This document shows positions 1 to 48,086 of a stretch of 48,086 bases of DNA, piece after piece. Origin of the DNA: a bacterium (GTDB lineage Bacteria > Patescibacteriota > Minisyncoccia > Phycocordibacterales > CAIZLB01). Made by a program: the position numbers and the translations under genes. The stretch spans positions 1-48,086 of the forward strand of contig JAIXXV010000028.1 in the NCBI GenBank assembly GCA_027490575.1, written 5' to 3'. The notes beneath the pieces were generated by a model. It was not told the DNA's origin and ran no database searches. It was given only the letters and a program-made list of their open reading frames with translations. Positions within the stretch are counted from its first letter, which is position 1, and every line of letters starts with the position of its first letter.

Positions 1-80
1 CAGGTAGCAGGTAGCAGGTAGCAGGTAGCAGGTAGCAGGTAGCAGGTAGCAGGTAGCAGGTAGCAGGTAGCAGGTAGCAG
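1..80. repeat. 7-bp tandem repeat (CAGGTAG)n, about 11 copies, truncated by the window edge
   Basis: Read directly: uninterrupted caggtag units from base 1 to about 80. Confidence 0.97.
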
Positions 81-195
81 AAATTTTGCGCGACTTGATA
101 TTTTGTCAAGTGCTAAAATTCCTAATTCTTAATTTGTCCCCTGCCCATAACTGCTCTCTGTCATCTGATAACTGTCAACTGTTATCTGGTACCTG

Positions 196-1230
196 CTAAC
201 TGACCAACCCTGCGCACTCATTAAACTTTCTTACACTTACATTGTATAGGTCAATACTCTTCTTCAAGTCTTCAACTTTAGTATTATAATCAACGACAAG
301 GGTATTGTACTCGCTAGCTGCATTTGTATAAGCTTCTCCTGTAAGAGTGTCTATCTCTGCTTTTTTAGAACTTATTGATTTTTCAAGTATGGCAATATCT
401 TCTTTGAGATTTTCTATGTGATTTTTTGTTTTAATATTTGGAGAGTCACAAGAGTCCAAAGGCTTCCCGAATTGTTGGACTATAATCCATTGTTTTCTAC
501 CTTGGTATGTACCTTGTCCGACAGCAACTCCTATGTCGAGAAATCTCTTGTCGAGTATATTTTTCTTGTGTCCTGGACTTGCCATCCACGCAGCGACCAC
601 TTGATCGTCACCGGCAAAAACACCTAGAGCTAGATTTTCTCCAACCACTATATATTCGTATCCTGCTTTAGATGCTCCGTCAGCGACACCTTCACCACTA
701 GGTGATATGTGTTGAAAATACTGATTCTTAAACATGTCTTGGAGTTTTGATTCTGCAGATTTTTTAAGGTTAGGATCAACAGCTAAAAATCCTAGGCCCG
801 CATTAGTTCTTTCTATATTTGTATAATACACGATACCTTGGATAGTGAGGCTTTCCTCTTGCTGATTTGAAGTTACAGGGCTCATGCTTCCATCAGGTAC
901 TTGTATTGTATTTTTATCTATAGGCTTAGTGTTGTTTTGAATCTGATCAATAGCAGTACCGCTTTCTGTATTTGATTTAGTCGTATTTGAAGTGTCTAGC
1001 AAAGGTGCTGACGAACTACCACCTATAGTTGGAATATAGTTAGTAGGAAGTCCATTGAAAAGTGTCGTAGAAGTGGCATTAAGTATATCTTTAAAAATAG
1101 CCTTAAATGAATCAGAATATGAAGACTCTAAGTTTGAAAATTTGGCAGGTATACCTTGTATGGGCTCTCTAAAATAGAAAAGGGTGCCAAAAAAGACTAA
1201 CAATATGATTATGTAACGGGTTAGAAACAT
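196..1230 (-). CDS. Secreted CAP/SCP-domain protein with N-terminal TM/signal segment and C-terminal coiled coil
   Basis: ORF; motifs YTNIERTNAGL, YFQHISPSGEG, GENLALG, WMASPGHKKNIL typical of the CAP superfamily; TATAAT 7 nt upstream of ATG. Confidence 0.85.
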   Translation of the reverse strand: MFLTRYIIILLVFFGTLFYFREPIQGIPAKFSNLESSYSDSFKAIFKDILNATSTTLFNGLPTNYIPTIGGSSSAPLLDTSNTTKSNTESGTAIDQIQNNTKPIDKNTIQVPDGSMSPVTSNQQEESLTIQGIVYYTNIERTNAGLGFLAVDPNLKKSAESKLQDMFKNQYFQHISPSGEGVADGASKAGYEYIVVGENLALGVFAGDDQVVAAWMASPGHKKNILDKRFLDIGVAVGQGTYQGRKQWIIVQQFGKPLDSCDSPNIKTKNHIENLKEDIAILEKSISSKKAEIDTLTGEAYTNAASEYNTLVVDYNTKVEDLKKSIDLYNVSVRKFNECAGLVS

Positions 1231-1292
1231 TTCGATAATTATATCATGTTTTATTTACCTTGATATCGAGGATCATGTTGGCGTTTGGGCCT

Positions 1293-2219
1293 TTATATCA
1301 AGGCCTCGTGTGCTAGTTCCAATACAGCTTCTTTGGTCTTAGCGACCACCAAAAACCCGCTATTGTGACAGAACACAGCACCTTTGACACCCGTGACTTT
1401 TTCAAGCTCTCCATCCCTCTTACCTCTCCAGCTTTCTGGAAATGATTTTCGTGAATCATAAGTACTAGAATGTAACTTTATCGTCTTGGCAGACCACCCA
1501 CCTCTCAAATCTTTGTATACGTAAAACAATACTTGAGGATAATCTTCAAAGTCGTATGGGATAAATTTATCAGATACAAATATCTCGGGTTTTGTTTGCT
1601 TTTTAAATATCTTTTGTATTTCCTTTTTGGCAAGCATTTTTGATTTACCTTTTTCGATGTATAGAGTTATGACTCTCTCAGCAAAAGGTAAAAGTTTTTT
1701 AAATGATTTATCAAAATCTTGTTTATCTTTCGATTTATTTTTTTCAAGTATACATTCGGCATCAATATAATCTATCAGTTGCACAGGGTGCGCCTCTGGG
1801 TTTTTTATATCATACAAAGTAACACCATTGTCACTTGCATCAAGTGGTGCCACTAGGTGCTTATCAACATAATCAGAAACATCAATAGAACCGCAAATCT
1901 TCTTGCCATATTTTTTCCATATAAGTCCAAATGATGCATACGGTATCTTGGTATCCCTCTCTCCCGCCCCACCGATCTGATGATGATCATATCTCTCTTT
2001 TTTTTCATCGTGCACAGAACCGACATCTAAAAGTATGTCGGCTTTATCCCAGACCTTTTTATCTAGCGACCTCTTGATTGTAAAAGGCTGTGACTTACTT
2101 TTAAAATAGATAGACAAAGCTGCTACGCCGAACAAGTCATCTGGATGATAATTTGCACCATGAGTTACAATGGTTATCTTTTTATTCTTTTGCATAGTCT
2201 TGTGCGTAATCTTCTTCAT
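1293..2219 (-). CDS. MYG1-family (UPF0160-like) putative metal-dependent hydrolase/exonuclease
   Basis: ORF; VTHGANYHPDDLFGVAAL and RYDHHQ motifs. True start may be the internal Met near 2195. Confidence 0.75.
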   Translation of the reverse strand: MKKITHKTMQKNKKITIVTHGANYHPDDLFGVAALSIYFKSKSQPFTIKRSLDKKVWDKADILLDVGSVHDEKKERYDHHQIGGAGERDTKIPYASFGLIWKKYGKKICGSIDVSDYVDKHLVAPLDASDNGVTLYDIKNPEAHPVQLIDYIDAECILEKNKSKDKQDFDKSFKKLLPFAERVITLYIEKGKSKMLAKKEIQKIFKKQTKPEIFVSDKFIPYDFEDYPQVLFYVYKDLRGGWSAKTIKLHSSTYDSRKSFPESWRGKRDGELEKVTGVKGAVFCHNSGFLVVAKTKEAVLELAHEALI

Positions 2220-3315
2220 ACAATCTCATAAGTGCAAAGAGTATACTTATGACAAGTGGACCGAGGATAAATCCTTCAGGGCCGAAGAATTGAAGTCCTC
2301 CTAGAATAGAGAATAGTATGATTAAAGGATGAATATTTATACCCTTATTGATAACATAAGGCGCAATAAAGTTGTCTACAAGACCTACAAATACTGCTGA
2401 CCATATAAGCTGACCGACCCATGCAAAACCACCAAAACCATTTGCATAGAAATACAAGTAAATGATAATAGGGGTTGATACTATACCTGTACCTAGACCT
2501 GGTATAAGTGCCGCGAGACCAGCGACAGTACCCCAGAGAACAGCGTTAGGGACTCCAAAGATCATAAACCCAATACTACTCAATATACCTTGAGCAAGCG
2601 CCACTATAAGCGACCCGAACATCACGGAACGCACGGAAGATACTACGGCTTTTTCTATCTTATCTTCTTTGCTTTCTGAAAAAGGGCTAATGAGTTTTAT
2701 ATCCCTCCTAAAAGACGATCCGTCTCTTATGAAGTAAAACAGTGCTATCAAGAACAATACAAATTTGACAGTGATATCTATGGTACCCGTTACAACTCCT
2801 CCCAATCTATCTGTAACCCAAGATGAAAATGCTACCAAATATTTTTTAGTATCAAGTTTGAAGTCAGGAACAAATCGCTGGATTATTGATTCTACCCTCT
2901 TTGTAGCTTTGTCTGTTGTATTTGTAATAGCTGAGTTAGATACAATGTTATTGTTTTCATCTACATCATAAGCATTTTGGATTTCTTGAGCGTTAATATC
3001 AGAGCTTTCTAATACCACAGGTGGAGCAAGTTTTAGATACAACGCTTGAGACTCCCTTACTATCTGATTAGTCAATAAATAAACTGGCAGACCAATCATT
3101 ACAAGTAAGCCTAATATAGTAACTATCGAAGAAAGAGATGGACTCTTAACGTATTTAAGTATATATCTATATAAAGGATGTACTAGTATTGCGATTATAC
3201 CTGCCAAAGTAAGTACCGTCAGAAGTGGCATGAACATAAGCGCAGTGAGAACTAAAACCAGGACCAATAATGTGACATAAAATGCCGATTGATATTTTGA
3301 TGTATAACTTGTCAT
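2182..3315 (-). CDS. AI-2E family transporter (UPF0118-type membrane protein)
   Basis: ORF with multiple TM helices, C-terminal GxxNxxIAPYVINKGINIHPLIILFSILGGLQFFGPEGFILGPL typical of the family; overlaps the downstream gene by 38 bp. Confidence 0.85.
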   Translation of the reverse strand: MTSYTSKYQSAFYVTLLVLVLVLTALMFMPLLTVLTLAGIIAILVHPLYRYILKYVKSPSLSSIVTILGLLVMIGLPVYLLTNQIVRESQALYLKLAPPVVLESSDINAQEIQNAYDVDENNNIVSNSAITNTTDKATKRVESIIQRFVPDFKLDTKKYLVAFSSWVTDRLGGVVTGTIDITVKFVLFLIALFYFIRDGSSFRRDIKLISPFSESKEDKIEKAVVSSVRSVMFGSLIVALAQGILSSIGFMIFGVPNAVLWGTVAGLAALIPGLGTGIVSTPIIIYLYFYANGFGGFAWVGQLIWSAVFVGLVDNFIAPYVINKGINIHPLIILFSILGGLQFFGPEGFILGPLVISILFALMRLYEEDYAQDYAKE

Positions 3316-3392
3316 ATGGCAGTATTATACCACTTCTTACTTATCACGTCCTGCAACTTAAACCACCTCTTAAAGATTGGCACCGATAGATT

Positions 3393-6089
3393 TTACTTGC
3401 CGTGACACTTTTTAAACTTCTTTCCGCTTCCGCAAGGACACAGGTCGTTTCTACCCACACCATCGTATTGACCCTTTGCTTCTACGTCTATAATCCTAGC
3501 TCCTAGACCTCCTACACTCACTGCACTAGAGGCATCATCCATGTTTCCAGATATATAGTCATCAGCATCAGGTCTTAATTCTACAACTGGCATATTTTGT
3601 ACCGTACCCACTTCTCCTTGAACCTGTGAAAGTATGCGAATGATCTCTTGGTCAACTGATTGCTCCATATCTTTAAACATTCTAAGGCTCTCTCTCTTGT
3701 ACTCTACAAGTGGATCTCTTTGGCCATAAGCGCGCAGGTTTACACTAGAGCGAAGGTTATCCATCATCTCTAAGTGATCAATCCAATATATATCTATAGT
3801 CTGCAACATAACACCTCTAGCGGTTCTCAAGAACGCGGTAATCATGCCGAACTCAGGATCTTTAGACTCACCCATGCTTTCAGCTGTAGCATTTAATCTT
3901 GCCATGTTTAATTCTACTGCTTGCTTTTCTTCATCAGTAGCCTTTTCAAGTATTTGTTCAAGTATTGATTTTATATCAAGTGGTTTTCCTACTAGGATAT
4001 CTCTTCTTCTGCCATAGACTTTTAGTCTTTGCTGGTTGAGTACATCATCATACTCTAGTACGTGCTTTCTAGAGTCAAAATGCATACCTTCTATCTTTGT
4101 CTGTGCACTTTCAAGTGATCTACTGATAAAGCTATGTGTGATAGGCTCTTCTTCAGGAATATTCATCCTAGACATAAACTTTTTGATAGTATCATTCGCA
4201 AAAATACGCATCAGGTCATCATCAAATGATACATAGAACTGTGTCTCACCCGGATCACCTTGTCTACCAGATCTACCTCTTAGCTGATTGTCTATACGTC
4301 TCGCTTCGTGTCTTTCTGTACCTATAACATATAAACCACCGAGTACTTTGACTTCTTCGGCGCGTCGCTGTGCCTCTTCTGGTGTTACATCTAGACTTGG
4401 CGCACCTCCGAGCTTGATATCAACTCCTCTACCTGCCATGTTTGTGGCAATGGTAACAGCTCCTTTTTTACCAGCCTGCGCAACTATCTCACCTTCTTTT
4501 TCAGCAAACTCAGGCTTAGCGTTTAGTAATGTGTGAGGGATACCAGCCTTTTTTAGATAATCAGATAGAAGCTGGTTTTTTTCGATTGACACAGTACCAA
4601 CTAGTACAGGTTGACCATTTTGGTTTAACTCTTTTATCTTATCAGTTATAGCCATGAGCTTTCCTTTTTCTGATTGGAATATGAAATCATGCTTATCGAT
4701 ACGAGAAACCTGTCTATGTGTAGGTACTTCTATAACATCAAGTCCATAAACCTTTAGAAACTCTTCGGCACTAGTCATACCTGTACCTGTCATACCTGAC
4801 AGCTTTGGATACATTCTGAAGTAGTTTTGGAATGTGATAGATGCAAATGTTCTAGATTCTTTTTGTATAGGAACTCTCTCTTTTGCTTCTATCGCTTGGT
4901 GAACACCTTCAGACCATCTCCTACCAGGTTGCAAACGTCCTGTAGATGGATCTACGATGATAACCTCATTGTCTTTGACAATATACTCTACATCATTGTT
5001 ATAAAGCGCCTTGGCTCTCACAGCTGTCTCTAGGTGGTGTACATACTTTATACCTCCTTCTGTGTAAATGTTTGAAACTCCAAGTATTTGCTCCGCCTTA
5101 TCTATACCAGCATCAGTCAACATGATACTTCTGAACTTTTCATCTACTGTATAGTGAACATCTTTGTCTAATTGCTTTGCAATATCAGCGAAAGTGACAT
5201 ACAACTGCTCAGAATCAGATGTCGGTGAAGAGATGATAAGAGGAGTACGAGACTCATCTATAAGAATAGAGTCGACTTCATCTACAATAGCAAAGTTGAA
5301 AGGTCTTTGTCTCAGTGAAGTAGCAGACTGCTCAATATTGTCATAAAGATAATCAAAACCGAACTGGTTGTTTGTACCATAAGTAATATCAGACGCATAT
5401 GCCTCAGTACGAGTACAAGGTTTTAAAAACTCATATCCAACTTTGTAAGAACCCATCATATCTTCTGCTTCGTCAGCTTTTTTCAACTCATCAGTATCAG
5501 GGATCGAGTCAGAGTTTGATCCACCCATAACTTCGTCTTTAGATATAGTTTCAGAAATACTGGCTGGTTCTACATCTTTTGCACCTTCATGTTTTATATC
5601 AAAAAGAAAAGATTCATTGTAGTTGATGATACCTACACTCATATCTAGTGCTTCAAAGATTTGACCCATCCATGCTGCATCTCTTCTAGCAAGATAATCA
5701 TTGACTGTTACAAGATGAACTCCTTTTCCAGACAAGGCGTTTAGATAGGTTGCTAATGTGGCCATCAAAGTTTTACCCTCACCTGTTTTCATCTCCGCTA
5801 TATTTCCGTAGTGAAGTATCATACCTCCAACTAGCTGTACATCGTAGTGCCTTTGTCCCAATGTTCGACGTGAAGCCTCACGCACAACAGCAAAAGCTTC
5901 AGGTAGAAGTTGATCCAGAGTCTCACCAGATGATAGCCTGTCTTTAAACTCGGCAGTTTTAGATTTTAGTTCAAGATCACTAAGTGCCTTTACGCCATCT
6001 TCTAGGCCGTTTATAACCTCGACAATCTTCATATACCGCTTTACTTCACGGACAGAATGGGACGGAAACAGTTTTTGTATAATATTCAT
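3393..6089 (-). CDS. secA: Preprotein translocase subunit SecA
   Basis: ORF; MKTGEGKTLMATL, DITYGTNNQFGFDYL, VDEVDSILIDE, NMAGRGVDIKLGG, RGRSGRQGDPG and a C-terminal SEC-C motif CPCGSGKKFKKCHG. Confidence 0.98.
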   Translation of the reverse strand: MNIIQKLFPSHSVREVKRYMKIVEVINGLEDGVKALSDLELKSKTAEFKDRLSSGETLDQLLPEAFAVVREASRRTLGQRHYDVQLVGGMILHYGNIAEMKTGEGKTLMATLATYLNALSGKGVHLVTVNDYLARRDAAWMGQIFEALDMSVGIINYNESFLFDIKHEGAKDVEPASISETISKDEVMGGSNSDSIPDTDELKKADEAEDMMGSYKVGYEFLKPCTRTEAYASDITYGTNNQFGFDYLYDNIEQSATSLRQRPFNFAIVDEVDSILIDESRTPLIISSPTSDSEQLYVTFADIAKQLDKDVHYTVDEKFRSIMLTDAGIDKAEQILGVSNIYTEGGIKYVHHLETAVRAKALYNNDVEYIVKDNEVIIVDPSTGRLQPGRRWSEGVHQAIEAKERVPIQKESRTFASITFQNYFRMYPKLSGMTGTGMTSAEEFLKVYGLDVIEVPTHRQVSRIDKHDFIFQSEKGKLMAITDKIKELNQNGQPVLVGTVSIEKNQLLSDYLKKAGIPHTLLNAKPEFAEKEGEIVAQAGKKGAVTIATNMAGRGVDIKLGGAPSLDVTPEEAQRRAEEVKVLGGLYVIGTERHEARRIDNQLRGRSGRQGDPGETQFYVSFDDDLMRIFANDTIKKFMSRMNIPEEEPITHSFISRSLESAQTKIEGMHFDSRKHVLEYDDVLNQQRLKVYGRRRDILVGKPLDIKSILEQILEKATDEEKQAVELNMARLNATAESMGESKDPEFGMITAFLRTARGVMLQTIDIYWIDHLEMMDNLRSSVNLRAYGQRDPLVEYKRESLRMFKDMEQSVDQEIIRILSQVQGEVGTVQNMPVVELRPDADDYISGNMDDASSAVSVGGLGARIIDVEAKGQYDGVGRNDLCPCGSGKKFKKCHGK

Positions 6090-6204
6090 AAGTTAGGTGA
6101 TTTTAGCATATTTTCAGGTAAAATGCATGATTATTTAGGCCCTATTTTAAAGGGTTATAATCGACTATTTTTAAGTCTCTTTTTAAACAAAAGTAAGCAA
6201 AACA

Positions 6205-6235
6205 AAAACCACCTTTCGGTGGATTTTGTTTTGTA
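6205..6235 (-). terminator. Rho-independent terminator (CCACC-GAAA-GGTGG + T-rich tail on minus strand)
   Basis: Hairpin with GAAA loop followed by TTTTTGTTTT, downstream of the 6252-6347 mini-ORF. Confidence 0.8.
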
Positions 6236-6251
6236 TAGAAATCAGCAGAGA

Positions 6252-6347
6252 TTATTTTCTCTTAGCTACTTTTTTCTTTGCAACCTTCTTTGCAACTTTT
6301 TTCTTAGCAACTTTCTTTGCTGCCTTCTTTGCTTTTTTTACTGCCAT
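6252..6347 (-). CDS. 31-aa Lys/Ala-rich basic protein (histone H1-tail-like): MAVKKAKKAAKKVAKKKVAKKVAKKKVAKRK
   Basis: Hand-translated; below the size cutoff of the supplied ORF track; followed by a clean terminator. Confidence 0.72.
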   Translation of the reverse strand: MAVKKAKKAAKKVAKKKVAKKVAKKKVAKRK

Positions 6348-6632
6348 GTTGGTGGTTTAAAGTTAAGGAACAATTATTTGTAATCATTCATGATGCACGA
6401 CTCTCGCATCTGAATCATGTACTAATTATCTTTCACAATTGAATTAGTAGCAATATTTTTTTTAATAATCTTGTGGATAACTTTTTATTTTTAAAAAAAT
6501 TATTTTTAAAATTTTTTTAAAATATTTTATTTATTTTTATTTTTCGTAAGTTTTATTTTTTATTTTGATAATACTTTGATTTTAATTTTATTAATTAAAG
6601 AATTTATAATCTGCTCATATCGATATACAACA

Positions 6633-6664
6633 AAAAAAACACCGGATTGTGATCTGGTGTTTTC
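6633..6664 (-). terminator. Terminator hairpin (ACACCAGATCACAATCCGGTGT + T-run)
   Basis: Inverted repeat acaccggat/atctggtgt with poly-T on minus strand, downstream of the ligase/TPR gene. Confidence 0.75.
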
Positions 6665-6721
6665 TTAACTGCTAACTGTTAGTTGTTTCCTGCTTTTTCC
6701 TTGACCTTCAATTGCTAATTG

Positions 6722-9007
6722 TTAATTGCTTTCAGAAGGATCTCTGCCTGCTTGAATTTCTTTTATATAACCTTCGCCTTGCTCTTTAAATTCTGGTGCA
6801 ATTTCTATAGCTTTACGTATCTCTGCAATAGCATTTGTTGGTTGCTTTAGTTTTAGATACGCACCTGCTAGCGATACATGATTCTGGGCGTTTCCAGGTT
6901 CTGCTGCTATTTTTTGTTTTGCTATATCTACTATTATTTGGTAATTATTTGTTTCCGCTAATGTTTGTAGAACGCGTGGTTCAGTCCATACAGACATATC
7001 ATCACCAACTAATGTCTTAGCTTCATCTACTTTATTTCCGTATATAAGAGACATTGCGTACAAGATCTTTGCTTCTTTATTTTCTGGATAAAGATCATAA
7101 GCTTGTTTAAATGTTTTGATAGCGTCTTCGTTTCTCTTTAATTGAAACTCGAGTATTCCTTTTTGATATAGGAATGATTGCTTTGTAGGTGATAAGTCCA
7201 CAGCTTTTTGAATGTTTGCTAGAGCGTCTTCGACTAGACCTAGCTTATTTAGATGGTTTGCAAAAAATATATAAGGTCTTGGGTCAGTAGGATTTCTTGC
7301 AAATGTAGCCTCATATCTTTGAGCTACCAGTGTGTTTATCTCTGCAGCTAGCTCTGGCTTGTCTGCTGATTGTTCAATAAGACCTGATGCTACTTCAGCT
7401 AGTCTTTCTTCAATCTCTGCATTTCCAAGTGTATTGTATGCTAGAGCTTTTTTGAACAAACCAAATCTTCCTTCGACTGAAGATTTTTCAGGTCCTACTA
7501 TTTGTGCACCCTTAGGATCATTGGCTTTTAGAACCTGTATTAGAGTATATCCTGCCATGTACGGCTTATACACAACTACATATGCAAGCCAGATGAATAC
7601 GACTACAACCACTCCAGCGAGTACATTTCTTACAGACTCTTCTTTTACGCATGGTTCAGCTGATGCAGTTGCTGCATTGTCACTCCTACCATCATGTCTA
7701 GCTGATATATATCCAAGTAGCAAGAAGAATAATATATAACTTGTAAGGTTATCGAATACAAATATATTGTGTACAAAGTATGCAACCAAGAATGCTGTAA
7801 GGATGGCTCTTTCTGTGATATTCCACTCAGTCTCTGTATCTTTGCTTCTCCATATCATATATAGAGCTGTTGCAAATAGTGATAGATATGCAATTAGACC
7901 AAGGAAGCCTGATGCAATAAGCCAGTCCATAAACACATTGTGTGTACGATCAAACCATTGCTCTTGTCCATACATTGCAGGGTCATAGTATTTTGCAAAG
8001 ACAAATCCGAAGTTATCTTGCCCCCATCCAAGTATCGGTCTTTCTTTTACACCCTCCCATGCCATTCCCCAGATAAGCTTTCTAGCCATACCTTGATTTT
8101 CTAGAACCGCCTTAGCCTGCTCAGGGCTAAATACGATGAGTGAACTGAATCTATATAGTAGGTCATTGTTCTTTATGAGAGGTTGCTCTTTGAATATTCC
8201 CAAGAGGCCAACTACAGCAACACCTGCAATCAAAATACCAACGCTGACTTTTTTAACCAAAACATTTTTCTTTTCAAAGATGGCAATGAGTATTGTTGCG
8301 ACTATAGAACCAGCTACTAGTCCTGCAAATGATCCACGAGTACCAGTACTGTACATTACAATGAGGTTGAAAATACCAATAGCTCCATAACCAAGATATC
8401 TTCCAGGTGCGTCTTTTAGCTTTGTATTCTTGAGAAGTCTTGCTATAAAAAATACAGCCAAGAAAAAGTGCATTAGTGAATATATACCCAGGTATGATGA
8501 GTTACCAAGTGGTCCTGACATACGGAAAGATCCAAATACACCGCCCTTTTCTCCTAACTCCATAAACCCCTGTATTCCAACGACGACACTTACAAACATC
8601 GACATATTGAACAAAGTTGCCCACATAGCTTTTGTTCTTAGAACTGCTGATGAAACTATGAACAATGCAAAGAGGTGCAATATTGTCACATAACCTTCCA
8701 TACGCTCGAAGTTACTCCAGAAGCTTTTAAATGGATCAATAGATGTGAAGTTTGCAATACCAAGTACTGCCGTAAACCCAAGTACTGACCACAGCAGCAC
8801 GCTCTTTCTCGGTGCATATGACTTATCTGTCATCCATAGGATCAGATAAGAACCAGAAGCAACTAGAACAAGTAATCTAAAAAGATGTGCCTTACCTGTT
8901 ATAAATGGAAAGAAAAGATCTGTAGAAACTATAAGTGGCACCAGTAGTGTCAAAAATATAGCTGCAATAGCTTTGTATCTAATAATGTCTTTAAATGTTT
9001 GGTTCAT
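6722..9007 (-). CDS. O-antigen ligase/polymerase-like (Wzy/WaaL) membrane protein with C-terminal TPR repeats
   Basis: About 12 TM segments, GRLGxxGDNFGF-like and DRTHNVFMDWLIASGFLGLIAYL motifs, then TPR-like repeats. Confidence 0.85.
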   Translation of the reverse strand: MNQTFKDIIRYKAIAAIFLTLLVPLIVSTDLFFPFITGKAHLFRLLVLVASGSYLILWMTDKSYAPRKSVLLWSVLGFTAVLGIANFTSIDPFKSFWSNFERMEGYVTILHLFALFIVSSAVLRTKAMWATLFNMSMFVSVVVGIQGFMELGEKGGVFGSFRMSGPLGNSSYLGIYSLMHFFLAVFFIARLLKNTKLKDAPGRYLGYGAIGIFNLIVMYSTGTRGSFAGLVAGSIVATILIAIFEKKNVLVKKVSVGILIAGVAVVGLLGIFKEQPLIKNNDLLYRFSSLIVFSPEQAKAVLENQGMARKLIWGMAWEGVKERPILGWGQDNFGFVFAKYYDPAMYGQEQWFDRTHNVFMDWLIASGFLGLIAYLSLFATALYMIWRSKDTETEWNITERAILTAFLVAYFVHNIFVFDNLTSYILFFLLLGYISARHDGRSDNAATASAEPCVKEESVRNVLAGVVVVVFIWLAYVVVYKPYMAGYTLIQVLKANDPKGAQIVGPEKSSVEGRFGLFKKALAYNTLGNAEIEERLAEVASGLIEQSADKPELAAEINTLVAQRYEATFARNPTDPRPYIFFANHLNKLGLVEDALANIQKAVDLSPTKQSFLYQKGILEFQLKRNEDAIKTFKQAYDLYPENKEAKILYAMSLIYGNKVDEAKTLVGDDMSVWTEPRVLQTLAETNNYQIIVDIAKQKIAAEPGNAQNHVSLAGAYLKLKQPTNAIAEIRKAIEIAPEFKEQGEGYIKEIQAGRDPSESN

Positions 9008-9153
9008 GGTTTTAGGGTAATTTTTATAATATTATGGTGAAAAGTATACCACAATGAAATATGCTGCGGGAGGTGGTATAATAGGCGTAATTACAGCATA
9101 ATTGTGCTTACAATACATATATAGACAAGTCTATAATATTATTAACCAAATTA

Positions 9154-10458
9154 ATGGCCATAATCGACTCTTTATTAGGTAAACTAGACCGCGCGAGAAA
9201 TAACTCTGGTTTTGTTAAGTATTTCTGGAATACAGGGTGGCTATTTGCCAGCAGAGTAATTTCCTCTTTGATTTCATTTGTCGTGACAGCCTATGTAGTT
9301 AGAGAGCTGGGCCCTACAGATTATGGTCAACTTAGTTATGCAGTAAGTTTCGTTGCTATATTTTCTTTTATCTCAACACTTGGGCTTGATACTGTTTTAT
9401 ATAGAGATATAGTAAAAAATCCAAATAACACAGGGGTATATTTTGGGTCAGCTATTTTACTTAGACTTATTGCAGGGTTTGTTGCCTCTACCATATGCGT
9501 GATATCAGCACTCTTCTTAACTGATAATAGAGACATATCTTTGTTTTTGATTTTGATTATTGCTCCTACACTTATATTCAGCTCATTTAGTGTAATTGGT
9601 TATGAATTTCAATACAGAGTTCAATCTAAATACCTGTCTATATCATCATTGATTGTATTAATAACATTAAACATTCTTAAGTTAATAGTAATATTTTCTG
9701 ATAAAGGCGTTATATACCTCAGTGCAGTACTACTACTGGAACCGATTCTCACTGCCATAGTATTTATCATATATAGAAAAGTTTTGTATGGACCATTTTC
9801 TGGCTGGAAATTTGATAAGACTATCGCTATCAATATGCTGAAAGATTCATGGCCGACAATGTTGGCTGGTGGATTCATAATTATATATAGTAGAGTGGAT
9901 CAAATATTCATAAAGCATCTTATCGACCTGTCATCAGTCGGATTATATGATGCAGCGGTTAGGGTTTCAGAAGTTTGGTTCTTCATACCAGGTATTATTG
10001 TCAGCTCATTCTTCCCTGCTATCATCAACGCTAAGTCTGTTTCTGAATCCCAGTATCTACTTAGACTAAAGAGACTGGGTATACTTTTACTTTCTACGGC
10101 GATAGTTATATCAGCATTCATATCAATATTTGCCGTTCAAATAATTTCATTAATTTATGGGGAAAGTTTTGTTGAGCAGTCTAGTTTAGTTTTGAGAATA
10201 TATGTTTGGGGAGGCATTGGGGTATCACTTGGAGCATTAACAACTAACTATCTAATAACAGAAAATCTTAGAAAAGCTACAGTACTGACAGCGCTATTGG
10301 CTATGACTATCAATGTTGTATTAAACATTATTCTTATACCAAAAATGGGTATTGTTGGTTCAGCTTGGGCAACTGCAATATCATACCTAGCAATCCCCCT
10401 CTCTATATTACTTTTCAAAAAACCCAGACAATCTATACTAGAAATGCTTAGGAATTAA
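9154..10458 (+). CDS. Wzx-type polysaccharide flippase (MATE/MOP superfamily)
   Basis: Multi-TM ORF; SRVISSLISFVVTAYVVRELGPTDYGQLSYA start typical of polysaccharide transporters. Confidence 0.9.
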   Translation: MAIIDSLLGKLDRARNNSGFVKYFWNTGWLFASRVISSLISFVVTAYVVRELGPTDYGQLSYAVSFVAIFSFISTLGLDTVLYRDIVKNPNNTGVYFGSAILLRLIAGFVASTICVISALFLTDNRDISLFLILIIAPTLIFSSFSVIGYEFQYRVQSKYLSISSLIVLITLNILKLIVIFSDKGVIYLSAVLLLEPILTAIVFIIYRKVLYGPFSGWKFDKTIAINMLKDSWPTMLAGGFIIIYSRVDQIFIKHLIDLSSVGLYDAAVRVSEVWFFIPGIIVSSFFPAIINAKSVSESQYLLRLKRLGILLLSTAIVISAFISIFAVQIISLIYGESFVEQSSLVLRIYVWGGIGVSLGALTTNYLITENLRKATVLTALLAMTINVVLNIILIPKMGIVGSAWATAISYLAIPLSILLFKKPRQSILEMLRN

Positions 10459-10475
10459 TGCAATAATCTAACAAA

Positions 10476-12173
10476 ATGAAAGAAAATACCGATAAATCTA
10501 TTGTAACGTCTTGCTCTAATAAGTTTTTTCCCTCCCTTTTGAACCTAATCGGGTCTATAAAAACTAATTATCCGAATCACCCAAATATTTATGTTTACAA
10601 CCTCGGGCTTGCAGGCAATTATATTTCTGAGCTAAAGCAAATCGACAAAGTTCAAGTTGTAGAAATGCCAGAGTTTTGTAGCTTCTGGAGAAAATGCTAT
10701 ACATGGAAAACATACATATTTAGCAATCCTTTTTCTAGATACACTCTTTATCTTGATGCTGGAAATGAGGTTTTGAAAGATCTAGATATTTTATTTAGTG
10801 AAATAGAAAGAGATGGATATCTACTTGTAGAGCAAGATCTACCGTTAAAGTTAATTGTACCTAAAGAATACTATTCTTTATTTGAAATAGATAAAATTGA
10901 TAAAGAGCGTAAGGTAATTACTGCAGGTATATTCGGTTTTGATAAATCTAATCAAGTTATTGGTGATTTAATTAATCAACTACATGACGCATCTCTTTCT
11001 GGATTATGTTTAGGTTTTTCAAAAAATGAATTATGGAAAAACAAATATCCTAACAAAACAGAGTTTATAAGAAATTGTGAAATGTTTCGTCATGACACTA
11101 CCCTACTAACGATGTTGGCATACAAACTCTTGCCAGACATCAGGACCAACGATGTGAAAAGATTTTCTCCATTTGAAGAGATTAGCCACGGGCAATTAGT
11201 AAGAAATTTTAGAATGAACTACACTCATTTGCCTTACATATACAAAACTCAGTCAGATCACTCAAGGTACCACATGGTAAACAGAGCGATTGTTGAGCTA
11301 TTTTTAATTGCTAAAAAGATAAATCTTAGGATAAAAAATTATATGAAATTGAACAGTGTTAATGTTTTTGACCATATTTATACATCTGAGTTAAAGTCAA
11401 TTATGGATAGTTTCCACACCTATCCAGGTGAAAACAATGGTAAATATTCAAATATAAGATTTTATCACCTACAAAAAGCTAAAATAGTTAATGATTTCAT
11501 TAATAAAAAAGATTCTACAAAAAATAAACTAACGCTACTGGATGCAGGTTGCGGCACAGGACCTTACAGTAAAATAGCATCGGGTAAGTTCGATAAAATT
11601 TTTTCTTATGAGTATGATGAAAATGAGTTAAATAGAGCGCGAAACAATCTATCCAATATAGAGAATATTGAGTTTGGACAAGTTGATCTTAGAAAAATAC
11701 CCTTGGCTGACAAAACAGTTGATACATTGATTTGCTCAGAGGTACTTGAGCATGTTGAAAACGAACAATTAGCAGCAAGTGAACTTTATAGAGTTTTAAA
11801 AAATGGAGGTAGTGCAATTGTCTCTATGCCCAACAAAAATAGCCTTTTCTACAAGCGTGTGAAGTCCAAAACTCGTGATCTTTATAAAGCTTATACAAAA
11901 GGTGAGATTTTAAAATACTCAGACTGGGAAAGAGTTAGACATTTTAGTTTTAGCAGTAAAGATATTGAAAATATATTTTTGAATGCTGGATTTTCAATAG
12001 TTAGAAGAAATGGTGTCAACTTATTACCACTACCGACACCCGTAAGGAAGTTGCTGATTGAAAATTTACCACGCTGTTTTCATCTATGGGTAAAACTTGA
12101 GACATATTTATGTGCTATTATTCCAAAATACTGTTCGTTTTACTTTTTGGAACTAACAAAGAAAACTGACTAG
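10476..12173 (+). CDS. Bifunctional protein: N-terminal glycosyltransferase-like domain fused to class I SAM methyltransferase
   Basis: N-half nucleotide-diphospho-sugar-transferase-like (YTLYLDAGNEVLKDL); C-half LLDAGCGTGPYSKIA...LICSEVLEHVENEQLAASELYRVLKNGG (Methyltransf_11-like). Confidence 0.75.
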   Translation: MKENTDKSIVTSCSNKFFPSLLNLIGSIKTNYPNHPNIYVYNLGLAGNYISELKQIDKVQVVEMPEFCSFWRKCYTWKTYIFSNPFSRYTLYLDAGNEVLKDLDILFSEIERDGYLLVEQDLPLKLIVPKEYYSLFEIDKIDKERKVITAGIFGFDKSNQVIGDLINQLHDASLSGLCLGFSKNELWKNKYPNKTEFIRNCEMFRHDTTLLTMLAYKLLPDIRTNDVKRFSPFEEISHGQLVRNFRMNYTHLPYIYKTQSDHSRYHMVNRAIVELFLIAKKINLRIKNYMKLNSVNVFDHIYTSELKSIMDSFHTYPGENNGKYSNIRFYHLQKAKIVNDFINKKDSTKNKLTLLDAGCGTGPYSKIASGKFDKIFSYEYDENELNRARNNLSNIENIEFGQVDLRKIPLADKTVDTLICSEVLEHVENEQLAASELYRVLKNGGSAIVSMPNKNSLFYKRVKSKTRDLYKAYTKGEILKYSDWERVRHFSFSSKDIENIFLNAGFSIVRRNGVNLLPLPTPVRKLLIENLPRCFHLWVKLETYLCAIIPKYCSFYFLELTKKTD

Positions 12174-12195
12174 AATTCAGAAAAACTCGACGACT

Positions 12196-12900
12196 ATGAA
12201 ACTAAGCATAATAACATCCTTGTATAATAGCTCCGATCATATTAAAAAATGGTCAGAACTAGTTATATCAACATCTAAAAAACTAGATGTAAAAGGCATA
12301 CCTCATGAGTTTATCATTGTCGCCAATAATCCTGATGAGCTAGAATTAACCGAGCTCGATAAACTTAAATTGATAAAAAATTTCAACGTCATTACTGTAC
12401 CTCTTGAGGGTATATATGCTACGTGGAACAGAGGGATAGATAATGCCACAGGTGAGATATTAACATTTTGGAATGTGGACGATAAAAGATTTGTAGGTGC
12501 GATTATTGATGGAGTAGAAAAAATCAAACGAGGAGAGAACCTTGTTTACTTCCCTTTCATATATAAGCGATATGTCAGAATTTTAGGATTTAAAATTCTA
12601 GCAAAGATCAAAGTGTTCTTTCCTCCAATCTTTGAAAGAGAGAAGTTTAGTAGAGAGATGCATTGTGGACCATTTTTCATGTTTAGCAAAAAAATGTTTG
12701 ACAAGGTCGGAAGATTTAATGAAGATTTTAAAATTGCTGGAGATTTTGAATGGTGTGCCAGGGCTGCCAAAGTTGCAGACTTTTATTGCTCAAAAGTCAT
12801 AGCTGGAATATTTACAAATGACGGCCGAACACTAAGTGGTAGCAAATCAGAAAGGCACAAGGTCGAGAATGAAATGGCCAAAGGAATCATTAACAAATAG
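12196..12900 (+). CDS. Glycosyltransferase family 2-like
   Basis: N-terminal KLSIITSLYNSSDHI, FWNVDDKR, GPFFMFSKKMFDKVGRFNEDFKIAGDFEWCARA. Confidence 0.8.
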   Translation: MKLSIITSLYNSSDHIKKWSELVISTSKKLDVKGIPHEFIIVANNPDELELTELDKLKLIKNFNVITVPLEGIYATWNRGIDNATGEILTFWNVDDKRFVGAIIDGVEKIKRGENLVYFPFIYKRYVRILGFKILAKIKVFFPPIFEREKFSREMHCGPFFMFSKKMFDKVGRFNEDFKIAGDFEWCARAAKVADFYCSKVIAGIFTNDGRTLSGSKSERHKVENEMAKGIINK

Positions 12901-12903
12901 CAT

Positions 12904-13842
12904 ATGAAAACAATAGTACTGATGCCGGTGAAGAATGAAGGGTGGATACTTGATACAACACTGAGCAATCTTTCACCACTTGTAGACCACATAATAATCG
13001 CCAATCAGAGTTCTACTGACAATACTCTAGAAATATGTAGAAAATACCCTAACGTAAGAGTTATATCCAATGACTACGAGGGTCATAGTAATAAGATAAG
13101 GTGGGTACTGCTTAATGAAGCCAGAACAATTGGTGGCCAGAATCTAATAATTTGCCTTGATGCAGATGAGTTGATTAGCAAAAGTACTATTGAAAAATTA
13201 AAATCAGAATCGCTCAGACTCGGTGTTGGTAGCAGTTTTTCTTTACCATGGATACAATTATGGAAGGGTTACACAGAATACAGAGTGGACAATGGGTGGA
13301 AAGACAATTTTAAAGCCATAGCTTTTTATGACGACAATATTAGTAAGTATGCGGAAAACTTTGTTATTAACGATCATACATCCAGAATACCTGAGGTTTA
13401 TTTAAGTAATATAAACCCACTCCCCGATTTCCCACTACTACATTTTCACTTTGTTGCAATAAAAAGATCTAAAATAAAACAAGCATGGTACAAATGTTCT
13501 GAATTAATTGATGGGAAAAAATCAGCTAGATACATTAACTATAAATATTCAGTATCAGATGGCAAAGCTGATCCAGAAACTGCCAAGACGCCAGATCGCT
13601 GGATAAGTGATTTAACTCTACCTGAGGTTTCTAAAATCGACACCGAGGATGATATAAGAGTCTCTGAAATAATGAAATGGTTTGAAGCATATGGTATAGG
13701 TTTTTTTGAACCACTAGACATATGGAGAAACAAGGTTCTTTTTGATCATTTTATACTTAAAAATGGAATAGAGCCTAAAACTAAAGAATTTCCAGTTTTC
13801 TTGGTACAATTAAAAAGATTAACAAATAGATTTCTAAGATAA
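12904..13842 (+). CDS. Glycosyltransferase family 2-like
   Basis: IVLMPVKNEGWILDTTLSNLSPLVDHIIIANQSSTDNT, CLDADE. Confidence 0.85.
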   Translation: MKTIVLMPVKNEGWILDTTLSNLSPLVDHIIIANQSSTDNTLEICRKYPNVRVISNDYEGHSNKIRWVLLNEARTIGGQNLIICLDADELISKSTIEKLKSESLRLGVGSSFSLPWIQLWKGYTEYRVDNGWKDNFKAIAFYDDNISKYAENFVINDHTSRIPEVYLSNINPLPDFPLLHFHFVAIKRSKIKQAWYKCSELIDGKKSARYINYKYSVSDGKADPETAKTPDRWISDLTLPEVSKIDTEDDIRVSEIMKWFEAYGIGFFEPLDIWRNKVLFDHFILKNGIEPKTKEFPVFLVQLKRLTNRFLR

Positions 13843-13853
13843 TTAAAAACGAG

Positions 13854-14594
13854 ATGAAGAAAGACCTTTCAAGCTTTATAGCCCACGATAATCAATACGT
13901 CGTAAATGATGTAGAAGTAGAAAATACACTGCAGATTATAAAGAAATACGATGATGACAAGGTGTTTGAAAATCAGGGTTTTGACAGAGCTTTAGGGCTT
14001 TTTCCAAATCGTAACTTACACATAGACATTGGATCAGGTACTGGCTGGTTGCTTAGAAAAACATCCCCTTTGTTTGAAAAAGTTATTGGCATAGAACCAT
14101 CAAAAGCGGCCACTAATGTTTCATCAAGGATACTAAAAGATAATCAAAATATCGAATATATTAACGAAGATATGGTGGATGCAATATTAAAAATGCAGCT
14201 CAAGTCTCCTGCTTTTTTTACAACATCAATCGTGCTGTCTCACATAAAAGATTTTCATGTAAGTAATCTATTGGAGGTATTGAACAGTGCTCCAGAGGGA
14301 TCAACTTTATATTTCTATGAAAACTATGATACCCCTATAAGTCACAGACACTGGTACATTAGAAATAGAAATTGGTGGTCATCACAGCTACCTAACTGGG
14401 ATCTTAGTTTTTTTGATATCCAAAACGACATATACAAAAGTGGGATTTTTGGAAAATGTGTTGGTGCTCAAAATGTTAAAAGCTTCTATAGAATGACACT
14501 GGTTCAGAATATCTCTTGGATAATGCGTAAGTACACAAACAATGCAATTAAGATACTGAACAAATTGTTTAAATTAAAAATAAAATTGAGATGA
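13854..14594 (+). CDS. SAM-dependent methyltransferase
   Basis: HIDIGSGTGWLLRKTSPLFEKVIGIEPS motif I. Confidence 0.75.
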   Translation: MKKDLSSFIAHDNQYVVNDVEVENTLQIIKKYDDDKVFENQGFDRALGLFPNRNLHIDIGSGTGWLLRKTSPLFEKVIGIEPSKAATNVSSRILKDNQNIEYINEDMVDAILKMQLKSPAFFTTSIVLSHIKDFHVSNLLEVLNSAPEGSTLYFYENYDTPISHRHWYIRNRNWWSSQLPNWDLSFFDIQNDIYKSGIFGKCVGAQNVKSFYRMTLVQNISWIMRKYTNNAIKILNKLFKLKIKLR

Positions 14595-15799
14595 ATAGAA
14601 AAATAAGGGTCGCATTCATAAAGTACGGAGGGCTTTCTGCTGGTGGTACTGAAAAGTTCTTACAGACAATTGCCGCTCACCTGAACAGAGATAAATTTGA
14701 AGTTACTTATTTTTACACTGATGCTGTTCCGTATATCGGTTCTAGTCATATGCACTCCAATACTGATCAAAACAGGATGATGTATATGCAAAAGCATAAT
14801 ATTAAATTAGTTAAAGTAAATCTAGACAAGGTTGATCTTACTAAGAGAACTTACCCGTGGATAAATACAGATATTTTCTCAAAGTTTATAGAGAAAGACC
14901 ACGATATTGTTCAGACAGGTAGAGCTGGTCACCCGGAGTTCCCTTTCACGAAAATAAGGAATGTACCGATTGTAGATTCCTTACACCTACTTGCTGGTGT
15001 AGATAACCAATACAACATATCAAGGGTAATGCACATAACTAACTGGAGTAGAAAAATATGGGAGAGAAAAGGTGGCGACAAAAATAGAAGTGTTTTAGTT
15101 TCTCATCCTATAGAAATACAGACAAGTAATTACTCCTCGTTTAAACACGAGATGGGTCTAGATGGAAAAATAGTATTTGGATTTCACCAACGAGATTCTG
15201 ATGAAATATTTTCCGAAATACCTTTGGCTGCATATAAAAAAATTGAGTCAGATAACAATCATTTTATAATCTTAGGCGGTTCAAAATTATATAAAAAGCA
15301 AGCTGATAATTTAGGAATAAAGAATATATCTTTCTTAAGTCATACTGCAGACCCAGAATTTATATATAGTTTCCTTGCAACACTTGATGTATACGCGCAC
15401 GGAAGGAAAGATGGCGAAGTAAATTCTACTGCCATGGCAGAAGCTATGTATTTTAAACTACCAATAATTAGTCACGTGTCTAAACTCAATAATGGACACG
15501 TTGAATGTATAGGTAATGCAGGGTTTGTTGCCAAAAACCAAGATGAGTACGACTTAGAATTACAAAAAATATCTACTGATGAAGCCTACAGGATTCAACT
15601 TTCTGCTAATTCTGAAAAAAGATTCAATGATATGTATGAATTGAAATCTCAAATAATGAAAATAGAAGAGATTTATGAAGACGTCTATATAAATCCCTTT
15701 CCAAATAAAATAAGCAGGTGGATATCTACCTTTAAACTTAGGCGATTATTTGTATATTTCCCCTCTAAAATTATGCGTATTTTAATTAGTAAAAAATGA
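14591..15799 (+). CDS. Glycosyltransferase family 4-like
   Basis: KYGGLSAGGTEKFLQTIAAHLNRDKFEVTYF; DVYAHGRKDGEVNSTAMAEAMYFKLPIIS; ATGA overlap with previous gene. Confidence 0.8.
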   Translation: MNRKIRVAFIKYGGLSAGGTEKFLQTIAAHLNRDKFEVTYFYTDAVPYIGSSHMHSNTDQNRMMYMQKHNIKLVKVNLDKVDLTKRTYPWINTDIFSKFIEKDHDIVQTGRAGHPEFPFTKIRNVPIVDSLHLLAGVDNQYNISRVMHITNWSRKIWERKGGDKNRSVLVSHPIEIQTSNYSSFKHEMGLDGKIVFGFHQRDSDEIFSEIPLAAYKKIESDNNHFIILGGSKLYKKQADNLGIKNISFLSHTADPEFIYSFLATLDVYAHGRKDGEVNSTAMAEAMYFKLPIISHVSKLNNGHVECIGNAGFVAKNQDEYDLELQKISTDEAYRIQLSANSEKRFNDMYELKSQIMKIEEIYEDVYINPFPNKISRWISTFKLRRLFVYFPSKIMRILISKK

Positions 15800-15811
15800 T
15801 ATAATTCGAAT

Positions 15812-16510
15812 ATGAAGTCAAAATACCTTAAACCCAGAAAATACATAGATTATTTGATCAGAAAAGTTACCGGTAAAATGAACAGTATTTATAGCCAATG
15901 CGGCGAGGACATTATCCTTGATTATTTTTTTCATCACAAAAATGATGGTTTTTACGTTGATATAGGTGCGAATGATCCTAGGGTATTCAGCAACACGTAC
16001 TTTTTCTATAAAAAGGGCTGGAAAGGTCTAGTAGTTGAACCAAATCTAGATGTTTTAAATAAATACAAAATACTAAGACCTAGAGACACGAGAGTAAATT
16101 TGGCCATTAGCGCAGATTCTCTATCTATAACATTTTATAAGTTTAAAGAGGATGCGTTGAATACAACATCTCAAGAAGTCTCTAACTCATATGAAAAGAT
16201 GGGTCACAAAGTACTATCAACAGATACAGTCAAATCAAAAACAATGGCGGAGGTCTTCAAAATGAACAATGTTTCAAAGATAGATTTTCTGTCCATAGAC
16301 ACTGAAGGTCAAAATTTTGAGGTGCTTAAAACCAATGATTGGAATACATATAGACCATCTTATGTGGTGGTCGAGACTGCTGAATACGATAAACCCGATA
16401 ATACCGAGCTTGAGGCTAAATACAACTCATACATGTCTGATGTGGGATACATAAAAGTAGCAAACACACCACTAAATACAATTTACAAAGATATAACAAA
16501 AAATGAGTAA
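15812..16510 (+). CDS. FkbM family methyltransferase
   Basis: YSQCGEDIILDYFF, FYVDIGANDPRVFSNT, IDFLSIDTEGQNFEVLKT. Confidence 0.88.
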   Translation: MKSKYLKPRKYIDYLIRKVTGKMNSIYSQCGEDIILDYFFHHKNDGFYVDIGANDPRVFSNTYFFYKKGWKGLVVEPNLDVLNKYKILRPRDTRVNLAISADSLSITFYKFKEDALNTTSQEVSNSYEKMGHKVLSTDTVKSKTMAEVFKMNNVSKIDFLSIDTEGQNFEVLKTNDWNTYRPSYVVVETAEYDKPDNTELEAKYNSYMSDVGYIKVANTPLNTIYKDITKNE

Positions 16511-17438
16511 AAAAGTTCAGATAAGTTTAGTCACAAGACCATTGAACAATCTTTCTGTAGCTTGGTTTTACTTTTTTGCAAGAGAAATTGTAAAAGATTT
16601 ACTCCAAATAAAGAGAGGTCCAGATGCAGTATTAGACAGCCTAAAAAGAGGCCTGAGTGATACTGGTGTGAGTTACAATGTTAATCCAAGTAAATCGAAG
16701 CTTGCTGATACTGTACATGTACTATCTAACCCCTTAGCCCTGTCGCAAATGATTGAATTAAAAAAAACTGGCTATATAAAAAAGCTGGTTTGTGGGCCAA
16801 ATGTTTCTATCCTCCCAACTTTTGATGACGCTGTAATGTGCAATGACAGTATAGATACGATTCTTTTACCATCTGATTGGACACGAGAAGCATTTACCAT
16901 CGATTGTAGTAAAATATCTGAAAAAATAAAGATATGGCCAGCTGGTGTAAAAGTTCCAGAGGCAAATAACAAAGAATCTAAAACTTTTCTGGTATTTAAG
17001 AAAGATTATCCTGATCTAGATTATGACAAAATAATAAAAGCTCTCCAATCAAACAATATTGATTACAAAGAAATTGGTTATGGAAATTATGGTCAAAAAG
17101 AATATTATGACCTGCTTGAAAATTCACAGGCAATGGTTTATCTCCAAAAATCCGAAAGTCAGGGTTTGGCTTTACAAGAAGCATGGATAAGAGATGTCCC
17201 GACCCTTGTCTGGAACTCAAAATCATATACATACAAGAACAAAAATATAACGGTTATTGGCAAAATAGGCGCCCCTTATCTTTCTGATGAGTCGGGAATG
17301 TTTTTCGAAAGCGCAGAAGATTTTGACAACAAGTTAAAACAATTTATTTCACGCACAGACAGCTTTACCCCTAGGAAATATTGTACTGAAAATTTATCTG
17401 ATAAGGCAAGTGTTAAAATCTACCTAGAAAGTATATAA
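16503..17438 (+). CDS. Putative glycosyltransferase (GT-B-like)
   Basis: C-terminal YDLLENSQAMVYLQKSESQGLALQEAWIRDVPTLVWN resembles the GT-B donor site. Confidence 0.6.
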   Translation: MSKKVQISLVTRPLNNLSVAWFYFFAREIVKDLLQIKRGPDAVLDSLKRGLSDTGVSYNVNPSKSKLADTVHVLSNPLALSQMIELKKTGYIKKLVCGPNVSILPTFDDAVMCNDSIDTILLPSDWTREAFTIDCSKISEKIKIWPAGVKVPEANNKESKTFLVFKKDYPDLDYDKIIKALQSNNIDYKEIGYGNYGQKEYYDLLENSQAMVYLQKSESQGLALQEAWIRDVPTLVWNSKSYTYKNKNITVIGKIGAPYLSDESGMFFESAEDFDNKLKQFISRTDSFTPRKYCTENLSDKASVKIYLESI

Positions 17439-17445
17439 TCAACCC

Positions 17446-18204
17446 ATGAATCACCTTCTATCGAAATACAAACAATCCATTAAAAAAGCTATCCGTTATT
17501 CCCTATCACCTTTTATACTAGGAGATTTTTATGCTTTCAGAAAGACACCTGGGGCTGGTAGATTTAAAATCGAACCTAGCGATTTCTATCCAAATATCAA
17601 AGATAAAACTATAACTACAGGATTTGACCGACACTATGTATATCATACATCTTGGGCAGCTAGAGTTGTAAAAGAGATCAATCCAGAGTTTCATATTGAT
17701 ATATCATCTAGTCTATACTTTTCTGGTCTTGTATCAGCTTTCATACCCGTACACTTCTATGACTATCGTCCTGCAGACCTCAGACTTAGTGACCTTAGAA
17801 CCGGTCACGCAGACCTACAAAACCTGCCTTTTGAGACTTGCAGTGTTTCATCTATATCATGCATGCATACGCTTGAACACATTGGGCTAGGAAGATACGG
17901 AGATCCTATAGACGCTGAAGGTGACCTGAAGGCCATAAAAAGCCTCAAGAGGGTTGTTGCCAAAGATGGCTCACTTTTGATTGTAGTCCCACTTGGTATT
18001 CCGAAGATTGAGTTCAATGCTCATCGGATATATTCTTACGAACAAATCATGTCCTATTTTGTGGATGATGAGATGTATCTACAAGAATTTTCATATATAC
18101 CTGAGTTTGAAGAACAAGGAGGTTTGGTTAGAAACGCAGATCCAAAGCTTTCTGAAAATGCTCATTATGCATGTGGATGTTTCTGGTTCAAAAAGAAAAT
18201 ATAG
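17446..18204 (+). CDS. DUF268-family protein (methyltransferase-like)
   Basis: HIDISSSLYFSGLVSAFIPVHFYDYRPADLRLSDLRTGHADLQNLPF...MHTLEHIGLGRYGDPID typical of DUF268. Confidence 0.8.
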   Translation: MNHLLSKYKQSIKKAIRYSLSPFILGDFYAFRKTPGAGRFKIEPSDFYPNIKDKTITTGFDRHYVYHTSWAARVVKEINPEFHIDISSSLYFSGLVSAFIPVHFYDYRPADLRLSDLRTGHADLQNLPFETCSVSSISCMHTLEHIGLGRYGDPIDAEGDLKAIKSLKRVVAKDGSLLIVVPLGIPKIEFNAHRIYSYEQIMSYFVDDEMYLQEFSYIPEFEEQGGLVRNADPKLSENAHYACGCFWFKKKI

Positions 18205-18283
18205 TCGCAGACCGCTATCGCCGTGTGCAAAAGAGTAACGCAAAAGTAACGCATTAAAAACATTCACAGTAAAAACTGATAAA

Positions 18284-19219
18284 ATGATAACTCTAAAACT
18301 AAAAGCTGGTCTAGGAAATCAAATGTTTCAATATGCATATGCACGTGCACTAGCTATCAAAAACAAAACAGGTCTCTTTATAGACACTTCTTGGTATAGC
18401 AATATTTCTACCAAGGACACATCTCGTGTATTTTTATTAGATAAATTCAATATAAATGCAACTGTACTTGATACGACTTCAAAGTCTGAATCTGTGTCTA
18501 CTTCAGCAAGTTATATGCAACGCCCCCTGCCGAAACTCTGGCACAAACTTATGCGTAAACTTTTCAGCAAAAGCGACTATATCTATTACTACAAACTAGC
18601 AAACTTGCAAGACGGTTCTATTGTTGAAGGATATTGGAACACTGATAAATACTTTAGAAATTTCAAAGATGTTATTTCTAAAGAGCTAACATTGAAGAGT
18701 CCCCTTTCTCCTGCGGGACTATCTAAAAAATCTTGGATTGACGACCAGATTTCTCAAGGAAAATATCTCATACTAATACATGTTAGACGCGGTGACTACG
18801 CCACAAATCCTCATGCAAACAAATTCCACGGTCTTATTGATTCAAAATACTATAAACAAGCCGTGCAAAGAATTGCCTCTGAGTACACTTATATAAATAG
18901 ATCAAATACTACTTTTGTAATATCCACGGATGATGAGTCTTGGACAAAGGAAAATGTTGAAGGTTGGATAAATATGAATGGGTTTCAAACCTTCTGGATA
19001 TCTGATAGCCAAATACCCGACTATGAAGAGATTCACCTGATGTCACTTTGTCATCATTATATAATAGCCAATAGTACATTTAGCTGGTGGCCAGCATGGT
19101 TATCGAGCACAGCCAAAGATAAGGGTCTAAAGAAAATAGTAGTTGCACCACGTAAGTGGGTTTCTAATCCTAAAATAGATACCAGAGACGTGGTACCTGA
19201 AGAATGGATTAGGATTTAA
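18284..19219 (+). CDS. Alpha-1,2-fucosyltransferase-like (GT11)
   Basis: GLGNQMFQYAYARALA; HVRRGDY; NSTFSWWPAWL. Confidence 0.9.
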   Translation: MITLKLKAGLGNQMFQYAYARALAIKNKTGLFIDTSWYSNISTKDTSRVFLLDKFNINATVLDTTSKSESVSTSASYMQRPLPKLWHKLMRKLFSKSDYIYYYKLANLQDGSIVEGYWNTDKYFRNFKDVISKELTLKSPLSPAGLSKKSWIDDQISQGKYLILIHVRRGDYATNPHANKFHGLIDSKYYKQAVQRIASEYTYINRSNTTFVISTDDESWTKENVEGWINMNGFQTFWISDSQIPDYEEIHLMSLCHHYIIANSTFSWWPAWLSSTAKDKGLKKIVVAPRKWVSNPKIDTRDVVPEEWIRI

Positions 19220-20051
19220 TAAACAGATAATCATTGTTTTGTTTTTCTGATAAAACAAAACCTATCTCACTTAGCCAGCCAACAAGACTTGTATTTTCAT
19301 CGCTGATTTCTAGCATAAGAAAAGTGCCTTTATTTACTCCAGCCAAAGTCTCACTCATTCCATTTAGGGCATTTATTTCAAAGCCTTCAACATCCATTTT
19401 TATAAAATCAACATCAGAGTGATTAATATTTTCATTATGCAAAATACTGTCTACAGTTTTGATATTAACTTCAACAATATTATCCCATCCACTCTCCTCA
19501 TTTTGACCATGTGAAATAACCTTTCCGCCACCCAAGTGACTTGAATCTGATTGAAACTTTATCTTTCCTTCATAATCTCCTACTGCGACTGACAAACACT
19601 TTACATCATTTTCAATATTATTTAACTTTATGTTTTTACTCAAAACTTCAAATGTAACTGGATTAGCTTCTATGCAGACGACCTCTTCATAAGCAAAATT
19701 GTTTTTTGCAATCAGCGCATATCTTCCTATATTTGATCCAATGTCTAAAAACAGTTTTTTCTTGTTTGGTAGCCCTACCCATTTTCTCAAATCTTCCTCA
19801 AAATAATCTGCAGAAATAGTAAAGCTATCATTGAACGGTCTTACATAAAATACCCCGGTCTTGTTCTTTATGACAAACCTCTTGGTATTGTTCTTAGCAA
19901 TATTAATACACCATGACCGCAAAGATGGCACATGCCTTTTAATGGCGTTTAGGATATGCGTCATCACAAAGTAGTATTTGAAGCTAAAATGACCACCCTC
20001 AAGGACCTGTGTATCCTTGATAACTTTATATAAAATTGATACTTTGCTCAT
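19209..20051 (-). CDS. FkbM family methyltransferase
   Basis: FLDIGSNIGRYALIAKNNF, CIEANP, DFIKMDVEGFEINALNGM; convergent with and overlapping GT11 by 11 bp. Confidence 0.88.
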   Translation of the reverse strand: MSKVSILYKVIKDTQVLEGGHFSFKYYFVMTHILNAIKRHVPSLRSWCINIAKNNTKRFVIKNKTGVFYVRPFNDSFTISADYFEEDLRKWVGLPNKKKLFLDIGSNIGRYALIAKNNFAYEEVVCIEANPVTFEVLSKNIKLNNIENDVKCLSVAVGDYEGKIKFQSDSSHLGGGKVISHGQNEESGWDNIVEVNIKTVDSILHNENINHSDVDFIKMDVEGFEINALNGMSETLAGVNKGTFLMLEISDENTSLVGWLSEIGFVLSEKQNNDYLFIKS

Positions 20052-20129
20052 ATATCATTGCATTATATACTATAATCAACGCCATATACACCTTGGCACA
20101 GCATCTAAAAAAACCTAACCTGTCGCGAA

Positions 20130-20933
20130 ATGATATCAGTAATAATAGCCACAAAAAACGGAGAAAAATACATAGCAAATGCAATTAAAAATGCACTTTC
20201 TCAAACTGTTGCTGTACAAAATCAGTCTAACCCCTCACAGTTTCCAGGCTTCGAAATAATAGTGGTTTCAGATGGTAGTACGGATAAAACAGCCGAAATT
20301 GTTAAGGGTATGATTGCGAGTGATTCAAGAATAAAGCTAATTGAGCTAACTGAAAATGTAGGACCTGGTACAGCAAGAGCTAAAGGTATATCTCAATCTA
20401 AAAATCCATATATAGCAATACTTGATGACGATGACAGTTGGATAAACCTTAGTAAGCTTGAAAATCAAATAAGTTTTTTAGAGAGTAATCCAAAGGCTGT
20501 TGTTGTTGGTGCCGAAAAAACTGAGTTTGTATCTGGAAGTGGTACACATCTACGTTGGTTTTTTCACAAGACTGACCCTGAAATCATTCATGCTGAGATG
20601 CTCCTGCGCTGCCCTATCATAAACTCATCCGTTGTATTTAGAAAAGATGCATATGAAAAAGTTGGGGGTCTTAGCAACCTTAGGTTAGCTGAAGACTATG
20701 ACTTGTGGCTAAGGATGGGAAAGATTGGTGACATAGTAAATATAAAAGATGCTGAGACTCGTTACACTCTTAGGACAAATAGCGCATCTGGATCAAATGG
20801 CAAAGACCGTGTTAAATTGGCACTTGTGGTACTAGATCTTGTTAGAAAGTATAAAGATGATTATCCAAATTACAGGAAAGCACTTATAAAGGCTTATATA
20901 CGTATTGCTAGAAAGTTTTTGTTCAAGATATAA
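20130..20933 (+). CDS. Glycosyltransferase family 2
   Basis: ISVIIATKNGEKYIANAIKNALSQT, VVSDGSTDKTAEIV, ILDDDDSW, AEDYDLWLRM. Confidence 0.9.
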   Translation: MISVIIATKNGEKYIANAIKNALSQTVAVQNQSNPSQFPGFEIIVVSDGSTDKTAEIVKGMIASDSRIKLIELTENVGPGTARAKGISQSKNPYIAILDDDDSWINLSKLENQISFLESNPKAVVVGAEKTEFVSGSGTHLRWFFHKTDPEIIHAEMLLRCPIINSSVVFRKDAYEKVGGLSNLRLAEDYDLWLRMGKIGDIVNIKDAETRYTLRTNSASGSNGKDRVKLALVVLDLVRKYKDDYPNYRKALIKAYIRIARKFLFKI

Positions 20934-20944
20934 GCATACTAAAA

Positions 20945-23242
20945 CTACCCCAAAACCTTCTTCAACTCTTCGTCACTTACCTCTAAAGAAGAACCGTGTT
21001 TCTTCTCCTCTACTCTATCAGTTCTATTGTTTTGCCTGTCTGATGTGTCACTAGTATTCTGATATCTTTCATTCTTGTTTTCATTTTGACCACCACGTCC
21101 ATCATGATGTCTCTGATTATTTGACTCATCACGTTGCTCGCTACTTTGAACATTATTTTTGTCATTGTCACTGTTAGAATTTACAGTATCTTTATTAACA
21201 GTCACGGAATTACCCATCACTGACAAAAGAGCATCTCTCAGCGCATTTAGATTTTCAGGTTTTGGATCCTTAGGATCTTCTTTTGGTTTTTGCTCCGCCT
21301 TTAGATATCCAAGTGATATTGCATTTCTAAATTTGTTCTCGCGCGCATTAGACTCTTTTATAACAGATTGCCTGTTTTCACTTGCGGTTCTAGGTCGTCT
21401 TTCTTGTGGTAGCAGCGAGTTTACATCTTGGCGGGAATGTGGACCTGAAACTTCTACTCGCGACTGAGACCCCGACCCATCCGTACGTTGAGGTGCTGAT
21501 TCAGAACGCTGGCCTTCAGTTCTTCTTGGTATATCACGGCCATCTCTACTATCCCTACCATCTCTTTGTCCTCCATGACCACCTCGATCTGGATGACTTG
21601 AGCCACCCACTTGACCAACTGAATTAGTACCGCCTCCGTTACGTATACCATTACTACTACTTGAACTCGCACCTTGGTTAAAACTTCCACTGTTATTATT
21701 TCCACTCGGTCGAATGTTTGAATTCACTGCATTCACAGGGCCAGAACTAGTGCCAGAGTTACCACCTCTTGAACCACCTGTATCACCACTAAAATTATTA
21801 CCAGATCCACTTGGGCGCGTAGAACCGCTACTACTCCCACTTCCACCAGCATTCGCTCCGGAACCAGATCCGCCACCTGAAGAGCTTCCGCCACCATTGC
21901 TATTTCCAGAACCGCCACCAGCATTTCCGCCCTTACTCTGAGTAAATGATCTATTGATCCATTCCAAAAGCTCGTCCTCGACTATCTGTCGTGGCTTTGC
22001 ATAAAGCTGGCGTGAAGAAGCAATAATTTGCTCTAGATATGAAATCTCAGGCTTTGGTATAGGTGCCATGCCCGCCGCAGAAAACGGCTGTGATGTTACA
22101 CCGTCAATCATTAACTTCAAATACATTTGATACTTCTGAAGATTTACAATATCCTCAGCTGTAAAGTAAGGCGCAAACTCCTTTTCCAAAACCTCAGCAT
22201 CGTATGCCCCTACTCTATATATACACATAGTACCGACGTTACCGAAGACAGCAGCACGTACCTCATCTGTCATTTGCTCGATGTATTGGTGAGCAATACA
22301 CAAGTTCAACTTGTACTTTCTTGCTTCAGAAAGAATATCCGCGAAAGACTCATTCGCAAAAGACTGAAACTCATCTACATAAAGATAAAAGTTTGGCGCA
22401 GCTGCAAGCTCTTTTTCTTTGAGATCGGCACGACTCATGGCAGCTAGGTATATCTTTGTGATAAGCATACTTCCTAGAAGGTTGGCATTTGCTTCACCTA
22501 CTCTACCTTTCGAAAGGTTAATGATAAGGATTTTTCTCTCCTCCATAATCTGCCTAATATCAAATGATGATTTTGGTTGACCAATGATATTTCTGATCAA
22601 TGGGTTTGCAATGAATTGACCGACTTTGTTTTGTATAGCGGGAGCAGCTTCCGCTGCAAACTTGTCTGTATAGTTAGCATACTCATTAACCCAAAAAGAT
22701 TTTACAGAAGGATCAGTGATGTTGTTTACAACTTCTTTTCTAAAATCCTTGTCGGTAAGCATTCTGTTTACACCGACCAGAGTTGAACCAGGATACTCCA
22801 AAAGTGCGAGCATGATATTTCCGAGAATGTACTCCATACGAGCAGACCATGCATCTACCCATATCTTTTTGAAGGCCGACATCAAACCATTTGCAACTAG
22901 ATATCTTTTTTCAGGACCCACATCTTCCATCACGTTAAAAGATGCTGGGTACTCCATATCGAAAGGCGCAAAATACACTACGTCTTTTATACGATGCTCT
23001 GGTACATACTCTAGTAGCAAATCGGCTGATTTGCCGTGCGGATCTATAAAACAAATACCGTCACCATTTTGTATATCTTGAACTGCAAGGTTTTCAAGCA
23101 AGGTCGACTTACCCATACCCGTCTTACCTATCGCATACATATGTCTAGACCTATCTTTTCTCTTGATACCAAAACGCAGACGCCTATTTCTGGCATCAGT
23201 CTCACCAAAGTAGATAACTTGTTCGTCGTGTTCGAATTCCAT
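20945..23242 (-). CDS. T4SS coupling protein/VirB4-TraD-like ATPase with about 300-aa S/G/N-rich low-complexity C-terminal tail
   Basis: Walker A IGKTGMGKSTLLENLA, DPHGKSADLLLEYVP, FYLYVDEFQSFANESFADILSEARKYKLNLCIAHQY; long GGSGSGSS/N-rich tail. Confidence 0.85.
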   Translation of the reverse strand: MEFEHDEQVIYFGETDARNRRLRFGIKRKDRSRHMYAIGKTGMGKSTLLENLAVQDIQNGDGICFIDPHGKSADLLLEYVPEHRIKDVVYFAPFDMEYPASFNVMEDVGPEKRYLVANGLMSAFKKIWVDAWSARMEYILGNIMLALLEYPGSTLVGVNRMLTDKDFRKEVVNNITDPSVKSFWVNEYANYTDKFAAEAAPAIQNKVGQFIANPLIRNIIGQPKSSFDIRQIMEERKILIINLSKGRVGEANANLLGSMLITKIYLAAMSRADLKEKELAAAPNFYLYVDEFQSFANESFADILSEARKYKLNLCIAHQYIEQMTDEVRAAVFGNVGTMCIYRVGAYDAEVLEKEFAPYFTAEDIVNLQKYQMYLKLMIDGVTSQPFSAAGMAPIPKPEISYLEQIIASSRQLYAKPRQIVEDELLEWINRSFTQSKGGNAGGGSGNSNGGGSSSGGGSGSGANAGGSGSSSGSTRPSGSGNNFSGDTGGSRGGNSGTSSGPVNAVNSNIRPSGNNNSGSFNQGASSSSSNGIRNGGGTNSVGQVGGSSHPDRGGHGGQRDGRDSRDGRDIPRRTEGQRSESAPQRTDGSGSQSRVEVSGPHSRQDVNSLLPQERRPRTASENRQSVIKESNARENKFRNAISLGYLKAEQKPKEDPKDPKPENLNALRDALLSVMGNSVTVNKDTVNSNSDNDKNNVQSSEQRDESNNQRHHDGRGGQNENKNERYQNTSDTSDRQNNRTDRVEEKKHGSSLEVSDEELKKVLG

Positions 23243-23322
23243 AAAAAACTTATGTATTTATTATACCTTAACAGTTAACAATTAGCAGTTGGCAGTTAAC
23301 AGTTGGTAGTTATCTGTAGTGG

Positions 23323-24702
23323 TTAAAACCTTGTATACTTATTCGAAGCATTCCACATCAACCAACCGTCGAGACCTAAGTCATAAGTAGCTTTTATCTG
23401 CTTTCGAATCATATCAGCATTGTAAGTTGCTCCTAGATTGAAATCCTGTAGCCAAGGGCGCAGTTTTTGCTTATTTAGACCAATTGCATTGGCTTTGCCA
23501 ATAGCTCCTTGCATTGAGAGTTTTATGACCTCATACGGGTTTGCGGCTGGGTTTTTAAAGCCATTCCATCCAGATGGATAATGAGATGGGTAGACCATCG
23601 GATATACATAGTCAACATATGGCAATGCGTTTTCTAATATCTGACCAATTCCCAAGTCGTCTTTATTTGTAGTCGTCATTCCAAAAAGATCGGCTGAAGT
23701 TATGATACGGTCCTGCACAGTACCAGCTGACACATTTTTATAATACTCATCAAAAGCTGGATCAGTAGCATGCGCGACTCGACGTGTAGTTGTAGCTATA
23801 GGTAGATCTATAGCAGATCCAGATGAAGTACTGTCAGCAAGGTTAACCTCTATGTCTTTGTATCCATATGTAGCCCGTCCACCTCTTAGCTCTTTATCCA
23901 AGTACTCGAAAAAAGATTTGAAAACTTCTGACTTTGCCCTAGAACCCGATATGAATGATATATCTTTCATGTTTCCGTCCGATGGATATCTTACATAGTC
24001 AAAATTTATCTCATCAAAGCCCAGTGCATATGTAGCACGTGCAATCTTGATGTTGTAGTCCCATGCTTCTTTTGATCCCATATCTACCCAACTTAGACCT
24101 TTGTGATCTTTCCATATACTGCCATCGCTAGATTTTCTAACAGCAACTTCTGGATTTTGTTTTACAAAACAAGGATCTTGGAATACCGACACACGACCAA
24201 TCACGTACACATTTTTATCCTTTAGAGTTTTAAGCAAACTTTCGATATCCTTAACTCGATTTTCTATACAAGGAGAACTATCTAGCTCTGTATCACCAGT
24301 CTTAAAGGCAATCATTCCTGTATAGTCCTTTATATCTATAACAACAGCATTGATTTCGGTCTCATCTATGAGCTTAATGATATTGTTTCTAATGCTCGGA
24401 GTACCGGCAACCCAACTTGTCATATATATAGCTTTCAGTGGAACAGGTGTGGCGATACTCTGAATACCATTTTTCCTAATACCTGACTCTATGCCTAATC
24501 CTTGCTCCGCTTCCATAGAATCAGATACACCAGCTACTTTTGCTACCGCTGCAACATTTATCTTTGCGTCATACTTAACTTTTAAAAAATCCGGTAACAA
24601 TACAGACATAGAGATGAAGACAAGTAGTATAACTACTGCAAAATACACCAGGCTAACTTTTTTCTCCTGACTTTGATTGTTAAATAGTTTTTTAAAGTTC
24701 AT
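23323..24702 (-). CDS. Putative glycoside hydrolase, DUF4015-like
   Basis: AIYMTSWVAGTPSIRNNIIKLIDETEINAVVIDIKDYTG, FDEINFDYVRYPSDG, YVDYVYPMVYPSHYP; N-terminal TM. Confidence 0.82.
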   Translation of the reverse strand: MNFKKLFNNQSQEKKVSLVYFAVVILLVFISMSVLLPDFLKVKYDAKINVAAVAKVAGVSDSMEAEQGLGIESGIRKNGIQSIATPVPLKAIYMTSWVAGTPSIRNNIIKLIDETEINAVVIDIKDYTGMIAFKTGDTELDSSPCIENRVKDIESLLKTLKDKNVYVIGRVSVFQDPCFVKQNPEVAVRKSSDGSIWKDHKGLSWVDMGSKEAWDYNIKIARATYALGFDEINFDYVRYPSDGNMKDISFISGSRAKSEVFKSFFEYLDKELRGGRATYGYKDIEVNLADSTSSGSAIDLPIATTTRRVAHATDPAFDEYYKNVSAGTVQDRIITSADLFGMTTTNKDDLGIGQILENALPYVDYVYPMVYPSHYPSGWNGFKNPAANPYEVIKLSMQGAIGKANAIGLNKQKLRPWLQDFNLGATYNADMIRKQIKATYDLGLDGWLMWNASNKYTRF

Positions 24703-24735
24703 GTATGTTATTTTAGTCCCCTTTTGACCTATGTA

Positions 24736-24948
24736 TTAATAAGTATCTTTTTGTATTTGCTTTTTATACTCTTCAGAATCCTCATCTACTTCTAGATATA
24801 TGCGTTTTTTCTTGAATGCTACAGAGGAAACGACAAGTCCACTTATAACTATAATCCAGTTTTTCCAATCACCAGGTAGGCCAAGGGATGGTATCAAGGC
24901 AATCCATAGACCCAAAATTATAATAGTTGTTCGTTTCTTCATGTGCAA
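24736..24948 (-). CDS. Small membrane protein (70 aa)
   Basis: ORF between two co-oriented genes with two hydrophobic segments. Confidence 0.6.
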   Translation of the reverse strand: MHMKKRTTIIILGLWIALIPSLGLPGDWKNWIIVISGLVVSSVAFKKKRIYLEVDEDSEEYKKQIQKDTY

Positions 24949-24979
24949 TTATATTTTTTATATTTAAATTTTGAATATG

Positions 24980-25801
24980 TTAATAATCAACCGGTACACT
25001 TGTATAAGTGTCTTTGGTAATAACTATATGATCAAGTAGATTTATACCAATGATCTTTCCTGCTTGTACCAACTGCTTTGTAATCTCTATATCAGATAGA
25101 CTGGGAGTAGCAATACCCGATGGATGGTTGTGAGCAAGTACTACTGCCGCTGCACCATACTCAAGTGCAGGTCTGAAGACTTCTCTAGGATGAACTATGT
25201 TTGAGTTGATAGTACCTATAGATATAACTTCTTGATAAATGACTCTGTTGTGAGTATCAAGATACAAGCCTCTAAGCTGCTCTTTTGGCAGGTTGTGCAT
25301 ATCTTTCAAAAAATCATAAGCATCCTTGGCTGTACGTATAACAGATAGCCCTGTAGACTGCTTTTGAAAAAGACGTCTACCTATCTCGCCCACCGCCACT
25401 ATCTGACAAGCTTTGTTCAGAGGTATATCTAGCTCCTTTGCAATGTCTTCAGCATGTATCTGCTCAGCAAGTATATTGTTACCATACTCTCGAATAATAC
25501 GTTGCGACATAGACAATACGTCCTCCTTTTTTGTGCCAGTGTTTAAAACTACTGCTATAAGCTCTTGCAGTGAAAGTGCAAATACACCTGAAGCCAAAAG
25601 CTTCTCTCTAGGCTTTGAATCATCTGGCAAATCTTTAAGCTTGAGTATGTATTGTTTTGGTTTGTTGTCCTCTGAAAGGTCTGTACCCGCAGACAGCACT
25701 TCACCACTTTCCTTTCTACTACCAATATACATAGATGAAACATCCTCATCTAAACTGAGTATTAGGTCGTTATCTATAAGCTTGTACATACTTGTTGTCA
25801 T
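24980..25801 (-). CDS. radC: RadC-like JAB-domain protein
   Basis: RPREVFRPALEYGAAAVVLAHNHPSGIATPSLSDIEITKQL. The Met at 25801 (MTTSMYK) is preferred over 25819 because a TATACT box lies 8 nt upstream. Confidence 0.85.
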   Translation of the reverse strand: MTTSMYKLIDNDLILSLDEDVSSMYIGSRKESGEVLSAGTDLSEDNKPKQYILKLKDLPDDSKPREKLLASGVFALSLQELIAVVLNTGTKKEDVLSMSQRIIREYGNNILAEQIHAEDIAKELDIPLNKACQIVAVGEIGRRLFQKQSTGLSVIRTAKDAYDFLKDMHNLPKEQLRGLYLDTHNRVIYQEVISIGTINSNIVHPREVFRPALEYGAAAVVLAHNHPSGIATPSLSDIEITKQLVQAGKIIGINLLDHIVITKDTYTSVPVDY

Positions 25802-25867
25802 TTGAGACAAGTATAACACGCCCTCACAATTGGCAAAACAAGTATATGCAATATACCCTGTTTAAAA

Positions 25868-26626
25868 TTATATTTTAATATCTGTAAATACCACCACATC
25901 CTTCATATCTACAATCACACTAGCAGGCAGAGTTATATAAGCCGATGAATCACCTTTTTCAGAATCTAGAACCTTCTCCAAAGCCTCTTTCTTTTCTTCA
26001 CCAGTCACATACATCGCGGTATGATCAACCCATTCTTTCATAAATGAAAAAGTGGTAGATATCCTAAATGGAAACTTGTTCTTGCCTGTGGCATCCATCT
26101 TCCCCACCAGTCTATTTGAACTATTGTATTCGATAGCAAATTCTTGGTCATCTAAAACACCTGGGATAATACCTGCTATATGACCATCTGAGCCCATACC
26201 ATAAAGAGCAATTATTTTACCTTTAGGGAAATCAGCTTTCCAGTCTTTTATATTTTTCTCAAACCTTGCTCTAAACTGTTCAAATGTCTCAGGCTGAAAA
26301 ACTTGAGTATTGATGCAAAAAGAATCAGCTTGTATAAGATCATTATAAAATGATTCTGACTGCAATATAGCAAAGTTGTTTTCATCAAGCTCTTCTGAGT
26401 ATCTCTCGTCCGTAACAGTCACTGTCAAAAGATCAGTCAGGTACTCAGGGTTAATGTGTTTTAGCACATCGACAGATGAACCTCCTGCCAATAACAATAA
26501 AACCGGCGTATCATAGTATTGTGAAAGTAAGTCACTTATGTAACTACCTGCACTGACTGATACATCCGATTTATCGCTTTTGTACTCTACACTTATGTTT
26601 TTATGTTTTAGTACTTTTTCTGACAT
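25868..26626 (-). CDS. 6-phosphogluconolactonase/glucosamine-6-phosphate isomerase family
   Basis: LLAGGSSVDVLKHI, TDERY, ALYGMGSDGHIAGIIPG. Confidence 0.82.
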   Translation of the reverse strand: MSEKVLKHKNISVEYKSDKSDVSVSAGSYISDLLSQYYDTPVLLLLAGGSSVDVLKHINPEYLTDLLTVTVTDERYSEELDENNFAILQSESFYNDLIQADSFCINTQVFQPETFEQFRARFEKNIKDWKADFPKGKIIALYGMGSDGHIAGIIPGVLDDQEFAIEYNSSNRLVGKMDATGKNKFPFRISTTFSFMKEWVDHTAMYVTGEEKKEALEKVLDSEKGDSSAYITLPASVIVDMKDVVVFTDIKI

Positions 26627-26682
26627 TTTTTATTTTGGTTCTTGCGCTAGTTTTTGCGAAAATTTGCGCAAAAACTTTATAA

Positions 26683-28122
26683 CTAGTTGATTTCTTCTAC
26701 AGTTATCATGTTTGTATCTTCAGTTTGCTTGAATGGCGTACCTGAGATAAATACAATCTTGTCACCTTTCTTTACAAGCTTATCAGCCTTTAACATCTTT
26801 ACCGCTTCTGCATGAGCCTCTCTAAAACCTGGATGCTTTGCAATCATCATTGGGTATACACCGAAGTATAGACACATTTGGTTGAAAGTCTTTTTGTCTG
26901 GAGTCATAGCGATAACTGGAACAGAAACTCTTTGTCTAGAAGCAAGAGCGGCGGCTTGGCCAAACTCTGTAAGGGCAACTATGTACTTGGCACCAACAGT
27001 TTCTGCAGTGTGTGCAGCAGCCGAGCCAATAGCGTGACTTAGGTTTTCTGCTACAAGTCTTTCTGGATGTGAAAGAAGTATAGAGTGTCGTACATCGTAT
27101 TCTACTTCACCAGCAATTTTAGCCATAAGAGTAACTGCCTCGACAGGATATGATCCTAGAGTAGTTTCTTCTGAAAGCATCACAGCGTCTGTACCATCAA
27201 GCATTGCATTTGCAACGTCAGAAACCTCGGCTCTTGTGGGAACTGGATTCTTGATCATTGATTCAAGCATTTGAGTTGCTGTTATAACAGGCTTACCAGC
27301 TTGGTTACATTTCTCTATGATTTCTTTTTGAGCAAGAGGAACTTTCTCAGCAGGTATCTCTACCGCAAGATCACCTCTAGCAACCATGACACCTTCTACA
27401 ACTGCAAGTATTTCATCGAAGTTCTTAAGAGCTTGAGGAGTTTCTATCTTTGCAATTATCTTAGTATTGTTTAGACCTTTTTTGTCTAGAATCTTTCTAA
27501 GCTCAACAGCCTCTGAAGCTTTTCTAACGAATGAAAATGCAACATAATCAATATCATTTACAACTGCAAACTCAATATCTTTTTTATCTTTTGGAGTCAA
27601 AGCACTGATCGTAAGATCAGTATCAGGAAGGTTTACACCTCTTCTACCTTTTAGCTCACCTCCGTTTACAACCTTACAGATAACCTCATCACCTTTTACG
27701 TCTGTACAAACCATACGAATCTTTCCATCATCTACTAGTACAGCTTCACCTTTCTTGATCTCTTTTGTAATTTTTTCGTAGTTTATAGAAACTTTGTTTT
27801 CATCACCAACAGTTTTTGGATTTGTAGAAAATACAAACTTTTGACCAGGCTTAACATTTACTCTTACTGAAGGGTCGTTTTGGAAAGTTCCAGTTCTGAT
27901 CTTAGGACCACTCAAGTCTTGTAGGAATGCTACAGGGATACCAGTCTTTTTTGAAGCAGCTCTACCGTTGTCTACTTTAACTTGGTGCTCTGCAAAGTCA
28001 CCATGAGAGAAGTTTAGTCTGATAACGTTTAGACCAGCTTTGAGAAGCTTCTCTAGTTGTTCTTGGCTCTGAGTTGCAGGACCGATTGTAGCTACTATTT
28101 TTGTCTTTTTTCCGAGGTGCAT
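26683..28122 (-). CDS. pyk: Pyruvate kinase
   Basis: KTKIVATIGPATQSQEQLEKLLKAGLNVIRLNFSHG; MVARGDLAVEIP; ATQMLESMI. Confidence 0.97.
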   Translation of the reverse strand: MHLGKKTKIVATIGPATQSQEQLEKLLKAGLNVIRLNFSHGDFAEHQVKVDNGRAASKKTGIPVAFLQDLSGPKIRTGTFQNDPSVRVNVKPGQKFVFSTNPKTVGDENKVSINYEKITKEIKKGEAVLVDDGKIRMVCTDVKGDEVICKVVNGGELKGRRGVNLPDTDLTISALTPKDKKDIEFAVVNDIDYVAFSFVRKASEAVELRKILDKKGLNNTKIIAKIETPQALKNFDEILAVVEGVMVARGDLAVEIPAEKVPLAQKEIIEKCNQAGKPVITATQMLESMIKNPVPTRAEVSDVANAMLDGTDAVMLSEETTLGSYPVEAVTLMAKIAGEVEYDVRHSILLSHPERLVAENLSHAIGSAAAHTAETVGAKYIVALTEFGQAAALASRQRVSVPVIAMTPDKKTFNQMCLYFGVYPMMIAKHPGFREAHAEAVKMLKADKLVKKGDKIVFISGTPFKQTEDTNMITVEEIN

Positions 28123-28302
28123 ATCTGTATTGGTTAATGATTACTTAATATTTATAAAAATTTTAATTTAATTTCAACTTTTTAGGGGTCTACTATAGCA
28201 CATAGGGCTTGTATTACAAAATGAGCTTTTCCTACAAATATTATGTACTGATTCGCTTTTTGACGTGAGTTTTTTAGACCTAAATTTGCTAAATTGCATA
28301 AA

Positions 28303-28328
28303 AAAGAGGGGTGAATTAGTCACCCCTC
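28303..28328 (-). terminator. Rho-independent terminator (GAGGGGTGA-CTAAT-TCACCCCTC + T6)
   Basis: Perfect 9-bp stem followed by TTTTTT on minus strand. Confidence 0.85.
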
Positions 28329-28351
28329 CAAATCTTTACCAGCCTGCTATC

Positions 28352-28813
28352 CTATCCTGTTGCCCCTGAGGCCTGATTCCTCCTACGCCTACCGTAGCAG
28401 TACAAGATAAAAACCGCTCCTGCAATGTCTACAGCCAAATCTTTCACTGTGCTGAATTTATAGTAGAAAAAACCAATCTCCCGCTCCATGGCTGCATAGC
28501 CATCGAAGACCTCATAGATTTCCCACAAGGCCCCAATGCTCAAAGTGACTGGGATACCAAAAATAAACCTCAACCTCAGATTGTCAGCGATAGCTCTTGG
28601 AAAGTTCCAAATAAATACCGCCAAAGCAAAGTATCCGCAAGCAATACCGCCAAAGAAATGAGGTGGGATATCGATGTAGTACATCATATATCCGGCTTTA
28701 GTGAAGAAAAACTCACCAATCAGCTCCCTAGTTGACAGAGCAATGAAAGCCCACCAAAGAGCTCTACCGGCTAAAGATCTGGACTCCCGCTCTAACTGAA
28801 TTGTTCTATTCAC
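28352..28813 (-). CDS. Uncharacterised integral membrane protein
   Basis: 153-aa ORF, about 4 hydrophobic segments, visibly more GC-rich than its neighbours; start codon uncertain (GTG). Confidence 0.6.
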   Translation of the reverse strand: MNRTIQLERESRSLAGRALWWAFIALSTRELIGEFFFTKAGYMMYYIDIPPHFFGGIACGYFALAVFIWNFPRAIADNLRLRFIFGIPVTLSIGALWEIYEVFDGYAAMEREIGFFYYKFSTVKDLAVDIAGAVFILYCYGRRRRNQASGATG

Positions 28814-28917
28814 GATTATACCTTTCTGTTTTGTTTGTTTATGTGTTTTTTTTGTCTGTCCTGATGAAAAGATCTATTTAACAAAAGAACTCCGTTATGG
28901 AGCCCTCTTGTAATCGG

Positions 28918-28991
28918 TGCGAGTACCAAGAGTCGAACTTGGGACCTCATCAGTATCAGTGATGCGCTCTAACCAGCTGAGCTATACTCGC
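28918..28991 (-). tRNA. tRNA-Ile (anticodon GAT); 3' CCA not encoded (CC then G)
   Basis: Cloverleaf: GCGAGTA acceptor, GCTC/GAGC D-stem, CATCA-CTGATAC-TGATG anticodon arm, TTCGACT T-loop, TACTCGC-A. Confidence 0.95.
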
Positions 28992-29159
28992 ATATCTATT
29001 GTGTTTTTCGTATTTTGGCAGGCTTCCTGGTAGTCTTAAAAACTACACATAATGTCAAATACGTGCTCAATACCATAACAAAAAAATCGGATAAAAACAA
29101 GGCAATGCTGGCAATTATCTATTCGCGAAAATGCCGGATAAATCTAACAAACTCTAGAC

Positions 29160-29186
29160 GTGAAAAACACCAACCTTGCGGTCGGT
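29160..29186 (-). terminator. Terminator downstream of 16S (ACACCGACC-GCAA-GGTTGGTGT + T5)
   Basis: GNRA-capped hairpin followed by a T-run. Confidence 0.85.
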
Positions 29187-29422
29187 GTCTCTCATATTTG
29201 AATTTATCTAAACAGAATAGTTATACTTTTATATTTGCATGCATCCTATACTTTTTTTGTTCTGCTTGAGCTATGGATCTTTCTCCACTGTCAAAGTCTA
29301 TTAGGTGACTTCGTCCTCCTATTTCGAGAGTTAGGAACTCCTGTTCAAATCCGCATATGCTGGATTCGAACGATCGACAAGTATATTAGTGACAGTCACG
29401 AAGACTATATAATATGATTTTC

Positions 29423-30903
<1,481 letters not shown>

Positions 30904-31092
30904 AATAAATCCGAATACATATTTACCGAAGTAACTATGTATTGATTAAAACTCAAACAGAACAAAAAAAGAATATGATGCTGTATAACTATTCTGTTGT
31001 CAAAAAACATTCTCCTGGTGACTCGTTTGACTCAAGTGGTGCCTTTCGACACTTACTTAAATAAAACGACTCTATCTAAGAGCGTGCTATGC

Positions 31093-31120
31093 ATTATACG
31101 CATATGGGAACCTTTGTCAA
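31093..31120 (-). promoter_or_regulatory. 16S rRNA promoter TTGACA-N16-TATAAT
   Basis: Minus strand TTTATTTGACAAAGGTTCCCATATGCGTATAAT. Confidence 0.9.
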
Positions 31121-31169
31121 ATAAATACTCTAATACCCTCTAATGCTGTGTGGTGGCTTAAAATATAGT

Positions 31170-31200
31170 CAAAAACACGGTTGGTGTACCCGTGTTTTTG
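31170..31200 (-). terminator. Terminator downstream of secF
   Basis: AAAAACACGG...CCGTGTTTTT hairpin. Confidence 0.75.
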
Positions 31201-31287
31201 CTATGAATTTTAACTTAAGTCAGGCAATTGGACAGGTCACCTAACATCATTGAATATAACCAAAAATGCAGGTAAGCAGCCTGAAAA

Positions 31288-32247
31288 CTAGACCTTTTTT
31301 GCTCTATTTTGGAACTTCTCCAAAGTAACAAGTAGGGGCGATGCGATGAATACAGAAGAATACACGCCTGCAGTAATACCTATTATAAGTACAAGTGAGA
31401 AATTCTTGGTAGTATCTGGACCAAAGAAAAACAGTGCAATCAAAGCAAACATCGTTGTCAGAGTTGTGTTTATAGAACGAGACATCGTCTGAGTAAGACT
31501 CATTCCAACTATTTCACCAAATGACTTTTTGTCCAGACCAATATTTTTTATATTTTCTCTTGTTCTGTCAAACACTACAATAGTGTCGTGAATAGAGAAA
31601 CCTAATATTACAAGTAGAGCTGTTATGAAAAGTGCATCTAGCTCATAACCGCCATTTCTACCTAGAAAAGCAAACAATCCTACAGGTACCAGCACATCGT
31701 GCAGTAAAGCGACGATGGCAACAGATCCATATTTCCAAGATGATACAGGCTTTGAAACTTTTCTAAATACAAATGTTATGAAAAGTACAATGGCTAGTAC
31801 AACAAGTATGATAGAAAGAATTGCTTTCTCTCTAAGCTCTCTACCGAGTACAGGACCAACTAAATCAAACTTTTTAACTTCACCTCCAAGCGATGTAGTA
31901 ACAGCTTTTCTTTGGTCTTCATTAAGTGCTTTTGTTCTGATGATATAGCCATTGTCACCTGTTTGTCTTACGACAGACTCACCTATTTCAAGATCTGCAA
32001 GTTTTTGTTTTATGACTTCAGCAGATGGAAATGAGTCGGGTTCCATAGTTCCTGCTGTTGTAGTAGACACTTTACTTGTAGCATTGGTACTACTAGCATT
32101 TGATCCAGTGTATTGAACTTCTATAACTGACCCTCCTGTAAAGTCTATACCGAAGTTTAGTCCATATCTTGAGATTGCACCTATACACAGACCGATAATG
32201 ATTATCGATATTGTATAGAATATTTTTCTTTTATTTACTATAAACAT
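31288..32247 (-). CDS. secF: Protein translocase subunit SecF
   Basis: YGLNFGIDFTGGSVIEVQY; GFSIHDTIVVFDRTREN. Confidence 0.95.
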   Translation of the reverse strand: MFIVNKRKIFYTISIIIIGLCIGAISRYGLNFGIDFTGGSVIEVQYTGSNASSTNATSKVSTTTAGTMEPDSFPSAEVIKQKLADLEIGESVVRQTGDNGYIIRTKALNEDQRKAVTTSLGGEVKKFDLVGPVLGRELREKAILSIILVVLAIVLFITFVFRKVSKPVSSWKYGSVAIVALLHDVLVPVGLFAFLGRNGGYELDALFITALLVILGFSIHDTIVVFDRTRENIKNIGLDKKSFGEIVGMSLTQTMSRSINTTLTTMFALIALFFFGPDTTKNFSLVLIIGITAGVYSSVFIASPLLVTLEKFQNRAKKV

Positions 32248-32326
32248 TTTCTTGATTTTAATTGATGATTGCTAATTTTTGTTTTGTCGGGCTAACTGAT
32301 ACCTGATATTTGATACCTGATACCTG

Positions 32327-33676
32327 TTATCTCTTAAGTCCGTGACCAAGCAAGAACTTCATCATGCCGTCTTTTCTCTTTATACCTAGAGCGAGTAGTA
32401 GAGTTCTTGTGACAGTGATAGAAGTGAATATCGAGATGATGACGCCCAATATAAATATAAGTGCAAACCCTTTGATAAGCGGTGATGTAGCAGTATAGAA
32501 CAATATCAATCCTGTGATAATACTTGAAGTGTTACTGTCTCTGATAGACAACCATGCTCTACCGAATCCTTCTTTTATAGCATCTTCTACTTCTCTACCA
32601 GCCTCAAGCTCTTCTTTGATTCTTTCGAAAATGAGTATGTTACCATCCACGGCCATACCTATCGATATGATGAAGCCGGCAAGACCAGCCGATGTTAGTA
32701 CAATACCAAATACTTTAAACGCAACAAGTGTGAGTATTATGTATATAGTCAATGATACTACTGCCAGAAGTCCGGGTAATCTGTACCAGATGATTAAGAA
32801 CAGTGCGATGATGATCAAACCGTAAATACCAGCTTGTATACTTGCAGCAAGTGCATCAGAACCAAGCGAAGCTCCGATACTTTGAGTACCTATAAGCTCT
32901 ATAGGAACAGGGAGTGCTCCGTATCTTAGGTCTCTAGCAAGGTCTCTCGCTTCAGCTGGAGTAAACACACCACTAATGACAGCCTTACCGTCAGTGATAG
33001 GCTCTTGTACTATAGGTGTAGATATTGGTTGACCATCTAGGAATATTGCCACTGTCTTGCCTACATTTTGAGTAGTTATTTCTGAAAATAGCTTTTTACC
33101 CTCTTCGTCGAAAGTAAGCGCAATCATAGGTTGATAAGTATTTTGATCAAATTCTATTTGAGCATTTTCTAAGTATCTACCAGTTAGAGCTGTTGCTTCG
33201 TATTTTACATCAAAACTTGTAACCGAACTTGTTCCACTTGAAGTTGAAGTAGCGGTAGAAAGATCAGGAACACCGGGAACTTCTATTTTAAATTCTAGGA
33301 TAGGTGTCTTTCCAATAAGTTCAACAGCTTCTTCAACATTTGTAACACCAGGAAGTTCAACTATTAGCTTATTTATGTCCCCATCAGGTCCAGAACTTTT
33401 TTGTGTTTGTACAAGAGGTTCAGCGACACCGAAAGCATTGATTCTTGATTCGATGACACCTTTTAGACTCTCCATTGATCCATCGACGTTTATAGGGTCA
33501 ATCTCTGAAACATCGGCTTGGTAAACGAGATGTGTTCCACCACTCAAATCAAGTCCAAGTTTAAATGGGAAATTTGATATGAATCCTTGATCTGGCTTTT
33601 GGGAATAGCTTACAAATGCCCCAAGTAGTGCACTTATAACTAGCAGGAGTACTGCGTAAATACGTATTTTATTCAT
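32327..33676 (-). CDS. secD: Protein translocase subunit SecD (start corrected to MNKIRIY)
   Basis: LGLDLSGGTHLVYQ; AVDGNILIFERIKEELEAGR; TATAAT 10 nt before this ATG. The supplied ORF start at 33784 is too long. Confidence 0.95.
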   Translation of the reverse strand: MNKIRIYAVLLLVISALLGAFVSYSQKPDQGFISNFPFKLGLDLSGGTHLVYQADVSEIDPINVDGSMESLKGVIESRINAFGVAEPLVQTQKSSGPDGDINKLIVELPGVTNVEEAVELIGKTPILEFKIEVPGVPDLSTATSTSSGTSSVTSFDVKYEATALTGRYLENAQIEFDQNTYQPMIALTFDEEGKKLFSEITTQNVGKTVAIFLDGQPISTPIVQEPITDGKAVISGVFTPAEARDLARDLRYGALPVPIELIGTQSIGASLGSDALAASIQAGIYGLIIIALFLIIWYRLPGLLAVVSLTIYIILTLVAFKVFGIVLTSAGLAGFIISIGMAVDGNILIFERIKEELEAGREVEDAIKEGFGRAWLSIRDSNTSSIITGLILFYTATSPLIKGFALIFILGVIISIFTSITVTRTLLLALGIKRKDGMMKFLLGHGLKR

Positions 33677-33725
33677 AATACGGTCAATTATACAGAGAAA
33701 TATAGGTCTGGCAATTGCTAATTGA

Positions 33726-35078
33726 CTAAACTCCCACTCTAGACAAGAGTGTTTTAATAGTTTGCAATGCAATCTTAAAATCAATCCAGATAGATCTGTG
33801 CTTTATATAGTATAAATCAAATGCAAGCTTCTCAACTGTTTCCTCCACTGTATGCGGTGGCTTTTCATGATGTATTTGAGCCCAACCTGAAAGACCTGGT
33901 TTTATCAGATGTCGTATATTGTAATGTGGTATCTCTTTTATATATAGATCAACCAGCTTTGGAAATTCTGGTCTTGGCCCTATAAGAGACAAGTCCCCTT
34001 TTATAATATTCCAAAGTTGTGGCAACTCATCTATACGTGTAACTCGGAGTATCTTTCCTACTTTGGTAATCTTGTTTTGGTTTTGGCCGAGTTGATTTCC
34101 ACTATCCATAACTGTCATAGTACGGAACTTATATATCTTTATCATTTGGCCGTTTTGTCCAACTCTTTCAGGCATGTAGAAAAGTGCTCCAGGTCCTTCT
34201 ATCTTCATAGCAATCCAAACAAAAGGATAGAAAAGTAGCGATACAATAAACAATGGCAGAGATAGCAATATGTCCATAAGTCTTTTTATAGACATGTAAA
34301 TGATATTGGACTCACTTGATGCATTTTTCAAAAACCATGCTTCATCAATGTGTTTTAGAGGCACCCTGCCTGTTAGATCTTCATAAAGATCATTAAAATC
34401 TATAAACTGAATACCTTTAAAAATAAGGCTGTAGAGTGAGCTTTGAATTCTTTTAGTATTTTCATCAGAAAAATCAATGATGACTGTATTGACGTCCCTA
34501 TTTGATAATTCGGTAATAATATAATCAACAAGAACATCTTCCTTTGTACTAATCAGGTCTTCTTGTCGTAGATGTGAAGTGATAATAAAAGAAGAATTAA
34601 CTGAATCTAAACTTTTTTTCAATACATCTGCATCCTCTCCGGATGCTATAAGTATTGCTTTATTTTTTTGCCTACTCTTAGCTTTGAATGAACTGTATAT
34701 CTGTATTCTCCAGATAAAGAGCATAACAGTTGAGATTAATAAGTATAGAAAAAGTATAATCTTTGGTGATATTCCAAAATAAGGAACTATATAGAAAAAC
34801 GTAGAAGCTATGACTAGATTGAAAAAATGAGCTGAAAACAATCTAGACGGTAGACGGCTCCTGATAATAAGGGTTTTGTTTTCATATAAACCGGCTATGA
34901 AGAAAACTAGTATCCACACCACAAATAACATTGAAAAAGGTATGAGGTGGCTCAAAAAAAGTTCCTGGCTTGGTATGTCGAGATTTCTTATACCCAATGT
35001 TATCCATAGAGAAAATATGAAAACAAACAAGTCTCCTACAAAAACACTTAGAAATGGGGTTTTGCTATTGAATACCAT
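33726..35078 (-). CDS. Polyprenyl-phosphate hexose-1-P transferase (bacterial sugar transferase, WbaP/exopolysaccharide-type)
   Basis: KRLMDILLSLPLFIVSLLFYPFVWIAMKIEGPGALFYMPERVGQNGQMIKIYKFRTM...LPQLWNIIKGDLSLIGPRPEFP. Confidence 0.93.
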   Translation of the reverse strand: MVFNSKTPFLSVFVGDLFVFIFSLWITLGIRNLDIPSQELFLSHLIPFSMLFVVWILVFFIAGLYENKTLIIRSRLPSRLFSAHFFNLVIASTFFYIVPYFGISPKIILFLYLLISTVMLFIWRIQIYSSFKAKSRQKNKAILIASGEDADVLKKSLDSVNSSFIITSHLRQEDLISTKEDVLVDYIITELSNRDVNTVIIDFSDENTKRIQSSLYSLIFKGIQFIDFNDLYEDLTGRVPLKHIDEAWFLKNASSESNIIYMSIKRLMDILLSLPLFIVSLLFYPFVWIAMKIEGPGALFYMPERVGQNGQMIKIYKFRTMTVMDSGNQLGQNQNKITKVGKILRVTRIDELPQLWNIIKGDLSLIGPRPEFPKLVDLYIKEIPHYNIRHLIKPGLSGWAQIHHEKPPHTVEETVEKLAFDLYYIKHRSIWIDFKIALQTIKTLLSRVGV

Positions 35079-35112
35079 CTTATGGGATACTATACTATAA
35101 TCTGCTAAAAAA

Positions 35113-36264
35113 ATGAAAATCTTATTCGCAATTACAAAGTCAAATTTTGGGGGTGCTCAAAAATACGTATATGAACTGGCTTCGCGCTATAAAGAGCTAG
35201 GTCATGATGTACAGGTGTCTGCTGGTGGCGAAGGAGTACTTAAGGACAAGCTCAATGCGGCAGGCATACCCGTTCACCACATAAGCGGAGCACAAAGAGA
35301 CATTGATATTCTGAAAGAGTTCAAGGTTGCAATCAACTTATTTAAAACTATCAGGCAAGTGAGGCCTGATGTGCTCCATCTAAACAGCCCGAAGATAGGC
35401 GGTCTAGGCGCACTTATAGGTAGAACCCTCGGTGTGAAGACTATAGTTTATACAAACCATGGATGGCCATTCAATGAACCTAGACCATTATGGCAAGTTG
35501 CCATTATAAAGACGCTGTCGTGGCTTACATTAGTGCTCAACAAAAAGACAATAGTTCTCTCAAATATAGAGTTTGATCAAGTTGCAAAATGGCCACTGGT
35601 TAAAGGAAAAGTGGTTGTTATTCCAAACGGTGTTTCTGATTTTGTTTTACTTAGTAAAGAGGATGCCGTAAAAAAGATGTCCGAGCAGACTGGTTTTGAT
35701 TTTGACAGCAAAGCGACCGAGAAAGTATTGATGATTGGTTCAATCGGTGAATTGCACAATAACAAAGGTTACACATACGCGATTGACGGCATCAAGAGTT
35801 TCATTTATCAATATCCAAATATTAAAATAAAATATATTATTATTGGTGAAGGAGAAGAAAGACAAGATTTAGAAAAAAAGATAAAGGAAGAAAAACTCGA
35901 AAACATTATTTATCTCGCTGGCCAAGTTGAAAATGCAAAGCAGTACTTAAGAGCATTTGATATATTTTTAATATCTTCCGTAAAAGAAGGCCTACCGTAT
36001 GTACTACTTGAAGCTGGCCTAGCTGATGTACCTGTCATCACCACTTCAGTTGGCGGTATCCCTGAAGCAGTAGAGAACCTAAAAGAAGCCTTGATTATAG
36101 CCCCAAAAAGACCCCAAGAAATACAGAATGCGATATTTTACGCAACGCAACATCAAGATGATTTAAGTAAAATATCGAGCGCATTTAAAAACAAAGTTTC
36201 TACTAAGTACAACTTTGAAAATATTTCAGAGAAGATACTTGAACTTTATTCAGGTAGCAATTAG
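35113..36264 (+). CDS. Glycosyltransferase family 4
   Basis: NFGGAQKYVYELASRYKELGHDVQV; SSVKEGLPYVLLEAGLADVPVITTSVGGIPEAV. Confidence 0.93.
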   Translation: MKILFAITKSNFGGAQKYVYELASRYKELGHDVQVSAGGEGVLKDKLNAAGIPVHHISGAQRDIDILKEFKVAINLFKTIRQVRPDVLHLNSPKIGGLGALIGRTLGVKTIVYTNHGWPFNEPRPLWQVAIIKTLSWLTLVLNKKTIVLSNIEFDQVAKWPLVKGKVVVIPNGVSDFVLLSKEDAVKKMSEQTGFDFDSKATEKVLMIGSIGELHNNKGYTYAIDGIKSFIYQYPNIKIKYIIIGEGEERQDLEKKIKEEKLENIIYLAGQVENAKQYLRAFDIFLISSVKEGLPYVLLEAGLADVPVITTSVGGIPEAVENLKEALIIAPKRPQEIQNAIFYATQHQDDLSKISSAFKNKVSTKYNFENISEKILELYSGSN

Positions 36265-36334
36265 CAATTAGCAAGATTTTGCGCCGACTAATAACTTTGC
36301 CAATCTCTTAATTATTAATTGATAATTATTGGTG

Positions 36335-37462
36335 TTAGCTTCCAACAAACTCATTTTGCAATAAATCTTTGTGAGTAGTCCTAGAATACTTTCTCATACC
36401 CATAAGTATACCGAGTCCGACAAACTCAGTTAGTAAGTGAGATCCGCCGTAACTCATAAATGGTATAGGTATACCCGTTACAGGCATGATACCGATATTC
36501 ATACCAATATTTATAGTCAGGTGGACCATAAAGAAAATGGCAAGTCCGACACCATAGAGTATTTCAAAGTTTGTCTCCCCTCTCATTGACCACATCAAAA
36601 TCCTTCCAATGATAATCGCATACAATATAAACAAAATAATAACTCCAACAAAACCCCACTCTTCTGAAAAAGCTGCGAATATAAAGTCAGTTTGATACTC
36701 TGGTAAAAATCTTAATCGTGACTGTGTACCGTATCCAATACCCTTTCCTGTGATTTGACCTGATCCAACAGTGACCATAGCCTGGTAAGCATTGTATCCA
36801 CTACCCCTAATATCTGCCAAAGGATGTATGAAGTTAATGATTCTAGCTTTCTGATATTCTTTAAATCCGAAGTTCCACAGTCCGGCAAAAGTAATCATAC
36901 CTATCAAAAACACCATGGCCAAATGCTTTTTGGATATACCTGAGACGAGTACCATACCAAACCAGATTGCCATGAGAGTTAGAGCTGAACCAAAGTCTGG
37001 TTGTAAAATTACTAAAAATACCAATATGCCTGCATAAATTGCAGATACAATTATGTGTTTTATGTGTGCAATCTCAATGTGCCTCCTGGAAAAATATTTG
37101 GCCAACAACAGTATTAATACTAATTTAACAAGCTCCACTGGTTGTATTGAGAAAAGCCCGCCTAAGCTTATCCAACTTTTTGCTCCTTTTGCTACAAATC
37201 CCAATGCCAATACTGACATCAAAAATGCAACAGCTAAGCCATATAGTGTGATGATTACATGAGACCTTCTGAAGAATCTAAAGTCTAGACTGCTCAGTGT
37301 AAACATTAATAAAAAACTTATACCGATCCATATAGTTTGCCTAAAGGCCAATCCATCTGTTTGATCTGTAAATGAATGTATGGTCAAAAGACTAAACGCC
37401 AATATGGGAATAAGGGCCCCAACTATATACCAATCAATATTTGATCTTAACAACTTTATCAT
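36335..37462 (-). CDS. rodA: RodA/FtsW/SpoVE family (SEDS) protein, RodA-like
   Basis: GSGYNAYQAMVTVGSGQITGKGIGYGTQSRLRFLPEYQTDFIFAAFSEEWGFVG; GIPIPFMSYGGSHLL. Confidence 0.93.
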   Translation of the reverse strand: MIKLLRSNIDWYIVGALIPILAFSLLTIHSFTDQTDGLAFRQTIWIGISFLLMFTLSSLDFRFFRRSHVIITLYGLAVAFLMSVLALGFVAKGAKSWISLGGLFSIQPVELVKLVLILLLAKYFSRRHIEIAHIKHIIVSAIYAGILVFLVILQPDFGSALTLMAIWFGMVLVSGISKKHLAMVFLIGMITFAGLWNFGFKEYQKARIINFIHPLADIRGSGYNAYQAMVTVGSGQITGKGIGYGTQSRLRFLPEYQTDFIFAAFSEEWGFVGVIILFILYAIIIGRILMWSMRGETNFEILYGVGLAIFFMVHLTINIGMNIGIMPVTGIPIPFMSYGGSHLLTEFVGLGILMGMRKYSRTTHKDLLQNEFVGS

Positions 37463-37469
37463 CTTTAGT

Positions 37470-38261
37470 TTACCTATTTTTCATATTTGAAATAGGAAGC
37501 TTTGGTACAATCTCAATCTTTGAAACTTCAAAATCAAAAGGTTTTGGCCATGTAAACACTAAGCCTTTTCTTTCATTTCCAAAAAGTACATCAACCTTGG
37601 TTCGAGATGATGCTCGTGCATTACCCAGCTCATCATAAATAATTGCCACCACTTCTATATCTCTAAATGTATCAATCGTCTCGTTTTGAATATCTGCATC
37701 AACACGTGGACCACTTTCCAAGTCAGTACGTAATCTGTCTTCGAGTATAGTAAGCTCAGACTTTACTGAGTTGTACTTTTTCCAAACTGCAGGTTCTATA
37801 AAGTTGAATGTGACTTTAGCAGGAACTCTATCACCTGTTGTAAAGACCCCTTCAAATATCGGGAATGTTCTGATTGGTGGAACAAGTGCACGACCTTCTC
37901 TTGTGCCCAACAAAATATTTGCAGAATCATAGACAGCGAATATGTAAGGTATCGGTTCAGCTGTAAATCCTACGTTTGGATTTTGAACATAGGCAACCAG
38001 GTTATTTGATCCGCCTCCTACAGGAAAAGCTCTTGTCCAAAGAAGTATGGGTTCAGGCAGTACATCACCCTGGCAAACTCTTATAGCTGAGCATGCTCCT
38101 CCACAGTCAATACCAGTCTCGTTTCCATTTTGTTTTCCATCAGAACAAGTCGGTGCCCTGTTAAAAAAGAAAAGGTAAGTCGGTAAACCTATAGCTAGAA
38201 GCAAGAAAACGCTTACTATAGATCCGTATACTAGCTGACGCTGTTTGGCCCATGAAAACAT
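37470..38261 (-). CDS. Membrane-anchored extracellular protein of unknown function (start corrected to MFSWAK)
   Basis: Single TM then CSDGKQNGNETGIDCGGACSA; TATAAT 9 nt upstream of the ATG at 38261. Confidence 0.7.
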   Translation of the reverse strand: MFSWAKQRQLVYGSIVSVFLLLAIGLPTYLFFFNRAPTCSDGKQNGNETGIDCGGACSAIRVCQGDVLPEPILLWTRAFPVGGGSNNLVAYVQNPNVGFTAEPIPYIFAVYDSANILLGTREGRALVPPIRTFPIFEGVFTTGDRVPAKVTFNFIEPAVWKKYNSVKSELTILEDRLRTDLESGPRVDADIQNETIDTFRDIEVVAIIYDELGNARASSRTKVDVLFGNERKGLVFTWPKPFDFEVSKIEIVPKLPISNMKNR

Positions 38262-38378
38262 ATTGTTGGTATTATAGCATGAAAATTGAGGCAAAATAAA
38301 AACCGGCCCTAAGATAACACTTAAGTCGCCGGTGGGTTTTGCTGGCTCCCAATGCCAGGTTAATCACATACTCATAGA

Positions 38379-38534
38379 TTAACTATTACCGAAAAAGATT
38401 CTTGCCGTCATAGATATCCGCGCTCTTTCTTCGGGTGTGTACTTCGCCATCCTGTTTCGACACTCTTGCATCGCGACAGAACCTCGTGTTTTCTGATTAG
38501 GACTTGAGGGTCCATGCCTGTTTGGTTTTTTCAT
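38379..38534 (-). CDS. 51-aa basic small protein MKKPNRHGPSSPNQKTRGSVAMQECRNRMAKYTPEERARISMTARIFFGNS
   Basis: Hand-translated ORF absent from the supplied track; followed by a CCGGC/GCCGG hairpin with T-run (about 38298-38336). Confidence 0.5.
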   Translation of the reverse strand: MKKPNRHGPSSPNQKTRGSVAMQECRNRMAKYTPEERARISMTARIFFGNS

Positions 38535-38576
38535 ACAACTTTAGGGTTGTCATACATATGATATACCTATAAAAAT

Positions 38577-38602
38577 AAAAAACCACCTATCGGTAGTGTT
38601 TT
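38577..38602 (-). terminator. Terminator (ACTACC-GATA-GGTGGT + T-rich tail)
   Basis: Hairpin with one G-U pair followed by TTTTATTTTT. Confidence 0.65.
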
Positions 38603-38638
38603 ATGTTGAAGCCTTAATTTTGTCTTGCCATTTATCGT

Positions 38639-38664
38639 TAACTTTACAATTTTTTGTAAAGTTA
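38639..38664 (-). terminator. Hairpin AACTTTAC...GTAAAGTT downstream of 5S
   Basis: Perfect 8-bp inverted repeat just after the 5S flanking stem. Confidence 0.6.
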
Positions 38665-38682
38665 AATTATATATATTGACCA

Positions 38683-38800
38683 CTCTGTTCTGGCGACGTG
38701 CTACTTTTCCCTATACGAGTATCATCGCCTCTGAAAAGCTTAACTTCTGAGTTCGGAATGAGATCAGGTGTGACCTTTTCGATAAATCACCAGAACACAA
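38683..38800 (-). rRNA. rrf: 5S ribosomal RNA
   Basis: GGTCACACCTGATCTCATTCCGAACTCAGAAGTTAAGC core; bracketed by 13-bp repeat atatatattgacc (38669-38681)/ggtcaatatatat (38802-38814). Confidence 0.93.
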
Positions 38801-38813
38801 CGGTCAATATATA

Positions 38814-39113
38814 TTTTGAAAAGCTAGAAGACAGACCAATCAAAATGATTGGTCGGGTTGGCGGGGATCGAACCCACAACCTTCGACGTTAGCTTAAACT
38901 GATTTTTAGTTGTTTAGATCATCAAGACTGATTGGTTAGACCAACAATTTTGACAGCACAACCTTCTGCTTTCACAGAATACTTCCAGGATCCGCCCAAA
39001 AAGTTCAGTACTAGGCAAACACCGGGAAACCCCGGCAAAGTCGATGCTCTCCAATTGAGCTACAACCCGTTTAAAGACAAAGAACGAATTTTCTGTCTTC
39101 TAGCTTTTCAAAA
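38814..39113. repeat. 22-bp perfect inverted repeat (38814-38835 / 39092-39113) bracketing the interrupted tRNA
   Basis: ttttgaaaagctagaagacaga and tctgtcttctagcttttcaaaa. Confidence 0.97.
38850..39069 (-). tRNA. tRNA-like gene interrupted in the anticodon loop by about 145 nt (38890-39034); anticodon uncertain (UGC reading if loop is TTTGC/AC); CCA encoded
   Basis: CGGGTTG/CAACCCG acceptor, GCTC/GAGC D-stem, TCGAC/GTCGA anticodon stem split by the insertion, GTGGG-TTCGATC-CCCGC T-arm, A73-CCA. Confidence 0.8.
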
Positions 39114-39455
39114 ATCTCAATAAATTGCAAGTAACAAACAAAAGTGATTGTGACACTCTATATTTCCTAATAGAATCGATGCATTAGTACACCTCAGCTG
39201 AACATATTACTATGCTTACACTTAGTGCCTATCAACGTGATCATCTCTCACGGATCTCAACGATACCTTATCTTGAAGCTGGCTTCGTTCTTAGATGCTT
39301 TCAGAACTTATCCATTCCCGACATAGCTACCCAGCGGTGCCTTTGGCAAGACAACTGGTACACCAGAGGTCAGTTCATCCCGGTCCTCTCGTACTAGGGA
39401 CAAATCTTCTCAAGTATCAACGCCTGCAGTAGATAGGAGACCAACCTGTCTCGCG

Positions 39456-39895
39456 CATGTTTTCACTTATTACTAAGTGCATTGGACTATATCTTTATCT
39501 TCCTCTTTGAGTCGTTATACAGGACACTTTTAAGTGTGACTATTTCACAACGTATGAGGTTCAGATAATTAACGTGTAGTCTCTACGGGCGTCGTGCATT
39601 TATTCCAAACTATAAATAGTCTAGCTCAAATATGCGCAACTTCCCTCGGTATTGTCCTAAATTGTCTCCAATATGTAGGATTTTACCGATATAAGTTAAT
39701 TTGATCATCATATATTTCTATATGCGACCGCCGCGATATGTATTTTAAATACAAAGTTTGTCTAACAGTTTTAATTCTTGATTCTACATCACATTTTAGT
39801 GTGTAGATTGTTCTAAGAGTTATGTAGCCTCAACGGTTCAGACGGGTTCAATTGTTGAATAATACAAATATAAATAAATGTAATTCCACAACTGA
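39456..39895 (-). ncRNA. Group I intron at 23S position L2593 (440 bp, no ORF)
   Basis: Interrupts ACCGT^CGCGAGACAGG; P7-type elements GTAGAGACTACACG (39573-39586) and AAGATATAGTCC (39484-39495); 5' exon ends in U, intron ends in G; GACCGU/GCGGUC possible P1 with U-G. Confidence 0.92.
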
Positions 39896-40561
39896 ACGGT
39901 CTGAACCCAGCTCGCGTGACTTTTTAATTGGCGAACAGCCAAACCCTTGGGACCTTCTCCAGCCCCAGGATAAGTCGAGCCGACATCGAGGTGCCGAACT
40001 GTGCCGTCGATATGGACTCTTAGGCACAACCAGCCTGTTATCCCCAGAGTAGCTTTTATCAGGTAATCTTCACCCGCATCTAATGCGAAGTGTACGGTTC
40101 ACTATGTTCTGCTTTCGCATCTGTTTGACACTTACGTCTCACAGTTAAGCCAGCTTATGCCATTGCACTATCGGCACGGTTTCCATTCGCGCCTAGCTGA
40201 CCTTAATAAACTCCTCCGTTACTCTTTAGGAGGATAGCGCCCCACCAAAACTGCCCACCAGATACTGTTCCTGTCCGTTTTTATACCGTACAGGTTAGAA
40301 TATACATTTTTAAAGAGTGGTATTTCACTGACGAGTCCATCCCAACCGAAATCGGAACTTCAACCTCTCCCACCTATGCTACGCAGTAAATATATATATT
40401 CAATACCAAGTTGCAGTGAAGCTTCTGGGGTCTTTTCGTCTAACTGCAGGTAGGAGGCATCTTCACCTCCATTGCATTTTCACCGAGCGGGTCTTCGAGA
40501 CAGTTCCCCAGTCATTATACCATTCGTGCGCGTCTGAACTTACCAGACAAGGAATTTCGCT

Positions 40562-40787
40562 CTTCTATTCCTTACAGAAGGACTCTATCTTCATCCGATT
40601 CAAAATTTCTTTAGAATTTAGGATGCATGGCGTTGGTCTCTCGCTAACCATGTTTGGACTATAGATACATTACTGTATCCAAGGTAGCTAGTATATGACT
40701 TTATCACTATCTCAATCTGTTAACTTATTTACCATCAACCCTATAACTGTCCTAGTCCTTCATCACACTTTAAATAAAATGTGATGA
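40562..40787 (-). ncRNA. Compact group I-type intron at 23S position L1931 (226 bp, no ORF)
   Basis: Interrupts CGGTCCTAAGGT^AGCGAAATTCC; S-like AAGATAGAGTCC (40580-40591), R-like GCGAGAGACCAACGCC (40629-40644); 5' exon ends in U, intron ends in G. Confidence 0.8.
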
Positions 40788-40822
<35 letters not shown>

Positions 40823-42242
40823 CAGGGCTTACACCATCCAGCCACATATTGCTATGGGACCGCCAGCGTTTGACCTTCTGGCATTGGTCAGGCATCACCC
40901 CCTATACATCCTCTTGCGAGTTCGCAGGGAGCTGTGTTTTTGGTAAACAGTTGCCAGGGAATCTTTTGTTGCAACCCTATTGCTAGGGCGAGCCTTATTC
41001 CGAAGTTACGGCTGCTTTTTTGCCGAGTTCCTTGAAGACCTCTCACTCGTTCACCTTAGTCTACTCGACTCGATCACCTGTGTCGGTTTTAGGTACGGTT
41101 TTCATATATATTAAGTTTAGAAGTTTTTCTCGGAAGCGTGCTTTGTCTAATCGACAGGAGGCGAACCCCCCGCTGTATCACTCTGCTTGGAATCGGTATT
41201 GAAACCAGTCTCCGGATTTACCTAGAGAACATCCTTACAGCATGAACGCAAATCCATTTGATGCGCTAGACATACTACACTTCGTCCCTCCATCACTATA
41301 CATGAAAGTCATGGAATATTAACCATGTGTCCATCGGGTCCGGCTCTCGCCATCCCCTTAGGCCCGACTAACCCTTCGTCGACAATCGTTGCGAAGGAAA
41401 CCTTGATCTTACGGTGTCGGGGTTTCTCACCCCGATTGTGGTTACTTGTGCCAACATTCTTACTTCTTGACGCTCCAGCATGGGTCACCCCTTTGCCTTC
41501 ATTGCGGACAAGAACACTCTCCTACCGATTCATACATCCGAAGACATATGAATCCCTCAGTTTCGGTATCATGTTTTAGCCCCGATTATCTGCGGCGCAA
41601 AGTCTCTTGATGAGTGAGCTGTTACGCTATCTTTCAAGGATTGCTGCTTCTAAGCAAACCTCCTCATTGTCTATGAAACTTCACCACCTTAAGTGCACTT
41701 AACATGAATTTTGGGACCTTAAATAGAGATCTGGGCTGTTTCCCTTTTGACCAGTGAAGCTTAGCCCCCACGGTCTAACTGCCACGCTTTAATCTTTAGT
41801 ATTCGGAGTTTGATAGGACTTGCGAGATTTCTCCCTGTCAAGTCCTTCCAGTGCTCTACCCCTAAAGGGAACACGTGACGCTAACCCAAAAGCTATTTCG
41901 GAGAGAACCAGCTATTACCAAGCTCGATTAGCTTTTCACTTCTTACCACAAGTCATCCCAATGAGTTGAACGACATACGGGTTCGGGCCTCCATTTATCT
42001 TTCGATAAACTTCACCCTGCTCATGGCAAGCTCGCATTGGCTTCGGGTCTAATACAAACTACGTACGCGCTATTAACACTCGGTTTCCCTATGGCTCCAT
42101 CCTCGCGGACTTAGCCTGCAGTTTGTATTAACTCGTTGGCTCATTCTTCAATAGGCACGCCGTGACGGAACGTATAAATACGTCCGCTCCGACTCCTTGT
42201 AGGCATATGGTTTCAGGTCTATTTCACTGTCCTTTCGGACTT

Positions 42243-42279
<37 letters not shown>

Positions 42280-43195
42280 ATCACAACAATATATTTAGCC
42301 TTAGCAGTTAGTTCTGCTGGATTCCTCCGAGCTATTCGTGTCTCGAAGTACTCAAGAATGACGGTAAGAGATATTTTGTTTTCGTATACGGGGCTATTAC
42401 CCTCTTGGGCCACACTTCCCAGTGTGTTCTACTAACAAAACATTTTGTAACTCTTTGAATATAAATATTCTACCATCACCTTACAACCCCGAGCCGCCCA
42501 ATAGATAACACAGAAAGAAAAACTTGCGCTTAACTAATTGTATTATCTATGGGATGGCTCGGTTTGGGCTTCTTCCTTTTCGCTCGCCGCTATTCAGGAA
42601 ATATTTCTCTTACGAGATTGTTTTCTTTTCCTCCAGGTACTAGAATGTTTTACTTCCCTGGGTACGCATCTTGATAAATCAAGATCACAGATCAAGTCTG
42701 TGGGGTTCCCCCATTCGGAAATCTCCGGATCAAAGATTGCTTAGCATCTCCCCGAAGCGTATCGCCGCTATGCTGCGTCCTTCATCGCTCTGTTGTGTCA
42801 AGGCATCCACCATACGCCCTTAATATTTCCATTAGGAAATATAAAGACCACAATCACTTTTGTTTGTTACCTGCCCCACTTTCTTCTTGAGAAAAGAAAA
42901 GTGGGATTGTCGAAACCAAGAAGAAGGTTTAGAACTTCCTGATCTCGACTCTACCTCTGATATGAAAAGACCTCCATAGAAATCAAACAGACTTATCACC
43001 TGTTTGATTCCAAATGAATCAGGGTAGAATTTAGTTGTCAAAGATGTATGTCTTTCTGAGTGATCCTGGTAAAACTTTTTTCTCATTTAAAAGAAAATCG
43101 CTCTTTTTGAGAGCGGTCTTTTCAAGTAGCGCCTTTGTCAGACGTTACTTAATCAGACCGTTCTACTAAGATGATTAACATAACTGATAAGAGCT

Positions 43196-43223
43196 ATTAT
43201 ACGCACAGTGGAACCTTTGTCAA
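43196..43223 (-). promoter_or_regulatory. 23S-5S operon promoter TTGACA-N16-TATAAT
   Basis: Minus strand ATTTTATTTGACAAAGGTTCCACTGTGCGTATAAT. Confidence 0.9.
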
Positions 43224-43228
43224 ATAAA

Positions 43229-43263
43229 ATAGCCTTTCTGGCGTATTTACCAAAAAGGCTTAT
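43229..43263 (-). terminator. Terminator abutting the 23S promoter
   Basis: AGCCTTTTTGG...CCAGAAAGGCT hairpin followed by ATTTTATTT. Confidence 0.75.
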
Positions 43264-43299
43264 TTTATATGGCCAGATATGGCTATTAAAACCCCGAGA

Positions 43300-43989
43300 T
43301 TAGTCTCTTCTAGATAGCTTATCTACCCCCTTTTCAAGGATTTTTGCAGCTACTTCTTTACCCCCTAGACCAAAGGCCAATCCGAAGGCCAATGACAGTG
43401 CAACCACTACCCCTATGAACAGGATCTGTACTAGCTCAGCAGCTATGTTCAATTGAACCATAGCCGTTAGAACTGCGAATACAATGATAGACCATTTAGT
43501 GATAGCACCAAGTACCTTAGAGCTCTTTAGATGAGCAGCAGAAGATGCGCCGATTACTAGCTTTTGAGCAACCTCGGCAATGATCACAGATACAAGTAAT
43601 ATAAGAACAGTGATGATGACGTGAGGAATATAACCCACAATGATGTCTTCTAGGTAAAGTGTAACTTGTGTAAATCCGAATACTCTAAGAGCAGATAGGA
43701 AGAACACTGAGATAACAAACCATTTGATAAGACCTCCTACGAAAGCACCTGAGTTAAGCTTGATGTCTCCTTTTTGAAGAGCCTTCTCAACTCCAGCTTG
43801 TCTTAGAACATCGTCAACTTTTACAGTTTTGAAAATTTTCTCAACAACTTGTCCGAGAAATGTACCAGCTATCCAACCAACAACGAAGATGATAAGAGCA
43901 ACAAATACATAAGCAGCCATCTGTATTGCTACCGGAGCAAATCCTGTGAATGTAGTTCCCAGAGCATCTCCCCATGTTTGAATAATCAT
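43300..43989 (-). CDS. MscS-like conserved TM-helix membrane protein
   Basis: Repeated TM helices; VVALSLAFGLAFGLGGKEVAAKILEKG typical of the family. Confidence 0.78.
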   Translation of the reverse strand: MIIQTWGDALGTTFTGFAPVAIQMAAYVFVALIIFVVGWIAGTFLGQVVEKIFKTVKVDDVLRQAGVEKALQKGDIKLNSGAFVGGLIKWFVISVFFLSALRVFGFTQVTLYLEDIIVGYIPHVIITVLILLVSVIIAEVAQKLVIGASSAAHLKSSKVLGAITKWSIIVFAVLTAMVQLNIAAELVQILFIGVVVALSLAFGLAFGLGGKEVAAKILEKGVDKLSRRD

Positions 43990-44064
43990 AGTTTTAAATT
44001 GAAATTATTTATAGTTTTTTTTAATCTTTGGGGCGACTTTCCCCTATGATTAAATTATACCATA

Positions 44065-44640
44065 TTAGAATAATCCAAGGCGGTCTAAAACAACTTCATG
44101 AGGATAATCCAAGACATCACGGATCAACCTATCTCCTACCCCCAGACGGTACTTAAAGTCCTCTGTGTCTAGAACCGCAAATCTTATCTCCTTGCCAAGC
44201 TCTGACTCTATGTTTGAAATAATGTTTTCAGAAGTCTGCTTTTTCGTACCTTCAGCTATCACCAGTATATCAAGACGAGCATCCCAAAGTTCTTTGAAGA
44301 TTCCTGAGAAGATAACGGCTTTGAGTTTACCTATCTTTGATAGTTTTTTGATAATGGGTTTAGTATTGATAAGACTTGTTTGTAACAACAATCTTTGGAA
44401 CTCCATAAGATACGGAAATTTGTCATTTAGATACCAGACCACTTTTGAACCATTTCTAGTAGACTTTTTTATAAGACCAACTTTTGACAAAAATACCAGC
44501 TCTTTTCTTGCCTTTGAAGTATCAATCTTTGATCTATCAACAACATCTTCTGTAAAAAAGTAGAGCGACGGATTGAACAAAAACAACCTCATAAGCTTTA
44601 CCCTGGCTGCCCCACCAAATATTTTTTCTAATGTATCCAT
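44065..44640 (-). CDS. Winged-helix transcriptional regulator/nucleotidyltransferase-like (start corrected to MDTLEK)
   Basis: LEKIFGGAARVKLMRLFLFNPSLYFFTEDVVDRSKIDTSKARKELVFLSKVGLIKK wHTH. Confidence 0.65.
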   Translation of the reverse strand: MDTLEKIFGGAARVKLMRLFLFNPSLYFFTEDVVDRSKIDTSKARKELVFLSKVGLIKKSTRNGSKVVWYLNDKFPYLMEFQRLLLQTSLINTKPIIKKLSKIGKLKAVIFSGIFKELWDARLDILVIAEGTKKQTSENIISNIESELGKEIRFAVLDTEDFKYRLGVGDRLIRDVLDYPHEVVLDRLGLF

Positions 44641-44857
44641 AGTGTATCTACTGTAGCACATTTTAAAAAAGTAAAAAATTGCCTTTTTTGAGAGTTGTGT
44701 CGTGTGTTATGTCAAAACTCTCCTCCTTTTCCAAGACCGAGTCAGGCTTAATATGTGCGTGGCCCTGTGACGGGTATCATTGACATTAAAGCCGGATATC
44801 CCTATTCTGATAACCAGAATACAAGTTCCAAAACCTAACAACCAATACTCTAAAAAT

Positions 44858-45679
44858 ATGAGCAACCTACACAAAGCATTTAACGATGCAAAAAGTGCAG
44901 GTGCTCTTGTTGAAAGGCCACCTGTAGATCCTAATCATTTTAAAACAAAGCCAAAAAAGGCAAAAAAGCCTTCGAGTTGGAAATCGATGCTGATACATGA
45001 AAAATTGAGATGGATAAAAATACATGGTCCAACTTCAAACCTACCTGTATCAGTAGAGATAGCTCAACTGATTAACGAGGGCAAGACTAGGCTTTTTCTA
45101 AGCCAACTTACTCGATCAGAGTTGATCAAAAGGGGCGGAATACTCAGAGTCCTGATTTCACCATCTGAATTTGTTTTGTTGCAACAACGCATTATTGACT
45201 CAGGGTTAAAGCATTCAGAGAAGGTGGCACTTGGAGCACGAGTAAGGCTCGAGGAAATTGATCAACCTCAGGAAGTAGACTGTGATGATTTTGATGCTGA
45301 TGTTTGTGATGGTGAGTATGCCAAGCCAGACAATCACGATGAATCTGAATACGATCCAAGCCTCGAAATGAATCGCAGGGTTTATGGAGGTCTAAGAAAG
45401 ATCAGAGCTAGTCATCTCAGTCGATTGAATTGCAAAGTGCAAATCATAGTGAACACTGGTGGCCAAAGAGGCTCTTTCCAGTTTTCAGGCATTCTGACAT
45501 ATGAATGCTTACTATCGGTACTGACTGAAATCAAGACTCGAGAGGAGGGCATCAACAACTTGAGGACCAGGGTGGATAACAAACACATAGAGGTTGTTGA
45601 GCGCCGTAACCCACTTAGAGCAGGAAGACTAGTGCATGACATAGACGTACCATGTGACCCTTGCTTCAATCAGCAATAA
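44858..45679 (+). CDS. Hypothetical protein, no recognised family (supplied ORF starts at 44780)
   Basis: Long ORF with basic N-terminus and an acidic middle segment (VDCDDFDADVCDGE). Confidence 0.6.
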   Translation: MSNLHKAFNDAKSAGALVERPPVDPNHFKTKPKKAKKPSSWKSMLIHEKLRWIKIHGPTSNLPVSVEIAQLINEGKTRLFLSQLTRSELIKRGGILRVLISPSEFVLLQQRIIDSGLKHSEKVALGARVRLEEIDQPQEVDCDDFDADVCDGEYAKPDNHDESEYDPSLEMNRRVYGGLRKIRASHLSRLNCKVQIIVNTGGQRGSFQFSGILTYECLLSVLTEIKTREEGINNLRTRVDNKHIEVVERRNPLRAGRLVHDIDVPCDPCFNQQ

Positions 45680-45841
45680 CAAAGACACAAATCAAAACGG
45701 TTAAACCGGGAGCCTGACCAGCTCCTTTTTTATTACCAAAATATTTCTAGAAAAATAAAAACCAGACATTTACTGCCTAGGTTTCTTGCATTCTTGAATA
45801 ATAAAGGAGTACCGTGAGAGTCACGGTCTAAGGAAAAACAA

Positions 45842-45927
45842 AAAACACAAATCCGAGAGACTTGTGAGTTGCAACGAACAGAGGAAGTTTTCAGCAGAAA
45901 ACTTCTGTTCTCTCGGATTTGTGTTTT
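45842..45927 (-). terminator. Large branched hairpin/terminator downstream of rplL
   Basis: 19-bp perfect outer stem (45842-45860/45909-45927) enclosing an inner GAAGTTTTC/GAAAACTTC stem; T-rich tail on minus strand. Confidence 0.75.
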
Positions 45928-45937
45928 CTTGTTTTGA

Positions 45938-46441
45938 CTATTTAAGCTCTACCTTCCCACCAGCCTCTTCAACTTGCTTCTTAAGAGCATCAGCCTCTTC
46001 TTTCTTCATACCAGCCTTGATAGTTGATGGAGCCGCGTCTACAAGATCCTTAGCCTCTTTTAGACCAAGACCTAGAACTTCTTTTACAACCTTGATGATT
46101 GCAATTTTGTTAGCACCAGCATCTGAAAGGATAACATCAAAAGATGTCTTCTCTTCAGCAGATGCACCACCAGCTGCAGGAGCGGCTACTGCAACAGCAG
46201 CAGCTGATACTCCGAATTTCTTTTCTAGGAATTTAACTAGTTCGTGAAGTTCGATAACTGACATTTTTTCTATAGCATCAACTACAGTCTTAAATTGTGC
46301 AGGTGTCTCGATTTTTTCATCAGCTACTTCTGCTTTTGGAGCAGGTGCAGCGGCAGCAGGAGCTGCAGGAGCCGTAGTTTCTTCAACAGGAGCAACTGGA
46401 GTTGTCTCTTCTGCTGGAGTTGTTGTTGTTTCTTCTGTCAT
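45938..46441 (-). CDS. rplL: Ribosomal protein bL12 (L7/L12) with N-terminal extension
   Basis: [36 protein letters not shown]...[43 protein letters not shown]. Confidence 0.96.
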
Positions 46442-46514
46442 ATTTTTATTTTAATTTAATTACTAATTTTGTCCGGCAATTCTTAATTATTAATTGATAA
46501 TTACTAATTGCTAA

Positions 46515-47006
46515 TTAACCTTGTTTCTTTTCTGCAATAGCATTAACTGCCATAACAAATCCTTGGATTGGAGAATTGATGATATTGACGAATTGTGCGT
46601 AAAGAGTCTTTTGAGAAGGAATAGTTGCAATAGACAACATTTCTTCTTTGTTCTTGTACACTCCATCGAATATACCTCCCATTATTGATATCTGGTTCTT
46701 GAACTTGTTTTGAAATTCAAAAACTTCTCTTGCTGGTGCAAGCAGGTCTCCACTGTAAGCTAGCGCCATCTCTCCTTCCATAGCAGGTATTTCACCTTTT
46801 ATGTCCAATGAGTTTAGAGCTATCTTTGTAAGAGTCTTCTTGGCAACAGTGAATTGGATATCTTTTGATCTGAGTTCTTTTCTAAGCTCAGTTGTCTCAG
46901 CTACAGGTAGTTTGTGAAAATTCACAAAAACTACTGATTTTGAGTTTGAAACTAGATCCTTTACTCGATCAACAATTGCATGTTTTTGATCTTTTGATAT
47001 TGCCAT
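46515..47006 (-). CDS. rplJ: Ribosomal protein uL10
   Basis: SKDQKHAIVDRVKDLVSNSKSVVFVNFHKLPVAETTELRKELRSKDIQFTVAKKTL; upstream of rplL. Confidence 0.95.
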   Translation of the reverse strand: MAISKDQKHAIVDRVKDLVSNSKSVVFVNFHKLPVAETTELRKELRSKDIQFTVAKKTLTKIALNSLDIKGEIPAMEGEMALAYSGDLLAPAREVFEFQNKFKNQISIMGGIFDGVYKNKEEMLSIATIPSQKTLYAQFVNIINSPIQGFVMAVNAIAEKKQG

Positions 47007-47055
47007 ATTTGTTGGGATTTTATCCTCGACCTTTTGTTAATGTTCTCGAAAAAGC

Positions 47056-47093
47056 AAAAGCTCCAAAATCAGCGAACTGATTCTAGAGCTTTT
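47056..47093 (-). terminator. Attenuator-like hairpin in the rplJ leader
   Basis: AAAAGCTCTAGAATCAG-TTCG-CTGATTTTGGAGCTTTT followed by GCTTTTTCG, between promoter and rplJ. Confidence 0.75.
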
Positions 47094-47277
47094 AAGAGTA
47101 AGATTGGATATTGATTTTGGCTGTTTGTACAATCCGCTCAATTGACTCGAGCGATTTGGACTAGTGTCCGCTATCTGTATATCCGACCTCTGCATAGGGT
47201 TTATGGCTAGTATACAGGCCAGCATCTAATCTGCCCCGAACTATCCACCTATGGTCTCTGAAGCCCTTTCGGGTATA

Positions 47278-47305
47278 ACAATACCTGAAAAATGGCCGGT
47301 GTCAA
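47278..47305 (-). promoter_or_regulatory. rplJL promoter TTGACA-N16-TATTGT
   Basis: Minus strand TTGACACCGGCCATTTTTCAGGTATTGT, about 270 nt upstream of rplJ. Confidence 0.7.
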
Positions 47306-47327
47306 TTGCAGGTCAGTCGCAAGGCTG

Positions 47328-48086
47328 TCATTGGTTAATCCCGAGAAAGGTCCCGACCATCAGATAAAACTCCTTGTAAAGAAAGCTCGCCTCTGGACGT
47401 CTCAAGCCACCTATGTAAAACCTGCGTTTTTCTTTTGATAGCTCATTCATCATACTCACCAAACTAGTAACATTTTGTTGTAAATATTTAAATGAATTTG
47501 TAGAAGTAATACTTGATACACCTAATTCATCATCACCAGCAGTATCTATCGGAAAATCAAAAGGTTGTGCATTGTACTTTCTCTCAAGTGCCAAAACTTT
47601 TCTGTAGTACCTCGACTTATATGGCTCTCTTATATTACTTTGGGATATCTGTGATTTCATTCTTGCAAATGATTGCCTAATATTCTGACGGTAAACATCT
47701 GAGCTCATGTTCCCAGAATCTGAAAGAGTGTATTCAATCTGAGTTGAAGACGTTGCATTAGAACTTGTAGCAGTCCCTGCCAAGGTTGATCCACTTGAGT
47801 TCTCCACTAATACATTACTGGGACCTTTGACTGAATCTGCACTGCCATCGCCATCGAAATCAAGATTAATTGTAGGTGCAATATTTTGGAGTACTTCTAA
47901 TGTGGTACTACCTGTATTAGAGGCATTTAAAGTGACATTGGGATTTGTATAAACAGATACTTGTGTTTCAGGTGAGATAAGCACATTTGAGAATGTATAT
48001 GTAATATTTTCTGGTTCTCCTAATACTGAGCTTGATCCACCGCCAGAATATTGTATATATCCAACCTTTACATCTACAGTCTTAAG
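47328..48086 (-). CDS. Partial surface/secreted protein (5' end outside window)
   Basis: Frame remains open to the window edge (..VKVGYIQYSGGGSSSVLGEPENITYTFSNVLISPE..); contains NLDFDGDGSADSV. Confidence 0.6.
   Translation of the reverse strand, partial: LKTVDVKVGYIQYSGGGSSSVLGEPENITYTFSNVLISPETQVSVYTNPNVTLNASNTGSTTLEVLQNIAPTINLDFDGDGSADSVKGPSNVLVENSSGSTLAGTATSSNATSSTQIEYTLSDSGNMSSDVYRQNIRQSFARMKSQISQSNIREPYKSRYYRKVLALERKYNAQPFDFPIDTAGDDELGVSSITSTNSFKYLQQNVTSLVSMMNELSKEKRRFYIGGLRRPEASFLYKEFYLMVGTFLGINQ

What the first reader, a model, noticed from the sequence alone, without database searches (positions are those of the whole stretch)
38850..39069. tRNA-like gene split in its anticodon loop by about 145 nt, located between 23S and 5S
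All cloverleaf arms are present on both sides (CGGGTTG/CAACCCG, GCTC/GAGC, TCGAC/GTCGA, GTGGG/CCCGC, A73-CCA), but the anticodon loop is TTTGC-[~145 nt]-AC. Splicing there would give TTTGCAC, identical to the E. coli tRNA-Ala(UGC) loop, yet acceptor C1-G72 and G3-C70 lack the G3-U70 alanine determinant. A group I-style rule (exon ...TT, intron ends ...AAG) would instead give TTCTAAC, a CUA anticodon, but TAG is used as a stop in this window. The insertion shows no clear group I P7 signature, so its class is unclear.
Basis: partly seen in the sequence, partly recalled or inferred. Interest (0 to 1): 0.82.

Follow-up and report, generated by a model that had tools for sequence, protein, structure and literature searches.

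The report
Broken tRNA-like spacer in rRNA operon
Between the 23S and 5S ribosomal RNA genes of this tiny uncultured bacterium (Paceibacterota) sits a tRNA look-alike whose decoding half is interrupted by 145 bases while its upper half is perfect; its relatives carry many different, similarly broken look-alikes in the same place, which suggests a cutting signal for making ribosomal RNA rather than a working tRNA.

Summary
On the minus strand, 39069->38850, a tRNA-like cloverleaf has a perfect acceptor stem, D stem, T arm and A-CCA, and its anticodon loop is interrupted by 145 nt. The intron-tRNA reading is not supported. The genome has tRNAs for all 20 amino acids elsewhere, including Ala(UGC). 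Every 7-nt loop it could make is Ala(UGC), Ser(UGA) or a stop anticodon, and UAG ends genes here. A group I model finds the intron that splits tRNA-Asn(GUU) in this genome and two in the 23S, but nothing here; RtcB is absent.
Comparison explains it better. In 136 23S-5S spacers of this order, 34 hold 40 tRNA top halves (about 0.1 expected). In 30 of these the D/anticodon half is non-canonical, against 0 of 74 ordinary tRNAs. None were found in 87 spacers from elsewhere in the phylum. In this genus they sit on the tip of an 18-23 bp stem, often after a boxA-like motif, and differ completely between species. A few sit inside the 23S gene.
Most likely this is a non-decoding element used for rRNA cutting (RNase III plus RNase P), like plant mitochondrial t-elements. 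The cutting is inferred, not shown.

The parts
38850..39069 (-). tRNA-like element, C1 at 39069, A73 at 38853, CCA 38852-38850
39040..39069 (-). 5' half: acceptor 5' strand, D arm GCTC-AATTGGA-GAGC, anticodon stem 5' strand TCGAC
   Evidence: sequence; ARAGORN structure
38893..39037 (-). 145-nt structured insert in the anticodon loop (ends as placed by ARAGORN; can slide by several nt)
   Evidence: loop plus insert fold z -3.05; no Rfam family at E<=10 except a T-arm fragment outside it
38850..38892 (-). 3' half: CTAAC, anticodon stem 3' strand GTCGA, AGGTT, T arm, acceptor 3' strand, A-CCA
39092..39113 (-). 5' arm of perfect 22-bp inverted repeat enclosing the element (TTTTGAAAAGCTAGAAGACAGA in RNA sense)
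38814..38835 (-). 3' arm of the same inverted repeat
38835..38853 (-). small hairpin ACCAATCA-TTT-TGATTGGT that includes A73-CCA
   Evidence: fold and sequence
39078..39085 (-). boxA-like GTTCTTTG between the stem and the tRNA-like
   Evidence: sequence; motif present in 20 of 34 element-bearing spacers against 3.3 expected
39167..42833 (-). 23S rRNA gene, upstream
38688..38794 (-). 5S rRNA gene, downstream

Best explanation
The element is a tRNA-derived, non-decoding structure on the tip of a long stem in the 23S-5S spacer. Its upper half (acceptor plus T arm, with encoded CCA) is intact; its lower half no longer matters for decoding and has taken up a 145-nt insert. Most likely the stem is cut by RNase III and the tRNA-like top half by RNase P, separating the 23S and 5S precursors, and the excised piece is discarded. 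Shown here: anatomy, recurrence at the same site, asymmetric decay, and presence of RNase P RNA and RNase III genes. Inferred: the cleavages and the benefit. Probable but not proven: descent from a tRNA-Pro gene that once stood in this spacer.
For: Of 136 spacers in the order, 34 hold 40 perfect top halves (null about 0.1); 30 of 40 lower halves are non-canonical against 0 of 74 ordinary tRNAs. Inserts occur in anticodon loops (this one, L079, L195) and D loops (L128, L138, L148, L156). Same-genus relatives share flanks and a stem of 18-23 bp whose arms changed together, yet carry unrelated elements, whereas tRNA-Asn is identical in this genome (spliced) and G001. Encoded CCA in 22/40 against 14/74; C1-G72, a proline trait, in 16/40 against 7/74; intact Pro(TGG/CGG) tRNAs occupy some spacers. 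None of 87 spacers elsewhere in the phylum hold one. RNase P RNA and RNase III are present. All 20 amino acids are served elsewhere.
Against: No RNA data: neither expression nor cleavage is shown. About 100 of 136 spacers, including close relatives (G008, G012), have no such element, so it is not required. The search demanded a perfect top half, so retention of the top half is partly built in. A few spacer elements look like functional tRNAs. Pure relics are not excluded.
Confidence: 0.58

Rival explanations
1. Pseudogene only: a tRNA gene that stood in the spacer lost its role, decayed, and does nothing.
For: Elements are absent from most spacers and turn over quickly within the genus; lower halves vary without pattern.
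Against: The top half of this one is perfect (7/7 and 5/5 pairs, TTCGATC, ACCA) next to a 145-nt insert; the asymmetry recurs in many families of the order, as do encoded CCA and the enclosing stem (15 of 34 beyond all 30 shuffles).
Confidence: 0.27
2. A functional tRNA interrupted by a degenerate or unknown self-splicing intron.
For: The anticodon stem is intact; a U at the end of the 5' exon and a G at the end of the insert are possible; ARAGORN models it as a 145-nt intron; group I introns do split tRNAs in this genome.
Against: Rfam group I model finds tRNA-Asn (66 bits) and two 23S introns (45 and 20 bits) but not this. The group I rule gives CUA, and UAG ends 9 of 29 window genes; other joins give UUA, UGA or UGC, the last two already served. 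RtcB not found.
Confidence: 0.09
3. A tRNA held together as two pieces: the insert is cut out like a 23S intervening sequence, without joining, and the fragmented tRNA still acts.
For: The insert is strongly folded and RNase III is present.
Against: Cutting inside the anticodon loop leaves no complete anticodon with a useful meaning; no amino acid lacks a tRNA.
Confidence: 0.03
4. Assembly or binning artefact.
For: The window is one contig of a 42-contig assembly.
Against: Both halves pair, the enclosing 22-bp repeat pairs, the 23S and 5S flanks match relatives, and the class recurs in independent genomes.
Confidence: 0.02

Closest known systems
Plant mitochondrial t-elements (PMC11658184, citing Forner 2007 and Hanic-Joyce 1990)
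   Same: tRNA-derived structures next to rRNA or mRNA whose cutting by RNase P and RNase Z defines transcript ends; [quoted passage not shown]
   Different: Here in a bacterium, with CCA often encoded, on the tip of a long stem, and with large inserts in the lower half; cutting not demonstrated.
Group I introns in bacterial tRNA and rRNA genes, common in CPR rRNA (PMC11270868)
   Same: Sits in an anticodon loop; the same genome has group I introns in tRNA-Asn and 23S.
   Different: No match to the group I model, only 145 nt, and no sensible spliced product.
23S intervening sequences cut out by RNase III (described in PMC11270868)
   Same: Long stem flanking disposable RNA in an rRNA transcript.
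   Different: Carries a tRNA-like on its tip; usually in the 23S-5S spacer, though a few lie inside 23S.
Ordinary spacer and distal tRNAs of bacterial rRNA operons (own knowledge)
   Same: tRNA gene in the rRNA transcript; some relatives have intact Pro(UGG/CGG) here.
   Different: Decoding half broken in most cases.
tmRNA
   Same: tRNA top half with the anticodon arm replaced by other RNA.
   Different: The genome's tmRNA is elsewhere (C32, 103.8 bits); no G3-U70.

Membership tests
Group I intron | Catalytic core recognised by RF00028 | tested here: not met
   No hit at E<=10 while three other introns of the genome are found
Group I intron | U at end of 5' exon and G at end of intron | tested here: inconclusive
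   Possible only in the register that yields anticodon CUA
Group I intron | Splicing to a functional product | not testable with these tools
   No RNA data
Functional tRNA-Ala(UGC) | G3-U70 identity pair | tested here: not met
   G3-C70; Ala(UGC) exists at C12 (L013)
Functional elongator tRNA | 7-nt anticodon loop with U33 | tested here: not met
   Loop interrupted by 145 nt; same trait broken in 30 of 40 spacer elements
t-element (tRNA-like processing signal) | tRNA-like fold next to an rRNA or mRNA end | tested here: met
t-element (tRNA-like processing signal) | Cut by RNase P / RNase Z | not testable with these tools
   Only presence of RNase P RNA shown; RNase Z not tested
t-element (tRNA-like processing signal) | Not aminoacylated, not used in translation | not testable with these tools
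   Supported indirectly by a complete tRNA set
tmRNA | Match to RF00023 over its cut-off | tested here: not met
   Only an 8.5-bit T-arm fragment here; real tmRNA at C32

The most novel reading that the evidence does not exclude
One order of Paceibacterota uses exchangeable tRNA-like cassettes (boxA-like motif, long stem, tRNA top half, free lower half) as cutting signals in rRNA transcripts, in the 23S-5S spacer and sometimes inside 23S itself: a bacterial counterpart of t-elements.
Probability: 0.4. Interest if true: 0.75.

Novelty: new variant of a known kind. Interest (0 to 1): 0.6.

Why it matters
If right, selection on the tRNA top half is naturally uncoupled from selection on the decoding half, which makes the idea that RNase P needs only acceptor plus T arm testable across dozens of natural variants. 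It would give CPR bacteria, which lack many ribosome-biogenesis factors (PMC12641178), an RNA-based way to separate 23S and 5S. It also warns that tRNA finders will report false suppressor or odd tRNAs from these operons: ARAGORN calls Pyl, Stop and two-way anticodons here.

Tried and rejected
Group I intron: rejected by the RF00028 searches. Missing tRNA-Asn rescued by this locus: rejected, because tRNA-Asn is split by a true group I intron at C6. tmRNA-like molecule: rejected. RtcB-dependent splicing: ligase not found. Mobile insert present elsewhere: no second copy in the genome or in 60 relatives, no exact match in viral contigs, only T-arm-sized phage matches. Same element in relatives: no DNA-level homolog. 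I expected the element to be shared by the genus; it is not. No covariance model of CPR tRNA group I introns was built.

Full report
1. What is there. On the minus strand, 39069 to 38850, the window holds a tRNA-like element: CGGGTTG-TA-GCTC-AATTGGA-GAGC-A-TCGAC-[TTTGCC ... AAGCTAAC]-GTCGA-AGGTT-GTGGG-TTCGATC-CCCGC-CAACCCG-ACCA. It lies between 23S (42833->39167) and 5S (38794->38688). Plain ARAGORN and Rfam miss it; ARAGORN allowing introns reports tRNA-Pyl(cta) with a 145-nt intron. The stretch between the two anticodon-stem strands folds with z = -3.05. A perfect 22-bp inverted repeat, 38814-38835 and 39092-39113, encloses the element.

2. Not a needed tRNA. The genome (772 kb, 42 contigs, 93% complete) has 36 tRNA matches over cut-off. 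These cover every amino acid except Asn, including Ala(UGC) and Pro(UGG); one that ARAGORN does not call has the loop CTCATAA (read by eye). The missing tRNA-Asn(GUU) is at C6, split by a group I intron of 66 bits; its joined exons equal the intronless tRNA-Asn of the same-genus genome G001 (by eye). For the window element, the possible 7-nt loops read CUA, UUA, UGA or UGC (by hand). UGC and UGA are already served, the latter by a long-variable-arm tRNA-Ser, and UAG and UAA end 9 and 18 of 29 window genes. Alanine's G3-U70 is absent.

3. Not a recognisable intron. RF00028 finds the tRNA-Asn intron and two introns in this 23S (39463-39738, 45.4 bits; 40565-40788, 20.3 bits) but nothing at the split tRNA at E<=10. 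RtcB is not found, though nine control genomes give it. The tmRNA is elsewhere. A strongly degenerated intron cannot be excluded.

4. The comparison that changes the picture. I took 23S-5S spacers from relatives (136 spacers, 47 to 870 nt). Searching only for the tRNA top half (7-bp acceptor, 5-bp T stem, TTCRA-type loop) finds 40 elements in 34 spacers, against 0.1 expected from Markov shuffles. Lower halves: 10 canonical, 7 with a 7-nt loop but no U33, 23 otherwise non-canonical. The same test on 74 ordinary tRNAs gives 74 canonical (Fisher p = 3e-19). Caveats: the control tRNAs were found by ARAGORN, which favours canonical forms; one of the 30 (second hit in L148) is a misplaced register of an intact Pro(CGG) tRNA; genomes in one family are not independent. 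A less biased control, the same search over 992 kb outside spacers, gave 69 canonical and 18 others. By my reading 14 of these are chance, one (L065) is a tRNA-Asp whose span overlaps a group I match, and three lie inside 23S genes.

5. How the lower halves are broken. Inserts in the anticodon loop: this element, L079, L195. Inserts in the D loop: L128, L138 (second element), L148, L156. Loops without U33: L083, L085, L096, L122, L129, L136, L192. Loops of other sizes: L090, L102, L165. Encoded CCA is commoner than in ordinary tRNAs (22/40 against 14/74, p = 1e-4), and so is C1-G72 (16/40 against 7/74, p = 2e-4). C1-G72 with A73 is a proline-tRNA trait (own knowledge). Spacers with intact Pro(TGG) or Pro(CGG) tRNAs exist (L125, L138, L148, L170). 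This suggests, without proving, that a spacer tRNA-Pro was the source of many elements, including this one (C1-G72, A73, loop beginning TTTG).

6. Architecture. In the genus, 18-23 bp stems enclose the elements: TTTTGAAAAGCTAGAAGACAGA in this genome, AATTTTGAAAACTTAGAG in G005 and G004, AATTTTAAGGTTTAAGAGAGAG in G003, each with its complement, so the arms changed together. The elements inside are unrelated to each other. In the sister genus, G006 and G014 carry elements in such a stem while G008 and G012 have short spacers without one. Over the order, 15 of 34 enclosing helices exceed all 30 shuffles. A boxA-like G[TC]TCTTT occurs in 20 of 34 element-bearing spacers (3.3 expected) and 9 of 102 others (4.5 expected); that this motif resembles the rRNA antitermination boxA is own knowledge. 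Outside the order none of 87 phylum spacers has an element.

7. Inside 23S too. In L064 two tRNA-likes, and in L113 and L146 one each, lie within the LSU rRNA match; the one in L113 lies within a group I intron match.

8. Mechanism. RNase P RNA (E = 4e-22, below Rfam's gathering score) and RNase III (261 bits) are in the genome; CPR keep RNase III in general (PMC12641178). That bacterial RNase P reads mainly the acceptor-T half and the CCA is own knowledge. A tRNA-like with a free lower half on the tip of an RNase III-type stem fits a cutting signal that separates 23S from 5S. The closest known parallel is the plant mitochondrial t-element, which is cleaved and CCA-tailed but not charged (PMC11658184). 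No cleavage was shown here, and a pure relic remains possible.

9. Novelty. The ten paper searches available found no description of such elements in CPR rRNA operons; the study of insertions in CPR rRNA genes does not contain the word tRNA in its main text (PMC11270868). The held library is open-access only, so earlier description elsewhere is possible.

Noticed in passing
L064:1498-1569 and 1594-1755; L113:940-1011; L146:648-728: tRNA-like elements inside the 23S rRNA gene itself; the one in L113 lies within a group I intron match; boxA-like GTTCTTT nearby.
   Followed up: partly
G000:C6:19264-19590 (L207:1477-1803): tRNA-Asn(GUU), the only Asn tRNA found in this genome, is split by a 254-nt group I intron after U35; the same tRNA in same-genus G001 has no intron.
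   Followed up: yes
window 39463-39738 and 40565-40788, minus strand: Two group I introns in the 23S gene of the window (45.4 and 20.3 bits).
   Followed up: partly
L065:2473-2756 and 1062-1360: tRNA-Asp in G093 whose halves flank a group I match, and a second group I match nearby.
   Followed up: no
window 28916-42833: 16S plus tRNA-Ile lies about 8 kb downstream of 23S-5S on the same strand, with protein genes between: a split rRNA operon.
   Followed up: no
L081 and L070 spacers: Copies of a tRNA 3' end (in tandem in L081) with a shared palindromic unit (GTACACCTTTTG...CAAAAGGTCTT), perhaps a small repeat element.
   Followed up: no
L047:1498-1572: tRNA-like with an 8-nt anticodon loop (TCCA) in G097; no 23S, 5S or 16S match in that locus.
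   Followed up: no
G000:C10:12868-13342 (L206): RNase P RNA is long (475 nt) and scores only 71 bits, below the gathering score.
   Followed up: no
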